This document shows positions 1-64,000 of a DNA stretch of 64,000 nt, piece by piece; position 1 is the stretch's first letter, and every line of letters starts with the position of its first letter. This stretch comes from Desulfovibrio piger. Its GTDB lineage: Bacteria; Desulfobacterota; Desulfovibrionia; Desulfovibrionales; Desulfovibrionaceae. The notes beneath the pieces are model-generated. The model worked only from the letters and a program-made list of their open reading frames with translations, ran no database searches and was not told where the DNA came from. The position numbers were made by a program, and so were the translations under genes. The DNA lies in NCBI RefSeq assembly GCF_900116045.1, contig NZ_LT630450.1, positions 1,245,001 through 1,309,000 on the forward strand, given 5' to 3'.

Positions 1-35
1 CTCCGGCCCTCTCTCTTTCCCGCGCCTGCCGGGGC

Positions 36-1187
36 TCACTGCCGCATGCCGAATTCCTTGCACACGGCGATGATGAACGCCAGCATGAAGGAAAAAACAG
101 CCATGGCGCCGAAGACGATGGCGAGGATGCTCAGATTGTCCACAAAGGGCGATGCCATATCACCGTAACCGGCACCTGACCAGGCGGAGAAGCAATAGCC
201 GTAGCTGACCCCGAACAGGACCAGGAAGGCCAGGGCCACGAACGCCAGCCTGTCACGGGAGGCCAGGCGTGCCAGCAGGCTGACGCCCCGGCCCGGCAGA
301 TGCGTCCCGGCCAGCCCGGCCGCCACGACCCCCAGCCCCATGACCTGCATGCCCAGCATGAGCAGCATGGCGAAGGTCACGAAACTTTTGTTGGCAAAGG
401 TCACGCTGCCCACGGACAGGGGACCGGAGAGCAGGAGCAGCACGCCCAGCAGGCCCACGCCCATCAGGGCCAGCGCCGGATACATGTACAGCCAGTGCGG
501 CGCATAGGTCAGCAGAAAGCACAGATGACGCCAGCCATCGCGCCAGGTACGCAGATGCGGCGGGCGGCTGCGGCCATCCCTGGCCAGAGTGGTGGGCACC
601 TCGGCCATGCTGAGGCCGTAGAGGGAGGCCTTGACCACCATCTCGGAGGCGAACTCCATGCCTGTGGTCTTCAGGCCGCAGCGCCGGATGGCCTCGGTAT
701 TGAAACCACGCAGCCCGCAATGGAAATCCCCGATACTGATACGGAAGAACAGGCGCCCGATCCAGCTCAGGACCGGATTGCCCAGATAACGGTGGAGCGG
801 CGGCATGGCCCCGGGAGCGATCCCGCCCCTGAAGCGGTTGCCCATGACCAGATCCACGCCCTGGCGCAGCTTGTCCACAAAGACCTGGAGGCTGGAGAAA
901 TCGTAACTGTCATCGGCATCACCCATGATGATGTATTTGCCGCGCGCCGCGGCGATGCCTCCCAGCAGGGCCGCACCGTAGCCTTTCTGCGCCACATCCA
1001 CCACCCGGGCCCCCAGGCCGCGGGCTATCTCCCGGGATCCGTCCGTGCTGCCGTTGTCCGCTATCAGCACCTCTCCGTCGACGCCGGAGCGCTCCAGATA
1101 GGCCTTGGCCTTCATGATGCAGGTGGCCAGTGTCTCGGATTCGTTCAGGCAGGGCATCAGGATAGTCAGTTCACACGTATGTTCCAT
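36..1187 (-). CDS. Family 2 glycosyltransferase, polyprenol-phosphate sugar synthase type
   Basis: A 383-residue protein with an N-terminal GT-A domain (about residues 8-230) and a hydrophobic C-terminal part with three or four membrane segments. The nucleotide-sugar motif ADNGSTDGS and the metal-binding DADDSYD are visible, as in dolichyl/undecaprenyl-phosphate mannose or glucose synthases. The expected role is transfer of a sugar from an NDP-sugar to a polyprenyl phosphate at the inner membrane. I chose the ATG at 1187 because AGGGGAAAAT lies just upstream; a longer reading frame has no ribosome site. It lies 47 bases downstream of a GT-C membrane protein on the same strand, a natural user of polyprenol-linked sugars. 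The sugar is not known. Confidence 0.85.
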   Translation of the reverse strand: MEHTCELTILMPCLNESETLATCIMKAKAYLERSGVDGEVLIADNGSTDGSREIARGLGARVVDVAQKGYGAALLGGIAAARGKYIIMGDADDSYDFSSLQVFVDKLRQGVDLVMGNRFRGGIAPGAMPPLHRYLGNPVLSWIGRLFFRISIGDFHCGLRGFNTEAIRRCGLKTTGMEFASEMVVKASLYGLSMAEVPTTLARDGRSRPPHLRTWRDGWRHLCFLLTYAPHWLYMYPALALMGVGLLGVLLLLSGPLSVGSVTFANKSFVTFAMLLMLGMQVMGLGVVAAGLAGTHLPGRGVSLLARLASRDRLAFVALAFLVLFGVSYGYCFSAWSGAGYGDMASPFVDNLSILAIVFGAMAVFSFMLAFIIAVCKEFGMRQ

Positions 1188-1234
1188 AGCATTTTCCCCT
1201 GGCCGGGATGCGGCCGCACCGCATCCCGCCTCCA

Positions 1235-3118
1235 TCACCGGCCGTTCCCCGCCGGCAGGACGATCTTCTCAGGAAAGTCCCGTGCTCCCTCGCGCCAGGC
1301 ATCAAGACGCAGGAGGAGCGGGAACCCCTCACCTTCATGCAAGCCCAGCTCCTTGCCGTAGCGCGCCACGAAATCGTCGGGGACACGCCACAGGAGCAGA
1401 TAATCCACATTCTGCCGCCGGGCTGTTTCCCGCAAATCGGCAGGCAGCCTGCCGCCGAGCAACTGTTCCTCCAGGGAATCCACGGGATTGAATTCCACCC
1501 GCTCGCTCACACGACCAGCGCTGCGTTCCGGCATTACCAGATAACGGCAGATCATGCCATATTCATAGGAAGCCTCTCCGGCCACGAGCCACCAGGAAGC
1601 CCCCTCCGGCGTAGATCGCTGCAGGAGCCGGGCGGCCTGTTCCATCTCGGCCAGATGTCCGGGGACACCCGCAGGCCGTTGCAGCGAAAAATACATGACC
1701 ACGGCCATGAGCACCACAGTGAGGCAGCGGACGAGCCTGGCCTGCCACAGATGCCCCTGTTGTGCGGCATGCAGCAGAAAAAGAAAGACCGTCCCGACCA
1801 GCAAAGGCCCCATGCCGACAGCGGCATAACGCTCATAGCTGGCCGCGGAAGCCAGCTCCCGCGCATCCATAAAGGCCATGGTCGCATAGGCATGGGCTGC
1901 CACCCAGGCCAGAAAACCTGCCGCCAGAAGAAGTGCGGCAAGGCCCCTGCCCCCCGGCAGCAGCCGGGGATCCTTGCGCAGCAGGTACCAGCTCCCGCCG
2001 CAGGAGAGGAGCAGCAACAGAGCCGTGCCGGTCGCGAACGTCAGCAGGCCTATGGCCGGAATACTGACGAGAGGCCGCATCAGAAACGCCCGGGCATACA
2101 CAAGCACGGCATCAACGATGGTCTCCAGGCCCCAGGCATTGGTCATGGCGGAGAAATCCGCTCCGGCCGCCCCCGTGATGCAGATGGCACGGTAGATCTT
2201 CCACAGTCCCCAGCACAGGACAGCCGGCCAGACCACTCTGGCGATCGACCACGCCACATGGCGGCATCTTTGCTTTGCCGCACCGTGCCATTGCCGCAGC
2301 GCAAAGGCGCCCAGCACGCACAGGACGAGCAATATCCCGGTGGGTTTGCACAGGATGAGCACCGCGCAGCCCGCCTGCAAGATCAGATATGGCAACCGTT
2401 CCTGGCAGGAGAAGACTACCAGCATGGCCAATGCCGTGTAGAGGGCCACCTGCAGGCTTTCCGCATAGCCGAAGACATAGGAACCATAATCCACATGGGC
2501 CCCCAGGGAACGCAGCAGGCCGAACGTCACCAGGGCACAAAAGCAGACCGGCCAGAACGAAAGGCCCCGCTCGCGGGCCAGATGGATGACGACACCGGTG
2601 GCGGAAAGCAGGACTGCGGCCTCGCCCAGGGCCACGGCAGGCTCCGAAAAGCTCCCCATGGGCTGGAGCAGGGCCTGCAGGATGGTGACCATGGGCGGAT
2701 AGAGCAGCACCGAGTCATGACGGGGCAGCACGGCCCCCCAGGTCCAGAGGCCATCCTCCAGCACCAGGTGCTTGACGAAGCCGCCCCAGAAAAATTCGTC
2801 CCAGTAGACGAGCCTGGCCCCGGCATAATGCCAGGCAAACAGGAGCAGCAGGCCCGCGAACAGCAGGGAAGGCGCCGCCGTCCGGGCATAACGGCGCCAG
2901 GGGGCCCCGGCGGCGAACAGGGAAAGGCAGACCGGCAGCAGGGAGAGCAGGGACAGGACGGCCACGGCAAGGCGGACTTCATGATAGACGCCCCCCATGG
3001 CCGCGAGGACCTGCAGCAGGGCTGTCACGCAGACCGCCAGGAACGGCGCGCACCAGGGCGCGGCCAGGCGCCAGGCCAGAAAGATGCTCAGACAGGTCAG
3101 TGAGCCGATAAAAAACAC
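1235..3118 (-). CDS. Large multi-pass membrane protein, GT-C glycosyltransferase-like
   Basis: A 627-residue, strongly hydrophobic protein with about eleven or more membrane segments and a C-terminal soluble tail of about 150 residues. This is the architecture of GT-C enzymes (ArnT/PMT-like) that use polyprenol-phosphate sugars and act on the periplasmic side. A WDEFFWGGFVKH stretch after the third helix resembles the acidic first-loop motif of that fold. The start is taken as GTG at 3118 because GAGGAGG lies 5 bases upstream and no good ATG is present; the open frame continues 132 codons upstream without a credible start. It probably forms a functional pair with the downstream polyprenol-phosphate glycosyltransferase. 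The acceptor is unknown. Confidence 0.7.
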   Translation of the reverse strand: MFFIGSLTCLSIFLAWRLAAPWCAPFLAVCVTALLQVLAAMGGVYHEVRLAVAVLSLLSLLPVCLSLFAAGAPWRRYARTAAPSLLFAGLLLLFAWHYAGARLVYWDEFFWGGFVKHLVLEDGLWTWGAVLPRHDSVLLYPPMVTILQALLQPMGSFSEPAVALGEAAVLLSATGVVIHLARERGLSFWPVCFCALVTFGLLRSLGAHVDYGSYVFGYAESLQVALYTALAMLVVFSCQERLPYLILQAGCAVLILCKPTGILLVLCVLGAFALRQWHGAAKQRCRHVAWSIARVVWPAVLCWGLWKIYRAICITGAAGADFSAMTNAWGLETIVDAVLVYARAFLMRPLVSIPAIGLLTFATGTALLLLLSCGGSWYLLRKDPRLLPGGRGLAALLLAAGFLAWVAAHAYATMAFMDARELASAASYERYAAVGMGPLLVGTVFLFLLHAAQQGHLWQARLVRCLTVVLMAVVMYFSLQRPAGVPGHLAEMEQAARLLQRSTPEGASWWLVAGEASYEYGMICRYLVMPERSAGRVSERVEFNPVDSLEEQLLGGRLPADLRETARRQNVDYLLLWRVPDDFVARYGKELGLHEGEGFPLLLRLDAWREGARDFPEKIVLPAGNGR

Positions 3119-3606
3119 GCGTGCCTCCTCGATGCCTTGCGATCCGGCACGGAACAGGGGGCTGCCGTACCGTCTTCGTCCCCGGGACATGCGGCCGGGG
3201 GAGCGGTTGCCAGACAAGTACGCAGTATCGCGGCAAAGGGCAAGCCATGTTGTCCGTGGCGCCCCGTGCAGGCCGGTGAGGCCGCAGGCTCCGTAACGGC
3301 AGGAGCCGCAGGCCCGGGGCCATGACCAGGGAACGTCGCACAGGACAGGCACGGCCCGCCGTATCCTGCGGCCCGCATTTTTCTCCGCGGAAAGACTTTT
3401 TGACCCTACCCTTCCCCGGGCGGGCAAGTCCTTTCCCGTCCGCCGGCCCTGTCTCATGCACCGGCACCCCGGCTGTAGCGGCGGGCAGCACCGGACCAGA
3501 GCGTTTCCTTGCACCGTACGGGAAAACGGGGGATCGCCGCCGGAAGGGCACGCCTGTTCCTCCCAACGGCACGAAAGCCTTGCCGCTGCTCCGGCCTGGC
3601 ACCAAA
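3119..3606. other. Non-coding stretch upstream of the GT-C gene
   Basis: About 490 bases between the GTG start of the membrane protein and the terminator of the next gene. Open frames cross it on both strands, but none has a ribosome site or a recognisable protein composition (Arg/Pro/Gly-rich, typical of shadow frames in GC-rich DNA). It should hold the promoter of the two glycosylation genes, but I see no convincing -35/-10 pair. Confidence 0.4.
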
Positions 3607-3634
3607 ACAGGGAGGAGCTTTTGCCCCTCCCTGT
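3607..3634 (-). terminator. Rho-independent terminator after the ADP-ribosylglycohydrolase gene
   Basis: A perfect 9-bp stem, ACAGGGAGG with CCTCCCTGT, encloses a 10-base loop and is followed on the minus strand by TTTTGG. It lies about 55 bases past the stop codon of the gene at 3689-4975. Confidence 0.75.
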
Positions 3635-3688
3635 CCATACAGCCTGGTCCTTTTCGCCGCGCTCCTGCCCGGCCTGGCGGCCTGTGTG

Positions 3689-4975
3689 CTAGCCCTGACC
3701 GCCACGGGCCTGGGCACGGCTCTGGAATCTTTCCCTGTCCACCACCACGCGCTCATGGACGCCTTCCCCGATGGGGCCCGTCTCGTCATGGGCGGAGACC
3801 GCGAAGGTCAGACCGCGACCGTTGGCCGAGACCGCTGTGAGCCTGGCCGCAAAGCGCACCTTCATGCCGCAGGGTGTCGGCGCCATGTGACTGACCTCCA
3901 CACGGGTGCCCACGCTGGTCACGCCTTCCGGCAGGCAGGAACGGACAGCCTCCATGGCGGCGCGCTCCATGCCCATGATCATCACGGGCGTGGCCAGAAC
4001 CCGGACCTCCCCGCTGCCCACTGCCGCGGCCAGCATCCCTTCGTCCACCGTCGTTTCCCACTGTCCTGTCATCCCGGCTTTCGGCATGGTCTCCATGCGG
4101 TCCCTCCCTGTTGCGGATACAGCTGTCTTCTGTTCCTGAACGGGAACGGCCCTCCTGTCAAGCCGGATGCCCCTGTGCTCCGCCAGCCAGGCATACCAGG
4201 CCGCCACGTCGCCGCGCAGACGGTCATCAAGGAGTGCCAGCGCCGCATCCAGCAGCGCCTGCGGCACGCCACCGTAAAAGGCCTCGGCGATGCTGCCCGC
4301 GATGGCGGCCTGCGTGTCGCTGTCGCCCCCCAGCCAGACGGCGTTGCGCACGGCCTCCTCGAAGGAATGGCTCTCCAGGAAGGCGATGATGGCTTCGGGG
4401 ACGGATTCCTGGCAGCTTTCCTTGTGGCGGTAGGAGGATCTGATCCCGGCCAGGGAGCGGTCCAGGTCATAGCCGTAGCGGGAGGCGACATAATCACGGA
4501 TGGCATCCCGTCCGGCGCCGTCCCGGGCCAGGAATACGGCCGCCGCCGTGGCGCAGGCCCCTTTGATGCCCTCGGGATGGTCATGCGTCACGGAGGCGCT
4601 CAGGGCCGCATACTGCTCGGTCTCCTCCAGGCTGCCGCAGGCCCAGCCCACGGGCGAGACGCGCATGGCCGAGCCGTTGCCGAAACTGTTGTACGGCTCG
4701 CGGCTGCCCGTGACGATCCAGCGGAAAAAACGCTGTCCGTACCCCGCCCGGATGTACGCACGCCCATATTCGTGCATGGCGTCGATGAAGGCCTCCCGGC
4801 AGGCCTGCTCCTGACCGTGGGACCGCATCAGGGCCCGGCCCACGGCCACGGTCATCACCGTATCGTCCGTGAAGCGGGAACGGGGAGAGAACAGGGGAAA
4901 GGCCTCGGCGGCCCCCCGCCAGGGATGGAACTCGTAAGGACTGCCCACCATGTCACCGATGATGGCTCCCAGCAT
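3689..4975 (-). CDS. ADP-ribosylglycohydrolase joined in frame to a FlK-like hotdog thioesterase
   Basis: A 428-residue frame. Residues 1 to about 270 are an ADP-ribosylglycohydrolase: MLGAIIGDMVGS, the metal-binding RFTDDT, and GGDSDTQAA near the end of the domain. Such enzymes remove ADP-ribose from proteins or small molecules using two metal ions. Residues from about 300 on match fluoroacetyl-CoA-thioesterase-type hotdog proteins (VLATPVMIMGMERAA, VGTRVEVSHMAPTP, GEGVHER). The ATG at 4975 has AAGGAGAG upstream. An internal ATG at 4096 (METMPK) is preceded by GGGAGG at good spacing, so the thioesterase (135 residues) may also, or only, be made separately; there is no stop codon between the two parts. 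A terminator follows. Confidence 0.8.
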   Translation of the reverse strand: MLGAIIGDMVGSPYEFHPWRGAAEAFPLFSPRSRFTDDTVMTVAVGRALMRSHGQEQACREAFIDAMHEYGRAYIRAGYGQRFFRWIVTGSREPYNSFGNGSAMRVSPVGWACGSLEETEQYAALSASVTHDHPEGIKGACATAAAVFLARDGAGRDAIRDYVASRYGYDLDRSLAGIRSSYRHKESCQESVPEAIIAFLESHSFEEAVRNAVWLGGDSDTQAAIAGSIAEAFYGGVPQALLDAALALLDDRLRGDVAAWYAWLAEHRGIRLDRRAVPVQEQKTAVSATGRDRMETMPKAGMTGQWETTVDEGMLAAAVGSGEVRVLATPVMIMGMERAAMEAVRSCLPEGVTSVGTRVEVSHMAPTPCGMKVRFAARLTAVSANGRGLTFAVSAHDETGPIGEGVHERVVVDRERFQSRAQARGGQG

Positions 4976-5266
4976 GACAGCTCTCCTTGGTAGATTGTGA
5001 CGGCACGACGAAGCGCCGCAAGGGATGCGCCCATGAGAAGGACGCTTTCCCGAAACGGCACTCCACGGGAGAAGGAAAGGAAGGCCGGGCATGACCTCCA
5101 GGACAGCCTCCTGCCCGGACATTCCGTTCCGGGCGCGAGGATAGCACCGGCGCAGGGCGTTTGCCATCATCCTGCGGGCATGGCGCCGCCCCGATGCGGG
5201 GAAGCGCCCTTTCCGGGCACGGCCGGCCTTGCGGGCGGCCCGCATGACGGGACCGCCCGGCGGGGT

Positions 5267-5473
5267 CTAGATCTTTCTGTACCTGCCCTTGCGGCAGACA
5301 CGGCAACGGCCGTTGGGCACAGCCGGCTGTGCCGTACCGAAGGGACTCTTGGTGGTGCCGCAGGCGCCGCGCTGGCCGCCGGCGCTCACCGTATGGCCGT
5401 TGCAACGGACATCGCCGCAAACATCGCATTTGTAGATCGTTCCCGGGAAACCGCAGGTGGGACACACAGGCAT
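5267..5473 (-). CDS. Small zinc-ribbon protein
   Basis: A 68-residue protein with three CxxC pairs plus an extra Cys (MPVCPTCGFPG, CDVCGDVRC, CRVCRKGRY) and a basic C-terminus. The pattern suggests two small zinc fingers. GAGAGG precedes the ATG at 5473, and a good promoter lies about 130 bases upstream. Its function is unknown; a nucleic-acid-binding or metal-responsive role is possible. It is flanked by non-coding DNA on both sides and appears to be a single-gene unit. Confidence 0.7.
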   Translation of the reverse strand: MPVCPTCGFPGTIYKCDVCGDVRCNGHTVSAGGQRGACGTTKSPFGTAQPAVPNGRCRVCRKGRYRKI

Positions 5474-5604
5474 GGCTGACCTCTCAGGGATGGGGTGACA
5501 CTGTCCGGCAGTGAATGTCCCATCCTGCTACGGGATCGTTCCAGATCATGGAGTTTATGGAAAGTTCGTGTTCTTTTTCTCTATTATACTCATTTTATTT
5601 ATAA

Positions 5605-5633
5605 TATATAAAAATTCTCCCTTCCATTTTCAA
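5605..5633 (-). promoter_or_regulatory. Promoter for the small zinc-ribbon gene
   Basis: On the minus strand TTGAAA (5628-5633), a 17-base spacer and TATATA (5605-5610) form a close sigma-70 match. They lie in a markedly AT-rich island (about 5560-5650) within GC-rich DNA. The next gene downstream is the zinc-ribbon gene, about 130 bases away. The rest of 5474-5854 shows no gene. Confidence 0.6.
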
Positions 5634-5854
5634 CTTTTCAAGCACTTTTTTGGCACCCGGCGCCAATCCCCCATACCGCCTACAAGGCGATACCGACATT
5701 GGCACAAAAGGGGTGTCAGCCCCCAGTCATCCCCCTGCTCCTGCTGGTATCCCCTGTGGACTCGGCATGTCAGTCGTTGGCTCTGCGATACGGGTGGGAA
5801 TAACAGGATCGCCTATAATGAATCTTCCCGCAGGGCGGCCTGAGCCCAGATGAA

Positions 5855-5894
5855 CCAAAGACACCCGCTGGAGCGTTCCAGCGGGTGTCTTTGG
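5855..5894 (-). terminator. Strong terminator after the MFS gene
   Basis: A perfect 18-bp stem with a 4-base loop (core ACACCCGCTGGA / TCCAGCGGGTGT, flanked by CCAAAG/CTTTGG). It begins 26 bases past the MFS stop codon. Its symmetrical A and T flanks could make it work on both strands. Confidence 0.85.
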
Positions 5895-5920
5895 TACGAT
5901 ATGAAGAAAGGTTGGAATGC

Positions 5921-7237
5921 TTACTTACTGCCCCTGCCGGAAGTTTCGGGCGCCCACAAATGGCACACGATACCACCGACGAGCAACGCGCCGACACACA
6001 TCCAGAGGGAGGCATAGATCCCCCAGGCATCACTGATAACCGGAAGGAGGAATGTACCGCCGCCGGCCCCGATACGACTTACGGCAACAGTCAGGCCCAC
6101 GCCAGATGCGCGAAGTTCCGTGGGAAAAAGCTCGGGGGGATACGCGAATTCAAGAACGATGGACATGGCCAGTACCAGAGCCAGCGCCGCCAGCAGGATC
6201 ATGGCCAGAGTGCCCGGCATGGTCTGCCAGAGAATCATAACAGTCAGGATAGCCGCCGCACCATAAAACGTTGAGAGCAGGTAAAAACGCCGGGTGATCT
6301 TATCAATGATCCAGGTGCCGATCAGCACCCCTGCCATGGTGAAGACGTTATACAGAATACCGGATACATGCGGGTTACTGACATTGAGCTGTTCCAGCAC
6401 GATGGTCAGGAAGATGCCGATGGCAAAGAAAGGGACGACCTGGGCAGCAAAAAATACACCGGAAACAAGCGTGTTGTAGCGTAATTCCGGGCTGAACAAA
6501 CGGCACCACGATCCGGAAGCCTTCTGCTCTTCCTGCAAATCAGGAAGGCAGTAGCCCTTGCCGAGCCAGGTATGGATCAACTCCAGAGCTTCGGTTTCAC
6601 GTCCCTGGCGGGCCAGCCAGCTGGGAGATTCGGGCGTTCCGAAACGATAGAGAAAAGCGGCCAGTCCCGGTACTGCGGAAGAGATGATGATCCAGCGCCA
6701 GCCGTCATCTCCCATACTCTCGGCCCCAAGGCTGCCTACGAAGGACCCCACGATATAGGACATGACGAAACCCAGGGTCCACATGACCAGGTGCCAGCTC
6801 AGGATGTGGGCGCGCCTCTTGGCCGGGGTCCATTCGCTCAGCAGAGGGATGCCGCTGGTGTAGTCGGCGCCCACGGTCATACCCAGCAGGAAGCGGACCA
6901 CGGCCAGCCAGACGGGATCCGTGATGAAGAACTGCCACAGGGACAGGCCCACGGACAGAGCCATCAGGATGAGGAAGGGTTTGCGACGGCCGATGCGGTC
7001 GGCAATGGGGCCCATGAGCAGGCTGCCGAACAGGATGCCCAGCATGGCACCGGCACCGATGAGGCCCATCCAGTAACTGTTCAGCCCCAACGGGCCCTGG
7101 GCATAACTGAGCGCGATGCCTACGATGCCCAGGATGTAGCCGTCAGTGATCACACCAAGGAAAGCGCCGGTGGCAACTTTCTTGTGAATGGCGTGCGGTG
7201 TGGCTTCCTCGAAGCTGATAGGTGTGGCGAATGACAT
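5921..7237 (-). CDS. MFS transporter (organic acid/sugar-porter type)
   Basis: A 438-residue protein with twelve predicted membrane segments. The classic MFS loop motif GPIADRIGRRKP follows helix 2, and GADYTSGIPLLSEW in helix 4-5 resembles metabolite:H+ symporters of the aromatic/organic acid and sugar-porter groups. GGAGGGAACC precedes the ATG. It is transcribed away from the oxidoreductase operon, and both promoters have the same TACCGT palindrome, so the substrate probably belongs to the same pathway, as a nutrient taken up or an acid product released. The exact substrate cannot be told from sequence. Confidence 0.85.
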   Translation of the reverse strand: MSFATPISFEEATPHAIHKKVATGAFLGVITDGYILGIVGIALSYAQGPLGLNSYWMGLIGAGAMLGILFGSLLMGPIADRIGRRKPFLILMALSVGLSLWQFFITDPVWLAVVRFLLGMTVGADYTSGIPLLSEWTPAKRRAHILSWHLVMWTLGFVMSYIVGSFVGSLGAESMGDDGWRWIIISSAVPGLAAFLYRFGTPESPSWLARQGRETEALELIHTWLGKGYCLPDLQEEQKASGSWCRLFSPELRYNTLVSGVFFAAQVVPFFAIGIFLTIVLEQLNVSNPHVSGILYNVFTMAGVLIGTWIIDKITRRFYLLSTFYGAAAILTVMILWQTMPGTLAMILLAALALVLAMSIVLEFAYPPELFPTELRASGVGLTVAVSRIGAGGGTFLLPVISDAWGIYASLWMCVGALLVGGIVCHLWAPETSGRGSK

Positions 7238-7313
7238 GGTTCCCTCCGGTCGGGTTGAAGTGAGGGCCCGGCGTGAGCAGCTCCAGGCCGGGAGAGGGTA
7301 ATGGCTCTGTTTT

Positions 7314-7338
7314 TATAATACCGTATTACGGTATTATA
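7314..7338. promoter_or_regulatory. Operator palindrome at the MFS promoter
   Basis: Two perfect 12-base arms, TATAATACCGTA and TACGGTATTATA, around one central T. It lies just downstream of the MFS promoter -10, where a bound repressor would block transcription. The same half-site TACCGT recurs at 7470-7508 beside the opposite promoter. The likely ligand-responsive regulator is the IclR protein at 16710, but that link is inferred. Confidence 0.7.
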
Positions 7339-7349
7339 TACCATATCAA

Positions 7350-7378
7350 ACGATATTTAGAAAAAAATTTCCTGTCAA
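7350..7378 (-). promoter_or_regulatory. Promoter of the MFS gene
   Basis: On the minus strand TTGACA (7373-7378), 17 bases, then TATCGT (7350-7355). The region 7310-7510 is AT-rich and holds the back-to-back promoters of the MFS gene and the oxidoreductase operon. Confidence 0.55.
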
Positions 7379-7446
7379 TGGTTAGGAAAATTTTTCCTTC
7401 CCAAAAAATTCTTAAAAATTTTTTTTCATAAAATCCCGTAAACCCG

Positions 7447-7475
7447 TTGACACATAAGCTCTAACTGCGTACCGT
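7447..7475 (+). promoter_or_regulatory. Promoter of the 2-oxoacid oxidoreductase operon
   Basis: TTGACA (7447-7452), 17 bases, then TACCGT (7470-7475), which is itself an operator half-site. A consensus TATAAT at 7489-7494 is an alternative -10 but lacks a well placed -35. The leader to the first start codon at 7601 is about 120 bases and shows no other structure. Confidence 0.5.
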
Positions 7476-7508
7476 CTAAAAAACGGTATATAATACCGTA
7501 ATACGGTA
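7470..7508. promoter_or_regulatory. Operator palindromes at the oxidoreductase operon promoter
   Basis: TACCGT-AAT-ACGGTA (7494-7508) has the same half-sites and 3-base spacing as the palindrome at 7314-7338. A second pair, TACCGT (7470-7475) and ACGGTA (7483-7488), has 7-base spacing and overlaps the -10. Both lie where a repressor would block the plus-strand promoter. Confidence 0.65.
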
Positions 7509-7600
7509 CAAACAAAACGACCAATCAGGACTTCTGAGTTTTTCAGGAAAGAATGCAACAACCTTCATCGAGGCCAGGACCTCACAGCACCGAGGTGGAT

Positions 7601-8671
7601 ATGTCGCAGGAAACCTTGTTCTTGAAAAATACGGAAACATTTGCCGAAAGCATGGCGCGTTGCGGTGTCAAATATCACTTCGCCTATCCGATCACCCCGG
7701 CAACGGACGTGATGAAGCGCACCGCAGTCATCCTGCCCAAATACGGCGGCAAAATGATGCAGATGGAGAGCGAACTGGCTGTTTCCAGCGCTCTGGCCGG
7801 CGCGGCCTGCACCGGCAAACTGGCGGCTACATCCAGCTCAGGTCCCGGCATGTCCCTGATGCAGGAAGCCATCTCCTTCATGGCCGGCGCCGAACTGCCC
7901 TGCATCATGCTGGACTCCATGCGTGTGGGCCCTGGTGATGGCGATATCGTAGGGGCACAGAGCAACTACTATATGGCTACCCGCGGCGGTGGGCACGGTG
8001 ACTACCATATCCCTGTGCTGGCCCCTGCCTCCGGCCAGGAAATCGTGGATCTCATGCCGCGCGGCATCCGCCTGGCCTATGCATACCGCACGCCGGTGCT
8101 CTTCGTTATTGACGGCGTGACAGCTCAGACCACGGAATCCGCCATCCTTCCCGCGTACCATGACTACGCTGCCGAATTCGATACGTCCGACTGGGCCTAT
8201 ACCGGCACGCAGGACCACCCCAAACGCGCCCTGATCACCGGCAGCTACTCGCACGAAGACGGCTACCAGATGAATGAACGCCTGCGTAAAAAGTGTGAGA
8301 TCATCACAGAAAACGAGCAGCTGTGGGAAGAGGACAGCGTCGACGACGCGGAACTGGTGGTCGTGGCTTTCGGCATCCATGGCCGTATGTGCAAGGATCT
8401 GGTGCGCAAACTGCGTACGGAAGGGAAAAAGGTCGGCAGCATCCGTCCCATCAGCCTGTGGCCTTTCCCGGTCAGGGCGTTCGACAAGCTCCCTGCCAGT
8501 GTGAAGCAGATTCTGGTAGTGGAGATGAATCTGGGCCAGATGGTGGACGATGTGCGTCTCGCCGTGAACGGCCGTGTACCCGTGCACTTTTTCGGCAAGA
8601 CCGGTGGCGACATGCCCATGTACACGCTCAATGAAATGATCGCCAAAACCAACAGCCTGCTGGGAGAGTAA
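7601..8671 (+). CDS. 2-oxoacid:ferredoxin oxidoreductase, alpha subunit (VOR/KOR type)
   Basis: A 356-residue subunit of the four-subunit 2-oxoacid:ferredoxin oxidoreductases, which convert a 2-oxoacid plus CoA to acyl-CoA and CO2 with reduction of ferredoxin. YPITPATDVM near the N-terminus and the ATSSSGPGMSLMQE region are typical of the alpha chain; the C-terminal third is the transketolase-C-like domain. I chose ATG 7601 (MSQETLFLKN) because GAGGTGG precedes it; an upstream ATG at 7553 has no site. It is the first gene of the alpha-beta-gamma-delta set. The natural 2-oxoacid is unknown; valine-, 2-oxoglutarate- and aromatic-type enzymes look alike at this level. Confidence 0.9.
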   Translation: MSQETLFLKNTETFAESMARCGVKYHFAYPITPATDVMKRTAVILPKYGGKMMQMESELAVSSALAGAACTGKLAATSSSGPGMSLMQEAISFMAGAELPCIMLDSMRVGPGDGDIVGAQSNYYMATRGGGHGDYHIPVLAPASGQEIVDLMPRGIRLAYAYRTPVLFVIDGVTAQTTESAILPAYHDYAAEFDTSDWAYTGTQDHPKRALITGSYSHEDGYQMNERLRKKCEIITENEQLWEEDSVDDAELVVVAFGIHGRMCKDLVRKLRTEGKKVGSIRPISLWPFPVRAFDKLPASVKQILVVEMNLGQMVDDVRLAVNGRVPVHFFGKTGGDMPMYTLNEMIAKTNSLLGE

Positions 8672-8675
8672 GCGG

Positions 8676-9437
8676 ATGCAGAATCTTAGCAAGAATTACG
8701 GCCAGACCCTGAACCTGGATAAACTCACCAGCTACTGTCCCGGCTGCGGTCACGGCGTTGTAACCCGCCTGGTGGCGGAAGCCATCGAAGAGCTGGGCAT
8801 CCGCCAGCGTGCGATAGCCATCGTGGGCATCGGTTGCGGTGGTTTTTCCCATCACTACATGGACATCGATGCCATCGAAGCCACCCATGGCCGCGCACCT
8901 TCCTTCGCCGTGGGATACAAGCTGGCCCGTCCCGACAACATCGTCTTCACCTACGCCGGCGACGGCGACACCAGCGCCATCGGCATCGGCGACCTTCTCC
9001 ATGCGGCCAACAAGGGCATGCCCATCACCACCATCATGATCAACAATACCGTGTTCGGTATGACCGGCGGGCAGATGTCCCCCACCACGCTCGAAGGCCA
9101 GGTGACCACCACTACGCCCAAGGGACGTGACGTGACCTGGCAGGGCTATCCCCTGCTGGTTCCCGAGATGATGCGCGCCATGCCCGGTGTGAAATTCCTG
9201 GCACGCGAGAGCGTGGCCACTGCCAAACATATTATGCACGCGAAGAAAAGCATCAGAAAGGCCTTCGAATGTCAGGTTCGCGGTCTTGGTTACTCCTTCG
9301 TGGAAATGATCGTCCCCTGTCCCACCGGCCTCAAGAAATCCGTACGCGACTCCTATGACTGGTGTGCCAACCAGATGAACGGTTATTTCCAGCCCCAAAT
9401 CTTCAAGGACGAAATGGAGCAGAACAATGCTGACTAA
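8676..9437 (+). CDS. 2-oxoacid:ferredoxin oxidoreductase, beta (TPP-binding) subunit
   Basis: A 253-residue subunit. CPGCGHGVV near residue 21 and the thiamine-diphosphate motif GDGDTSAIG followed by INNTVFGMTGGQMSPTT identify the catalytic beta chain of VOR/KOR-type complexes. It starts 4 bases after the alpha gene, and its last 11 bases overlap the gamma gene, indicating coupled translation. Confidence 0.93.
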   Translation: MQNLSKNYGQTLNLDKLTSYCPGCGHGVVTRLVAEAIEELGIRQRAIAIVGIGCGGFSHHYMDIDAIEATHGRAPSFAVGYKLARPDNIVFTYAGDGDTSAIGIGDLLHAANKGMPITTIMINNTVFGMTGGQMSPTTLEGQVTTTTPKGRDVTWQGYPLLVPEMMRAMPGVKFLARESVATAKHIMHAKKSIRKAFECQVRGLGYSFVEMIVPCPTGLKKSVRDSYDWCANQMNGYFQPQIFKDEMEQNNAD

Positions 9438-9972
9438 ATGCATGTTTTCCGGTTCTGGCGGTCAGGGTTCCGCTCTTATGGCCAAGCTTGTCTGCCTGGC
9501 CTCCATCAAGGAAGGGCTCAAGGTCGTCATGACCCAGACCTACGGTATCGAACAGCGCGGTGGCGACTCCACGGCCTATGTGATCGTTTCCGATGGCCCC
9601 ATCGGCAGCCCTATCGTAGAAAAGGATGCCACTGTGGCCGTCGCCCTGAGCAAATCCATCTATGACTTGTGCTTCGAAGGCACCGCTCCCGGTGGCACCC
9701 TGTTTTGCAACACCTCGCTGGTGGAAGAGCCCCGGGCCCCTGAGGGTTTCGTCCAGGTGGGCCTGCCTGTGTCCGATATGGCCATGGAAGCCGGTTCCGT
9801 CCGCTCTGCCAATATGGTCATGCTGGGAGCTGTCCTGGCCAGGACAGGCCTGCTCAAGCTGGAGACCGTCGAACAGGTCCTCACGGAGACCATGGGCGCC
9901 AAAAAGCCTGCCCTGCTGGAAATGAATATCAAGGCACTGCACACCGGCTATGAAGCGGGCCTGAAGGGGTAA
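9427..9972 (+). CDS. 2-oxoacid:ferredoxin oxidoreductase, gamma subunit
   Basis: A 181-residue gamma chain. It shows the N-terminal FSGSGGQGSALMAKL motif and YGIEQRGGDSTAYV, both characteristic of the family. It starts inside the beta gene and ends 3 bases before the ferredoxin-like delta gene, so the four subunits are tightly coupled. It probably contributes to CoA binding and assembly. Confidence 0.92.
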   Translation: MLTKCMFSGSGGQGSALMAKLVCLASIKEGLKVVMTQTYGIEQRGGDSTAYVIVSDGPIGSPIVEKDATVAVALSKSIYDLCFEGTAPGGTLFCNTSLVEEPRAPEGFVQVGLPVSDMAMEAGSVRSANMVMLGAVLARTGLLKLETVEQVLTETMGAKKPALLEMNIKALHTGYEAGLKG

Positions 9973-9975
9973 CTT

Positions 9976-10194
9976 ATGAGCAAGGTTAAAGTTCACATCA
10001 TTGACGCGCGTCGCTGCAAATCCTGTGGCCTGTGTGTGGATGCCTGCCCCAAGCAGGTACTGGCCATCAGTGCCCATATCAACGGCCAGGGATACAATTA
10101 TGTGGAACAGGTCCATCCTGAAAAATGCATCAAATGCAATATCTGCGGCATCGTCTGCCCGGATGTGGCTATTGGCGTCGTGGTGGAGGATTAG
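9976..10194 (+). CDS. 2-oxoacid:ferredoxin oxidoreductase, delta subunit (2x[4Fe-4S])
   Basis: A 72-residue ferredoxin-like protein with two complete cluster motifs, CKSCGLCVDACP and CIKCNICGIVCP. It passes electrons from the TPP centre to free ferredoxin. In many relatives the delta gene precedes the alpha gene; here it is last in the set. Confidence 0.93.
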   Translation: MSKVKVHIIDARRCKSCGLCVDACPKQVLAISAHINGQGYNYVEQVHPEKCIKCNICGIVCPDVAIGVVVED

Positions 10195-10275
10195 CTCCTC
10201 AGGAAACGGCAAGATGTACCGGGTCACGCTGCCATCGGGGGCAGCGTGACTGCAAGAGCTCCCGGGAGGAATGCA

Positions 10276-12429
10276 ATGTCTGACCTTGTCCCTCTCTTTC
10301 GTCCCAAAAGCGTCGCTCTTATCGGCGCTTCGTCCGATACGAAGAAATACGGCTACTGGACAGCCAAGAGCCTGATAGACAACAAGTTCCAGGGTGACAT
10401 CTATCTGGTCTCCCGATCCGGCGGTGAAATCCTCGGTCACCCTACCTATCCCGACATCCTTTCCGTGCCCGGTGAAGTGGACCTGGCCATCGTGGCCATT
10501 GCTCCCAGGCATATAGTCCCCATCATCGAGCAGTGTGCCGAAAAGGGCGTGAAGACCGCCATCGTCGTCTCCACGGGCTTTGGCGAGACCGGTCCCGAGG
10601 GCAAGGAGATCGAACGCCAGATGCTGGAAGTGGCCCGCAAGGGCAATCTGCGCATCATGGGCCCCAACTGCATGGGGATGTACAGTTCTGCCGTGAGCCT
10701 CAATGCGAGCATCATCGATCTGGCCCCCGGCCCCATGAGCCTCGTGCTGCAAAGCGGCAACTTTGGTATCGACATCAACTTCAATGCCAAAAGCCGCAAC
10801 CTCGGTTACAGCTGCTGGGCCACCATCGGCAATCAGATGGATATCCGCTTCAATGACTTCGTCAGCTATATCGGACAGGACGAAAATACCAAGGTACTGC
10901 TGCTGTACATGGAAGGCCTGCGTGTGGAAGATGAGGAAGATGGCCGCAAGTTCCTGAAGGCCGCCCAGAAGACCTCGCTCAAGACGCCCATCGCCGCCAT
11001 CAAGATCGGCCGCAGCGCCGCCGGTGCCCGTGCCGCCGCTTCCCACACCGGCTCCCTGGCCGGCAGTGAAAAAATCTTCGACGCGGCCCTGGAGCAGGCG
11101 GGCGTCGTTCGTGTGGACAGTCCCAACGAACTGCTCGATACCGCCGAGACTTTCGCCAAGTGCAAGCCCGCCATCGGCAGACGCATGGCCGTGCTCACCG
11201 ACGGCGGCGGTCACGGCGTCATGGCTACCGACTTCTGCGAGCGATTCAAGCTGGAAGCCCCGGTGCTGTCCCAGGCCACCCAGGAAAAGCTGCGCGCCAT
11301 CCTGCGTCCGCACTGCCCCATCAAAAATCCTGTGGACCTGGCCGGCACGCCCGAAGCCGACATGTGGGTCTTCGACCGGTGCCTGGAGGTCCTGCTGGAC
11401 GACCCCGATGTGGATGGTGTGATCATCGTGGGCCTTTATGGCGGCTATGCCGATCTTTCCGAAGAATTCCGCGTTATGGAGATGGACGTGGCCAAGAGCA
11501 TGGCTGCCCGCGTGCAGAAGGCCAACAAGCCTGTGGTCATGCATTCCATCTACCAGCCACAGCAGCCTGAATGCCTGCGTTACCTGAGCGACAACGGCAT
11601 CCCGGTATTCGGTTCCGTGGACGCTGCCGTACGCTCCATGGGTACGCTGGTGAGTTATGCCGACCGCCGCAAGGCCCTGGAAGAAGAACTGGCCGGTGCC
11701 AGTGTGGAACTGCCCGCCGACCGCCACGAAAAAGTTCGTGCCATCCTCGATTCCGTGCGCGCCCAGAACCGCTGCAACCTGGTCGAGACAGAAGCCCGCG
11801 ACATTTTCAAAGCCTATGGCCTGAACCTGGCTCCGCACTACCTGGCGCGCAACGCCGACGAAGCGGCAGAGCTGTGGCAGAAGATAGGCGGCAAGGCCGT
11901 CATGAAGATCGTATCCCCGGATATCCTGCACAAGACCGATGCCGGCGGTGTGGCCCTGAACATCGAATCCGCCGGGAGCGCCCGTGAAGCCTTTGAGCGC
12001 CTGGTCAGGAACGGCCTGGCCTACAAGCCTGACGCGGACATCTTCGGCGTGCTGATGACCCCCATGCTGCCCGGCGGCGTGGAATGCATCATTGGCGCCA
12101 GCCATGACGTGACCTTCGGCCCCACGGTCATGTTCGGTCTGGGCGGCATCTTCGTGGAAGTGCTCAAGGACGTGTCCTTCCGCGTGGCCCCCATCAACAT
12201 GCCCTCCGCCCGCAAGATGGTGCGTGAAATCCGCGGTCTGGCCATGCTGCAGGGTGCGCGCGGCGCCAAGCCCTGCGATCTGGAAGCCCTGGCCGAGGCC
12301 GTTTGTCTGGTCTCCCACCTGGTGGATGAGCTGCGTGATGTCGCCGAAGTCGACCTCAACCCCGTTTTTGCCTGGGAAAAAGGACTGGCCGTGGCCGATG
12401 CCCGCATCGTCCTGCATCCCGTGAAGTAG
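10276..12429 (+). CDS. ADP-forming acyl-CoA synthetase (fused alpha-beta)
   Basis: A 717-residue NDP-forming acyl-CoA synthetase that converts acyl-CoA, ADP and phosphate to a free acid, CoA and ATP. Order: CoA-binding domain (residues about 5-130, starting FRPKSVALIGASSD), two ligase-CoA domains (a GGGHGV motif with His near residue 313, in the part of the protein that holds the phosphohistidine in active family members), and a C-terminal ATP-grasp domain from about residue 500 (KIVSPDILHKTDAGGV). GGGAGGA precedes ATG 10276. Directly after the oxidoreductase genes, it would harvest acyl-CoA as ATP by substrate-level phosphorylation, as in peptide-fermenting anaerobes. Confidence 0.9.
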   Translation: MSDLVPLFRPKSVALIGASSDTKKYGYWTAKSLIDNKFQGDIYLVSRSGGEILGHPTYPDILSVPGEVDLAIVAIAPRHIVPIIEQCAEKGVKTAIVVSTGFGETGPEGKEIERQMLEVARKGNLRIMGPNCMGMYSSAVSLNASIIDLAPGPMSLVLQSGNFGIDINFNAKSRNLGYSCWATIGNQMDIRFNDFVSYIGQDENTKVLLLYMEGLRVEDEEDGRKFLKAAQKTSLKTPIAAIKIGRSAAGARAAASHTGSLAGSEKIFDAALEQAGVVRVDSPNELLDTAETFAKCKPAIGRRMAVLTDGGGHGVMATDFCERFKLEAPVLSQATQEKLRAILRPHCPIKNPVDLAGTPEADMWVFDRCLEVLLDDPDVDGVIIVGLYGGYADLSEEFRVMEMDVAKSMAARVQKANKPVVMHSIYQPQQPECLRYLSDNGIPVFGSVDAAVRSMGTLVSYADRRKALEEELAGASVELPADRHEKVRAILDSVRAQNRCNLVETEARDIFKAYGLNLAPHYLARNADEAAELWQKIGGKAVMKIVSPDILHKTDAGGVALNIESAGSAREAFERLVRNGLAYKPDADIFGVLMTPMLPGGVECIIGASHDVTFGPTVMFGLGGIFVEVLKDVSFRVAPINMPSARKMVREIRGLAMLQGARGAKPCDLEALAEAVCLVSHLVDELRDVAEVDLNPVFAWEKGLAVADARIVLHPVK

Positions 12430-12509
12430 CGTCCTTTTGCCCGCCAGACCGCCGGCAGGCACGATCCGCCGGCGTATGCACAAGCATCTTTTAGGAAGAG
12501 AGAACTACC

Positions 12510-13832
12510 ATGCGTGAAGTGAAGCGTTTCCCCACCACCACTGGTCAGAGCTGGCTTGAGATGTCCTCTTTCAAAGATCATCTGTTCAAGAGCCATGACA
12601 AGATCGCCAAGGAATATGACTATATCGTCGTAGGCGCCGGTTACGGCGGATACGGCTGCGCCAGCCGTCTGGCTGAACTGCAGCCCAGTGCCAGAATCGC
12701 TGTCTTCGAAGCCATCAAGATCGGCAACGGCGACAGCGGCAAGAATGCCGGTTTCATCATCGACGTGCCCCATAATTTCGGTGACCAGGGCAATTCCAAT
12801 TTTGAAGACAACTTCATGTACTATAAGCTCAACACCTTCATCATCGGCCGGATGCGCAAGGCCATCGAAGATTCCGGCATCAAGGTGGACTGGGATCCCT
12901 GCGGCAAATATCTGTGCTGCTCCGAGACCAAGAGCTTCAAGCTCATCGATACCGAAGTCGAAGAGCTCGAGCACATGAACGTCAAGTATGAGATCTATGA
13001 AGGCGAAGTCCTGGCCAAGCGTCTGGGCACCCGTTACTACAAAAAGGCCCTCTACACCCCCGGGACCCTGCTGGTGAACCCTGCCGACGTGCTGCGCGGA
13101 CTGTTCACCGTGCTGCCCGAAAATGTTGACGTGTTCGAAGAGTGCCCCGTTATGAGCATTGAGGAAGGCGCCCGTGCCCGCGTGAAACTGCTCAACGGCA
13201 AGGAACTGACGGCCAAGAACGTCGTCGTCACCGGTGGCCCCTTCATCGAGGAATTCGGCATTGTGAAGAACACGTTCTGCCCCGTGCTTTCTTACGGCGC
13301 CTTCACCCGCCAGCTCAACGAAGACGAGCTCATCTACTTCAAGGACGTCAAGCCCTGGGGCTGCACCGCGGGACATCCCGCCGGCACCACCGTCCGCTTC
13401 ACCTGCGACAACCGTATCTTCGTACGGAACGGTTTCAGCTACGCCACGCATCGCACCACCTCCTTCCAGCGCATCCGCCGGGCCGTTCCCAAGCTGCGCC
13501 GGGCCTTTGAAAACCGTTTCCCCGAGATCAAGCATGTCAACTTCGAATACCTTTACGGCGGCATGATCAACATGACCATGAACTTCCGGCCGCTCATGAT
13601 CCAAAAGCATCCCAGCGTGTACGCCTCGGCCAGCGGCGAAGGTGCCGGCGTGGCCAAGACCTGCCTGATGGGCCACTATGTGGCCGAATGGATCAACGGC
13701 ATCGACAGCGAGGAGCTGCGCTTCCTGCGCCGTATCGCCACCCCGAGCCACCTGCCGCCGGAACCCCTGCCTACCATCGGCGCCACCGCCCGCCTGATGT
13801 GGGAGGAGTTCAACGCCAAAAGCGAAATCTAG
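12510..13832 (+). CDS. FAD-dependent amino acid/amine dehydrogenase (DAO family)
   Basis: A 440-residue flavoprotein. The dinucleotide motif VVGAGYGGYGCASRL begins near residue 35, followed by GDSGKNAGF, a DAO-family flavin-contact region. These enzymes oxidise primary or secondary amines or amino acids to imines. In this likely strict anaerobe the electron acceptor is probably not oxygen. AGGAAGAGAG precedes the ATG. Between an acyl-CoA synthetase and a RidA imine deaminase, it most plausibly feeds a 2-oxoacid into the oxidoreductase. Related families (gamma-glutamylputrescine oxidase, taurine dehydrogenase-like) cannot be separated by eye. Confidence 0.8.
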   Translation: MREVKRFPTTTGQSWLEMSSFKDHLFKSHDKIAKEYDYIVVGAGYGGYGCASRLAELQPSARIAVFEAIKIGNGDSGKNAGFIIDVPHNFGDQGNSNFEDNFMYYKLNTFIIGRMRKAIEDSGIKVDWDPCGKYLCCSETKSFKLIDTEVEELEHMNVKYEIYEGEVLAKRLGTRYYKKALYTPGTLLVNPADVLRGLFTVLPENVDVFEECPVMSIEEGARARVKLLNGKELTAKNVVVTGGPFIEEFGIVKNTFCPVLSYGAFTRQLNEDELIYFKDVKPWGCTAGHPAGTTVRFTCDNRIFVRNGFSYATHRTTSFQRIRRAVPKLRRAFENRFPEIKHVNFEYLYGGMINMTMNFRPLMIQKHPSVYASASGEGAGVAKTCLMGHYVAEWINGIDSEELRFLRRIATPSHLPPEPLPTIGATARLMWEEFNAKSEI

Positions 13833-13925
13833 CTCCCATGTGCCTGGCGTGGGGCGGCTCCCTTCTACGCCCCGCGCCTCCTTTCCCATAGCATCCCCTA
13901 TCCAATACGCTCTCTGGAGGTCATC

Positions 13926-14303
13926 ATGGAATTTGTGCATGCTCCCAAGGCTTGCGCCGCTGTCGGCCCCTATTCCCACGCCGTCAAGGCCGGTAACACC
14001 TATTACCTTTCCGGCCAGGTGCCTTTCCATCCCGTGACGGGTGAAGTGGTGGGAAAAGACATGGCCGAACAGGCCACCCAGACCCTCACCAACATGAAAG
14101 CGGTGCTGGATGCCTGCGGGCTGGCCATCGCCCATATCGCCAAAGTGACCGTATTCATCACGGACATGCACGACTTCGATGCCTTCAACACAGTGTATGC
14201 CGATTTCATGGGTGAGCACCGGCCTGCCCGTGTCTGTGTCGAAGTCAGCAATATAGCGCATGGCTGCCTGCTGGAACTCGACTGTGTGTGCGTCGTGGAA
14301 TAA
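13926..14303 (+). CDS. ridA: RidA family enamine/imine deaminase (first copy)
   Basis: A 125-residue Rid protein. The conserved sites are visible: GPYSHAVKAG, YYLSGQVPF, the substrate-carboxylate-binding Arg in RPARVCVEV, and the Glu of the C-terminal ELDCVCVVE strand. Rid proteins hydrolyse reactive imines to 2-oxoacids and ammonia. It follows the DAO-family flavoprotein, whose direct product is an imine, so a pathway role fits better than general housekeeping. GGAGGTCATC precedes the ATG. A second, distinct RidA lies at 58603. Confidence 0.9.
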   Translation: MEFVHAPKACAAVGPYSHAVKAGNTYYLSGQVPFHPVTGEVVGKDMAEQATQTLTNMKAVLDACGLAIAHIAKVTVFITDMHDFDAFNTVYADFMGEHRPARVCVEVSNIAHGCLLELDCVCVVE

Positions 14304-14444
14304 CATCGGGACAGAACAAAGACAGGGGGCGGCACTGCCTTCCTCAACAGCTATTTTTTCAGCGCCATGACGGTGCATCTGTAAGGCACTCTTCATCGAG
14401 GCATGCGACTCCAGCCTCACAAATGCAGGATATCACAATGGCAT

Positions 14445-14470
14445 AGGGGGAGCATCAGCTCCCCCTTTTT
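14445..14470 (+). terminator. Terminator or attenuator between ridA and the BCCT gene
   Basis: AGGGGGAGC, loop ATCA, GCTCCCCCT, then TTTT. It divides the catabolic block: oxidoreductase to RidA upstream, and transporter, UbiX and IclR downstream. I found no clear promoter between it and the ATG at 14523, so partial read-through is likely. Confidence 0.8.
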
Positions 14471-14522
14471 GTCTTCATGATACCCCAAATGCTATCTGGG
14501 CCGCGTTCTTAAGGAGATTTTC

Positions 14523-16058
14523 ATGAGTGAATCACCATATAGCGTAGACAAACTGACTTTTGCCATAGGCTACAGTATCATATTCCTTTTTGTACTTATC
14601 GCTGTTATCTTTCCTGCGAATTTCACTGCAATGATGGAGGTCGTCCAAACTTTTCTGCTCAATAATACCGGTTGGCTCACAGTCTTCCTTTCCGTATGCA
14701 TCGTCGTTTTCACGCTCTGCATCATCGCTTCTCCCATTGGTTCCATCAGGATCGGCGGCCGCCATGCCAAGCCCGACTTCAGCCTGTGGCGCTGGTTTGC
14801 CATTTCTCTGTGTGCCGGTATCGGTATCGGCATCCTGTTCTGGGGCATAGGTGAACCCATCTACCATCTGATGCAGCCCCCCACCGAGAACCTTGGTATT
14901 GCCCCCGGCTCTCACCAGGCCGCTGTTTTTGCCATCTCGCAGAGTATCATGCACTGGAGCGTGGCCCAGTACTGCCTCTACTCTATCTGTGGCGTGACCT
15001 TCGCGGTCATGTGCTTCAACAACAACCGTCCCCTCTCCATCATCGACTGTTTCGCCGTCATCGTGCCTTCCAGGTATTTTGAGCTCAGCCGCTGCGTGGT
15101 GCATACCATCTGCCTGTTCTCCCTGTGCTTCGCTGTCATCAGCAGCATGGGCTCCCTGATCATGATGGTCTCCAGCATGCTCTCCCATCTGACGGGCCTG
15201 CCGCGTTCCTTTATGATGGACACGCTTATCTGCGTCGCCGGTACCGGCCTGTTCGTCATCTCGGCCATCAGCGGCCTGCGCCGGGGCATGTCTTTCCTCT
15301 CGCAACAGACCACGCGCCTTTTCATCTTCCTGATGTTCTTCGTCTTCCTTGTGGGCCCCACTTCCTTCATCCTGACCATGGGCACGGAAGTCTTCGGCTA
15401 TACGCTGAGCTCCTTTTTCCACAACAGCTCGCTTATGAGCACCAAGTTCATGGACAACCCCTGGTCCAACTCCTGGCTGGTGGTCTACATGGCCTTTTTC
15501 TTTGGGTATGCGCCGCCCATCGGCCTGTTCCTGGCTCGTCTCGGCAAAGGCCGCACCGTGCGCCAATTCCTGCTGATGAACATCTTCGCGCCCACCATTT
15601 TCGTATATTTCTGGATCAACACTTTTGGCAGCGTTGCCATCTACTTTCAGTGGAACAACGTCATGGACGTCTGGGGCTTCGTGCAAAGCCACGGACTGGA
15701 ATCCACCGTGGTCGCCGTTCTCCAGACCTTCCCCCTGAGTGGGGTACTGATCTTCCTGTTCATCATCTGTACCATGACCTCTTTCGCCACCCTGGCAGAT
15801 CCCATGACCACGGTGCTGGCAACCTTATCCACCAAGGGACTGTCCATCAATGAAGAGGCTCCCCGACGGCTGAAGGCCGTCTGGGGCATCACTGCCGGAG
15901 TGATGGCCCTGTTGCTGATCTCGACGACAGGCCTTTCCGGTCTGCGCGGCATGGCGGTTTTCAGCGGTTTGTTCATGATGTTCATCACGGCGGGCATCTG
16001 TGTATGCATTGTCAAAATCGGCATGGAAATCCTGGAGCGCCGGCGGCTGGCACAATAA
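14523..16058 (+). CDS. BCCT family transporter
   Basis: A 511-residue protein with twelve predicted membrane segments. The family signature GIGIGILFWGIGEPIYHL is present near residues 97-114, and a conserved Trp/Gly-rich region follows (WSVAQYCLYS). BCCT carriers import betaine, carnitine, choline, proline or related zwitterions using sodium or proton gradients, or by exchange. AAGGAGATTTTC precedes the ATG. Its place after the dehydrogenase and RidA genes suggests that it imports the amine or amino acid substrate. Which substrate-site residues are present was not resolved. Confidence 0.88.
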   Translation: MSESPYSVDKLTFAIGYSIIFLFVLIAVIFPANFTAMMEVVQTFLLNNTGWLTVFLSVCIVVFTLCIIASPIGSIRIGGRHAKPDFSLWRWFAISLCAGIGIGILFWGIGEPIYHLMQPPTENLGIAPGSHQAAVFAISQSIMHWSVAQYCLYSICGVTFAVMCFNNNRPLSIIDCFAVIVPSRYFELSRCVVHTICLFSLCFAVISSMGSLIMMVSSMLSHLTGLPRSFMMDTLICVAGTGLFVISAISGLRRGMSFLSQQTTRLFIFLMFFVFLVGPTSFILTMGTEVFGYTLSSFFHNSSLMSTKFMDNPWSNSWLVVYMAFFFGYAPPIGLFLARLGKGRTVRQFLLMNIFAPTIFVYFWINTFGSVAIYFQWNNVMDVWGFVQSHGLESTVVAVLQTFPLSGVLIFLFIICTMTSFATLADPMTTVLATLSTKGLSINEEAPRRLKAVWGITAGVMALLLISTTGLSGLRGMAVFSGLFMMFITAGICVCIVKIGMEILERRRLAQ

Positions 16059-16079
16059 TCCCCTTCAAGGAGCTCGGAC

Positions 16080-16646
16080 ATGAAAAGATTGATCGTTGGC
16101 GTCAGCGGGGCCAGCGCCATGCCGCTGACAGCGTGCTTGCTGCAGAACCTCCATTATCTGGCCGACGTGGAAGTTCATCTTATAGTATCACCTGGGGCAG
16201 AACGCGTCTTGCAGCATGAATGCCATTGCAAGGCGGATTCCTTCCGAGCTTATGCCCATACCGTCTATGATGCGGCCGATATGGCGGCAGGCCCTTCCAG
16301 TGGATCCTGGCACCATGACGGCATGATCATTTGTCCATGTTCCATGAGCTCGCTGGCATCCATTGCCAGTGGTGCCGGCATGAATTTGCTCCATCGGGCT
16401 GCGGATGTCACACTCAAGGAAGGAAGAAAGCTCATCATCGTCCCTCGGGAAACCCCTCTCAATGTCATCCATATTGAAAATATGCACAGGCTGGCCATGG
16501 CCGGGGCCGTACTCATGCCTTTCATGCCCGCATTCTATGTTTTACCACAAAATATAGAAGACATACTGGTGCATTTCTGTGGGAGGATACTCGACCAGAT
16601 GGGCCTGGAGAACGGCCTTGTCAAACGATGGCATAATAACCTATAA
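16080..16646 (+). CDS. ubiX: UbiX-like flavin prenyltransferase
   Basis: A 188-residue protein close to UbiX/Pad1: VGVSGASAMPL at the N-terminus, SGSWHHDGMIICPCSMSSL, and PRETPLNVIHIENM. UbiX attaches a prenyl group to FMN to make the cofactor of UbiD decarboxylases. No ubiD lies in this cluster; the only one in the window is at 34030-35871. AAGGAGCTCGGAC precedes the ATG. It could serve a UbiD elsewhere, or act in the local pathway if the substrate needs decarboxylation. Confidence 0.85.
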   Translation: MKRLIVGVSGASAMPLTACLLQNLHYLADVEVHLIVSPGAERVLQHECHCKADSFRAYAHTVYDAADMAAGPSSGSWHHDGMIICPCSMSSLASIASGAGMNLLHRAADVTLKEGRKLIIVPRETPLNVIHIENMHRLAMAGAVLMPFMPAFYVLPQNIEDILVHFCGRILDQMGLENGLVKRWHNNL

Positions 16647-16709
16647 TTACAAAATAATTTCGATTGTGCTATGTTGCTACCCTGTTGCAGAAGGATCGCA
16701 GGAATCGTT

Positions 16710-17519
16710 ATGGCAGAACAAAAATACTATACTATAAGCAGCCTTGCGAAAACTTTTTCCGTCATTGAACTCATGACACATAAATCCCTCTGGGATCTTC
16801 GAGAGCTGGCAAAAGTCTCAGCCTTACCAAAAGGGACCCTGCAACGCATCTTGCTAACTCTTGAAGAACTAGGCTATGTGCGCCAGGAACATCGTGGTGG
16901 AGCCTATGCGCTGACCTTAAAATTCTTTCAGCTAGGGCGCCGGATCGTAGGCAACAACAATCTTGTTGAACTCGCCCGCCCGCATTGTCGGGAACTGGTC
17001 GGTATCGTCAATGAGACAGTCAACCTTTGCATGGCTTCGGGGAGCGATATGGTCGTTGTCGATCAGCAGATGTCCCGCCACCATCTCCGTCTTGACTCTA
17101 TAATTGGCTCATCTTTTCCAATCTATCCTTCAGCATCAGGAAAAATTTGGCTTGCCTTTCAAAATGAACAGGATGTCATGCGTGTACTTGGCCAGATCTG
17201 CCAAGAAAATCCAAAGATTTCTGCAGAAGACATCACATCCTTCATTGAGGAACTTGCAGATGTCAGGAATGAAGGAATCGCATTTGACTATGAAGAGATT
17301 TTCGAAGGTGTCAGATGTGTTGCATCACCAATATTCGACTATAGTGGAAGCATCGTTGCAACATTAGGGTGTTCTGTACCTACAGTAAGAATAACTAAAG
17401 AACTTTCTTCATTATTGATAAATGAAGTTTGTGATAAAGCAAAATTGATTTCCTCACTTCTTGGAGCTCAGGCGAGAAAATTTCAGAAAACGCACAAGAC
17501 CATGATTGATATATCTTGA
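16710..17519 (+). CDS. IclR family transcriptional regulator
   Basis: A 269-residue regulator with an N-terminal winged helix (residues about 12-75; DLRELAKVSALPKGTLQR is the recognition region) and a C-terminal IclR effector domain. I chose ATG 16710 (MAEQKYYT), which has AGGA upstream, over an in-frame upstream start. The last 300 bases of the gene and the DNA after it are clearly more AT-rich than the neighbours, hinting at separate ancestry. It is the last gene of the block and the best candidate to read the TACCGT palindromes at 7314-7508. Its effector is probably a pathway intermediate. Confidence 0.88.
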   Translation: MAEQKYYTISSLAKTFSVIELMTHKSLWDLRELAKVSALPKGTLQRILLTLEELGYVRQEHRGGAYALTLKFFQLGRRIVGNNNLVELARPHCRELVGIVNETVNLCMASGSDMVVVDQQMSRHHLRLDSIIGSSFPIYPSASGKIWLAFQNEQDVMRVLGQICQENPKISAEDITSFIEELADVRNEGIAFDYEEIFEGVRCVASPIFDYSGSIVATLGCSVPTVRITKELSSLLINEVCDKAKLISSLLGAQARKFQKTHKTMIDIS

Positions 17520-17872
17520 ACTGTTAAATAGTAGATTTTATATAAATTAATAATAAACTATCTATATATTTAACATAAAGATAACTAAAGATTATTTATC
17601 AATAACATATAACTACAAAATGAAATATGCTTCTTTTGACATAACATCTGGTATTATCCCCAAGAAGAAACTAAGCGGTATAGGCAATGATCCGCGCCCC
17701 CATCCTCACGCACGCACCCTTTGATTTTCGTTTTCATGGCCCCCGGTGGAACCCCAATCAGAACCACCCGCAAAGCGGGTGGTTTGCTCTGGCCCTGTAA
17801 GGGCCTGTTACCGGCTGCGCCTAAAGACGCTGGCTTTCACGCTGTTCAAGCCCAGTGCCCTTGCCGCCTTGG

Positions 17873-18328
17873 CTACCCCTTAAAGGGGTCTTGATATTCG
17901 CGTGATGTCAGCTTGTCTCTTATAATATCGTGGCGTTCCTGATCCTGGATATATTTTTTGATCGTTGCCTCATTAAGCCCCACCGTACTGACATAATATC
18001 CTTCGGCCCCAAATTTTCTGTTGCCGAACTTATACTTAAGGTTTGCGTGCTTATCGAATATCATCAACGAACTTTTCCCTTTCAGGTAGCCCATGAAATT
18101 TGCCACACTGATTTTAGGAGGAATGGACACCAGCATGTGGACATGATCCGGCATCAGATGCCCTTCCAGAATCTCAACCCCTTTATATTTGCAGAGGCAT
18201 TGCAGAATTTCTTTTATACTTTCACGGAGCTGTGCGAAGATTATTTTCCTTCTATATTTTGGAGTAAAGACGATATGATACTTGCACAACCATTTCGCAT
18301 GCGCTAGGCTATGAGCCTTGGTTCCCAT
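17873..18328 (-). CDS. tnpA: IS200-like Y1 transposase TnpA
   Basis: A 151-residue HUH single-strand transposase, full length for the family. The HUH motif is in MPDHVHMLVSIPP near residue 60, and the catalytic Tyr lies in the C-terminal helix (NEATIKKYIQDQE). The frame is intact, so it may be active. The only ribosome site (AAAGGTG) lies inside one arm of a 17-bp inverted repeat just upstream, which would hide it in the mRNA. Confidence 0.93.
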   Translation of the reverse strand: MGTKAHSLAHAKWLCKYHIVFTPKYRRKIIFAQLRESIKEILQCLCKYKGVEILEGHLMPDHVHMLVSIPPKISVANFMGYLKGKSSLMIFDKHANLKYKFGNRKFGAEGYYVSTVGLNEATIKKYIQDQERHDIIRDKLTSREYQDPFKG

Positions 18329-18329
18329 A

Positions 18330-18399
18330 ACAAAAACACCTTTCCGTTAACGTTGTGATGGGCTTGAACAACTTCATCGTATCGGAAAGGTGTTTTTGT
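18330..18399 (-). repeat. 17-bp inverted repeat upstream of tnpA
   Basis: The arm at 18330-18346 is the exact complement of the arm CGGAAAGGTGTTTTTGT at 18383-18399. The tnpA ribosome site falls in the start-proximal arm. In IS200 a similar hairpin limits translation from outside transcripts, so this is probably a control element. Confidence 0.7.
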
Positions 18400-18488
18400 G
18401 TGTATAACGTATTGTCTCCACCCGCATAGCGGGTGGTTTTTTGTTTCGCGCCTGTCAGGCGCTCAACAGGCTAAAGCCCATAAACAGA

Positions 18489-18519
18489 AAAGCCCTCACG
18501 GAGATTTCCGTAAGGGCTT
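18489..18519 (-). terminator. Terminator after tRNA-Thr
   Basis: On the minus strand an interrupted stem (AAGCCCT/AGGGCTT outside, ACGGA/TCCGT inside) is followed by TTTCTGTTT. It starts 10 bases past the CCA end of the tRNA. Confidence 0.75.
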
Positions 18520-18528
18520 ATTTCTTTC

Positions 18529-18604
18529 TGGAGCCAGCTAAGAGACTTGAACTCTTGGCCTGCTGATTACGAATCAGCTGCTCTACCAACTGAGCTAAGC
18601 TGGC
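18529..18604 (-). tRNA. tRNA-Thr (CGT)
   Basis: A 76-base tRNA with the acceptor stem GCCAGCT/AGCTGGC and an encoded CCA. The D-loop is TAGCTCAGTTGGTAGAGCA and the T-loop GTTCAAGTC. The anticodon stem GCTGA/TCAGC encloses TTCGTAA, giving anticodon CGT, which reads ACG (threonine). Confidence 0.95.
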
Positions 18605-18667
18605 GGACGGTTTGTTGTGTCAAAATACGGCCTGACTGTCAAGCGGAAATATGTCCTGCCTTCCAGA

Positions 18668-19051
18668 TCAGTCGGCAGTCCTTTCCAGGTACAGGGGGAT
18701 GACGTGCAGGCTGCGGCTGACTTCCTCGGTATGCCCCAGCCACCAGCGGACCTTGTCCGCCGGCCAGCCCAGCTTTTCCGCCACGGCGCGGGCCACACCG
18801 GCCACATTGAGGACAGGATGGCGCTGGAAGACCTGCGGCAGGCCGTAGGTCAGATTGCAGGCAAGACATTTTCCGGGACGCTGGTGCAGCTCAAAAGCCA
18901 GTTCCGCCTTTCCTTCTCCTTCGGAGCGGCAGACCAGCACGATGTCATAGGCGCCTTCCTCAGCACCGCCGAACAGGGCGTCGAAAAACGCCTCCGTGCG
19001 TTCCGGGGGGAACACGCTGTCAAGAAAGGCCTTATCAAGAACCTTGCTCAT
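18668..19051 (-). CDS. Conserved hypothetical protein
   Basis: A 127-residue soluble protein with no signal peptide or membrane segment. GGAGG precedes the ATG. It has a paired-Cys segment (KCLACNLTYGLPQVFQRHP) and a Trp-rich end (KVRWWLGHTEE). I recognise it only as resembling small proteins conserved in Desulfovibrio; the function is unknown. It lies alone between tRNA-Thr and gluQ. Confidence 0.7.
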   Translation of the reverse strand: MSKVLDKAFLDSVFPPERTEAFFDALFGGAEEGAYDIVLVCRSEGEGKAELAFELHQRPGKCLACNLTYGLPQVFQRHPVLNVAGVARAVAEKLGWPADKVRWWLGHTEEVSRSLHVIPLYLERTAD

Positions 19052-19131
19052 ATTGCCTCCAGCCCGACAACGGGCAAGAAATTTTAAGAGCTAAACATAG
19101 CTTTTTTTTTCATAAAAGACAAATCCGCCCG

Positions 19132-20229
19132 TCAGCACGGCAGACACAGGGGGCGCAGCCAGTCCGGTATGCGGGGAAGATCGCACAGGCAGACGTCATG
19201 GCGGGGCAGCCGCTCCAGCCGGAAGTCCGGCAGCAGCTCCGCTGCCGCCACCGGCCGCATGTCCGGGCGCAGACCGGCCAGAAGGGCCAGAACGCCCACG
19301 ATCTCCGCCGCCGTTACCCCCTGGCGGCGCAGCTCGCGCACCCCCAGGCTCTGGTGACGCTTGGCCAGACGCTCTCCCCGCCCGTCCAGCAGCAACGGGA
19401 TGTGCGCATAGGCGGGCGGCTCGAAGCCCCACAGGCGCAACAGGGCCAGCTGGCGCGGCGTGGACATCAGGATGTCGCGCCCCCGCACCACCTGGGTGAT
19501 GCCCATCAGGGCATCGTCCAGCGCCACGGCCAGCTGGTAGGCCACCACACCGTCGGAACGGCGCAGGGCAAAATCGCCGCCGCAGTCCTCCAGCGTGAAG
19601 GACTGCCCGCCCAGCAGGCCGTCCTGAAAATGGAAACGTCCCTCGGGACAGCGCAGGCGCAGGCAGGCACGCCGCCCCTGGGCCTCGCGCCGGTGCCGCT
19701 CTTCCGGGCCCAGATGACGGCAGGTGCCGGGATAGGGGGCCCCGGCATCGTCCACATGGGGCGCTCCGGCCAGCTGGCGCAGCTCCTTGCGGGTGCAGTA
19801 GCAGGGATAGACCAGCCCGGCACGGTCCAGGGCATCCAGCGTGGCATCATACAGGGCCGTGCGGGCACTCTGGAAATAGGGGCCGCACGGGCCCTGCTCC
19901 GTCATGTCGCTGCCGTCGGCCGAGATGACGCCGTCCACGGCCGGGCCCTCGTCCCAGTCCAGCCCCAGCCAGCGCAAGTCCTCCACCAGGGCCCTGGCAT
20001 ATGCGGGGCGCGACCGTTGCGGGTCGATGTCCTCCATGCGCAGGACCAGCGTCCCGCCGGCGCTGCGTACCGCCAGCCAGGCCAGGAGGAAGGCCCAGGC
20101 ATTGCCCAGATGCATGTATCCCGTGGGACTGGGGGCCAGCCGTCCCCGCAGGGGACGGGGAGCCGACGGTGAGGGGGGATGATAACAGTATGCGTGCAGG
20201 CTGCTGGGCAGTACGCAGGAGAAGGTCAT
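19132..20229 (-). CDS. gluQ: Glutamyl-Q tRNA(Asp) synthetase
   Basis: A 365-residue paralogue of the catalytic half of glutamyl-tRNA synthetase. It has the class I signature RLAPSPTGYMHLGNAW and a KRHQS loop in place of KMSKS. Zinc ligands CYC and YPGTC lie in the middle. The anticodon-binding domain is absent, as expected. The enzyme attaches glutamate to queuosine in tRNA(Asp). ATG 20229 has GGAGGCGGC upstream. It agrees with queuosine-related metabolism through FolE-type GTP cyclohydrolase (folE2 lies 2 kb away). Confidence 0.92.
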   Translation of the reverse strand: MTFSCVLPSSLHAYCYHPPSPSAPRPLRGRLAPSPTGYMHLGNAWAFLLAWLAVRSAGGTLVLRMEDIDPQRSRPAYARALVEDLRWLGLDWDEGPAVDGVISADGSDMTEQGPCGPYFQSARTALYDATLDALDRAGLVYPCYCTRKELRQLAGAPHVDDAGAPYPGTCRHLGPEERHRREAQGRRACLRLRCPEGRFHFQDGLLGGQSFTLEDCGGDFALRRSDGVVAYQLAVALDDALMGITQVVRGRDILMSTPRQLALLRLWGFEPPAYAHIPLLLDGRGERLAKRHQSLGVRELRRQGVTAAEIVGVLALLAGLRPDMRPVAAAELLPDFRLERLPRHDVCLCDLPRIPDWLRPLCLPC

Positions 20230-20284
20230 GCCGCCTCCGAAAACGCCCGGTACGGGCCGTCTGTGTATGGTGAAGGGTGAACGA

Positions 20285-20323
20285 AAGGGGAAGGGCCCCC
20301 CTGGCAGGAGCGCCCTTCCCCTT
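20285..20323 (-). terminator. Terminator after the rhodanese gene
   Basis: A 12-bp stem (AAGGGGAAGGGC with its complement) is followed on the minus strand by TTCGTTC. It lies 28 bases past the stop of the rhodanese gene. The T-tract is weak. Confidence 0.5.
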
Positions 20324-20350
20324 CGGGAAAACATCATCTGCGCGGGCAGA

Positions 20351-20860
20351 CTATTTTTTGTTCCACGGCATGCGGGCCAGCAGCAGGCCCAGACCGCAAA
20401 AGCCCGTCACCCCGGCAAAGACCAGGCCCGCGCCCACAAAGGCGCTCAGCCAGAGCCACTGGGGCCAGGCAAGGCCCAGGGCCAGGCCCAGCAGCACCAT
20501 GCCGCCCGCGCCTATCTGGATCTGGCGGAACATGGGCAGGCTGCGGCGGCCGCGCACCACGGGAAGACCGGCCTTGTCCCAGGCCGCGGCCCCGCCTTCC
20601 ATCTGCCAGGCCTCACCGGCGGCCAGCTGTTCCAGAAGGTCGCTGCTGTTCTTGGTGCGGCGGCCCGAGTTGCAGGTGAAGACCACGGGCTTGTCGGTCA
20701 CGGGACGGAAATCCTGCCAGCGGATGACCGACAGGGGGGCGATCTCCGCGCCTTCGATGCGCAGGGACGCCACTTCGTCAGGTTCGCGTATGTCCACGAG
20801 CCGGATCTCGCCGGCTTCCAGTTTCCTTTGGACGTCCTGGGGGCTCATGAGGGGAAGCAT
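20351..20860 (-). CDS. Membrane-anchored rhodanese (DUF2892 fusion)
   Basis: A 169-residue protein. Residues 1-105 are a rhodanese domain with the catalytic Cys in FTCNSGRRTKNS. Residues 115-165 hold two membrane helices of the DUF2892 type, as in E. coli YgaP. It probably handles persulfide sulfur at the cytoplasmic face of the membrane. GGGAGTGAACC precedes the ATG. Confidence 0.88.
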   Translation of the reverse strand: MLPLMSPQDVQRKLEAGEIRLVDIREPDEVASLRIEGAEIAPLSVIRWQDFRPVTDKPVVFTCNSGRRTKNSSDLLEQLAAGEAWQMEGGAAAWDKAGLPVVRGRRSLPMFRQIQIGAGGMVLLGLALGLAWPQWLWLSAFVGAGLVFAGVTGFCGLGLLLARMPWNKK

Positions 20861-20932
20861 GGTTCACTCCCGTGTATGCCGGACGCACGGGTCCGGGTCA
20901 TGCCGCCCTCCCGTTGCCGGCGAAAGGACGGG

Positions 20933-21835
20933 CTATTTCTTGGTCGTGCGTCCCTGGCTGCTGCGCCGGGCAGACGTCTTTCCGCTGTTTTTTTTCTGGG
21001 CGCTGCTCTTTCTCTGGACGCTGCTCTTGCTTTTGCTGCGGCTGCTTTTCTGGACGCTGCTCTTTTTCTGGGCGCTGCCGCCCTTCCGGCTGACGCTGCT
21101 CTTGCTTTTGCCGCGGCTGCTCTTCTGGACGCTGCTCTTTTTGTCCCGCGTGTTCTTCTGGCTGACACCGGCCTTGCTCTTGCTGCGGCTGTGCGAGATC
21201 TCGCGCACGGCCTGCTCTTCGGCATAGGCGGCCATGCGCAGTTCCTCGGCGCTGAAGGCGTCGCTGCCTTCCACGCGGCGGGCTCCCATGAAGGTAGTCC
21301 TGAAATAGGGATCGTCAAGGCTGTTGATGCGCACGCGGGTCCGGCGGCGGGGGCTGTGGACGAACTTCCCGTCCCCCACATAGATGCCCGTATGGTAGCC
21401 GCGGCGGGGATGGTGGAAGGCCACGATGTCACCGGCGCGCATGTCTTCCACGCGGGTGATGCGTTTGCCCACAACCGCCTGTTCCCGGGCCGTGCGCGGC
21501 AGGTTGATGCCCACGCTCTTGTAGGCCCACTGGACAAGGCCGGAACAGTCGAAGCCGCCGGGATTGCGTCCGCCGGGCACATAGGGGGTGCCGATGGCGG
21601 AACGGGCCACCTGCACGGCCTTGGCCTGCCGGGGGCCGCTCTCCTCGACGCTCTCATCGAAGACGGCTTCATAGGAACGGCGGAAGCGGGCTTCCTGCGC
21701 CGCGCGCTGGCGCTGCGCGTACCAGGATTCCTCGGGATAGCCGGAAGAGCCGGACCCGGAATGGGAGGCGCAACCGGCGCTCAGGGCCAGCAGGCCCATG
21801 ACAAGGGGTATCAGCAGTCTTGGAACAAGACGCAT
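20933..21835 (-). CDS. NlpC/P60 peptidoglycan endopeptidase lipoprotein with Lys/Ser-rich tail
   Basis: A 300-residue protein. The signal peptide ends in the lipobox LSAGC. The NlpC/P60 domain (about residues 70-190) shows the catalytic Cys in GFDCSGLVQWAY and the His in YHTGIYVGDG, typical of gamma-D-glutamyl-diaminoacid endopeptidases. The last 90 residues or so are Lys/Ser/Arg repeats (KSSVQKSSR, KSKSSVQRK), whose DNA is internally repetitive. The basic tail may bind peptidoglycan or anionic polymers. GGAGAAAGC precedes the ATG at 21835. Confidence 0.88.
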   Translation of the reverse strand: MRLVPRLLIPLVMGLLALSAGCASHSGSGSSGYPEESWYAQRQRAAQEARFRRSYEAVFDESVEESGPRQAKAVQVARSAIGTPYVPGGRNPGGFDCSGLVQWAYKSVGINLPRTAREQAVVGKRITRVEDMRAGDIVAFHHPRRGYHTGIYVGDGKFVHSPRRRTRVRINSLDDPYFRTTFMGARRVEGSDAFSAEELRMAAYAEEQAVREISHSRSKSKAGVSQKNTRDKKSSVQKSSRGKSKSSVSRKGGSAQKKSSVQKSSRSKSKSSVQRKSSAQKKNSGKTSARRSSQGRTTKK

Positions 21836-22071
21836 GCTTTCTCCGGGGTAAGAAATCGCAACCAAAACGGGGGGAAGGGCCCGGGCGGCAGGGATGGGGT
21901 CGTGAGCCGCCGGCAGAGGGACAGTCCCTGGAGGGGCCGGGCAGCGGCCGGACGGCCTGTCCCGCCCCAAGGCCATACGAAGCTTGGGCGTGAGTGTCTT
22001 AGCACAGGCAGCTGTCCAGTGTAAAAAACTTTTTGGGAAAAATTTTTTGACCGCAGCGACGTGCAAAAAAA

Positions 22072-22091
22072 AAGCCGGGAGATCCCGGCTT
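22072..22091 (-). terminator. Terminator after folE2
   Basis: AAGCCGGG, loop, CCCGGCTT, then an uninterrupted T-run on the minus strand. It lies 15 bases past the folE2 stop. Confidence 0.9.
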
Positions 22092-22105
22092 CCTTCCCGT
22101 GCCTG

Positions 22106-22897
22106 CTAGGCCTGTCCGTCCTGCGTGCGCAGGTCACGCTCGATGCAGGCAAAGGCATTGTGGCTGTGGATGGATTCCATGCTCTCCACCTCCACGCGGA
22201 ACCAGCGCACATGCTCGTGCTCCGTCAGCCGCTGGGCCACGTTGCGCACCACGTCCTCCACGAAGGTGGGCTGGGCGAAGGCGTGTTCGGTGACGTATTT
22301 CTCGTCCTCGCGCTTGAGCAGGGTATAGACGGCGGACGAGCCCGAAGCCTCGGCCATCTCGATGAATTCCTCGATCCAGCTGAAGCCCGACATGCGCACG
22401 GCCAGACGGATCATGGTGCGCTGGCTGTGCGCGCCCTCGCGGCTGATGGCCTTGGAGCAGGGGCACACGGTCATCACGGGCACGTCCACTTCCAGCAGGA
22501 AGGACTGGCCCTTCTCGTCCAGCTCCCCGGTCAGGCGGCATTCATACGAGATGATGCTCCTGATGCCCGACGAAGGCGCGGGCTTGTGCACGAAATAGGG
22601 GAAACAGAAGCGCACATAGGAGCGCCGCGCCCCCAGACGTTCCTTGACCGTGGCCAGCAGGCGGCGCACCGACTGGTAATTGATTTCGTCGTTCCATCCT
22701 TCCAGCGCTTCGATGAAGCGGCTCATGTGCGTGCCCTTGAACGAGGCGGGCAGATCCACACCAAGATCCACCCGGGCCACGGTCTGGCGGCTGCCCTGGG
22801 CGCGGTCGCGCACCAGCAGCGGCACGGTGATGCCGCGGATGCCGACGCGGTCGATATTGATGGGAACCTTGGGGGCATGGCGTTGCACGTCTTCCAT
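22106..22897 (-). CDS. folE2: GTP cyclohydrolase I type B
   Basis: A 263-residue FolE2 enzyme that converts GTP to dihydroneopterin triphosphate, the entry to folate and queuosine. The family signature [20 protein letters not shown] is present near residues 140-160; its Cys is a metal ligand. Unlike FolE, this family works with several divalent metals. Its ATG overlaps the stop codon of nikR by one base, so the two are translationally coupled. A nickel-responsive regulator fused into the operon is unusual for this enzyme. Confidence 0.95.
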
Positions 22898-23316
22898 TAT
22901 GCGAGATCCTGTCCTGTAGTTGTACCGCTGAAGGTGCCGTGCTTGACACCCTTGCAGGAAATGAGCTTGTCGGCCAGTGCCCGCACGCGGGCGGCCTCGC
23001 CTTTGAGGATGAGCACCTCAAGGCAGTTGTGATGGTCCAGATGCACATGCAGGGTGGCGATGATGATGTCATGCTCGTCGTGCTGCATCTGGGTCAGGCG
23101 GCGGGCCAGATCGTTCTTGTGATGGTCATAGACCAGGGTCAGCGTGCCCGCGCCCTGGCCGTCGGCCTGATGCCATTCCTCGGCCACCAGGGCCTTGCGG
23201 ATGAGGTCACGGATGGCTTCGGAGCGGTTGCTGTAGCCCTTGACGGCGCACAGGGCGTCGAAAGGTTCCAGCAGCTCTTCATCCAGAGAAACACCAAAAC
23301 GTGTCAGTTTTCCCAT
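22897..23316 (-). CDS. nikR: Nickel-responsive regulator NikR
   Basis: A 139-residue protein of normal family length. A ribbon-helix-helix DNA-binding domain ([16 protein letters not shown]) is followed by the ACT-like metal domain. The high-affinity nickel ligands are visible as HVHLDHHNC (two His and Cys), with an earlier His in [10 protein letters not shown]. NikR usually represses nickel uptake genes; none lies nearby. It heads an operon with folE2. I see no clear NikR operator upstream, but a pair of 28-base repeats lies there. Confidence 0.92.
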
Positions 23317-23559
23317 TGTTCGCCCTCATGCGGCCGGGACACCGTCCGGCGGTGCCCGGTGGTGAATCTAGCAAAATCTTCCTGAAAATCCAGAGGCCTT
23401 TCCCCGGCCCTGCCCGCCGGCGCGGCGCCCCTCGCAAAAATGGGCCGCAACAGGCAGACAGGCCGGATGACGGCCGCAGGCGCGCCTCATGCCGGAGCCG
23501 CTGCGGCAGAGGATGCGGGAGGCCCCGGCCGGCGCATCCCGGCCGCAAGGCCTGCGGGC

Positions 23560-23648
23560 AACGGTCCCGCGCCCGCGCAGGCAAGGGTTCCTCGATCTTA
23601 TCCGACATTCCAAGACTGCAAACGGTCCCGTGCCCGCACAGGCAAGGG
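23560..23648. repeat. Two 28-base direct repeats upstream of nikR
   Basis: Copies at 23560-23587 and 23621-23648 differ at two positions and begin AACGGTCCCG and end CAGGCAAGGG. They sit in the 377-base gap between nikR and the methyltransferase gene, which otherwise shows no gene. They may be regulator sites or a small duplication. Confidence 0.6.
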
Positions 23649-23693
23649 GCGGATGATACCGGGGCGGGAGGGGCCCCCGCCGGCGCTCCCGGT

Positions 23694-24479
23694 CTATGCG
23701 GGCCGGACGCGGCGGCGGATCTCCCACACGGCCACCGTGACGGGCACGGGCTGGGCGTACAGGGGCTCCACGCGCTCGCTGAACACGCGCCGCCCTTCCA
23801 AGCCGCCGCCGTGCAGGGCCTGCAAAAAGGCCTCGTACACGCCGCGTCCGGGCTCGGCCACCCAGGCCGCGCCGTCGTCGGCCAGCACATGGGAAAGAAA
23901 GCGCATCACCGGCGCCACGAAGCGCTTTTCGTACATGATGTCGCCGCCCCAAAGGCGGAAGATGCTGCGGGGCCGCACGGCGGGCTGCCGCCAGTCCATG
24001 ACGGTCCACAGGGGCGGGGACACCCCGTTGTGCCGGGCGTTGAGGCTGGCGAAGCGCAGGGCCTCTTCCTCATAGTCCATGCCGATGACCTGCGCGCCCA
24101 GCCACTGGCCCACCATGGCCGTGAGCCCCAGGCCGCAGCCCAGGTCCAGGCAGGGGCGCCCGGCGATCTCGGCGCGGCGCTCTTCCAGCCAGCGGCACAG
24201 GGCGATGCTGGAAGGCCACAGTTCCGTCCAGTAGGGCAGGCGTTCGTCCTCGAAGTCCTGCGGATCGTCCAGCATGGCGTTCCACAGGCTCTCCAGGTCG
24301 GCGGCGCGCTGCAGGCGCCACAAACGGCCGCAGGCCCTCACGGAGATGCAGGGAGTGTAGGCCGTGAGGCCGTGGCTTTCCTCCCCGGCTCCGGGAGCGG
24401 CCCCTGCCGCCGGAGATTCCGCCCCGCTGCTGCAGGCCGGCCCGTCCTGTTCCGTCATGTGTCCCTGTCGCGTATCCAT
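23694..24479 (-). CDS. SAM-dependent methyltransferase, lysine-methyltransferase-like
   Basis: A 261-residue protein with a class I SAM fold. The glycine motif CLDLGCGLGLTAM and the acidic GMDYEEEAL occur near residues 125-160. LPYWTELWPSSIALCRWL just before it is typical of the METTL20/ETFB-lysine and METTL21-type groups. The N-terminal 35 residues are Ala/Gly-rich. The start is uncertain: ATG 24479 or ATG 24458. Its target is unknown. Confidence 0.75.
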   Translation of the reverse strand: MDTRQGHMTEQDGPACSSGAESPAAGAAPGAGEESHGLTAYTPCISVRACGRLWRLQRAADLESLWNAMLDDPQDFEDERLPYWTELWPSSIALCRWLEERRAEIAGRPCLDLGCGLGLTAMVGQWLGAQVIGMDYEEEALRFASLNARHNGVSPPLWTVMDWRQPAVRPRSIFRLWGGDIMYEKRFVAPVMRFLSHVLADDGAAWVAEPGRGVYEAFLQALHGGGLEGRRVFSERVEPLYAQPVPVTVAVWEIRRRVRPA

Positions 24480-24667
24480 CCCGCAAGCATAGCGTATCGG
24501 GCCCCATCTGTACAGCCGGACGGATTGTGTCCTGCCCCCCCTTTTGCTATGCTGCGCCCGTACCTGCACGAACGGACACGGCCCGCCGCAGGCCGCCGGA
24601 AACTCCGGCGCCCCGCCACCGTGCCGCCCCGACGGCCGCAGGAGGATCTTTTCCTTACAGGGAGCTT

Positions 24668-25156
24668 ATGGGACAGGATATTTTCGACGTCATCATCGTG
24701 CTGGTCCTGACGGCCTTCGCGGCCCGCGGGTTCTGGACCGGCTTCGTGGGCGAGGTCGCCGGGCTGCTGTCCATCGTGGGCGGCTTCTGGGTCTCCCACC
24801 ATTTCCATACCGTGCTGGCCCCGCACCTCACCTTCATCACCGAACCGGCCTGGCGCAACATCGCCAGCTATGTGCTGCTCTTCCTGGGCGTGCTCATCGC
24901 CGTGGGCCTGCTGGCGCGGCTGCTGCAAAAGCTGCTGGCCTTCTCCTTCGTGGGCTGGATAGACAAGCTCACCGGCGGCCTGCTGGGCCTGGCCAAGGGC
25001 GTGCTGCTCTGCGCCGTGGTCCTGCTGCTGTTGCAGAAGCTCTTCGGCGATGCCGAGTTCCTGCGCCACTCGCGCGCCCTGCCCTATTTCAATTCCCTGA
25101 TAAGCCAGGTGCGCGGCTGGCTGCCGCCTGACCTCATCAGCCGTTTCGGACTTTAA
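24668..25156 (+). CDS. CvpA family membrane protein
   Basis: A 162-residue protein with four membrane helices and the CvpA pattern (DIFDVIIVLVLTAFAARGFWTG, then GWIDKLTGGLLGLAKG). Family members act in envelope stress tolerance or colicin V export, but the mechanism is not settled. AGGGAGCTT precedes ATG 24668. It starts a plus-strand group that runs to 30521. Confidence 0.85.
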   Translation: MGQDIFDVIIVLVLTAFAARGFWTGFVGEVAGLLSIVGGFWVSHHFHTVLAPHLTFITEPAWRNIASYVLLFLGVLIAVGLLARLLQKLLAFSFVGWIDKLTGGLLGLAKGVLLCAVVLLLLQKLFGDAEFLRHSRALPYFNSLISQVRGWLPPDLISRFGL

Positions 25157-25177
25157 CCCTCCATAAGGAACAGTTTC

Positions 25178-25975
25178 ATGAAAAGCGCTCTGGAAGAATT
25201 GCAGGCCGTCATCGAACGGCTGACCGATGCCGAGAACGGCTGCCCCTGGGACAGGGAGCAGACCCCCGAAAGCCTGACCGAATACCTCATCGAGGAGAGC
25301 CACGAGCTGGTCAGCGCCATCCGTTCCGGCAACACGGCCGACGTGTGCGAGGAACTGGGCGACGTGGCCTTCCTGCTGCTCTTCGTGGCCCATCTGTACC
25401 AGAAGCGCGGCCAGTTCAGCCTGGACGACGCCCTGAACAACAACCGGGCCAAGATGGTGCGCCGCCATCCCCATGTTTTCGGTGACGTGACCTTCGACAA
25501 TCTGGACGAGCAGCTCAAGACCTGGGAAAAGATCAAGCGCGCCGAGCATGCCGATGCCGACGGCAAGCCCCAGGGCCTGTTCGACTCCCTGCCCGCCAGC
25601 CTGCCGCCGCTGACCAAGGCCTACCGCATCCACTCCAAGGCCGCCCGCGTGGGCTTCACCTGGCCCGAGGACGAAGACGTGGAACAGCAGGTGGAAGCCG
25701 AATGGCTGGAATGGCTGGACGCCTCCGCCGGGGACGACGCCGAAGCCCAGAAGCACGAGCTGGGCGACCTGATCTTCAGCATCACCGAGATGGGCCGCCG
25801 CAAGGGCATCAAGGCCAGCGAGGCCCTGGACCTGGCCACGGCCCGCTTCCTGCGCCGCTTTGCCCGCATGGAAGAACTGGCCCGGCAGCAGGGCAAGGAC
25901 TTCCCCGACCTGTCGCTGGATGAGAAGGACGAGCTGTGGAACGCGGCCAAGGAAGAAGAAAAGGCCGCCCGGTAG
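25178..25975 (+). CDS. mazG: Nucleoside triphosphate pyrophosphohydrolase MazG
   Basis: A 265-residue two-domain MazG. The first domain shows CPWDREQTPESLTEYLIEES and EELGDVAFLL, and the second shows ELGDLIFSITEMGRR; these EExxE/D-type helices bind magnesium and NTP. It hydrolyses NTPs to NMPs and pyrophosphate and helps clear non-canonical nucleotides. Its 3' end overlaps the next gene by 40 bases. Confidence 0.94.
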   Translation: MKSALEELQAVIERLTDAENGCPWDREQTPESLTEYLIEESHELVSAIRSGNTADVCEELGDVAFLLLFVAHLYQKRGQFSLDDALNNNRAKMVRRHPHVFGDVTFDNLDEQLKTWEKIKRAEHADADGKPQGLFDSLPASLPPLTKAYRIHSKAARVGFTWPEDEDVEQQVEAEWLEWLDASAGDDAEAQKHELGDLIFSITEMGRRKGIKASEALDLATARFLRRFARMEELARQQGKDFPDLSLDEKDELWNAAKEEEKAAR

Positions 25976-28050
25976 CGACCTCCGCCCTCTGGCGGCTCCT
26001 GACGCTCGTGCTGGCCCTGCTGCTCTGCGCCTGTGCGCAGGAGGTCATGGGCCCGCACGGCCGCAAGCCGCTGCTCCTGTCCGGGGCGGAACGCCCCGAC
26101 AGGACCCCCGGCAGCCTGCTGCGCGCCGATCCCGGCTACATCCAGTGGCTGGAACGCCAGTCCATGCTGGGCAATGCCGACGACCTGGCCGCCGAGGTCT
26201 CGGGCTCGGAACGCCTGTGGGGCAACAGCGGCAGCAATGACCGCCTGCCCCTGCTGCTGGACGCCGCCCCCTGCTGGCTGGAGGTCAATCCCCACACCCT
26301 GCGGGGCAAGGCCACGGCCATGCAGACCCTGGCCCGCTCCGGCACCCTGGAAGCCTTCCGGCGCATGGGCTTTTCCGGCCTCTACCTGTCCCCGTCCCAG
26401 GAACAGGGCGCCCTCTGGCACAACCAGCTCCGCCCCGATTTCGGCACGGGCACCACGTCCCTGGCCTTCGACGCCCGCAGCGGCGACGACGAACAGTTCG
26501 CCCGGCTCAACGCCCGCGCCGCCACCGGCGGCTTCCAGCTGGGCGGCTCCCTGCCCCCGGCCGCCACGGGCCTGGGCCCTGACTTTTTCCTCCAGGCCCG
26601 CCACGCCAGCCGCTTCAGCGGTCTGTACGCCATGATGGAGGCCCCGGCCTCCCTCTGGGGCACGCTGCCCGCCTCGCCCCAGGAATGGGAGTGCCTCCCC
26701 CTCAACGCCCAGCAATGCCGCGCCCTTACCGACAAGGGCCTGCTGCCCCCGGCCCTGCTGCGCGACAGCCTGCCCTGGGCCACGCCCGGCGGCTGGGCCG
26801 TCACCGGCGAAGTGCGCGGGGCCGACGGCAAGCCCCGACGCTGGCTGTACCGCTATGCGGGCAACGTGTTGCGCCCCGTGCTGCTCTGGCAGGATCCCTC
26901 GGGACAGGCCCGGCGCGTGCTCTCCGCCGCGGTCATCCGGCATACCGGCCTGCAGCAGCAGACCCTGGCCGGACTGCACCTCGAAGCCATCATGGGGCTG
27001 GACGTGCCGCCCGACGGCGGGACGCCCTCCCCTCGTGACCAGCTGGCCCCCGGTCTGGAGGCCCTGGACGCCCTTGCCCGCGAGATCCACCGCTACGGCG
27101 GCTGGGCCATGCAGGCCGACATCCTGCCCCCGTCGCTGACGCCCCTGATCCAGCGGGCCCCCGTGGACCTGACCCGCGATACCGTCACCAGCCCCGCCGC
27201 CGAATACGCCCTGCTGACCGGGGATGCCGCGCCTCTGGCCACCCTGCTGCGCCAGTCCATGAGCGGCGGTGTGCGGCAGGAAGGCCTGGCCCGCGGCCTG
27301 CACCAGTGGCGGGGCGTGGACTGGCGCCCCCTGCGCGACCTGCCCGGCGGCGAGGCCCTGTTCCAGCGTGCCCGCCGTCTTTCCGGTCTGCATGACGACG
27401 ACTATTTCTGGCCCACCACGCCCGCCGGTCTGGCCCGGGAAGCCTTGGGCCGCAAGCCCGATGCCGCTCCCGCCCGTGACCGGCGCGACGCGGAACTGGA
27501 AGAGGCCTGCCTGCTGCTGCTTGCCTGGCGCGTGGCCCTGCCCGGTCTGGCCTTCGTGAGCCCGCAGGAACTGCAGGGCGCCCTGCCCCTGCCCAGGTCC
27601 ACGCCGGGCACGGCTGCCAGTGCCGGTCTCGTCCCCCTGCTGGAGCCGGAGACCACCGCCGGAGAAGCGGCCCCCGCACCGCTGGCCTTCGGCCCGCTGT
27701 CGGAAGAGCTGCGCCTGCCCCGGAGCCCGGCAAGCGTCATGGCCCGGCTGCTGCATGCCCGCGCCGTCTCCGGTGTGGCCCGGGGTCAGCTCTTGCGCGT
27801 GGTCAGCGGCCCTGCCGGGACCCTGGCCACCGTCACCCGCCTGCCCGACGGCAGCTGCTGGGTGCTGGCCGCCAACTTCGGCAGCGGCAGCGCCACCCTC
27901 CGCATCCCCCTGCCCGTTTCCGGGGCAGCGCAAGATATCGTTGACCAGACGTCCCTGGCTGTCCAGGGAGGTCTGACCGTGACCCTGAACGGCCGTTCTG
28001 CCCGGCACTACCTGGTCGGAGCCGCCGCATCGCCCAAGGAGCCATCATGA
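25936..28050 (+). CDS. Lipoprotein with degenerate alpha-amylase-like domain
   Basis: A 704-residue protein. A short basic N-terminus is followed by a hydrophobic segment ending LLLCAC, a plausible lipobox. The body has alpha-amylase/trehalose-synthase-like features (DILPPSLTPLIQ, FVSPQELQGA) and a C-terminal beta domain resembling the amylase C domain (WVLAANFGSGSATL, ending ARHYLVG). I do not see the usual Asp-Glu-Asp catalytic set in recognisable motifs, so it may not be an active hydrolase. The start is GTG 25936 with AAGGACGAG upstream, inside mazG. It overlaps the next membrane-protein gene by 4 bases (ATGA), so the two are coupled. Confidence 0.6.
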   Translation: MERGQGRRKGRPVATSALWRLLTLVLALLLCACAQEVMGPHGRKPLLLSGAERPDRTPGSLLRADPGYIQWLERQSMLGNADDLAAEVSGSERLWGNSGSNDRLPLLLDAAPCWLEVNPHTLRGKATAMQTLARSGTLEAFRRMGFSGLYLSPSQEQGALWHNQLRPDFGTGTTSLAFDARSGDDEQFARLNARAATGGFQLGGSLPPAATGLGPDFFLQARHASRFSGLYAMMEAPASLWGTLPASPQEWECLPLNAQQCRALTDKGLLPPALLRDSLPWATPGGWAVTGEVRGADGKPRRWLYRYAGNVLRPVLLWQDPSGQARRVLSAAVIRHTGLQQQTLAGLHLEAIMGLDVPPDGGTPSPRDQLAPGLEALDALAREIHRYGGWAMQADILPPSLTPLIQRAPVDLTRDTVTSPAAEYALLTGDAAPLATLLRQSMSGGVRQEGLARGLHQWRGVDWRPLRDLPGGEALFQRARRLSGLHDDDYFWPTTPAGLAREALGRKPDAAPARDRRDAELEEACLLLLAWRVALPGLAFVSPQELQGALPLPRSTPGTAASAGLVPLLEPETTAGEAAPAPLAFGPLSEELRLPRSPASVMARLLHARAVSGVARGQLLRVVSGPAGTLATVTRLPDGSCWVLAANFGSGSATLRIPLPVSGAAQDIVDQTSLAVQGGLTVTLNGRSARHYLVGAAASPKEPS

Positions 28051-30521
28051 CAGAAAAAACGCCCGATGCCGCCAGCAAGCTGGCCCGCCCTGAAGAGGAG
28101 ATCCCCGTGGGCATGACGCCCTGGTCCCAGCTGGATGAAGAGGCCCGGGCCCGGGCAAGTCGCCCCGCCCCTGCCGACGGCCAGAAGATCCCGGCCCCCG
28201 GCACACCGTCTGTGGCCCCGGAACCGGCGCCCGCCCCCCAGGAAGAGGCCCCCATCCCCATGCCCGCCGCAGAGACCGTGCAGCCTGAGGAGGCCCCTGC
28301 CGCCCCTGCGGCGCCCGCTGCCGCGCCGGTGGGAAGCCCCGCCGCTGCCCCCTCGCCGACGCCCGAAGCGCCCCTGAGCATGGCAGACGGAGAAGCGCCT
28401 GCCGCCCCTGCCGACGCGGCCCGGCCCGCGCCTGTGGCCGGACCTGCCGCCACGGCCGAAGAAGAAAAGGCCGACGACACCGGGGCTCCCCTCCCTGCGG
28501 AGGCCGTGCCTGCCGATGCCGCCGCGGCTGCCGCCATGAGCGGTGTGCCCCGCAGCGGCCGTCGCGGCCTGGCCACCATGCAGCCCGCCGCGGTAGGGGA
28601 TCAGATCCCGGTCCCCGGCGCCGCCCCCCTGCCGGAAGACGGCCAGGCGCCCGCCGGAGAAGAGGCCCCGGCCGCTCCCGCCGCCGCGCCGGTGGCCGTG
28701 CTGGAGGCCGGGCCCGCCCAGAAGATCTTTGCCGTGCTGGCCAAGATGGGCCCCCTGGCCCTGCTCCTGCTCCTGGCCTGCCAGCTCTGGCCCACCTTCC
28801 TGACCGGCGGCCTGTACTGCCCGCCGGAAATGAAACTCATGGATACCGTCCGCGAAGCGCTGGCCAATGGCCAGTGGTTCGCGCCCCTGCACAACGGTGA
28901 CGCCCAGCTGCCCGTCTTCGTCTGGCTGCTGGCGGCCCTTGATCTGGCGGCCCGCATGGTGCCGCAGCTTGCGGCCTTCGTCTGGCCGGCGGGCGCCGCC
29001 CTGGGCGGTCTGGCCTGTCTGTGGGGCACCTGGGCCCTGAGCCGTGCCGCCGGTTCCGGCCCTCAGGCGGCCCTGGCCTCAGGCCTGATCCTGCTCTCCA
29101 GCCTGCTGTTCCCGCAGCTGGCGCACTTCATGGGCCCGCAGGGGCTGGCCACCGGGCTGTGCCTGCTCTCCCTGGCCTTCTTCTGCCTGGGCTGGAAAAA
29201 GGAACATGCCTGGATCTCCCTGCCTCTGGCCTTCCTGACCTCCGGGCTGGCCGCGCTGACCGGCGGCCTGGTCTTCCTGCTCCTGCCCCTGCTGACCAGC
29301 CTCGTCCACCTGTTCTGGACCTGGCGCATCCGTCGCGCCCAGCGCCTGGACGCGCTGGCGGGCTTCCTCCTGCTCCTGCTGCTGGGCGCCCTCTGGGCGG
29401 CCGCCATCATCTTCTGGGTGCAGGCCGAAGGCTACGCCCAGGCCGTGTCGGGCAAGTTCATCAGCCTGCCCTGGCCCCTGCCCGCCTTCTGGTGGCTGGC
29501 CCCGGCGCTGGCCGTGCTCGGTCTCCTGCCCTGGCTGTTCGTGGTCACCGGCGTCAACTGGGGCCGCGTGTTCGCCACCAGCTGGAAGACCCTGCGGGCC
29601 AGCCGCAAGGAAAACAGCGGCAGCTCCTTCCTCTGGATCGCCCTGGTCTTCTCCCTGCCCCTGTCCCTGCTGGGCCCCGGCCTTGCCGGCGCCACGCCCG
29701 CCCTCTGCCTGCTGGCCATCCTGCTGGGCCGCGCCCTGGTCCGCATGGGCAGCCTGGGCAGCAAGTTCTTTTACCTGGTCATCGCCCTGCTCTTCCTGCA
29801 CGCGGGCATGCTGCTGGCCGCCCTGCACTTCCCCGTGGCCCTGGAATGGCTCCGCACGTCCACCTCGCTGGCCATCCCCCGGCAGTATGAGGCCCTGCTG
29901 ACCAGCCTGGATGCCCTGCCCGTCCTGGGCGGCCTGTGCATCGTCTTTGCCGTGCTGCTGGCCCGCTTCACCCGCCGCGCCTGGCCCGGCGGCTCCCTGC
30001 TGGTCTGCACCCTGTTCGCCATCCTCCTGGCCCAGCCCGCCCATCTGTGGCTGGCGCCCCAGCTGGCCGGACATGCCGAGCTCAAGCTCGCCGCCGCCCA
30101 GCCCCTGAACGCCGCTGCCCCCGCCGTTCCGGCCGCTGCTGAGGAAAGCGCCGTTCCCGCCTCCCCCGAAGCCGCTGTTGAAACGGCCGCACCGGAAACG
30201 CCTGCTGATGCGGCAGCCCCGGAAGCGGCTCCGGCTCCCGAGGCCGCTCCCGCGACGGAAGGCACGGCCCCTGCCGCTCCTGAGACCGCTGCTCCGGCAG
30301 AAGCCGCCCCGGCCCCGGAAACGCCGGAAGCTGCCGCTCCGGCTGAACAGGCTGACCCGGCCCAGGAAGCTGCGGCCCCCGCTCCCGCGGAAGGCACCCC
30401 CGCGCCTGCGGAAAACGCGCAGCCTGACGAACCCGCGCAGGAAGCACCCGCCGTGCAGCCCCTGCCCGCCGGGCCTGAACACGGCGCGCCCATCCCGCCG
30501 GAAGCCGTTCCGGCCCGCTAG
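28047..30521 (+). CDS. GT-C-like membrane protein with Ala/Pro-rich ends
   Basis: An 824-residue protein in three parts. Residues 1-220 are Ala/Pro/Glu-rich and disordered. Residues 225-675 contain about eleven membrane helices in the layout of ArnT/PMT-type glycosyltransferases (PPEMKLMDTVREALANGQWF is the first-loop region). Residues 680-824 are an Ala/Pro/Glu tail with repeated AAPEAAPAPE-like units. The tail is similar to the spacers of periplasm-spanning proteins. It is coupled to the amylase-like lipoprotein by a 4-base overlap, suggesting a joint role in building or decorating an envelope glycan. Catalytic activity is not shown. Confidence 0.6.
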   Translation: MTEKTPDAASKLARPEEEIPVGMTPWSQLDEEARARASRPAPADGQKIPAPGTPSVAPEPAPAPQEEAPIPMPAAETVQPEEAPAAPAAPAAAPVGSPAAAPSPTPEAPLSMADGEAPAAPADAARPAPVAGPAATAEEEKADDTGAPLPAEAVPADAAAAAAMSGVPRSGRRGLATMQPAAVGDQIPVPGAAPLPEDGQAPAGEEAPAAPAAAPVAVLEAGPAQKIFAVLAKMGPLALLLLLACQLWPTFLTGGLYCPPEMKLMDTVREALANGQWFAPLHNGDAQLPVFVWLLAALDLAARMVPQLAAFVWPAGAALGGLACLWGTWALSRAAGSGPQAALASGLILLSSLLFPQLAHFMGPQGLATGLCLLSLAFFCLGWKKEHAWISLPLAFLTSGLAALTGGLVFLLLPLLTSLVHLFWTWRIRRAQRLDALAGFLLLLLLGALWAAAIIFWVQAEGYAQAVSGKFISLPWPLPAFWWLAPALAVLGLLPWLFVVTGVNWGRVFATSWKTLRASRKENSGSSFLWIALVFSLPLSLLGPGLAGATPALCLLAILLGRALVRMGSLGSKFFYLVIALLFLHAGMLLAALHFPVALEWLRTSTSLAIPRQYEALLTSLDALPVLGGLCIVFAVLLARFTRRAWPGGSLLVCTLFAILLAQPAHLWLAPQLAGHAELKLAAAQPLNAAAPAVPAAAEESAVPASPEAAVETAAPETPADAAAPEAAPAPEAAPATEGTAPAAPETAAPAEAAPAPETPEAAAPAEQADPAQEAAAPAPAEGTPAPAENAQPDEPAQEAPAVQPLPAGPEHGAPIPPEAVPAR

Positions 30522-30544
30522 AGCCCGTCCACAGACAAAAAAAC

Positions 30545-30577
30545 AAGGGGAGAGCCTGCCCGGGCCCTCCCCTTTTG
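30545..30577 (+). terminator. Terminator after the GT-C-like gene
   Basis: AAGGGGAG and CTCCCCTT enclose a 14-base loop, followed by TT. It ends the plus-strand group 24668-30521. Confidence 0.8.
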
Positions 30578-30671
30578 CCTGCCCTGTCTCCTGGGCCGCC
30601 GGGAGGGGACGTATCCCGCTTCGGCCCCTCCCGCGCATGCCTGATACCGGGCCGTTACGAACGGGGCATGA

Positions 30672-30707
30672 AAAAAGCGCCCCTCCCTCACGGGACGGGC
30701 GCTTTTT
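30672..30707 (-). terminator. Terminator after the minus-strand gene at 30738
   Basis: AAAAAGCGCCC pairs with GGGCGCTTTTT across a 14-base loop. It can act on both strands; it lies 31 bases past the stop of the secreted protein gene. Confidence 0.85.
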
Positions 30708-30737
30708 CCCAAACAGCAGGCAGGAGGCCTGCCGACG

Positions 30738-31220
30738 CTAGCGGGACATGCCCTCGTCAGGCATGCTCACCTTGAGCAGGCTCCCCAGATGCTTGCGGGC
30801 CAGCTCCACTTCGGCCTTGTCCACCACGGGCATGTCCCTGGGGCGGACCTGCAGGTCATTGCCTTCTTCCACGATGACCAGCGCCGCGGCCATGCGGCCC
30901 ATGACGCAGAAGAAGCGCCGGGCATCCCAGCCCCTGGCCTCCACCCAGCGGGCGGCCTCATCGGCATAGAGGAAATCCGCCTTGCCCTTCCGGGCCACGG
31001 GATGGGCCTCGATCCTGTTCTCACGGGCCCAGCCGCGGAACTGGGGCAGCACCTCGAGGAAGCGCAGCAATTCCTTTTCTTCCACCGGGCCCTGCCCGTC
31101 ATAGACCGTCGTCACGGCGGCCGCATCCGCGCCCGCCGGGGCCGCCACGGTCAGACCGCACAGCAGCAGGCAGCAGAGCAGCCCGCCGGCCAGCCAGCCT
31201 TGGCATCCTGTTTTTCTCAT
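30738..31220 (-). CDS. Secreted hypothetical protein
   Basis: A 160-residue protein with a signal peptide (MRKTGCQGWLAGG, a hydrophobic core, then a cut near AGADAA). The mature part is mixed alpha/beta, without a known motif; it contains ADFLYADEAARWVEARGW. It resembles small serine/threonine-kinase-unrelated exported proteins of Desulfovibrio, but I cannot name a family. It is 17 bases downstream of glpX and shares its transcript. Confidence 0.65.
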   Translation of the reverse strand: MRKTGCQGWLAGGLLCCLLLCGLTVAAPAGADAAAVTTVYDGQGPVEEKELLRFLEVLPQFRGWARENRIEAHPVARKGKADFLYADEAARWVEARGWDARRFFCVMGRMAAALVIVEEGNDLQVRPRDMPVVDKAEVELARKHLGSLLKVSMPDEGMSR

Positions 31221-31237
31221 CAAGCAACAAGCCTCGC

Positions 31238-32221
31238 TCAGTACTGCACGGCGCTGATCTTGGAGAGCCTGTCCATGTTGTGGTAGGATTCCACATAGCG
31301 CAGGGTCCCGGTCTTGCCGCGCAGCACCAGGGAATGGGTCACCGCATGGCGGGCGCTGTAGCGCACGCCGCGCAGGAAATCGCCGCCGGAGATACCCGTG
31401 GCGGCAAAGAAGCAATCATCGCTGCGCACCAGATCGTGCACGGTCAGCACTTCGCGGATGTCGATGCCGGCCTCGTTGATGGCTTCCTTCTCCACATAGG
31501 ACTGGGGATCCAGACGGGCCAGGATCTGGCCGCCCATCCCCTTGATGGCGCAGGCCGCCAGCACGCCTTCGGGGGTGCCGCCGGTGCCCATCATGATGTC
31601 GACTTCGGAACGCGGGTCCACGGCCATCAGGGCGCCGGCCACGTCACCGTCGGTATGCAGCTGGATGCGCGCCCCCGTGCTGCGGATGTCTTCGATGAGT
31701 TTCTTGTGGCGGGGCTTGTCCAGCACGAAGACCACCAGGTCCTGCACGTTCTTGTCCAGGGCGCGGGCCACATTGTTCAGGTTGACGGCCACAGGGGCGT
31801 CCAGGTCGATGACGTCGCGGGCCTCGCGGGCCACCACCAGTTTCTGCATGTAATAGCTGGGGCCGGGATTGAACATGCTGCCGCGCGGCGCCACGGCCAC
31901 CGTGGAGATGGCGTTGGGACGGCCATAGGCCAGCAGGCTGGTGCCTTCCACGGGGTCCACGGCCACATCCAGCTGCGGGCCGTCGCCCATGCCCACGCTC
32001 TCGCCATTGTACAGCATGGGGGCGTGGTCCTTCTCGCCTTCCCCGATGACCACGATACCGTCCACATGCAGGGTGGAAAAACTGTTGCGCATGGCGTCCA
32101 CGGCGGCGCCGTCACCGGCTTCCTTGTTGCCGCGGCCCAGCCAGCGGGCCGACGAAAGCGCGGCGGCTTCCGTGATGCGAACGATGTCAAGAGCCAGGTT
32201 TTTCTCTGGTGCTTCAGGCAT
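31238..32221 (-). CDS. glpX: Fructose-1,6-bisphosphatase, class II
   Basis: A 327-residue GlpX enzyme for gluconeogenesis. VIGEGEKDHAPML, DVAVDPVEGTSLLAYG (the metal site) and MMGTGGTPEGVLAA are all present. GGAGGAGAGACC precedes ATG 32221. Length is normal. It removes the 1-phosphate of fructose-1,6-bisphosphate using divalent metal. Confidence 0.95.
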   Translation of the reverse strand: MPEAPEKNLALDIVRITEAAALSSARWLGRGNKEAGDGAAVDAMRNSFSTLHVDGIVVIGEGEKDHAPMLYNGESVGMGDGPQLDVAVDPVEGTSLLAYGRPNAISTVAVAPRGSMFNPGPSYYMQKLVVAREARDVIDLDAPVAVNLNNVARALDKNVQDLVVFVLDKPRHKKLIEDIRSTGARIQLHTDGDVAGALMAVDPRSEVDIMMGTGGTPEGVLAACAIKGMGGQILARLDPQSYVEKEAINEAGIDIREVLTVHDLVRSDDCFFAATGISGGDFLRGVRYSARHAVTHSLVLRGKTGTLRYVESYHNMDRLSKISAVQY

Positions 32222-32367
32222 GGTCTCTCCTCCGATACGGATGATGTCTGTCAGTGCTCCTGCGAGCGTCTCGGCGGCCATGCTCGTTCCCGCAGCCGCC
32301 TTCCCTTGGTAGCAAATGTCCTGCGCGCCTTGCGGCACATGCCCTTCCCCCGGGCCGCCGTACCCGT

Positions 32368-34020
32368 CTAGGGCATACGGTAGCGCCCGGCCACCGGCAC
32401 CTGCCAGCCCGTGCCGAAGGGCATGCGGCTGATGTGCAGGGCCAGGGGCTCCTGGCGGCGCTTGAATTCCGCGGCGAACAGCTTGCGGCGCACTTCCCTG
32501 CGCAGGTCCTCGTCGGCATCCTGGGGCTGGGCCGCCGCCTGCCCGGCAAAGATCAGGCTTTCCAGCACGGGGTCCAGCACGTCATAGGGCGGCAGGGAGT
32601 CCGCATCCTTCTGCCCGGGCCGCAACTCGGCCGAGGGGGCCTTGTCGAAGATGGCCTGCGGGATGATGGCGGCCTGGCGGTGATGGTTGTACCAGCCGGC
32701 CAGGGTGTAGACCTCGGTCTTGGTCAGGTCGGCGATGACGCCCAGTGCGCCCACGGTATCGCCGTACAGGGTGCTGTAGCCCACGGCGCACTCGCTCTTG
32801 TTGCCCGTGTTGAGCACCAGGGCCCGCGCCCTGTTGGCCAGCGAGGACACTATGACGCCCCGGATGCGGGCCTGCAGGTTCTCGAAAGTGGTGTCACCGG
32901 GGAAGGTCCCGAACAGGTCCAGCCCCGGTGCCAGGGCCGCGGAAAAACTCTCCATGACCGGCGCGATGGGCAGGGTCACGGTCCGCACGCCCAGATTTTC
33001 GGCCAGCCCCAGCGCATCGGTCACCGAGCCTTCGCTGCTGTAGGGCGACGGCATGAGCACGGCCGTCACGTTGTCCGCGCCCAGGGCCTCGACGGCCACA
33101 CAGAGCACCAGGGCCGAGTCCATGCCGCCGGAAAGGGCCACGATGGCCTTTTCCAGGCCGCACTTGTGGACAAAATCCCGCACGCCCAGGGTCAGGGCGT
33201 CCCAGATGGCCTCGGGCAGGCAGGCGGGACGCGGGTGCACGATGCCGCCGCTGCCCGCGGTGTCCACCAGCAGCACATCCTCGGCAAAGGCCTTGCCGCG
33301 GGCCAGGATCTGCCCCGTGGGATCGAAGGCCAGGCTCTGGCCGTTGTAGACGCGGCTGTCGTTGCCGCCCACCATGTTGACGGAAAAAAGATGCACATGA
33401 TGCCGCGCCGCCACATGCGAGAGCATCTGCTCGCTCAGGCGCTGCACCCCCTTGCTGAAGGGCACCGCCGCCATGTGGACGATGGCGTCCACGCCGCGCT
33501 GCACCAGTTCCATGAGCGGGTTGTGGCCGCTGGCATACTGGGTCTTCCAGAAGGCGCCGTCCTCGGTGGCCGACTCCTGGCACAGCACCACGCCAAGACG
33601 CCAGCCGTCCAGGGCAAGGATGCCGCAGGAGACGCCCCGGTCGAAGAAGCGGGCCTCGCTGTCCTGGCCGTAGGTCTGGTAGACCTTGCGCGAGACCACC
33701 GACCAGCGCCCTTTCTGCACCAGGATGGCCGCGTTGGAAAGCAGGCCCGAGGCATACACGCTGGCCACGGGGGCCCCCACCAGCAGGGGCGGCCCGTCCT
33801 TCAGGGCATCGGCCAGCATCTGCAAGCCGGCCTTGCAGCCCTCGGCGAAATCTTCGGCACGCAGATAACTGCCCGGCGCCGCGCCGCACAGGGCCAGCTC
33901 GGGAGTGACGCACAGGTCGGCGCCCTGGGCGGCGGCCTCACGCGCGGCGGCAAGGATGCGCTCGGCATTGCCGGCCACGTCTCCGGTGACGGTATTGCAT
34001 TGCAAGAGGGCGATCTTCAT
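32368..34020 (-). CDS. nadE: Glutamine-dependent NAD+ synthetase
   Basis: A 550-residue two-domain enzyme. The N-terminal nitrilase-type glutaminase has the Glu in TPELALCG, the Lys in SRKVYQTYG and the Cys in VVLCQES. The C-terminal synthetase has the ATP loop ALSGGMDSALV. It converts nicotinate adenine dinucleotide to NAD+ with ammonia channelled from glutamine. It lies 9 bases after ubiD in a minus-strand operon. Confidence 0.95.
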   Translation of the reverse strand: MKIALLQCNTVTGDVAGNAERILAAAREAAAQGADLCVTPELALCGAAPGSYLRAEDFAEGCKAGLQMLADALKDGPPLLVGAPVASVYASGLLSNAAILVQKGRWSVVSRKVYQTYGQDSEARFFDRGVSCGILALDGWRLGVVLCQESATEDGAFWKTQYASGHNPLMELVQRGVDAIVHMAAVPFSKGVQRLSEQMLSHVAARHHVHLFSVNMVGGNDSRVYNGQSLAFDPTGQILARGKAFAEDVLLVDTAGSGGIVHPRPACLPEAIWDALTLGVRDFVHKCGLEKAIVALSGGMDSALVLCVAVEALGADNVTAVLMPSPYSSEGSVTDALGLAENLGVRTVTLPIAPVMESFSAALAPGLDLFGTFPGDTTFENLQARIRGVIVSSLANRARALVLNTGNKSECAVGYSTLYGDTVGALGVIADLTKTEVYTLAGWYNHHRQAAIIPQAIFDKAPSAELRPGQKDADSLPPYDVLDPVLESLIFAGQAAAQPQDADEDLRREVRRKLFAAEFKRRQEPLALHISRMPFGTGWQVPVAGRYRMP

Positions 34021-34029
34021 AGGCGATCC

Positions 34030-35871
34030 TTATTCGATAAGGCCGTGCAGCGGGCCGCCCGGCGCGGCCAGGGCATCCACACGGCGTTGAACGGCGGGGT
34101 CTTCCTCCAGGGCGGGCGCATGGAAGGGCTTGACGCGGGCATCCAGCAGCAGCGGCCCTTCGCAGGACCAGTGCCGCGCGCGGACCACGGCCCCGGTGCC
34201 GTAGATGTCGGCAGCGGGGTCGGAACGGCTGAAGGCCACCCAGAGGAAATTGTCGAAATCCGCGGCGCAGAAGGCGGCATCGTCCACCACGGCCACCAGC
34301 GGGAAGGCCTCGCGCTGCGGCCAGCGGGCCAGGCAGGCGGCCAGCCCGTCCATGCGCGGATCGGTCTCGTTGCGGCCCAGCTCATGACGGGGACCGCGCA
34401 GCACCAGGATGCCCGGCCCGGCGCAGCGGGCGTCGCCAAAGCCTTCGGGCAGCGACGGCAGATCGTGCACCTCCAGCCCCAGGTCCCGGCGCTTCCCGCC
34501 CGCCGAGGCCCAGATGAGCTTGGAACCTTCGTTGAGGGCAAAACCGGTGTAGTCCAGGGTGTCCGTGGTGGAACGGGTGATGAAGTGCAGGTCGCGCCCG
34601 AAATCGGTGCGCTCCAGCAGATGGCGGAAAAAAGCCACCACGTCCCGGGCCCGCAGGTCCGGCGCATCCTCATGCGCGGCCACCAGCACATATTTGGCCA
34701 GGGCCGTCTGCGTGGTGCCCAGCATGTGCAGGGCGGCGGTCAGCAGCTCGCGCGGGCGGCGCTGCGCCTCGTACGGCGTGTAGCGCTCGCTGCCCAGGGC
34801 CAGCAGCAGGGGATGCACCCCGGCGGCGTCCACGGCGTGGACCTCGCGCACGCCCTGGAAGACCTGCGGCACCAGCGCGCCGGTGAGCTCGTGGATGAAG
34901 TCGCCGAAGACCGTGTCTTCCTGCGGCGGGCGTCCCACGGCCGTATAGGGCCAGATGGCGCCGGTGCGGTGATGCACGGCCTCCACCTGCAGCACGGGGA
35001 AATCATGCCGCAGGCTGTAATAGCCCACATGGTCCCCGAAGGGGCCTTCGGGCTTGAGATGCGGCAGGATGTGGCCGCTGATGCAGAAATCCGCCTCGGC
35101 CAGCACCGGCAGCGGCAGGCGGCGGCTGTAATGCATGGCCGCGCGCCGCCCCCCCAGCAGGCCCGCGAAGCGCAGTTCCGACAGGCCTTCGGGCAGGGGC
35201 ATGACCGCCGCCACGGTGAAGGCCGGCGGGCCGCCCACGAAGATGTTCACCGGCAGGCTCTGGCCCCGTTCGAGGGCCGCGGCATGGTGCGCGCCGATGC
35301 CGCGGTGGATCTGGTAGTGCAGGCCCACCTCGTCGGCGGCGTAGTCGTTGCCCGCCAGCTGCACGCGGTACATGCCCAGGTTGGAGGCATCCAGGCCGGG
35401 ACGCGCGGGATCCTCGCTGTAGACCAGCGGCAGGGTGATGAAGGGCCCGCCGTCCAGGGGCCAGCCCACCAGACGGGGCAGGGCCGACAGGGCGCAGCGG
35501 TTCTCCAGCACGGGCGCCCTGGAGGTGCGGCGGGGCAGCATGCGCGGCAGGGCGGGCAGGGCCCGCAGGCTGCGCAGGGGATGCTTCAGGGCCGCGGCCG
35601 GATCGGCCCTGGCGGCCAGCACGGCTTCCACCCCGGCGAGGCTGTCGCGGAAAATGTAGTGCAGGCGCTCCCTGGTGCCGAACAGGTTGGCCAGCATGGG
35701 GAAGGCGCAGCCCCTGACCCGCGTGAACAGCAGGGCCGGGGATTTGGCCCGGAAGGCCCGGCGCTGGATGTGCGCCAGCTCCAGATACGGGTCCACGGGG
35801 GCATCGATACGGCGCAGCTGTCCGGTCTTTTCCAGGTCGGCCACGCACTCCTGAAGGTTGCGGTAGCCCAT
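34030..35871 (-). CDS. ubiD: UbiD family decarboxylase
   Basis: A 613-residue UbiD-type enzyme, which decarboxylates aromatic or unsaturated acids with prenylated FMN. LGMYRVQLAGNDYA, HYQIHRGIGAHHA and EGPFGDHVGYYS are the expected family stretches, and the Glu-Arg-Glu catalytic region lies there. At over 600 residues it is in the long group often linked to menaquinone (futalosine) synthesis. Its ATG overlaps the stop of the upstream nudix gene by one base. A ubiX that could make its cofactor lies at 16080. Confidence 0.88.
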   Translation of the reverse strand: MGYRNLQECVADLEKTGQLRRIDAPVDPYLELAHIQRRAFRAKSPALLFTRVRGCAFPMLANLFGTRERLHYIFRDSLAGVEAVLAARADPAAALKHPLRSLRALPALPRMLPRRTSRAPVLENRCALSALPRLVGWPLDGGPFITLPLVYSEDPARPGLDASNLGMYRVQLAGNDYAADEVGLHYQIHRGIGAHHAAALERGQSLPVNIFVGGPPAFTVAAVMPLPEGLSELRFAGLLGGRRAAMHYSRRLPLPVLAEADFCISGHILPHLKPEGPFGDHVGYYSLRHDFPVLQVEAVHHRTGAIWPYTAVGRPPQEDTVFGDFIHELTGALVPQVFQGVREVHAVDAAGVHPLLLALGSERYTPYEAQRRPRELLTAALHMLGTTQTALAKYVLVAAHEDAPDLRARDVVAFFRHLLERTDFGRDLHFITRSTTDTLDYTGFALNEGSKLIWASAGGKRRDLGLEVHDLPSLPEGFGDARCAGPGILVLRGPRHELGRNETDPRMDGLAACLARWPQREAFPLVAVVDDAAFCAADFDNFLWVAFSRSDPAADIYGTGAVVRARHWSCEGPLLLDARVKPFHAPALEEDPAVQRRVDALAAPGGPLHGLIE

Positions 35872-36362
35872 CAGGCATCCTCCCCTGACGGCTCCACCGG
35901 CGCCAGCGTGCGTTCCCCGGCCAGCCAGCGGCCAAAGTCCGCCAGGATGCGGGCATGGTCGAAACAGAGGGGCTGCGGCAGCCTGTCCAGAGGATGGAAG
36001 GCCGCCCGGGCGGCATCGTCCCCGGCCTGCAGGGCCGCCGCGTCACGCGGGCGCCCCACGAAAACCACGCTCATGGTGTGGCGGCGCGGGTCACGGTCCG
36101 GGCGCGAGTACACGCCCAGCACGCCCAGCAGCTCCACATCAAGGCCGGTCTCCTCGCGCATCTCGCGCACGGCGGCATGTTCCACCTGCTCGCCGTCGTC
36201 CACGAAACCTCCCGGCAGGGCAAAGCCGTGCGGCTCGTTGGCCCGCTCGATGAGCACAATGCCCCTTCCGGGCTCATGGATGACCACATCGGTGGTGGGC
36301 GCGGGGTTCAGATACCGGATGACGCTGTGGCCGCAAGCGGGACAGGTGAGTTCTTTCTGCAT
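35871..36362 (-). CDS. Nudix hydrolase
   Basis: A 163-residue protein. It starts with a small zinc-finger-like CPACGH and has a full Nudix box, GGFVDDGEQV followed by REMREETGLDV. ADP-ribose or NADH-type pyrophosphatases of this layout are common; its neighbours nadE and ubiD favour a role in NAD metabolism. GGAGGCACCC precedes ATG 36362. Confidence 0.9.
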   Translation of the reverse strand: MQKELTCPACGHSVIRYLNPAPTTDVVIHEPGRGIVLIERANEPHGFALPGGFVDDGEQVEHAAVREMREETGLDVELLGVLGVYSRPDRDPRRHTMSVVFVGRPRDAAALQAGDDAARAAFHPLDRLPQPLCFDHARILADFGRWLAGERTLAPVEPSGEDA

Positions 36363-36503
36363 GGGTGCCTCCAGTGGCGCATGGTACGCCAGCAGCATGC
36401 TGGCCGCAAGCTCCATGTTCGACAGGGTCCCGGCGCCCCGCAAGGCCCTGCCTCCGCCCCCGTCGGCAGGCAGGTCACGTCAGGACAGGCCGGGATGGCC
36501 GCA

Positions 36504-37172
36504 TCAGGACAAATGCGGCGTGAAGCCCGCGCCCCGCAGGGCCTCCAGACTGACGGCCCCCAGGCGCAGCACGCGCAGGTCCGTGCCGGCCAGCGGCTCC
36601 ACGATGGTGGACGGCACGCCGCCTGCCGGGGCCGGGCCGCTGACCACCACGCCGTCGCCGGGCCCGGTCAGGGCCGCCAGCAGGCGTTCGTCCAGCTCGT
36701 CAGGCACGCGGGCGGCCGCCTGTCCGCTGATGTTGGCGCTGCTGGCCGTGAGCGGCGCCCCGGCCAGACAGGAGAGACGCGCCGCCAGCGGATGGGGCGT
36801 CAGGCGCACGGCGGCCTTGCCGCGCGGGTTCACCAGCTGCGGTGCCAGGGGCCGGCGGCCTTCCAGCGGCGTCAGCCGGGCGGCCAGCACCACGGTCAGC
36901 GGGCCGGGCCAGAAGGCCGCCAGCAGCGCTTCGGGGGCCTGCTCCAGCGTCACATAGGGGCGCAGCAGGTCAAGGCTGCCCGCCAGCAGGGGCAGGGGCA
37001 TATGGACGGGCCTGCGCTTGGCCTGATACACTCGCGCCACGGCCAGGGCCTGGTCGGCACAGCAGCCCAGGCCGTAGAAGGTCTCTGTGGGAAAGGCCAG
37101 CACGCCGCCCTCGCGCAGTCTGCGGGCGGCGTCTTCCGCCGTGGATATCTGACATAACGATCGAGGAATCAT
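36504..37172 (-). CDS. tsaC: L-threonylcarbamoyladenylate synthase (TsaC/Sua5)
   Basis: A 222-residue YrdC-domain protein. The nucleotide/threonine site is seen in LAFPTETFYGLGC, KRRP and PLTASSANISG. It makes the threonylcarbamoyl-AMP used for t6A in tRNAs reading ANN codons. The only ATG, at 37172, has no Shine-Dalgarno site and shares two bases with the ATG of rlmH on the other strand. Confidence 0.9.
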   Translation of the reverse strand: MIPRSLCQISTAEDAARRLREGGVLAFPTETFYGLGCCADQALAVARVYQAKRRPVHMPLPLLAGSLDLLRPYVTLEQAPEALLAAFWPGPLTVVLAARLTPLEGRRPLAPQLVNPRGKAAVRLTPHPLAARLSCLAGAPLTASSANISGQAAARVPDELDERLLAALTGPGDGVVVSGPAPAGGVPSTIVEPLAGTDLRVLRLGAVSLEALRGAGFTPHLS

Positions 37173-37644
37173 GACAGGGAAACCCTTGCGCCTGCTCAGT
37201 GTGGGCAAACTGAAAGTACCGTTCTGGAAAGACGCCGCCGCCCACTACAGCCAGCGCATCAACCGCTGGCGGCGTCTGGAATGTGTGGAAGTCCGGGACG
37301 GGGACCCCGCCCTGCCCCAGGCCCGGCGCAACGAGCTGGAAGGCCGCCGCCTGCTGGAGGCCCTGGACCCGCAGGACGTGCCCCTGGTGCTGGACGAGCG
37401 CGGCACCGCCCTGACCTCGCCCCAGCTGGCCCGGCTGCTGCAAAAGATCGATGACGACGCCCTGGGCCGCGCCTGTTTCATCATCGGCGGCGCCTACGGC
37501 CTGGACGAGGCCGTGCGCCGGCGCGCCTGGAAGCTGGTCAGCCTCAGCAGCATGACCTTCCCCCACGAGCTGGCCCGCGTGCTCCTGCTGGAGCAGCTCT
37601 ACCGCGCGGAATGCATCATCCGCAAGGTGCCCTACCATCATTGA
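37171..37644 (+). CDS. rlmH: 23S rRNA pseudouridine-1915 methyltransferase RlmH
   Basis: A 157-residue SPOUT methyltransferase. LLSVGKLKVPFW starts it; FIIGGAYGLDEAVRRRA and the C-terminal LLLEQLYRAECIIRKVPYHH are the SAM-knot and substrate regions. Length is normal. GAGGAATC precedes the ATG. It diverges from tsaC with overlapping start codons, so each promoter must lie inside the other gene. Confidence 0.95.
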   Translation: MTGKPLRLLSVGKLKVPFWKDAAAHYSQRINRWRRLECVEVRDGDPALPQARRNELEGRRLLEALDPQDVPLVLDERGTALTSPQLARLLQKIDDDALGRACFIIGGAYGLDEAVRRRAWKLVSLSSMTFPHELARVLLLEQLYRAECIIRKVPYHH

Positions 37645-37809
37645 TGCGGCCTGCGGACGCCGCTCTCCCTGAGGGAAGGGGCTGCCCCGGGGGCCGGCCA
37701 AAGGGCTCCCCATCCTTCCGGCAGCACGCGCCGGGGAAAGGGGGAGGGGCCGGGGAGAGGGAAGAGCCCGAAGGCCCCAGCTCATGAGGGCCCCCACCGC
37801 CCGCCTTCC

Positions 37810-40092
37810 CTACAGCACTTCGTAGATGCGGCAGAACACGTTGTCGTAGACCAGCTTGAAATAGGGCGAGATGGCCGGATCCTGCGGGTTGCCCACCAGC
37901 AGGCGCACCATGAGCGAATTGTAGAGGTTGGCATCCATGGCCAGCTTCTCGTCCGTGATGCGGTTGAAGAAGAAATGCACGTTGCGGCGCCCGGAAAGGA
38001 ACTCCTGCCGCTGGGCCGCCGTGGCCCGCGGATGGCTGTCGAACCACTGCTGGATGTAGTCCCGGCGGGTGACGCCCGTCTCCTCGAACACACTGATGGA
38101 CGCCGGACGGATGGGCGTGGCACCGTCGTCCAGCAGGACCTCGCCCTTGTCCAGGTTGTAGGCCAGGGCCTGCGGCAGGATGGACAGGGCCGCGCCCTCT
38201 CCCTGCCGGGTCACGAAATCCCAGTTGCCGAAATTGCTGATCCAGAACCCCAGGCGCAGCATCTCGAAGCTGACCGTCACGAACTGCCGCCCTTCGCCTT
38301 CCACCAGCGCCGTTTCCGGCGAACGCAGCCTGTCCATGAGATCCTGGGCCTGCTGGGCATCCAGCCCGGCGAAGACCGCGCCGGCCACCTCCTCGTCGAA
38401 GGGGTCGCGCCCCTTGGCGAACCGGCTGGTATAGCGGATGAGCTGACGGGCGAAACGGGGATTGTCCGTGCCCAGCACCGCCGCCGAAAGGTAGAGCGGC
38501 GCCCCGGCATTGCGGGCACCGTCGGCGATGGTGTGGCGACGGGCGAAATGATGGGCCGCATAGCCCCAGTCCCACCACAGCCAGAGCGTGGCGTCCTTGG
38601 GCACCACGGTCTGGGCCCGGCTGAGCATCTCGGCATGGCGGCGGTTGATCATGGGCCCCTGCGACATGGCCGGGATGATGTTAACGAAGGGGGCCACCAG
38701 CAGGGCCAGCAGCAGCGCGGAGGTCAGGATGCCCGTCACGTCGGGGCGCAGCCTGCGCAGCAGGCGCTGGAGCAGCCAGTACAGGGGCAGGGTCAGGCCC
38801 ACGGCCACGATGGGCGCGCCGAACATGACCATGCGCCCGCCCATCTTGGTGCTGAGCAGGCCCAGCGCCGCCAGCGGCAGCAGGAAGAGCGCGCCGGGCC
38901 GGCGGAAGATCACCCACACGAAGCCCAGCAGCCCCAGGGCCGCGGCCTCATGCCAGGGATGGAAATAGGCCAGCACGGCCAGCAGGCCCAGGTCCTGCAC
39001 TTCGGTGAGGGCCTGTCCCGCGGGCGGGTAGATGAGGGCCAGCGCCCCGCTGCCGCCCGAGACCTCGGCCTTCTTCATGTACAGGGAAAGCTGGTGGGTG
39101 ATGGTCTGCAGCAGTTCGCCCGACAGGAAGAGGAAGCCCACCCCCAGCCAGAGGAGGATGAGGACCCAGGGGCGGCACAGCCACTGGCGCAGGCGGTACA
39201 TCTGGCGGGCACGCGTCCAGCCCGCGGTCATGAGCAGGGCGCTGAAGCCGAAGAACAGGGGGCCGCCCAGCGTGGGCAGGGCGTAGGCCAGCGAGCCCAG
39301 CAGCAGGAGGTTGCGGCGGCCGCGCGGGGCCATGACCAGGCTCATGAAGGCCAGCAGGCAGACATTGTAGCGGGTCAGATAGGGGAAGACCGAATGCCAC
39401 TCCTGCGTCCACCAGGAGATGACGCCGGAAACGCCCAGCAGCACCACCCACTGCCAGCGCAGGGGATTGCCCAGACGCAGGTCCTGCTCGGCCAGCGAGC
39501 TGCCCCAGAGGCGTTTGGCCGCGGCCAGGCCGGAACCGACGATGAGCTTTTTCAGGATCAGCTGGGGCAGGAGCATGTAGCGCATGGCCCAGCAGGCAGG
39601 GGCCAGGGTCATGAGCAGGGGGAAGAACAGGGTCACGAGGTCCGTGTCATAGTATCCCAGCAGGGTACGGGCCAGGAAACCCGGCGCCAGGCTGGTCAGC
39701 AGGCCCGCCGCCACACCGGCCTCCATGCTGCCCAGGGCCCAGACCCAGGCGTAGACGATGACGGCCACGAAGCAGGAAAGCAACGCCGGGAACCAGAAGG
39801 CCACCGCCGCGGGATAGGTCCCCAGCAGGTCGGCCATGCCGCGCAGCATGACGGCCATGGGATGCCCCACCGCATGGCCGAAACCTTCGGCACCGGCCAC
39901 CCAGTGGTAGGCGTCGTGCGTGGCCAGCAGCCATTCCGAGCCCAGACGGTACTCCGGGTTCTGCCAGCAGGGCCATTCCACCATGCGCAGGGCAAAGGCC
40001 AGCCCAAAGGTCACCAGGCCCCAGAACAGGCCGTGCAGCCAGAACGTGCGGTTCTCGGCGGTAAAATAGACGGAGACCGGTTTGTCCGTCAT
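37810..40092 (-). CDS. pglB: Oligosaccharyltransferase STT3/PglB
   Basis: A 760-residue enzyme that moves a lipid-linked glycan to asparagine in the periplasm. Its first-loop Asp (THDAYHW, residue 60) and the GYYDTDL motif (residues 146-152) coordinate metal. WWDWGY (residues about 500-505) is the acceptor-sequon-binding motif, normally WWDYGY. About thirteen helices precede a soluble C-terminal domain. PglB-type activity is known in Desulfovibrio species. No glycan-assembly genes flank it. The ATG at 40092 is preceded by AAAGGAG. Confidence 0.93.
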   Translation of the reverse strand: MTDKPVSVYFTAENRTFWLHGLFWGLVTFGLAFALRMVEWPCWQNPEYRLGSEWLLATHDAYHWVAGAEGFGHAVGHPMAVMLRGMADLLGTYPAAVAFWFPALLSCFVAVIVYAWVWALGSMEAGVAAGLLTSLAPGFLARTLLGYYDTDLVTLFFPLLMTLAPACWAMRYMLLPQLILKKLIVGSGLAAAKRLWGSSLAEQDLRLGNPLRWQWVVLLGVSGVISWWTQEWHSVFPYLTRYNVCLLAFMSLVMAPRGRRNLLLLGSLAYALPTLGGPLFFGFSALLMTAGWTRARQMYRLRQWLCRPWVLILLWLGVGFLFLSGELLQTITHQLSLYMKKAEVSGGSGALALIYPPAGQALTEVQDLGLLAVLAYFHPWHEAAALGLLGFVWVIFRRPGALFLLPLAALGLLSTKMGGRMVMFGAPIVAVGLTLPLYWLLQRLLRRLRPDVTGILTSALLLALLVAPFVNIIPAMSQGPMINRRHAEMLSRAQTVVPKDATLWLWWDWGYAAHHFARRHTIADGARNAGAPLYLSAAVLGTDNPRFARQLIRYTSRFAKGRDPFDEEVAGAVFAGLDAQQAQDLMDRLRSPETALVEGEGRQFVTVSFEMLRLGFWISNFGNWDFVTRQGEGAALSILPQALAYNLDKGEVLLDDGATPIRPASISVFEETGVTRRDYIQQWFDSHPRATAAQRQEFLSGRRNVHFFFNRITDEKLAMDANLYNSLMVRLLVGNPQDPAISPYFKLVYDNVFCRIYEVL

Positions 40093-40223
40093 GCGTGCTC
40101 TCCTTTGTGGCAGAGAGTTTTCAGCAGGAAAACGTATCCGGGGACACGGCTAAAACGCGCTGGGGAGGGGCCTGGGGAAGGGAGCCTCCCGCATGGACAG
40201 AGGGGCCCCTTCCCTCAAAAAAA

Positions 40224-40892
40224 CTATCCTTCGGCCCTCCGGCGCAGGGCCCAGAACCAGCGGTGCGCGCTGCCGGCCGTGTAGGCAAGGGAACCCACCA
40301 GCTCCCAGCCGTCGATGTCCCCGGCGGCGGGCGGTTCCTCGCGGGCCAGGATCACCACCATGCCGCCATCGGCCAGATGCGGGGCCACCAGTTCCAGCAG
40401 CCGCGGCCAGGGCATGAAGGCCCGGCTGGTGATGCAGTCGGCCTTGCGCGCCTGTTGGGGGAAAAAGTGCTCCACCCGGCCCCGGAAAACACGGGTCCCC
40501 GGCAGGGGCACGCGGGCCAGCACCGTGGAAAGGAAGAGCGCCCGCTTCTCGCGGGCCTCCACCAGCCAGCAGGTGCCGCGCCGCCAGACCATGCGCAGGG
40601 GGATGGCGGGCAGGCCCGCACCGGAGCCCAGATCCCAGCACAGGGGCTCTTCGGGCAGGGGCAGGCCGTCGAGGAAGGCCGCCAGATGGAAGCTGTCGGC
40701 CACCAGGCGCTGCATGACGTCGCGCCAGTGACGGGCGCCCACCAGGTTCATGGCCCTGTTCCAGCGGCAGAGCAGCTGCAGATAGTCAGCCAGCCCGGGC
40801 AGGACCGCCCCGGGCACCGTCACGCCCGCCTCCCGGGCGCACTGCGCCAGGGCGGACAGGGGGATGTCGTCGTGTTTCGCATTGGGCTTCAT
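40224..40892 (-). CDS. rsmG: 16S rRNA (guanine-527-N7)-methyltransferase RsmG
   Basis: A 222-residue protein. CRWNRAMNLVGAR is the N-terminal signature, and CWDLGSGAGLPAIPL the SAM site. SRAFMPWPRLLEL matches the family. AAGG precedes the ATG. It diverges from fabD. Confidence 0.93.
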   Translation of the reverse strand: MKPNAKHDDIPLSALAQCAREAGVTVPGAVLPGLADYLQLLCRWNRAMNLVGARHWRDVMQRLVADSFHLAAFLDGLPLPEEPLCWDLGSGAGLPAIPLRMVWRRGTCWLVEAREKRALFLSTVLARVPLPGTRVFRGRVEHFFPQQARKADCITSRAFMPWPRLLELVAPHLADGGMVVILAREEPPAAGDIDGWELVGSLAYTAGSAHRWFWALRRRAEG

Positions 40893-40921
40893 GGGCCTTG
40901 TGTAGCCTCTGGCGGCGGGAC

Positions 40922-40950
40922 TTGCAAGCTCTGGCGCTCTGTCGTAAAAA
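40922..40950 (+). promoter_or_regulatory. Probable promoter of fabD-argS
   Basis: TTGCAA (40922-40927), 17 bases, TAAAAA (40945-40950), 40 bases ahead of the fabD start. The -10 match is moderate. Confidence 0.4.
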
Positions 40951-40989
40951 AGACAACTTTATACCGCTTGCCAATCCATTTTTGGAGTT

Positions 40990-41943
40990 ATGAGAATGAC
41001 ATCGTGTGCATTGCTTTTTCCCGGCCAGGGCTCGCAGGAAGCGGGCATGGGCCGGGAGCTGGCCGAAGCCCGTCCTGAAGCCATGACGCTCTGGAAGCGC
41101 GCCGAAGCCGTCAGCGGCCTGCCGCTGCGCGAGATCTACTGGGAAGGCGATGACGCCGCCATGAGCGACACCCGCGCCCTGCAGCCCGCGCTGACCGTGG
41201 TCAACATCAACCTCTGGCGCGAGCTGGCGGGCAAGGTGCGCCCCTGTGCGGCCGCCGGCCACAGCCTGGGCGAATTCAGCGCCCTGGCCGCCGCCGAAGT
41301 GCTCGATCCCGAGACCGTGCTGCAGATCGTGTCCCTGCGCGGCCGCCTCATGGCCGAGGCCGATCCCGACGGCACGGGCAGCATGGCCGCCATCCTCAAG
41401 ATGAAGCAGGAAGATGTGGAGGCCCTGGTCCGCGAGGCCGCCGCCGAAGCCGACGCCCTGCTCATCGTGGCCAATTACAACACCCCGGCCCAGTTCGTGG
41501 TCAGCGGCCACCGCGACGCCGTGGCCCTGGCCTGCCGCAAGGCCAAGGAACACCGCGGACGCGCCATCGAACTCAAGGTGAGCGGCGCTTTCCACAGCCC
41601 CATGATGGAAAAGGCCTCCCGCGAGCTGGAGCCCCTGCTGCGCAAGGCCGTATGGCGCAAGCCGCGGTTCCCGGTCTACTGCAACCTGCACGGCCGCGCC
41701 GTCACCGACGGCGAAAGCGCCAGGGAGAGCCTGCTCAGGCAGATGACCTCGTCCGTGCTCTGGATCGAGACCGTGCGCAACCAGTACGCCGACGGCGTGC
41801 GCCGCTGGGTCGAAGTGGGGCCCAAGGCCGTGCTGGGCAAGATGGTGCCCGCCTGCCTCAATCATCTGGACGAGGCCGCCCGCCAGGAACTGCGGGTGGA
41901 ACTGGTCAACAGCCTCGAAAGCGTGGAAAATTTTTCGGCGTAG
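40990..41943 (+). CDS. fabD: Malonyl-CoA-ACP transacylase FabD
   Basis: A 317-residue protein. LLFPGQGSQEAGMG and the nucleophile motif AGHSLGEFSAL are present, and the catalytic His is in GAFHSPMM. It loads malonyl onto acyl carrier protein for fatty acid synthesis. TTTGGAG precedes ATG 40990. It lies 30 bases ahead of argS. Confidence 0.95.
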   Translation: MRMTSCALLFPGQGSQEAGMGRELAEARPEAMTLWKRAEAVSGLPLREIYWEGDDAAMSDTRALQPALTVVNINLWRELAGKVRPCAAAGHSLGEFSALAAAEVLDPETVLQIVSLRGRLMAEADPDGTGSMAAILKMKQEDVEALVREAAAEADALLIVANYNTPAQFVVSGHRDAVALACRKAKEHRGRAIELKVSGAFHSPMMEKASRELEPLLRKAVWRKPRFPVYCNLHGRAVTDGESARESLLRQMTSSVLWIETVRNQYADGVRRWVEVGPKAVLGKMVPACLNHLDEAARQELRVELVNSLESVENFSA

Positions 41944-41973
41944 GCACGAGCCCCGCCTCAGGAGATAGGATAC

Positions 41974-43629
41974 ATGCGCGCTACTGACGTTTTGCGCTCC
42001 GCCCTCATGGGCATTGTGGAAGAGATGGGCCTTGCCTGGCCCGCCAAGGCGGTCATCGAACCGCCCCGCGACCCCAAACACGGCGACCTGGCCGCCAACA
42101 TCGCCATGCTGCTGGCCCGCGAGGCCCGCAAGAACCCTCGCGAACTGGCCCAGGTCTTCGTGGAAAAGCTGCCCCAGCGCTGCGCCGACATCGAAAAGGT
42201 GGAAGTGGCCGGCCCCGGTTTCTGCAACGTGACCTTCAGCCAGCACTTCTGGCGCAAGACCGTGTGTGAAGTGGAAGCCGCCGGCGCCGACTATGGCCGG
42301 AGCAGCGTGGGCCAGGGCCGCAGGACCCTGGTGGAATACGTTTCCGCCAACCCCACCGGCCCCCTGCATGTGGGCCACGGCCGCGGCGCCGCCGTGGGCG
42401 ACAGCCTGGCCCGCCTGCTGCGCAAGGCCGGTTTCGACGTGGAGACCGAATACTACATCAACGACGCCGGCCGCCAGATGCGCATCCTGGGCCTTTCCGT
42501 GTGGCTGCGCGTGAAGGAACTGGCCGGTCGTCCCGTGGAATGGCCTGAAGACTACTACCGCGGCAGCTACATCATCGACATCGCCCGCGAGATGCTGGCC
42601 GAAGACCCCGGTCTGCCCGACATGGAAGACCAGGCCGGGCAGGACCGCTGCTACGAGCGCGCCATGAACGAGATCCTGGACGGCATCAAGGCCGACCTGG
42701 CCGACTTCCGCGTGGAGCACCAGCACTGGTTCTCGGAAAAGACCCTGGTGGAGAGCGGCGCCGTCAAGGCCGCCTTCGACGCCCTGACCGCAGCCGGGCA
42801 CACCTACAGCAAGGACGGCGCCTTCTGGTTCGCCACCCAGGCCCTGGGCGACGACAAGGACCGCGTGCTGCGCAAGTCCGACGGCAGCCTGACCTATTTC
42901 GCCTCGGACATCGCCTACCACCACAACAAGTTCCGGCGCGGCTATGACTGGCTCATCGACATCTGGGGCGCCGACCATCACGGCTACGTGCCGCGCATGC
43001 GCGCCGCCATCACCGCCATGGGCAAGCCCCGGGAAAGCTTCGACGTGGTGCTCATCCAGCTGGTGAACCTGCTCCAGGGCGGCAAGCCCGTGAGCATGTC
43101 CACCCGCGCCGGCACCTTCGAGACCCTGGCCGACGTGGTCAAGGAAGTGGGCGCCGACGCGGCCCGCTTCATGTTCCTTTCGCGCAAGAGCGACACCAGC
43201 CTGGACTTCGACCTGGAGCTGGCCAAGCAGCGCAGCCTGGACAACCCGGTGTATTATGTGCAGTACGCCCACGCCCGCATCTGCGCCGTGCTGCGCCGTG
43301 CCGGGGAACGCGGCATCACCCTGCCCGCCGCCGCCACGGACGAGCTGCTGGCGGCCCTGGACACCCCCGAAGACATGGCCCTGCTGCGCAAGATGGCCGG
43401 TTTCGAGGACATGGTGGCCACCGCTGCCCAGGCCCTGGCCGTGCATCACGTCAGCCATTACCTGATGGACCTGGCCGGCATGCTGCACAGCTACTACGCC
43501 AGGCATCAGGTGCTGCTGGCCGACGACACGGCCCGCACCCTCTCGCGTCTGGCCCTGCTGCGCGCCGTGAGCCAGGTGCTGCGCAACGGCCTTGACCTGC
43601 TGGGCGTCAGCGCTCCCGAGGCCATGTAG
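41974..43629 (+). CDS. argS: Arginyl-tRNA synthetase
   Basis: A 551-residue class I synthetase with the HIGH equivalent HVGHGRGAAVGD, and KPVSMSTRAG in place of the KMSKS loop, as is common in ArgS. The N-terminal Add domain and C-terminal DALR anticodon domain are full length. AGGAGATAGGATAC precedes the ATG. It is 5 bases from the SPOR gene. Confidence 0.96.
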   Translation: MRATDVLRSALMGIVEEMGLAWPAKAVIEPPRDPKHGDLAANIAMLLAREARKNPRELAQVFVEKLPQRCADIEKVEVAGPGFCNVTFSQHFWRKTVCEVEAAGADYGRSSVGQGRRTLVEYVSANPTGPLHVGHGRGAAVGDSLARLLRKAGFDVETEYYINDAGRQMRILGLSVWLRVKELAGRPVEWPEDYYRGSYIIDIAREMLAEDPGLPDMEDQAGQDRCYERAMNEILDGIKADLADFRVEHQHWFSEKTLVESGAVKAAFDALTAAGHTYSKDGAFWFATQALGDDKDRVLRKSDGSLTYFASDIAYHHNKFRRGYDWLIDIWGADHHGYVPRMRAAITAMGKPRESFDVVLIQLVNLLQGGKPVSMSTRAGTFETLADVVKEVGADAARFMFLSRKSDTSLDFDLELAKQRSLDNPVYYVQYAHARICAVLRRAGERGITLPAAATDELLAALDTPEDMALLRKMAGFEDMVATAAQALAVHHVSHYLMDLAGMLHSYYARHQVLLADDTARTLSRLALLRAVSQVLRNGLDLLGVSAPEAM

Positions 43630-43634
43630 ACCCT

Positions 43635-44399
43635 ATGGCCCAGCCTTTGCGCAAGATCCGCCAGCGTATCGCTCCCGCTGTGCCCAGGGGCGGTTTCAGC
43701 TTCACGCTGCCGCCCCTGGCCGCGGCGGCCGTCTGCGTCGTCATGCTGGCCTGCACGGGCTGGGCCTTCTTCATGGGCTATATGGTGGGCCACGGCCAGA
43801 ACCCCGGTGAAGAGATGCGCGAACTGACCGGCATCGGCCGCCCCGACAGGGAGACCCTGGCCGAGATGGACAAGGCCCTGGCCGGTTCCGAGGAGGCGGG
43901 CCTGCGGGACAAACTGGCCGACCTGGCCCAGCAGCCCGTGGGCGGCGCCCCTGCCGCCCCTGACGGGGCTGCCGCCGCACCGGCCGCAGCCGGGGCCCCG
44001 GCCGTCAAAAGCTCGCATCCCTTCAACACGCCTTCGGGCGACGGGCTCGCGGCCTGGGGCAATGCCCCCAAGGGCGCGGCACGGCCCGCTTCCGAAAAAA
44101 CGGCGGCCCCGGCCAGCAAGCCCCGTGAAACGGCGCCCACCGTGCCCCTGTATGATTTCGTGTTCCAGGTGGCGGCCTTCCGCAATGTGGACGACGCCGA
44201 CCGCCTGCGCCAGCGTCTGGAAGGCCAGGGCCTGCGCACCCGCGGCCAGAAGAGCGGCAAACTGACCCTGGTCATGGTCCACATGCGCGGCACGGATCTG
44301 GACGCCGCCAACCTGAAAGAAGAGCTGCAACGCATGCGGCTCGGTTCTCCCCTGCAAAAATCCAAAAAACAGGTGGGCGGCAAACCCCGCCCCCGCTAG
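43635..44399 (+). CDS. SPOR-domain membrane protein
   Basis: A 254-residue protein with one membrane helix (residues about 25-50), an Ala/Pro/Gly-rich linker and a C-terminal SPOR domain (FVFQVAAFRNVDDADRLRQRL, residues about 170-240). SPOR domains bind denuded peptidoglycan strands, often at the division site. It sits between argS and the mla operon. Confidence 0.88.
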   Translation: MAQPLRKIRQRIAPAVPRGGFSFTLPPLAAAAVCVVMLACTGWAFFMGYMVGHGQNPGEEMRELTGIGRPDRETLAEMDKALAGSEEAGLRDKLADLAQQPVGGAPAAPDGAAAAPAAAGAPAVKSSHPFNTPSGDGLAAWGNAPKGAARPASEKTAAPASKPRETAPTVPLYDFVFQVAAFRNVDDADRLRQRLEGQGLRTRGQKSGKLTLVMVHMRGTDLDAANLKEELQRMRLGSPLQKSKKQVGGKPRPR

Positions 44400-44417
44400 T
44401 GAGGCGTGTTACCCTTT

Positions 44418-45212
44418 ATGAGCAGCATCCTGACGTTCTGCAACCGGCTGGGCGCCGCTGTGCTGCGCATGCTGGACAGTCTGGGCGCCGTGACCCTTTT
44501 CATGCTCGACGGCCTGCGCCACATCTTTTCCAGTCCCCGCATCGTCCCCCGAACCATCCAGCAGCTGTACGTCATCGGCTACAAATCCCTGTTCGTCATC
44601 CTGCTCATCGGCATCTTCTGCGGCATGGTGCTGGGCCTGCAGGGCTACTACACCCTCGTCCAGTTCGGTTCCGTGGGCATGCTGGGCTCGGCCGTCTCGC
44701 TGAGCCTCATCCGCGAACTGGGCCCCGTGCTCACGGCCATCATGCTGGCCGGGCGCGCCGGGTCCTCCATGGCGGCCGAGATCGGCGTCATGCGCATCTC
44801 GGACCAGATCGACGCCCTGGACGTCATGGACATCAATTCCATGGCCTATCTGGTCAGCCCCCGCCTGGTGGCCTCGCTGCTGGCCTTCCCCCTGCTCACG
44901 GCCATCTTCGACGTCATCGGCATCATCGGCGGCTACCTGACCGGCGTGCTCATGCTGCACATCAACGAAGGCGCCTACCTGTACCGCATCGCCAGCTCCG
45001 TGACCATGAACGACGTGGCCGGGGGCTTCATCAAATCCCTGGTCTTCGGCCTGCTGGTGGCCACGGTCTGCTGCCACCAGGGCTACACCACCCACCTGCG
45101 GCGTGACAGCGTGGGGCCCGAAGCCGTGGGCAACGCCACCACCTCGGCCGTGGTCATCTCCTGCGTGCTCATCCTGGTGGCCGACTATGTGCTGACCTCC
45201 TTCCTGCTGTAG
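44418..45212 (+). CDS. mlaE: MlaE phospholipid ABC permease
   Basis: A 264-residue MlaE/YrbE permease with about five or six helices and the typical RELGPVLTAIMLAGRAGSSMAAE loop (coupling helix). It forms the inner-membrane core of the MlaFEDB complex that moves phospholipids between outer and inner membranes. ATG 44418 was chosen; a GTG at 44406 is in frame but has GAGGC too close. Confidence 0.93.
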   Translation: MSSILTFCNRLGAAVLRMLDSLGAVTLFMLDGLRHIFSSPRIVPRTIQQLYVIGYKSLFVILLIGIFCGMVLGLQGYYTLVQFGSVGMLGSAVSLSLIRELGPVLTAIMLAGRAGSSMAAEIGVMRISDQIDALDVMDINSMAYLVSPRLVASLLAFPLLTAIFDVIGIIGGYLTGVLMLHINEGAYLYRIASSVTMNDVAGGFIKSLVFGLLVATVCCHQGYTTHLRRDSVGPEAVGNATTSAVVISCVLILVADYVLTSFLL

Positions 45213-45218
45213 GTGATC

Positions 45219-46034
45219 ATGAACGCCTGGGACATCTCCTTTTCTTCCCTTTCCGTAGGCTACGGCGACCACGCCGTGCTGCACGACATCAACGCCACCC
45301 TGCCCGGCGGCAAGGTCTCCGTCATCCTGGGCGGCTCCGGCTGCGGCAAGTCCACCCTGCTGCGCCACATCATCGGCCTTTCCCGCCCCATCGGCGGCAG
45401 CCTGCGCATCGGCGGCCAGGACCTGTTCAGCCTGCCCCATGCCGAGGCCCGGCGCATCCGCCGCCGCATGGGCGTGCTTTTCCAGGACGGTGCCCTGCTG
45501 GGCGCCCTGACCCTGGTGCAGAACGTCTGCCTGCCCCTCAGCGAGCATCTGCGCCTGCCCAGGAGCGTCCTGCGCGAAGCCGGGCTGCGCGTCCTGCGCA
45601 TGGTGGGCCTGGAAGATTTTGCCGACTATTTCCCCAACCAGCTTTCGGGCGGCATGCGCAAGCGGGCGGGCCTTGCCCGGGCCCTCATCGCCGAACCGCG
45701 CATCCTGCTGTGTGACGAGCCCACGTCCGGCCTGGACCCCATCACGGCCGCGCGCATGGATGCCCTGCTGCAGGCCATGCACCGCCAGTACCCGGAAATG
45801 ACCCTGGTGGTGGTCAGCCACGACCTGGCCAGCCTGCGCTGCATCGCCGACCATGTGCTGGTGCTGCGCGAGGGCAGGGCCATTTTTTCCGGCACCCTGC
45901 CGGAACTGGAGGCCAGCCGGGATCCGTACCTGCGCCAGTTCCTGCGCCGCGAGGGCGGCGACGAGGAGAGCCTGGCCGACGCTCCCGCCGACCCGCGCGT
46001 GAGCGCCGCCCTGGACAGATGGTTCAGGACCTAG
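45219..46034 (+). CDS. mlaF: MlaF ABC transporter ATPase
   Basis: A 271-residue ATPase. It has Walker A GGSGCGKST, signature LSGGMRKRAGLARAL and Walker B ILLCDEPTSGLD, with the MlaF-like lengths. AGGTG precedes ATG 45219; an in-frame GTG at 45213 is less likely. A 180-base gap with no gene separates it from mlaD. Confidence 0.94.
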   Translation: MNAWDISFSSLSVGYGDHAVLHDINATLPGGKVSVILGGSGCGKSTLLRHIIGLSRPIGGSLRIGGQDLFSLPHAEARRIRRRMGVLFQDGALLGALTLVQNVCLPLSEHLRLPRSVLREAGLRVLRMVGLEDFADYFPNQLSGGMRKRAGLARALIAEPRILLCDEPTSGLDPITAARMDALLQAMHRQYPEMTLVVVSHDLASLRCIADHVLVLREGRAIFSGTLPELEASRDPYLRQFLRREGGDEESLADAPADPRVSAALDRWFRT

Positions 46035-46214
46035 GCGGGGCCGGCATATCCTCCGGCCCTGCGGCCCTGCAAAGGGACCGTGCGGCCGCATCCCCTGTCC
46101 GATACCCGGCGAGCCGCCAACGAACGTTGCCGTATACCGTTGCGGACGCACCTTGAAGATTGCCCCTGCCGGGCGTATAACCATAGCGCGGCATTGCCGC
46201 ACAAGGAAATTGCC

Positions 46215-46664
46215 ATGAATCCTTTCCGCCAGACCGCTGTCGGCATCTTCGTCCTGCTGGGCCTTGTCTGTGTGGCCTACCTGACCATCAAGCTCGGCAA
46301 GATGGAGGTCTTTGACAGCAAGGGCTTTGAGCTTGTGGCCAACTTCAATTCCGTTTCCGGCCTGCGCGTGGGCGCCGATGTGGAGATGGCCGGTGTGCCC
46401 GTGGGCCGCGTGGCCTCCATCAGGCTGGATGACGACCTGACCCGGCGCCAGGCCCGCGTGGTCCTGATCCTGGACAAGGACCTGCAGCTGCCCGCCGATA
46501 CCATCGCCTCGGTCAAGACCAGCGGCCTCATCGGTGACAAGTACGTCAACCTGACCGCCGGCGGTTCCGAAGACGTCCTCGCCTCCGGGGACACCCTGGA
46601 AGAGACGGAATCCGCCGTGGACATCGAATCCCTTATCAGCAAATACGCCCTGGGAGGTGTGTAA
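46215..46664 (+). CDS. mlaD: MlaD substrate-binding MCE protein
   Basis: A 149-residue protein with an N-terminal membrane anchor and a single MCE domain (VSGLRVGADVEMAGVPVGRV). It forms a hexameric ring that carries phospholipid. AAGGAAATTGCC precedes the ATG. One base separates it from mlaC. Confidence 0.94.
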   Translation: MNPFRQTAVGIFVLLGLVCVAYLTIKLGKMEVFDSKGFELVANFNSVSGLRVGADVEMAGVPVGRVASIRLDDDLTRRQARVVLILDKDLQLPADTIASVKTSGLIGDKYVNLTAGGSEDVLASGDTLEETESAVDIESLISKYALGGV

Positions 46665-46665
46665 G

Positions 46666-47322
46666 ATGAACAACCGTCGCACGGTGCTCGGCCTGCTGGC
46701 CGGCGCTGCCCTGACCCTGTGTCTGTCCCTGCCCGCCTTTGCCCCCGCCGCCGTCGCCGCCGAGGCCTCTCCGGCCCGCAAGGCGCTGGAGGTGTCCATC
46801 AGCCGCGTGCTGGACTGCATCAAGAACCCCGACTATGTGAACCCCGCCACCCGGCCGCCCCTGCGCCGCCAGATCGAAGACGAGGTCTACCACATCTTCG
46901 ATTTCGGCGAGTTCTCATCCCGTACGGTGGGCCCCCGCTGGAAGGAATTTTCCGCCGCCCAGAAAAAGAGCTTCAGCAATGCCTTCGCCGACCTGCTGCT
47001 GACCACCTATCTGAACAAGGTGGACGGCTATAACGGCGAACAGGTGGCCTATACCGGCGAGATCGCCAATGCCGCCAGGACCCGTGTGGAAGTCCGCACC
47101 GAGATCACCATGAAGGACGGCACCCGCGTGCCCGTGGCCTACCGCATGATGGCCAAGGACAACAGCTGGCGCGTCTATGACATCATCGTGGAGAACCTGA
47201 GCCTGGTCAAAAACTACCGCACCCAGTTCCAGGACATCCTGACCAGCGGCACCCCTGACGAGCTCATCGCCCGCGTCAGGGCCAAGGCCGACGAAGTGCG
47301 CAAGCAGCCGGTCGGCAAATAG
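46666..47322 (+). CDS. mlaC: MlaC periplasmic phospholipid carrier
   Basis: A 218-residue protein with a signal peptide (cleavage near AVAAEA) and the MlaC fold (DFGEFSSRTVGPRWKEF, VYDIIVENLSLVKNYR). It shuttles phospholipid between MlaA and MlaD. GGGAGG precedes the ATG. Confidence 0.93.
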   Translation: MNNRRTVLGLLAGAALTLCLSLPAFAPAAVAAEASPARKALEVSISRVLDCIKNPDYVNPATRPPLRRQIEDEVYHIFDFGEFSSRTVGPRWKEFSAAQKKSFSNAFADLLLTTYLNKVDGYNGEQVAYTGEIANAARTRVEVRTEITMKDGTRVPVAYRMMAKDNSWRVYDIIVENLSLVKNYRTQFQDILTSGTPDELIARVRAKADEVRKQPVGK

Positions 47323-47340
47323 CCGCCAAACGGAGAGAGC

Positions 47341-48174
47341 ATGCGTCCCCACATCCTTGTCCCGCTCCTGCTGCTGACGCTCCTGTGCGCCGTGCCCGCC
47401 GGTGCCGCTCCGGCCGCTCCGGCCACGGAACACGCGCCGTCGAGCCTGTACGACAGCAGCAGCCCCACCATGCCGGCCGGGGCCATCTCCGTGCATCCCT
47501 ATGCCCACGAGCAGATGGCCGACGGGGATTCCCTGGACGATTACGACAGCGAGCCCCTGACCAGCATCGCCGACCCGCTGGAGCCCTGGAACCGCTTCTG
47601 GTTCGCTTTCAACGACATCTTCTTCCTGCATGTCGCCAAGCCGGTCTACAACTTCTACGAGACCATCGTCCCCCAGCCCATCCGGGGCGGCGTCAAAAAC
47701 TTCTATGCCAACATCCTCATGCCCAGGCGCATGATCAACAGCCTGCTGCAGTTCCGCATCAAGGAAGCCTTCGTGGAGTTCGGACGCTTCTGCATGAACA
47801 CCACCGTGGGCCTGGGCGGCTTTGCCGATGTGGCCAGCACCAAGAAGATCCTGGTGGACATCGATCCCGGCGGCGAGGACTTCGGCCAGACCCTGGGCCG
47901 CTGGGGCATCGGGCACGGCTTCTACATCGTCTGGCCCTTCCTGGGGCCCAGCTCCGTGCGCGAGACCATCGGCTTTGCGGGCGACTGCGCCACCGATGTC
48001 TTCTTCTTCGTCCATCCCTGGGAGCTGGCCACGGCCTCCGAGCTCTACCTGCGCTTCAATGCCCTGGACGACCTGCTGCCCACCTACGAGAGCCTGAGCG
48101 GCATCGCCGTGGACCCGTACATCGCCGTGCGCGAGGCCTACATCCAGTACCGCGAGGCGCGCGTCAAGCGCTGA
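47341..48174 (+). CDS. mlaA: MlaA (VacJ) outer-membrane phospholipid protein
   Basis: A 277-residue MlaA protein with DPLEPWNRFWFAFND and GGEDFGQTLGRWGIGHGFY. It extracts phospholipids from the outer leaflet of the outer membrane. The signal peptide ends AGAAPAA, but I see no proper lipobox; E. coli MlaA is a lipoprotein, so anchoring may differ. A terminator follows. Confidence 0.94.
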   Translation: MRPHILVPLLLLTLLCAVPAGAAPAAPATEHAPSSLYDSSSPTMPAGAISVHPYAHEQMADGDSLDDYDSEPLTSIADPLEPWNRFWFAFNDIFFLHVAKPVYNFYETIVPQPIRGGVKNFYANILMPRRMINSLLQFRIKEAFVEFGRFCMNTTVGLGGFADVASTKKILVDIDPGGEDFGQTLGRWGIGHGFYIVWPFLGPSSVRETIGFAGDCATDVFFFVHPWELATASELYLRFNALDDLLPTYESLSGIAVDPYIAVREAYIQYREARVKR

Positions 48175-48199
48175 GCCGCCGCCATCCCGACGCCATCCG

Positions 48200-48242
48200 G
48201 GGGAAGGAGCCGCTTCCGCAAGGAAAGCCTCCTTCCCCTTTT
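48200..48242 (+). terminator. Terminator of the mla operon
   Basis: GGGGAAGGAG pairs with CTCCTTCCCC across a 19-base loop, then TTTT. It starts 26 bases after mlaA. Confidence 0.8.
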
Positions 48243-48310
48243 CCAGCCCGCCGTGCCGTGTCCCAGTCAGGAACCGGCCGCCCAACCCAACAGCGGGGAC
48301 CGCACAGCCC

Positions 48311-49273
<963 letters not shown>

Positions 49274-49279
49274 GCCGCC

Positions 49280-49882
49280 TCAATCAGAGGACGGGATGCG
49301 CCGGACAAGGACCTGTATCCAGCGCTCCCGCAGCTCCGCTGCGCGGTCGTCCTCCCCTGTCCGCATGTCCAGGCAGACAAGCCCCGGCAGCGTCTCCAGC
49401 AGGTCCCGGACAGCGGCCTCGTCCATATCGGTGAAGCGGCGCCCGTCCGGGCTGTGGCGCTGCCCCTGACCGTACTTGAAATTGAAGAACATCACGCCGC
49501 CGGGACGCAGGGCACGCTGCAAACGCCGCAAGACGTCGGGCAGATCCGCCGGGGCCACATGCAGAAGACTGGCGCAGGCCCAGATGCCGTCGAAACGCTC
49601 CTGCCATACCACCTCTTCGAAACAGAGCACAGGCACGTCCTGCCCCAGCAGGAGCGCTGCCTGCCGGGCCATCTGCGGCGAGGCATCGAAGGCCTCGACC
49701 CGGAAGCCCGCCTGACGGAAAGCCAGCGCGTCCCGTCCCGACCCGCAACCGGCATCAAGGATGCGCCCGCCGGGGCGCACATGCGGCAAAAAACGGGCAT
49801 ACAGGGGCCGCAGGTCCATATCATGGGATGCCGCAGCGTAGCTGGCCGCGCGCTGGTCATAGAATGCCGTATCCGGTGCCAT
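49280..49882 (-). CDS. SAM-dependent methyltransferase
   Basis: A 200-residue class I methyltransferase. The SAM motif ILDAGCGSGRDALAF and FEAFDASPQM-like acidic loop are near residues 40-70; GGVMFFNFKYG is the post-II region. Substrate is unknown. GGGAGG precedes the ATG. The 250 bases between it and ilvC hold only the ilvC terminator. Confidence 0.8.
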   Translation of the reverse strand: MAPDTAFYDQRAASYAAASHDMDLRPLYARFLPHVRPGGRILDAGCGSGRDALAFRQAGFRVEAFDASPQMARQAALLLGQDVPVLCFEEVVWQERFDGIWACASLLHVAPADLPDVLRRLQRALRPGGVMFFNFKYGQGQRHSPDGRRFTDMDEAAVRDLLETLPGLVCLDMRTGEDDRAAELRERWIQVLVRRIPSSD

Positions 49883-50083
49883 AGGCGCCCTCCCTTCATC
49901 TCATGGTGCCGGGACATAGCCGGTCATGGGCGGATGGCCCTGCCCTTCCCGGAAGGGGCGCAGGGCCTGTCCGTTGCCGCTGCCTTGCCGCAGGAAGTCC
50001 CGGAGCAGGATGGCCGGTCACGGACTGCCTGACCACATCACAGGCTTCTCCGGGACGCCCTCCGGCCAGACCCGAAAAACAAA

Positions 50084-50107
50084 AAAGGGGGACCGGAGTC
50101 CCCCTTT
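50084..50107 (-). terminator. Terminator after ilvC
   Basis: AAAGGGGGAC, loop, GTCCCCCTTT, followed by TTT on the minus strand, 26 bases after ilvC. Confidence 0.9.
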
Positions 50108-50132
50108 GCGAGCGTCATGACGGACAGCGGAA

Positions 50133-51248
<1,116 letters not shown>

Positions 51249-51252
51249 TCAT

Positions 51253-51290
51253 CTTCCGGCCCGGGGCTGTCTGCGGCCCCGGGCCGGAAG
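51253..51290 (-). promoter_or_regulatory. Long hairpin between ilvN and ilvC
   Basis: A perfect 15-bp stem (CTTCCGGCCCGGGGC and its complement) with an 8-base loop, just after the ilvN stop. No T-run follows directly, so it is either a Rho-type or a processing/attenuation element. It could set ilvC expression apart from ilvBN. Confidence 0.5.
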
Positions 51291-51293
51291 AGG

Positions 51294-51782
51294 CTATTCA
51301 CATTTTTTGGAGCGGCGCATGGCCACGGAGCCGGTGCGGGCCACTTCCTTGATACCGAAGCGGTGCAGCAGGCTGAGGATGGCGTCCAGCTTGTCGTGGT
51401 CGCCGGTGGCCTCGATGGTCATCTCGCTGGAGCTCACGTCCACCACCTTGCAGCGAAAGATCTCCACGGTGCGCAGGATCTCGCTGCGGGCGGGGCCTTC
51501 GGCCTGGACCTTGACGAACATCATCTCGCGTTCGATGGCGGGCATGTCGGCGAAATCCATCACCTTGATGACGGTCACGATCTTGTGGAGCTGCTTCATG
51601 ATCTGCTCCAGGATCTGGCTGTCGCCGTAGGTGGTGATGGTCATGTGCGAGACGCCGTCCTCCAGGGTCGGCGCCACATTGAGCGAATCGATATTGAAAC
51701 CGCGGCCGCTGAACAGGCCGGCCACACGGCTGAGCACACCGGGCTCGTTCTCCACCAGCACGGAAAGAACATGTCTTTGCAT
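51294..51782 (-). CDS. ilvN: Acetolactate synthase small (regulatory) subunit
   Basis: A 162-residue protein with an ACT domain (HVLSVLVENEPGVLSRVAGLF) and a C-terminal second ACT-like domain. It gives valine feedback and activates the large subunit. It starts 12 bases after ilvB. Confidence 0.95.
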   Translation of the reverse strand: MQRHVLSVLVENEPGVLSRVAGLFSGRGFNIDSLNVAPTLEDGVSHMTITTYGDSQILEQIMKQLHKIVTVIKVMDFADMPAIEREMMFVKVQAEGPARSEILRTVEIFRCKVVDVSSSEMTIEATGDHDKLDAILSLLHRFGIKEVARTGSVAMRRSKKCE

Positions 51783-51794
51783 GGCGTCCCTCCT

Positions 51795-53486
51795 CTACAC
51801 CAAGAGCATCTCATCCAGGGCGGCCCCGGCGGGCACCATGGGATAGACGTTTTCCTCGCGCTCAACCATGACGTCGATGAAGGCCGGGTTGGGCGAGGTC
51901 AGGGCCTTGCGCAGCACGTCTTCCAGCTCTTCGGGCTTGCTGATGCGGTAGCCTTCGGCGCCGTAGGCCTCGGCCAGCTTCACGAAGTCGGGCTGGGCCT
52001 CCATATTGGTATGGCTGTAGTTGCGATTGTAGAAGAGTTCCTGCCACTGGCGCACCATGCCCAGATGCCCGTTGTTGAGGATGACCACCTTGACCGGGAG
52101 CTTGTTCTGCACCACGGTGGCCAGTTCCTGGATGTTCATCTGGATGGAGCCGTCACCGGCCACGTTGATGACAAGCTTGTCCGGGAAGGCGAACTGCGCG
52201 CCGATGGCTGCGGGGAAGCCGTAGCCCATGGTGCCCAGCCCGCCGCTGGTCAGCAGGGTGCGCGGTTTGGTGAAGGTATAGAACTGCGCGGCCCACATCT
52301 GGTTCTGCCCCACCTCGGTGGCGATGATGGCATCGCCCTTGGTGATGGCGTACATGGCCTCGATGACCTGCTGCGGCTTGATGTGGCCGTTCCTGGTGTA
52401 GGCCAGCGGATGGTTGGCCTTCCATTCGTGCACGGTCTGCAGCCAGTCGGCATGCATGCCCGACCAGTCGGTATCGGCCATCTTGGCGCGGCAGATCTCC
52501 AGGATGCCTTCCAGGGCCTGGCGGCAGTCGCCCACCACGGGCACGTCCACTTCCACGTTCTTGCGGATGGAGGTGGGGTCGATGTCGATATGCACGATGC
52601 GCGCATGGGAGGCGAAGTCCTGCAGACGGCCGGTCACGCGGTCATCGAAGCGCGCGCCCACGCAGACCAGCAGGTCCGCATGGTTGATGCTCATGTTGGC
52701 GGCATAGGTGCCGTGCATGCCCACCATGCCCAGCCACAGGTCCCCGTTGGCGGGGAAGGCCCCCAGCCCCATGAGCGTGGTGGCCACGGGGATGTCCAGT
52801 TCGTGGGCCAGTTCGCAGAGGACCTCGGAGGCATCGGCCATGATGACGCCCCCGCCCGCCAGGATGACGGGCTTGCGGGCCCTGGCCAGCTCTTCGGCCG
52901 TACGGCGCAGCTGGTTCAGGTTGGGCTTGTAGGTGGGGTTGTAGCTGCGCATGAAGATGTCCTCGGGCCAGACGAATTCCGTACGGGCCTGCATGACATC
53001 CTTGGGCAGGTCCACGAGGACGGGCCCGGGGCGTCCGGAACGCGCAAGATAGAAGGCCTGGCGGATGGTCTTGGCCAGGTTGCGCACGTCCTTCACCAGA
53101 AAATTGTGTTTGGTACAGGGACGGGTGATGCCCACGATATCGACTTCCTGGAAGGCGTCGTTACCGATGAGCTGCGTGGGGACCTGTCCCGTGAAGACGA
53201 CCAGCGGAATGGAATCACAGTAGGCTGTGGCTATGCCCGTAACGGTATTGGTGGCACCCGGTCCGGAAGTGACCAGGCAGCACCCTACCTTGCCGGAGGC
53301 ACGGGCATAGCCATCAGCCGCGTGCACAGCCCCTTGTTCATGCCGCACCAGAACATGCTTCAGTTCGGGATGCCGCGGCAACTCGTCATAAATATCAATC
53401 ACAGCACCGCCCGGGTAACCGAACAGTACATCAACACCTTCTTTTTTAAGGGATTCAAGGAGAATCTGCGCACCTGTGAGTTCCAT
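51795..53486 (-). CDS. ilvB: Acetolactate synthase large subunit
   Basis: A 563-residue TPP-dependent enzyme. The Glu of the cofactor site (LVRHEQGAVHAADGYARA) and the TPP motif GDGSIQMNIQELATVVQNKLP are seen. It joins pyruvate with pyruvate or 2-oxobutyrate at the start of branched-chain synthesis. Length is normal. Confidence 0.96.
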   Translation of the reverse strand: MELTGAQILLESLKKEGVDVLFGYPGGAVIDIYDELPRHPELKHVLVRHEQGAVHAADGYARASGKVGCCLVTSGPGATNTVTGIATAYCDSIPLVVFTGQVPTQLIGNDAFQEVDIVGITRPCTKHNFLVKDVRNLAKTIRQAFYLARSGRPGPVLVDLPKDVMQARTEFVWPEDIFMRSYNPTYKPNLNQLRRTAEELARARKPVILAGGGVIMADASEVLCELAHELDIPVATTLMGLGAFPANGDLWLGMVGMHGTYAANMSINHADLLVCVGARFDDRVTGRLQDFASHARIVHIDIDPTSIRKNVEVDVPVVGDCRQALEGILEICRAKMADTDWSGMHADWLQTVHEWKANHPLAYTRNGHIKPQQVIEAMYAITKGDAIIATEVGQNQMWAAQFYTFTKPRTLLTSGGLGTMGYGFPAAIGAQFAFPDKLVINVAGDGSIQMNIQELATVVQNKLPVKVVILNNGHLGMVRQWQELFYNRNYSHTNMEAQPDFVKLAEAYGAEGYRISKPEELEDVLRKALTSPNPAFIDVMVEREENVYPMVPAGAALDEMLLV

Positions 53487-53509
53487 AGGGTCAACTCCTG
53501 CGCCAGCAG

Positions 53510-53737
53510 TTATGCTCCGGCGCGATGGCTATCCAAGAGCTCCATGAGCTTGGTTTTGCCTTCAAGTTTCTGTTTCTTAAGCTGCTTCAGGGTCTGTTCC
53601 TCGGTGGGAGTACGGAAAGCCTTGGCTTCCAGCTTGTCTACCTGCTTGCTGTAAAGGACGTGGTCTTCCCATAGGGATTTCAGCTCCGGATCAGTGGGCA
53701 GTAGCTGTTCGATGAGTTCAATTTCATGCTGATCCAT
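53510..53737 (-). CDS. DUF465 (YdcH-like) protein
   Basis: A 75-residue charged, helical protein with YSKQVDKLEAKAFRTPTEEQ and a Lys-rich second helix (LKQLKKQKLEGKTKL), matching the DUF465/YdcH family. Function is unknown. It lies 23 bases upstream of ilvB and 58 bases downstream of the YggT gene. Confidence 0.8.
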   Translation of the reverse strand: MDQHEIELIEQLLPTDPELKSLWEDHVLYSKQVDKLEAKAFRTPTEEQTLKQLKKQKLEGKTKLMELLDSHRAGA

Positions 53738-53795
53738 AAGAAATCTCCAGCGTTAGATGTTCGGCGCCACGGATGGCGCCCGTTACGGCAAACCG

Positions 53796-54098
53796 CTACA
53801 CCAGAGTAGCGGCAAACTGGGCCAGTGATGCGATGACGATGCGGTTGATGAGCTGGATGACCAGCAGCACCACCACCGGCGAGAAATCGATGCCGTTGGT
53901 GTAGGTGAAGGGCAGCCATTTCCGCACCCGGTAGAACACCGGTTCCGTCAGGGTGCGCAGGGCGCGCACCACAGGGTTGTAGGGGTCGGGCCGCACCCAC
54001 GAGAGCACGGCCGCCACGATGACAACCCAGAAATACAGATTGAGGACTATGGCCAGCAGATCGACCACGGCCAGGATGACGTTCTGTACAAAAAACAT
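53796..54098 (-). CDS. YggT family membrane protein
   Basis: A 100-residue protein with two membrane helices. Family motif: VLSWVRPDPYNPVVRALRTL followed by TEPVFYRVRKWLP. It is thought to act in cell-envelope or division functions. ATG 54098 has GGGAG upstream. Confidence 0.88.
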   Translation of the reverse strand: MFFVQNVILAVVDLLAIVLNLYFWVVIVAAVLSWVRPDPYNPVVRALRTLTEPVFYRVRKWLPFTYTNGIDFSPVVVLLVIQLINRIVIASLAQFAATLV

Positions 54099-54100
54099 GC

Positions 54101-54745
54101 CTACTCCCATTCATTTTGCAGCAGCCCGGCCAGTTCGTCATAACCGGCCGCCGCGAGCGGGCCCTGCAGATCCCCGCCGAATGCCGCGAACACGACGCCA
54201 GCGGCAGTGGCGGCTTTCTGGTCATTGGGGCTGTCGCCCACAAAAAGCACCTGCGCAGGATCGGCCCCCCACTGTTCAAGGATCAGCCGCACGCCGTCCG
54301 GGGCGGGCTTGGGGGCGGCATCCGTTGCCGTGACTACAGGATTAAAATAGGAGGGCAACGCCAAAAAGTCCAGAACCCTTTGCATCCCTTCCGCAGTTCT
54401 GTTGGTATGCACGGCCAGGCGCATGCCGTGGCCGCGGGCAAGCTCGAGGAATTCCCGGTAACCGGGATAGATCTGCAGCAGGGGGACGATGTCGCGTGAA
54501 TAGATGACCTTTGTCCGCACCACTTCATACATGCGCCGGTGCATCTCGGGAGGCACGATGTATTCCAGCGCCTGCCGCGCCGTGGCCATGAACGTATAGG
54601 CATCCTGCTCCGGGGTCAGGGGCGGCAGTCCCAGGGCCGCCAGCACCTTGTTGTAAAAGATGGCGTTGGCGGCGCGGGAATCGATCATGACCCCGTCACA
54701 GTCGAAGATGATGCCGGTGAGGCCGTGCGGGAAAAGTCTGCCCAT
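54101..54745 (-). CDS. HAD superfamily phosphatase (phosphoglycolate-phosphatase-like)
   Basis: A 214-residue HAD hydrolase with motif I IIFDCDGVMIDS, a helical cap, motif II HTNRT, the Lys in PKPAPDGV and motif III FVGDSPNDQKAA. Substrate may be phosphoglycolate or another small phosphate ester. GGGGACGAC precedes the ATG, which overlaps the stop of the next upstream gene by one base. Confidence 0.88.
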   Translation of the reverse strand: MGRLFPHGLTGIIFDCDGVMIDSRAANAIFYNKVLAALGLPPLTPEQDAYTFMATARQALEYIVPPEMHRRMYEVVRTKVIYSRDIVPLLQIYPGYREFLELARGHGMRLAVHTNRTAEGMQRVLDFLALPSYFNPVVTATDAAPKPAPDGVRLILEQWGADPAQVLFVGDSPNDQKAATAAGVVFAAFGGDLQGPLAAAGYDELAGLLQNEWE

Positions 54746-55707
54746 CAGTCGTCCCCGCGCAGCACCACGGTACGTTCCTCCTGCCAGCCGGGGCAGCAGC
54801 GGGGCGCACGCGGACGCCCGAGGATGCGCCACAGGGGGGCGCGCGCCTGCAGCAGGGGCACGGCATGGCCGTCCGCATCACACAGGCGCAGGGGGCCGTC
54901 ACCGGGCAGGGGCCGGAACGCCAGCTCGCCCTGGCCGTCCAGCAGGTCGCGGCGCATGCGGCCCTCGGCCAGCAGCAGGCAGTCCGCCGGGACAAAGCGC
55001 ACCACGGCGTCCAGCAGGCGGGGCCAGGCGGGCAGCAGGGAATCGTCCACCTGCACGGGGCTGTTGAAGGCGGCCAGGGTGGCCAGGGCGGCTTCCGTAT
55101 CGCGGGCATCGCCCGCCAGCAGGGCCGCCTCGTCAGGATCGGCGGGGTCCATGTCCAGCGCGGCCTGCAAGCGGGCATTGCTGCTGCTCAGGCTGGAGCT
55201 CAGGGCCTGGAGTTCGGCCAGGCGTTCTTCCTGCAGCCAGCTCCAGAGCAGCATGCGCTGGGCCGCGCAGGCCTTTTCCCGCTCCTCGCGGGCGGCTTCC
55301 AGGGCCTGGGCCGTCTCCAGGGTGCCGTCGGCCATCAGGCCGGCGCGCAGGGCGCTTTCCGCGCTGTTGCGGCGGGCGCGGCCCACATCGGCGCCCAGAG
55401 TGCCCACCGGCTGGCCGGAAAGGGCGGCATCCCCCATGCGCTGGAGGTCATCCAGGCAGACCGCGGCCTCACGCGGCGAAAAAGGCAGGTTGTCCGGCAT
55501 ATGCCACGGCCCCTGGGGAGCCGGGACCGTAACGGTCACGGCGCGACGACCGGATGCCGTCAGCCCTCCGGCGGCAGGACGGGAAAATTCTTCCGGCAGG
55601 CCGGGCCACAGACGCAACACGGGACAGCAACCCGCCGCAGGGGAAAGCGGTGCCTCCCCGGGCAGGGGACCGCGCAGGGCGGGGACACGGATACAGAGTG
55701 CGGACAT
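54745..55707 (-). CDS. Hypothetical protein, no recognised family
   Basis: A 320-residue soluble protein. The centre (about residues 110-190) is rich in Ala, Glu and Gln and probably a coiled coil; the end holds several Leu- and Arg-rich stretches. AAGGATGAGAC precedes ATG 55707. It is coupled to the HAD phosphatase gene by TGATG. I recognise no known domain. Confidence 0.55.
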   Translation of the reverse strand: MSALCIRVPALRGPLPGEAPLSPAAGCCPVLRLWPGLPEEFSRPAAGGLTASGRRAVTVTVPAPQGPWHMPDNLPFSPREAAVCLDDLQRMGDAALSGQPVGTLGADVGRARRNSAESALRAGLMADGTLETAQALEAAREEREKACAAQRMLLWSWLQEERLAELQALSSSLSSSNARLQAALDMDPADPDEAALLAGDARDTEAALATLAAFNSPVQVDDSLLPAWPRLLDAVVRFVPADCLLLAEGRMRRDLLDGQGELAFRPLPGDGPLRLCDADGHAVPLLQARAPLWRILGRPRAPRCCPGWQEERTVVLRGDD

Positions 55708-55997
55708 GTCTCATCCTTGGTTAAGCTGGAGTTTTTAGCATACGCCACAGGGGGACACCATTGCAAGGCCAAAGCCGTCATTCCCTGACTGCTGCGGCGC
55801 CTGCCCGCAGAAGGGCCCGTGCGGGGAAGGAGGTCAGGGCTGGCGGCCCCCCGATGACGGCGGAAGGCCGGGCAGGCGTGCTTCCCCGGCAGCCTGTCCT
55901 GCGGCGGCGGACAGGTCTTCCAGGCCCGCGCCCGAAATGCGGGCAGCAGGCCGATAGCCGCAACCTGCCGGAAAAACAGCCTGTCTGCGTATAGTTA
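55708..55997. other. Gap before the pdxS promoter
   Basis: About 290 bases without a supported gene, between the 320-residue gene and pdxS. It is GC-rich and holds no clear RNA structure or repeat. Confidence 0.4.
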
Positions 55998-56026
55998 TTG
56001 TCACTGGCAACGATATGGCATATAAG
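55998..56026 (+). promoter_or_regulatory. Promoter of pdxST copy 1
   Basis: TTGTCA (55998-56003), 17 bases, TATAAG (56021-56026). It lies 69 bases ahead of the pdxS start. No similar promoter precedes the second pdxS copy. Confidence 0.65.
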
Positions 56027-56095
56027 GCCCTTCTGGCCGCTAACGGCCCCACGTAACCAGCGCACCGCCCGACGGTGCCGTAAGGAGTAGAAGAT

Positions 56096-56977
56096 ATGGA
56101 ACAGGGCACCATTCGCCTGAAGACCGGTCTTGCAGAAATGCTCAAGGGTGGCGTCATCATGGACGTGACCACCCCCGAACAGGCGAAGATCGCCGAAGAA
56201 GCCGGCGCCTGCGCCGTCATGGCCCTTGAACGCGTCCCGGCCGACATCCGCGCCGCCGGCGGCATCGCCCGCATGGCCGACCCCACCATCGTCAAGCGCA
56301 TCATGGAAGTGGTGAGCATCCCCGTCATGGCCAAGGCCCGCATCGGCCATTTCGTGGAGGCCCGCATCCTTGAGGCCCTGGGCGTGGACTACATCGACGA
56401 GAGCGAAGTGCTGACCCCCGCCGATGACCGGTATCATATCGACAAGCGCGACTTCACCGTGCCCTTCGTCTGCGGCTGCCGCAACCTGGGCGAGGCCCTG
56501 CGCCGCATCGCCGAAGGCGCGGCCATGATCCGCACCAAGGGCGAGCCCGGCACCGGCAACGTGGTGGAAGCCGTGCGCCATTGCCGCCAGGTCATGGACG
56601 AGATCCGCGTGCTCTGCTCCCTGCCCGAGGCCGAAGTGCCCAATTTCGCCAAGGAAAACGGCGCTCCCCTGGAAGTCTGCCTGGCCGTGCGCAAGGAAGG
56701 CCGCCTGCCTGTGGTGAACTTTGCCGCCGGCGGCATCGCCACCCCCGCCGACGCCGCCATGATGATGCATCTGGGCTGCGACGGCGTGTTCGTGGGCTCC
56801 GGCATCTTCAAGTCCGGCGATCCGGCCAAGCGTGCCCGCGCCATCGTGCAGGCCGTGACCAACTACAAGGACTATGCCCTGCTGGCCGAGATCTCCCGCG
56901 ACCTGGGCGAAGCCATGGTGGGCATCGACATCTCCACCATCCCGCCGGCCGAACGCATGCAGGAGCGGGGCTGGTAG
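56096..56977 (+). CDS. pdxS: PLP synthase subunit PdxS (copy 1)
   Basis: A 293-residue PdxS, the synthase subunit that makes pyridoxal 5'-phosphate from ribose 5-phosphate, glyceraldehyde 3-phosphate and ammonia. [33 protein letters not shown] and the [11 protein letters not shown] loop are typical. AAGGAG precedes the ATG. It is followed one base later by pdxT. A second gene at 62990-63871 encodes exactly the same protein and differs at one base. Confidence 0.97.
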
Positions 56978-57106
56978 CATGGCCCGTATCGGAGTCCTGG
57001 CCCTGCAGGGGGCCTTCCGCGAACATGCCGCGGCACTGCGCCGTCTGGGCGCCGATGTCCGCGAAGTACGCCAGCTCAAGGACATGGAAGGCCTTGAGGG
57101 CATGGT
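56096..57106 (+). repeat. Long direct repeat, copy A (pdxS and the start of pdxT)
   Basis: The bases 56096-57106 recur at 62990-64000 with one visible mismatch (56149 versus 63043) over 1011 bases. The true length is greater than the window shows. Offset is 6894 bases. The repeats face the same way and enclose the GntR-RidA-lyase-transporter module. Confidence 0.9.
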
Positions 57107-57560
57107 CATCCCCGGCGGCGAAAGCACCACCATCGGCAAGCTGCTGGTGGAATGGGACATGCTGGAACCGCTGCGCCGGCGCATCCTGGACGGCATGCCC
57201 GTCTACGGCAGCTGCGCGGGCCTGATCCTGCTCTGCAAGGAGATCGAAGGCTCCGGCCAGCCGCGCCTGGGCGTGCTGGACGCCACCGTGCGCCGCAACG
57301 CCTTCGGCCGTCAGGTGGACAGCTTCGAGACCGACCTGCACATCGACGGTCTGGCCGGCGGGCCCCTGCGGGCCGTGTTCATCCGCGCGCCGCTCATCAG
57401 CCGCGTGGGCGAGGACGTGCAGGTGCTGGCCCGTCTGGACGCCGACCGCGGCGAACGCATCGTGGCCGTGCGCCAGGGCCATGTGCTGGCCACCTCCTTC
57501 CACCCCGAACTGACCCCGGACCTGCGCCTGCACCGGTACTTCCTGGACATGCTGGCCTGA
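56979..57560 (+). CDS. pdxT: PLP synthase glutaminase subunit PdxT (copy 1)
   Basis: A 193-residue class I glutaminase: GVLALQGAFREH, IPGGESTTIGKL, the catalytic Cys in YGSCAGLILL and the His in TSFHPELTPD. It supplies ammonia to PdxS. It lies one base after pdxS. Confidence 0.96.
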   Translation: MARIGVLALQGAFREHAAALRRLGADVREVRQLKDMEGLEGMVIPGGESTTIGKLLVEWDMLEPLRRRILDGMPVYGSCAGLILLCKEIEGSGQPRLGVLDATVRRNAFGRQVDSFETDLHIDGLAGGPLRAVFIRAPLISRVGEDVQVLARLDADRGERIVAVRQGHVLATSFHPELTPDLRLHRYFLDMLA

Positions 57561-57587
57561 TCCGCGGCACTTGCCGTCACACAACGG

Positions 57588-57625
57588 GCCCCGCGCCGGA
57601 CATTCGCTGTTCCGCGCGGGGCTTT
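57588..57625. terminator. Terminator between pdxT and the GntR gene
   Basis: GCCCCGCGC pairs with GCGCGGGGC and is followed by TTT on the plus strand. It separates two converging genes and could work for both. Confidence 0.75.
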
Positions 57626-57626
57626 C

Positions 57627-58298
57627 CTATTCCTGTGTCCAGTCTGATTTTTCCATCAGCTGGGCCATATACGCCCCAAGCTCCTCATAGTGCTCACGGA
57701 TCTTTTTCCACACAGCCGCCCTGTCCCTGCTCCGCATGGCCTCCACCAGCATCACATGCCGTTCGTAGAGTTCATTGAACGAGTAGAAGGCCGTCCACTG
57801 CCGGTACATCAGATATTTGGAGATGGTAGAGCAGGAATGGCGTGCCAGATCCACAAGATAGGGATTGTGGCAATGCATGAGCAGCCTGCCGTGGAAGATG
57901 TCATCCAGCTCGGTCAGTCCCAGCTGCCCCCCGGACGACGGGTTGCTTTTATGCATGTCCTTGAGGACGCGTTCCAGTTCGTCCACTTCCGCATCGCTCC
58001 AGTCGGGCAGGCTGTCGGCCACGCCTGTGGCCTCCAGTATCCCGCCGACATTGTAGCTGTTCCTGATCTCTTCCGGCGACATCAGGCGGACCCGCTTGCC
58101 CTTTTGCGGCTCCGAAGTCACCAGGCCTTCCTGCACCAGGCTTTCCAGGGCCTCGCGGACGGGCGCCCGGCTGATGCCCAGGTGCTCGGCAAGCGCCACC
58201 TCCTTGATGGCCTGTCCCGGCAGCAACTCGCCCTGCTGGATCTGCCGTTTGATGTAGTCCGCAACCACAGTGGAATACGTCTGTTTTTTGAATACCAT
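57627..58298 (-). CDS. GntR family regulator with FCD effector domain
   Basis: A 223-residue FadR-like regulator. The winged helix shows IKEVALAEHLGISRAPVREALE, and the FCD domain carries the metal-binding Asp/His set (TELDDIFHGRLL, with later His residues). It is divergent from ridA, and the gap between them holds palindromes of the type this family binds. It likely represses the RidA-sulfo-lyase-transporter genes until the substrate or a product appears. Confidence 0.9.
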   Translation of the reverse strand: MVFKKQTYSTVVADYIKRQIQQGELLPGQAIKEVALAEHLGISRAPVREALESLVQEGLVTSEPQKGKRVRLMSPEEIRNSYNVGGILEATGVADSLPDWSDAEVDELERVLKDMHKSNPSSGGQLGLTELDDIFHGRLLMHCHNPYLVDLARHSCSTISKYLMYRQWTAFYSFNELYERHVMLVEAMRSRDRAAVWKKIREHYEELGAYMAQLMEKSDWTQE

Positions 58299-58452
58299 AC
58301 CAATCGCTTGTCGTTTATGCCGCCTGGCGGCGTTTTGCTCTGCTCACGGAGGCCATGCGGCTCCCCCCTTCCCGGTTTTCCTTTCCAGAGCAGCCCCGGG
58401 AGCAACAGTGCCCTGGCCTTTAAAAAATTTTTCACGAAGCCCCCTTTTGCCG

Positions 58453-58481
58453 TTGACTTCAAAAGTTGTCAAATGTAGTAT
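58453..58481 (+). promoter_or_regulatory. Promoter of the ridA-desulfhydrase-NhaC operon
   Basis: TTGACT (58453-58458), 17 bases, TAGTAT (58476-58481). The palindrome ATGTCGACAT (58480-58489) starts at the end of the -10, a typical repressor position. The leader to ridA is about 115 bases. Confidence 0.65.
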
Positions 58482-58573
58482 GTCGACATTCGGCAAGAAA
58501 ATATCACAAAAAAGGCCGCAGTAATCCAAGCTGTTTATTTTTTGTGTATTTTTAAAATGTCGACATTCGACAT
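58480..58573. promoter_or_regulatory. ATGTCGACAT operators of the GntR regulator
   Basis: The palindrome ATGTCGACAT occurs at 58480-58489 and at 58557-58566, the second directly followed by TCGACAT (58567-58573). Spacing is about 77 bases, roughly seven helix turns. They lie in the 304-base gap between the divergent GntR and ridA genes and suggest looping or cooperative repression. Confidence 0.65.
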
Positions 58574-58602
58574 ACGAATGTTAAATTACGCACGAGGAAG
58601 CC

Positions 58603-58980
58603 ATGAAGCACATCATCCACACCAGCAAGGCGCCCGCGGCCATCGGCCCCTACTCCCAGGGCAACCGGGCCGGAGATACCGTCTACCTTTCCGGCCAGCT
58701 GGGCATCGACCCCGCAACCGGCAAACTGGCTGAAGGCGGTGTAGGCGCCCAGGCCCGCCAGTCCCTGAAGAATGTCCAGGCGCTGCTGGCTGAAGTGGGA
58801 GCCACGGAAAAGAACGTCGTCAAAACCACCGTGTTCCTGACCAGCATGGCCGACTTCCAGGAAGTCAACGAAGCCTACGCGGCTGTTTTCGACACGGACT
58901 GCCCCGCCCGGTCCTGCGTTGCTGTCAAGGAACTGCCCCTCAACGGGCTTGTGGAAATCGAAGCCATCGTCGTCCTGTAG
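58603..58980 (+). CDS. ridA: RidA family enamine/imine deaminase (second copy)
   Basis: A 125-residue Rid protein, distinct in sequence from the one at 13926. Conserved sites GPYSQGNRAG, YLSGQLGIDP, the Arg in CPARSCVAV and Glu in LVEIEAIVVL are present. It hydrolyses 2-aminoacrylate, the product of PLP-dependent beta-elimination, which the next gene would make. GAGGAAGCC precedes the ATG. Confidence 0.93.
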   Translation: MKHIIHTSKAPAAIGPYSQGNRAGDTVYLSGQLGIDPATGKLAEGGVGAQARQSLKNVQALLAEVGATEKNVVKTTVFLTSMADFQEVNEAYAAVFDTDCPARSCVAVKELPLNGLVEIEAIVVL

Positions 58981-59037
58981 CCCTGCTGCGGACAAAAATA
59001 TCATTGCGGGATGCACGCATCATCCCAGGAGGTCCTC

Positions 59038-60036
59038 ATGAATCTTGCCCAGTTCCCCCGTCGCGGTTATGTCACCACCCCCACCCCCATCGAGTATTGT
59101 CCCAATTTCTCCAAGGCCCTGGGCGCGGGCATCGATGTCTATATCAAGCGTGACGACATGCTCCCCGGTACCGCCGGCGGCAACAAGACCCGCAAGCTGG
59201 ACTTCTGCATCGCCGAGGCCCTGCAGAAAGGCTGCGACACGGTCATCACCTGCGGCGCCGTGCAGTCCAACCACTGCCGCCTGACCCTTTCCTGGGCTGT
59301 CCATGAAGGCATGGACTGCCATCTGGTGCTGGAAGAACGCGTGAAAGACAGCTACAATCCTGAAGCCTCCGGCAACAACTTCCTGTTCCAGCTGCTGGGC
59401 GTCAAGAGCATCACCGTGGTGCCCGGCGGCAGCAACATGATGGAAGCCATGGAAAAAGTGGCTGCCAGGCTGACGGCCGAAGGCAGAAAGCCCTACATCG
59501 TCCCCGGCGGTGCTTCCACGCCTCTGGGTGCCCTGGGCTATGTGGGCTGCATGGAAGAGATCATGCACCAGATGTTCGAGATGGGCCTCAACTTCGACCA
59601 CATGGTCGTGCCCAGCGGCAGCGCCGGTACCCACGCCGGGATCATCGCCGGCATGATCGGCAACAACATCAACATCCCTGTCACCGGCATCGGCGTCAAC
59701 CGTCCCAAGCCCGTGCAGGAAAATGCCGTGCACACCCTGGCCAACCAGACCCTGGATCTGCTGGGGGTGGAAGCCCGCGTGCCTGCCGAAAAGGTCGTGG
59801 CTTTTGACGACTATGTGGGCCCCGGCTACTCCCTGCCCACGGACGCCATGGTCGAAGCCGTCAAGATGCTGGCCGAGACCGAAGGCATCCTGCTGGACCC
59901 CGTGTACTCCGGCAAGGCCATGTCCGGCCTGATCGACCTGGCTCGCAAGGGCTATTTCGCCAAGGGCTCCAAGGTGCTGTTCCTGCACACCGGCGGTTCG
60001 CCGGCTCTGTACGCCTATCTGCCCTGCTTCCGCTAA
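59038..60036 (+). CDS. D-cysteine desulfhydrase / L-cysteate sulfo-lyase-like PLP enzyme
   Basis: A 332-residue enzyme of the ACC deaminase/D-cysteine desulfhydrase family. The PLP lysine is in AGGNKTRKLDF, and the substrate-carboxylate site in GAVQSNHCR. The family includes DcyD (D-cysteine to pyruvate, sulfide and ammonia) and CuyA (L-cysteate to pyruvate, sulfite and ammonia). Sulfite is a terminal electron acceptor for sulfite- and sulfate-reducing bacteria, which makes CuyA-type activity attractive, but the sequence alone does not decide. GGAGGTCCTC precedes ATG 59038. It lies between ridA and a transporter. Confidence 0.85.
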   Translation: MNLAQFPRRGYVTTPTPIEYCPNFSKALGAGIDVYIKRDDMLPGTAGGNKTRKLDFCIAEALQKGCDTVITCGAVQSNHCRLTLSWAVHEGMDCHLVLEERVKDSYNPEASGNNFLFQLLGVKSITVVPGGSNMMEAMEKVAARLTAEGRKPYIVPGGASTPLGALGYVGCMEEIMHQMFEMGLNFDHMVVPSGSAGTHAGIIAGMIGNNINIPVTGIGVNRPKPVQENAVHTLANQTLDLLGVEARVPAEKVVAFDDYVGPGYSLPTDAMVEAVKMLAETEGILLDPVYSGKAMSGLIDLARKGYFAKGSKVLFLHTGGSPALYAYLPCFR

Positions 60037-60119
60037 AATACGAGGGGGCGTGGCCTGCGGGTCGCGTCCCCTTGCTGCACCCCACCTCCAAACCATCAGC
60101 CCGTAGACGTGGAGGGCAT

Positions 60120-61520
60120 ATGCCTGAAGAAAAAAGACTCGATATGTATGGCGGTATCCTGGGCGGTGCCGTTCCTCTGGTTGTACTCATCGTCGGCCTC
60201 ATCTGGCTTTGTCTTGCGGAACGTGGCGGTACCCAGCCGTTCTGGGCCTGTGCCTGGCTGGCTCTTGTCATCGGCCTGTTCTTTGCCCGCAAAAAGGAAG
60301 ATTACTGCCTTGCCGCCATGCGCGGCATCGGCGATGAAAACGGCATCGTCATCATCACGGCCTGGCTGTTCGCCGGTGTTTTCGGCCAGCTCATGGCTGC
60401 CGGCGGTCTGGTGGACGGTCTGCTCTGGATGGGCATGAGCACCGGTGCCCAGGGCAGCATTTTTGTGGGCCTCGTCTTCTTTGCTTCCATGCTGTTCGCC
60501 CTGGGGACAGGCACCTCCACCGGTACCTGCATCGCCCTGACGCCCGTGCTCTACCCTGCCGGCTATTTTCTGGGTGCCGACCCGGCCATGCTCGGTCTGG
60601 CCATCCTTTCCGGTGCGGCCTTTGGCGACAACCTTTCCCCCATCGCTGATACGACCATCGTTTCCGCCTATACCCAGGGCGCGACCATGAAGGAGGTCGT
60701 CCGCAGCCGCTTCCCGCTCTCCATGTCCGCCGCCGTCATGGCCATGGTCATCTTCCTGATCTTCGGCAATGCGGACCAGGCAGCGGCCCTGCCTGATATC
60801 CAGAAGGATTTCGACCCCGCCGGCGTGCTGATGCTCCTCGCCCTGGTGGTGGTCGTCGGCTCCGCCATGCTGGGCCGTCACATCATCGAATCCCTGGTCT
60901 ACGGCAACGTCTGCGCTGCTGTCATCGCCATCCTTACCGGACATATCAAGCCGACGGAGATCTTCGGCATCCCTGCCCAGGCCGGACAGTCCACCGGCTA
61001 TATCGAAAACGGTATCCTCAGCGTGGTGGGCCCCATCATCTTCGCCATCCTGATCCTTGCCGTGACCCAGATCATGGTGGAATGCGGCATCATGAAGCGC
61101 ATCCTCGACTTTGCCCACAAATCTCTGGTCAGCACGGTGCGCCAGGCCGAGCTCTTCATCGTGGGCGTCACGGTGCTGGCCTCCATCCCGATCTCGGCCA
61201 ATGCTCCGGCCGAGCTGCTGGTGGGCCCCTCCATCGTCCGGCCCATGGGCGAACGCTTCAACCTGAGTGCCGCCCGCCGGGCCAATCTCATGGACTGCGC
61301 CGTGAGCACCGTTTTTTATATCCTGCCCTGGCATATCGCAGTGGCGACCTGGTACGGTGCCCTGTATAGTGCTGCCCAGAGCTACAATATCCCGGCCCCC
61401 GCCCTGAGCACGGCCCTGTACAATCCCTATTCCTGGACCCTGCTCGTGGTGCTGCTGTTCTCCGCCATCACGGGCTGGAACCGCAAGCTGGATATCCCGG
61501 CGGCGGCGAACAACGCCTAG
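60120..61520 (+). CDS. NhaC-type Na+/H+ antiporter family transporter
   Basis: A 466-residue protein with about twelve membrane segments and NhaC-family features (FALGTGTSTGTCIALTPV, SGAAFGDNLSPIADTTI). Family members exchange sodium with protons or with organic substrates. Its place after the PLP lyase suggests it imports the amino acid or exports a product. GGAGGGCAT precedes ATG 60120. Confidence 0.85.
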   Translation: MPEEKRLDMYGGILGGAVPLVVLIVGLIWLCLAERGGTQPFWACAWLALVIGLFFARKKEDYCLAAMRGIGDENGIVIITAWLFAGVFGQLMAAGGLVDGLLWMGMSTGAQGSIFVGLVFFASMLFALGTGTSTGTCIALTPVLYPAGYFLGADPAMLGLAILSGAAFGDNLSPIADTTIVSAYTQGATMKEVVRSRFPLSMSAAVMAMVIFLIFGNADQAAALPDIQKDFDPAGVLMLLALVVVVGSAMLGRHIIESLVYGNVCAAVIAILTGHIKPTEIFGIPAQAGQSTGYIENGILSVVGPIIFAILILAVTQIMVECGIMKRILDFAHKSLVSTVRQAELFIVGVTVLASIPISANAPAELLVGPSIVRPMGERFNLSAARRANLMDCAVSTVFYILPWHIAVATWYGALYSAAQSYNIPAPALSTALYNPYSWTLLVVLLFSAITGWNRKLDIPAAANNA

Positions 61521-61531
61521 CAACCTCCTTG

Positions 61532-61569
61532 GGTGGTTGTCCGCTCGCCCCTCCGGGTGGACAACCACC
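61532..61569 (+). repeat. Hairpin between the NhaC-type gene and the 413-residue gene
   Basis: Perfect 11-base arms GGTGGTTGTCC and GGACAACCACC with a 16-base loop, starting 12 bases after the transporter stop. No T-run follows, so it is more likely an mRNA-stability or Rho-type element than a simple terminator. Confidence 0.6.
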
Positions 61570-61583
61570 ATTCCCGCACTGCC

Positions 61584-62825
61584 ATGAAACTTTTTCCCCT
61601 CCCTTGCGATCACAAAGCGGATCTGGCCTTTGCCGGACATATCGGTGTCGGGCACGTCAACAGCCACCAGGGCTTCGTCCAGGACGATGCCGCCGGTTTT
61701 GCCGCCCTGCTGGCCCTGCTCCTGCGGATATGCCCGCTGGATATGACCGTGACGGCCATCTGTACGGACGGGGACAGGCTGACGGTCTCTCTGGCCTGCG
61801 GAGGACAGGGACAGGCTTCCCTGCCCGGCGGTTTTTCTCCCTTTGAAGCGGACCTGCTGCAACGGGGCACGGGCCTCTGCGAGCTTTCCTCGCAGACCCT
61901 GGCCACCAGGGTCCTGGGCAGGATCCGCGGCCAGGGCATGGACAAAAGGGGGGCCGTCCTTATCCTGGCCCACGCCCGTGCCCTGCTGGACGCCATCCGC
62001 CGGCACTGGCCCGCCGGGGTCCGCCACATCACGGACGACATCCCCGGCAGCTGCGGTGAATTTCTGGGCGGCATGCTTTCTCTCGAGGGAACGGCCTGCG
62101 CCTGGATGCTGACGATCAATGCCTCTCCTGACGGCAGCGGACCGGTGGAAGACAGCGAAGGCATCCTGCCTGTGGGCAGCAAGGGGCGGCTCATGCAGGA
62201 ACTGGGCATGTGCCGTATCCCCTGCATCGTTCTGGAATCCAAGGCATACAGCCCCGGCGACAGCGACGGCCTTGCGGCCAGCCGCCCCTGGATCCGCTGG
62301 AACCAGGACAGCGACAATCCCACCGTAGGCTGGTGTCTGGTACAGGCCGCCCGGCAATGCCATGCCCGGGCCGTCGTCAATGACAGGGCCTATCCCCGCC
62401 GTCCCGGTGAGCTTGACCGGGCGTCCCAGGCCCTGGGAGGAAAGATTTCCAAGCTGGGACAAGACTACGCCAGGGCCCGGACCTCCGCCCAAAAAGTCGC
62501 TCTGGCGGCTGCCCTCGCCGACATCCTGGAGCAGGAGATCGGCGGCACCTCTTTCATGAGCCAGGCTGTCCATGCCACAGCCGCCGGTGGCGGCCTCTGG
62601 CCGGGACAGGCTGCCATGCTCTCATTACTCGCCAGCCGGGAAGAATACAGATCGCTGAAAATGCTGATCACCACCCGGCAGGAACTTGAGCTGCTGGCCG
62701 ACATCGCTCTGACGGCGGCCGTCCTGCTCCGTGAGCGACTGTCCGAAGCAGCGGCCTTTATCCGGGCGCGCACCCCCCAGCCGGAACCCGAGCGCCTTCT
62801 GTCTGAACTTTGCCTGCCCGCATAG
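61584..62825 (+). CDS. Unknown protein linked to the PLP-lyase module
   Basis: A 413-residue soluble protein with no signal peptide or membrane helix. Near the N-terminus is [18 protein letters not shown], a His- and Asp-rich stretch that could bind metal; the middle holds [13 protein letters not shown] and a Cys-containing [17 protein letters not shown], and the C-terminal third is helical with Ala/Arg. I do not recognise the family. ATG 61584 was taken (MKLFPLP); it has no strong ribosome site, and an in-frame GTG at 61533 falls inside the hairpin. It is the last gene before a terminator. It may be an accessory or regulatory factor of the module. Confidence 0.6.
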
Positions 62826-62887
62826 CCTGCAGCCGGTCGTTGCCTGTGGATGACCGGCATATCCCCCCCTTCGATATATGCATCCAT

Positions 62888-62944
62888 AAAAGGCCACGGG
62901 CAGGCGGCTCTTCTGTTCCCAGCGGTGGACAGAAGGGCCTTTTT
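62888..62944 (+). terminator. Terminator after the 413-residue gene
   Basis: CTTCTGT and ACAGAAG enclose a loop, bracketed by AAAAGGCC and GGCCTTTT, followed by TTTTT. It lies between the module and the second pdxS, 46 bases from the latter's start, so pdxS copy 2 needs read-through or a promoter I cannot see. Confidence 0.75.
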
Positions 62945-62989
62945 CCCCTTCCGCTGCATGTCCCGCTGTATGGACAAAGGAGTTTTTTC

Positions 62990-63871
62990 ATGGAACAGGG
63001 CACCATTCGCCTGAAGACCGGTCTTGCAGAAATGCTCAAGGGCGGCGTCATCATGGACGTGACCACCCCCGAACAGGCGAAGATCGCCGAAGAAGCCGGC
63101 GCCTGCGCCGTCATGGCCCTTGAACGCGTCCCGGCCGACATCCGCGCCGCCGGCGGCATCGCCCGCATGGCCGACCCCACCATCGTCAAGCGCATCATGG
63201 AAGTGGTGAGCATCCCCGTCATGGCCAAGGCCCGCATCGGCCATTTCGTGGAGGCCCGCATCCTTGAGGCCCTGGGCGTGGACTACATCGACGAGAGCGA
63301 AGTGCTGACCCCCGCCGATGACCGGTATCATATCGACAAGCGCGACTTCACCGTGCCCTTCGTCTGCGGCTGCCGCAACCTGGGCGAGGCCCTGCGCCGC
63401 ATCGCCGAAGGCGCGGCCATGATCCGCACCAAGGGCGAGCCCGGCACCGGCAACGTGGTGGAAGCCGTGCGCCATTGCCGCCAGGTCATGGACGAGATCC
63501 GCGTGCTCTGCTCCCTGCCCGAGGCCGAAGTGCCCAATTTCGCCAAGGAAAACGGCGCTCCCCTGGAAGTCTGCCTGGCCGTGCGCAAGGAAGGCCGCCT
63601 GCCTGTGGTGAACTTTGCCGCCGGCGGCATCGCCACCCCCGCCGACGCCGCCATGATGATGCATCTGGGCTGCGACGGCGTGTTCGTGGGCTCCGGCATC
63701 TTCAAGTCCGGCGATCCGGCCAAGCGTGCCCGCGCCATCGTGCAGGCCGTGACCAACTACAAGGACTATGCCCTGCTGGCCGAGATCTCCCGCGACCTGG
63801 GCGAAGCCATGGTGGGCATCGACATCTCCACCATCCCGCCGGCCGAACGCATGCAGGAGCGGGGCTGGTAG
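62990..63871 (+). CDS. pdxS: PLP synthase subunit PdxS (copy 2)
   Basis: A 293-residue PdxS identical in protein to copy 1. Over 882 bases I see one difference, synonymous, at 63043 (GGC here, GGT at 56147-56149). The identity starts at the ATG; the upstream DNA differs completely (AAAGGAG ribosome site here). It is followed, as in copy 1, by pdxT one base later. Confidence 0.95.
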
Positions 63872-63872
63872 C

Positions 63873-64000
63873 ATGGCCCGTATCGGAGTCCTGGCCCTGC
63901 AGGGGGCCTTCCGCGAACATGCCGCGGCACTGCGCCGTCTGGGCGCCGATGTCCGCGAAGTACGCCAGCTCAAGGACATGGAAGGCCTTGAGGGCATGGT
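63873..64000 (+). CDS. pdxT: PLP synthase glutaminase subunit PdxT (copy 2, runs off the window)
   Basis: The first 42 codons of a second pdxT, identical to copy 1 in the visible 128 bases. The window ends inside the gene, so it is not known whether it is complete. It shows the PdxT start MARIGVLALQGAFREH. Confidence 0.9.
   Translation, partial: MARIGVLALQGAFREHAAALRRLGADVREVRQLKDMEGLEGM

Follow-up and report, generated by a model that had tools for sequence, protein, structure and literature searches.

PcaU and PobR act as activators, and their operators, together with that of HmgR, lie in an upstream activator position. The sites of these three regulators are the best known three-box sites of the IclR family: a palindrome is joined by an external direct repeat of a half-site, which likewise makes three boxes, and PcaU needs the third box in order to bind (Suvorova and Gelfand 2021, PMC8222616). 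In the sections of that paper covered here, three-box sites with boxes of alternating direction were predicted for 32 orthologous groups and 199 transcription factors, and two modes of IclR dimerisation were proposed, with a stated need for experimental validation; a reference title in it calls PcaU and PobR activators. Among the literature matches listed, it alone used the term 'three-box'.

The window analyzed here is the whole 64,000-nucleotide stretch of Desulfovibrio piger contig NZ_LT630450.1. Its intergenic region 7238-7600 separates a minus-strand MFS gene from a plus-strand gene cluster and holds a three-box operator at each of two diverging promoters. As judged from sequence, the operator and its predicted IclR regulator are well supported as members of the known three-box IclR class. 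By eye, the window CCGT-AAT-ACGG fits the group 1 core in the covered sections of PMC8222616 (YCRY-W3-RYGR), whereas the window outer bases ATA/TAT depart from the full group 1 consensus, which has outer GKT/AMC. This mismatch weakens membership without excluding it, because the published consensus averages many groups with listed variants. The spacing of the published group 2 (TGRAACA-N1-2-TGTTYCA) is found in the window CGG-N9-CCG, which corresponds to an N1 gap, but the inner bases differ. Unlike the window site, those of PcaU, PobR and HmgR have GTNCG-type half-sites and belong to aromatic pathways (PMC8222616). In the covered sections, positions are given relative to the start codon, whereas the window site is polar with respect to transcription and lies right after the -10 box. 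The unusual points of the present group are the constant polarity of its sites, their tandem amplification and, in one relative, a fusion of a transporter with IclR_C. Constant polarity, a place right after the -10 box and tandem amplification of the kind seen in genome G052 are not described in the covered sections of PMC8222616, the main text of which has Desulfovibrio once, in a reference title; the group may already be listed in its supplementary tables.

The gene cluster and its putative regulator

The MFS transporter gene (Sugar_tr / MFS_1) occupies 5921-7237 on the minus strand. The plus-strand cluster opens with KorA-, KorB- and KorC-like genes for the alpha (7601-8671), beta (8676-9437) and gamma (9427-9972) subunits of a 2-oxoacid:acceptor oxidoreductase. 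The KorA ORF opens at 7553, and 7601 is the likelier start: a second ATG, preceded by GAGGTGG, is found there, close to where homology begins; the homology sets in at about residues 13-19 of the long ORF. Further along the same strand are genes for an ADP-forming acyl-CoA synthetase-like protein (10246-12429), a FAD-dependent oxidoreductase of the DAO family (12510-13832), a RidA-family imine/enamine hydrolase (13926-14303), a BCCT transporter (14523-16058), a UbiX-like flavoprotein (16080-16646) and, as the last gene of the cluster, an IclR-family regulator (16710-17519), the proposed binder of both operators. These enzymes presumably oxidize an amino or imino compound, hydrolyze the imine, decarboxylate the 2-oxoacid oxidatively to an acyl-CoA and gain ATP from the latter. 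The FAD oxidoreductase is 94% identical to that of genome G040 and 93% to that of G029, and no PDB relative of it was found at E 0.001. No named description of this gene cluster was found among the literature matches listed. Just downstream of the IclR gene, the ORF at 17873-18328 has by eye the appearance of an IS200-type transposase.

A strong terminator-like hairpin with a T tail (14445-14466) lies between the RidA and BCCT genes, and a promoter-like TTGTCA-18-TATAAT (16618-16647, 11 of 12 matches) lies where the UbiX-like gene ends, immediately ahead of the IclR gene; the same scan returned 13 terminator-like and 8 promoter-like sites in all, compared with shuffle means of 7.2 and 5.1. Because of these two features it is uncertain whether the BCCT gene is co-transcribed with the genes upstream of it, and whether the BCCT, UbiX and IclR genes share the first transcript. 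The arrangement suggests possible transcription of these three genes at a level of their own, and possibly a separate promoter for the regulator. Pattern and matrix scans found no three-box site before either the hairpin or this promoter.

The regulator ORF opens at 16671, and the shared start, MAEQKYY, is at 16710. The product matched PF09339 (HTH_IclR) in its N-terminal part with 39.7 bits and PF01614 (IclR_C) in its C-terminal part with 119 bits, both over the cut-off, and is the only IclR_C protein in the window genome. Its best NCBIfam matches were the KdgR and BhcR models (158.2 and 144.1 bits); since the curated cut-offs are 275 and 350, far above these scores, the protein is neither KdgR nor BhcR. 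The IclR-family protein TtgV (PDB 2xrn, 2xro) gave a 68.6-bit sequence match over residues 25-245 of the window protein. The recognition-helix residues (PKGTLQR versus PKTTVHR or PKTSVHR) did not help to explain the box sequence, because both kinds of residues accompany CGGTA boxes.

Directional three-box operators at two promoters

All letters of the palindromes reported in an earlier note on this DNA were found in place: TACCGTATTACGGTA at 7319-7333, within a palindrome with 12-base arms (7314-7338), TACCGTAATACGGTA at 7494-7508, and TACCGT-N7-ACGGTA at 7470-7488. Comparison with the orthologous regions of G040, G029, G052, G016 and G028 changed their interpretation. The conserved unit is longer than a simple palindrome: it is a 27-bp directional element, RYGGTAY-N3-RTACCGY-N3-RYGGTAY, in which boxes 1, 2 and 3 alternate in direction at 10-bp steps. 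At both window promoters it takes the form ACGGTAT-N3-ATACCGT-N3-ACGGTAT, which is varied in the relatives. Operator O1 (ACGGTAT-ATA-ATACCGT-AAT-ACGGTAC, 7483-7509, plus strand) precedes the Kor operon. Operator O2 (ATGGTAT-ATA-ATACCGT-AAT-ACGGTAT, 7318-7344, minus strand) precedes the MFS gene and contains the core of the reported palindrome. The two are in opposite orientation, each towards its own gene, and 24 bp are identical. A loop of fixed geometry between O1 and O2 was considered and rejected because the separation of the operators varies among the window, G040, G029 and G052.

Two diverging TTGACA promoters had been noticed earlier, and both -35 boxes are present, with 17-bp spacers. 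The promoter-like sequence for the MFS gene (TTGACA-17-TATCGT, 7350-7378, minus strand; -35 at 7378-7373, -10 TATCGT at 7355-7350) was returned by the consensus promoter scan with 10 of 12 matches. The one for KorA (TTGACA-17-TACCGT, 7447-7475, plus strand; -35 TTGACA at 7447-7452, -10 TACCGT at 7470-7475) was identified by its letters; it fell below the threshold of that scan and is hence absent from its list. Box 1 sets in 7 bp after the -10 box at the Kor promoter and 5 bp after it at the MFS promoter. The N7 palindrome, in which the Kor -10 hexamer is the left arm and box 1 the right arm, was not conserved. TACCGT serves as the -10 box in 2 of 18 promoter-operator units, and the 7-bp gap from TACCGT to box 1 occurs in 1 of the 18, for which reasons the N7 palindrome was rejected as a site.

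The operator sequence had been called distinct. In a genome-wide search, exact TACCGT-N3-ACGGTA occurred at 2 places in the 2,807,531-bp genome, both in this intergenic region, as against 0 for the reversed pattern used as a control. At up to 2 mismatches there were 3 matches in the window, a count that no shuffle out of 100 attained (mean 0.40). A matrix made from the other genomes scored O1 at 38.7 and O2 at 39.1; after these came window matches at 17.9 and 14.3, which read the same boxes in mirror image. Among 60 first-order Markov versions of the window, scores peaked at 15.3. The same sequence had also been offered as a means of finding the regulon. In the window genome, no third three-box site was found at up to 3 mismatches (reversed-pattern control 0 and 1 in two scans), and no wider regulon emerged. 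An exact N3 match in genome G002 was discarded as evidence; by eye it lies in an apparent coding region, box 1 is absent and the score is 10.9.

Conservation of the site and of the regulator

The comparison set consisted of 101 genomes, namely the window genome and 100 relatives. An IclR ortholog scoring 200 bits or more was found in 8 of them, and the three-box pattern with up to 2 mismatches also in 8; both were present in 7, the site only in 1, the protein only in 1 and neither in 92. The reversed pattern gave single matches in 2 of the 101. Fisher's exact test returned p = 3.7e-9 for the co-occurrence, a value inflated by the kinship of the genomes and by the fact that seven of the eight had been seen before the pattern was drawn up, G055 alone being new. 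Genome G022, which is 78% complete, has the sites and no IclR gene that could be found. In genome G049 an IclR ortholog (57%) was found and the three-box pattern was not; the contig stops 356 bp past the IclR match. The earlier note had made its reading depend on conservation of the site upstream of orthologous operons, and such conservation was found in other Desulfovibrio and, more weakly, in Pseudodesulfovibrio-type genomes.

A profile scan of genome contigs with the DAO alignment gave 29 loci. Diverged three-box sites precede KorA in L063, L065 and L066 (Pseudodesulfovibrio), L064 (Desulfovibrio) and L069 (Desulfovibrionaceae), the IclR proteins of which are 43-48% identical. Upstream of KorA in L064, L065, L066 and L069, pairs of operators were seen at distances of 71, 75, 73 and 72 bp, respectively; such a spacing, close to seven helical turns, could allow cooperative binding. 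Outside the phylum, Sutterella wadsworthensis (Betaproteobacteria) has four three-box sites in a related cluster (L073 351-8346), one each before a Pro_racemase gene, the DAO gene and two BCCT genes; this cluster ends in an IclR gene whose product is 39.6% identical. No three-box site was found at six DAO loci of Bartonella, Cupriavidus and Carnimonas (L074, L075, L080, L082, L087, L088; best score 6.9), and stricter patterns found nothing at ten other loci of Bartonella, Burkholderiaceae-type or similar origin.

Two relatives have the site before other genes. The UbiX-like gene of G029 is missing from the cluster and sits on another contig (C9), where a TTGACT-17-TAGTCT promoter and a three-box site lie just before its ATG (L105 4620-4646). 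With a matrix built without G029 the site scores 28.5, and the detached gene is an apparent in-trans member of the regulon. The sites of G055 precede an amine oxidase-RidA-MFS-IclR cluster, with no Kor genes within 40 kb around the IclR gene.

A catalogue of 33 sites from 14 genomes was assembled from 12 seeds in the gene direction and 21 sites added by matrix (both strands), pattern or eye; its matrix was seeded by 12 of its own sites, and 4 of the 33 (L066_1, L069_2, G055_1 and L064_1) score under the random maximum of 15.3. The catalogue leaves out L068, whose contig begins within KorA, L070 and L071 (top scores 1.7 and 6.4), L072 with one site of 16.3 before KorA, L038/G049, L049/G059 and L051/G071 (best 7.0, 7.4 and 5.4) and the first operator-like place in L063. 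L061, L062, L067 and L086 duplicate G040, G029, G052 and G022, respectively. A same-subfamily IclR gene was found in 13 of the 14 genomes. Conservation is equal across the three boxes (204, 205 and 205 of 231 positions), and 25 of the 33 sites have AAT as the spacer that joins box 2 to box 3. By counts that are descriptive and not blind, all 33 sites share one orientation relative to the downstream gene, and at 18 a recognizable promoter, defined by a TTGAC-type -35 box and a 17- or 18-bp spacer, lies 2-10 bp before box 1. The promoter pattern is absent at the other 15 sites, 8 of which are second, downstream copies.

Proposed regulation of the divergent promoters

We propose, with a probability of roughly 0.78, that the IclR protein (16710-17519) acts on both promoters as a repressor bound from about +1, and that a metabolite of the pathway releases it. 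The protein would bind both directional copies, 7483-7509 and 7318-7344. The boxes, at 10-bp steps, would therefore lie on one face of the DNA, and since the operators start 5-7 bp after the -10 boxes, they would cover about +1 to +27 of the predicted transcripts. In that place the protein would stand in the way of RNA polymerase at each of the two promoters, and this location makes repression relieved by a pathway compound the most likely mode of action. A substrate or intermediate would free the protein, and the transporter and the enzymes would be switched on together. The pathway would comprise uptake by the MFS and BCCT transporters, the FAD oxidase, RidA, the 2-oxoacid:acceptor oxidoreductase and the ADP-forming acyl-CoA synthetase, with an amino or imino acid as the probable substrate. 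The earlier idea that one regulator, the IclR protein, governs both the MFS gene and the operon gains sequence-based support from the conservation of the site before orthologous operons, the single IclR_C protein and the published three-box architecture.

Alternatively, the IclR protein might bind the three-box sites and activate, or might activate with ligand and repress without it, in the manner of PcaU and PobR. The poor -10 boxes (TACCGT and TATCGT) would suit such a role, as would the fact that the best-known three-box sites are those of PcaU, PobR and HmgR (PMC8222616). In 18 units, however, the sites start 2-10 bp downstream of the -10 box, where a bound protein is expected to block polymerase and not to recruit it, and activation appears unlikely. 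It is more doubtful still that another type of regulator reads the site and the IclR gene is merely a neighbor. The motif has the published IclR three-box arrangement (as given in the covered sections of PMC8222616), and an IclR gene is present in 13 of the 14 catalogue genomes, including G055, with no Kor genes nearby, and Sutterella. Linkage and co-occurrence are nevertheless indirect evidence, and the sites of G022 without a found IclR gene and the IclR gene of G049 without a site would fit a different regulator.

The boxes could also act as RNA: a hairpin of boxes 1 and 2, or of boxes 2 and 3, would form at the start of the transcript and influence its stability or premature termination. 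Boxes 1-2 and 2-3 are able to pair, and double changes are still complementary in 22 of 32 cells for boxes 1-2 and 15 of 19 for boxes 2-3. One-sided changes are commoner, though (56 of 231 and 66 of 231 cells, respectively), and the two hairpins are mutually exclusive, yet both box pairs are equally kept, as expected of protein half-sites. Second copies of the operator are in some cases a long way downstream of the start. On these grounds a role as RNA seems hardly credible. Repression by the IclR protein is the reading we prefer.

As to the substrate, G016 has a Pro_racemase-family homolog (L045 17613-18662), 77% identical to the Sutterella gene, some 1.4 kb away from its IclR gene; no three-box site was found before the homolog. 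This association hints at a proline-like substrate, but the Pro_racemase-family scores are under the curated cut-offs for every named activity. The analysis ties an uncharacterized amino-acid-type catabolic cluster of Desulfovibrionaceae, and a related cluster of Sutterella, to one regulator and one operator.

Amplification and fusion in genome G052

In G052 the promoter-operator unit stands three times in tandem before KorA, at distances of 156 and 153 bp, and a fourth operator accompanies the three (L041 6885-7298). The genome has two complete IclR genes (L041 16813-19356), and an 825-residue ORF (L041 14249-16726) that runs in frame from a BCCT transporter (381.7 bits) into IclR_C (113 bits) with no HTH, a fusion seen in this one metagenome-derived genome only. 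Since the fusion links the transported and the sensed compound, it suggests that transporter and regulator handle the same or related compounds. It is possibly a transport-coupled sensor, or a product of decay after duplication of the IclR gene.

A broader reading, which we put forward tentatively and consider rather doubtful, treats TTGACA-17-TANNNT, about 7 bp, box 1, box 2, AAT and box 3 as one polar cassette. An asymmetric IclR assembly that uses both modes of dimerisation simultaneously would read it at the transcription start. The cassette would be shared between phyla together with its regulator and could be amplified as a unit; the G052 fusion would possibly be a membrane-tethered or transport-coupled sensor. 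The two natural operators, with their 24 identical bp, and the natural variants in which box 1 or box 3 has decayed provide material for the question of two dimerisation modes. In G052, box 3 is decayed in all three tandem units.
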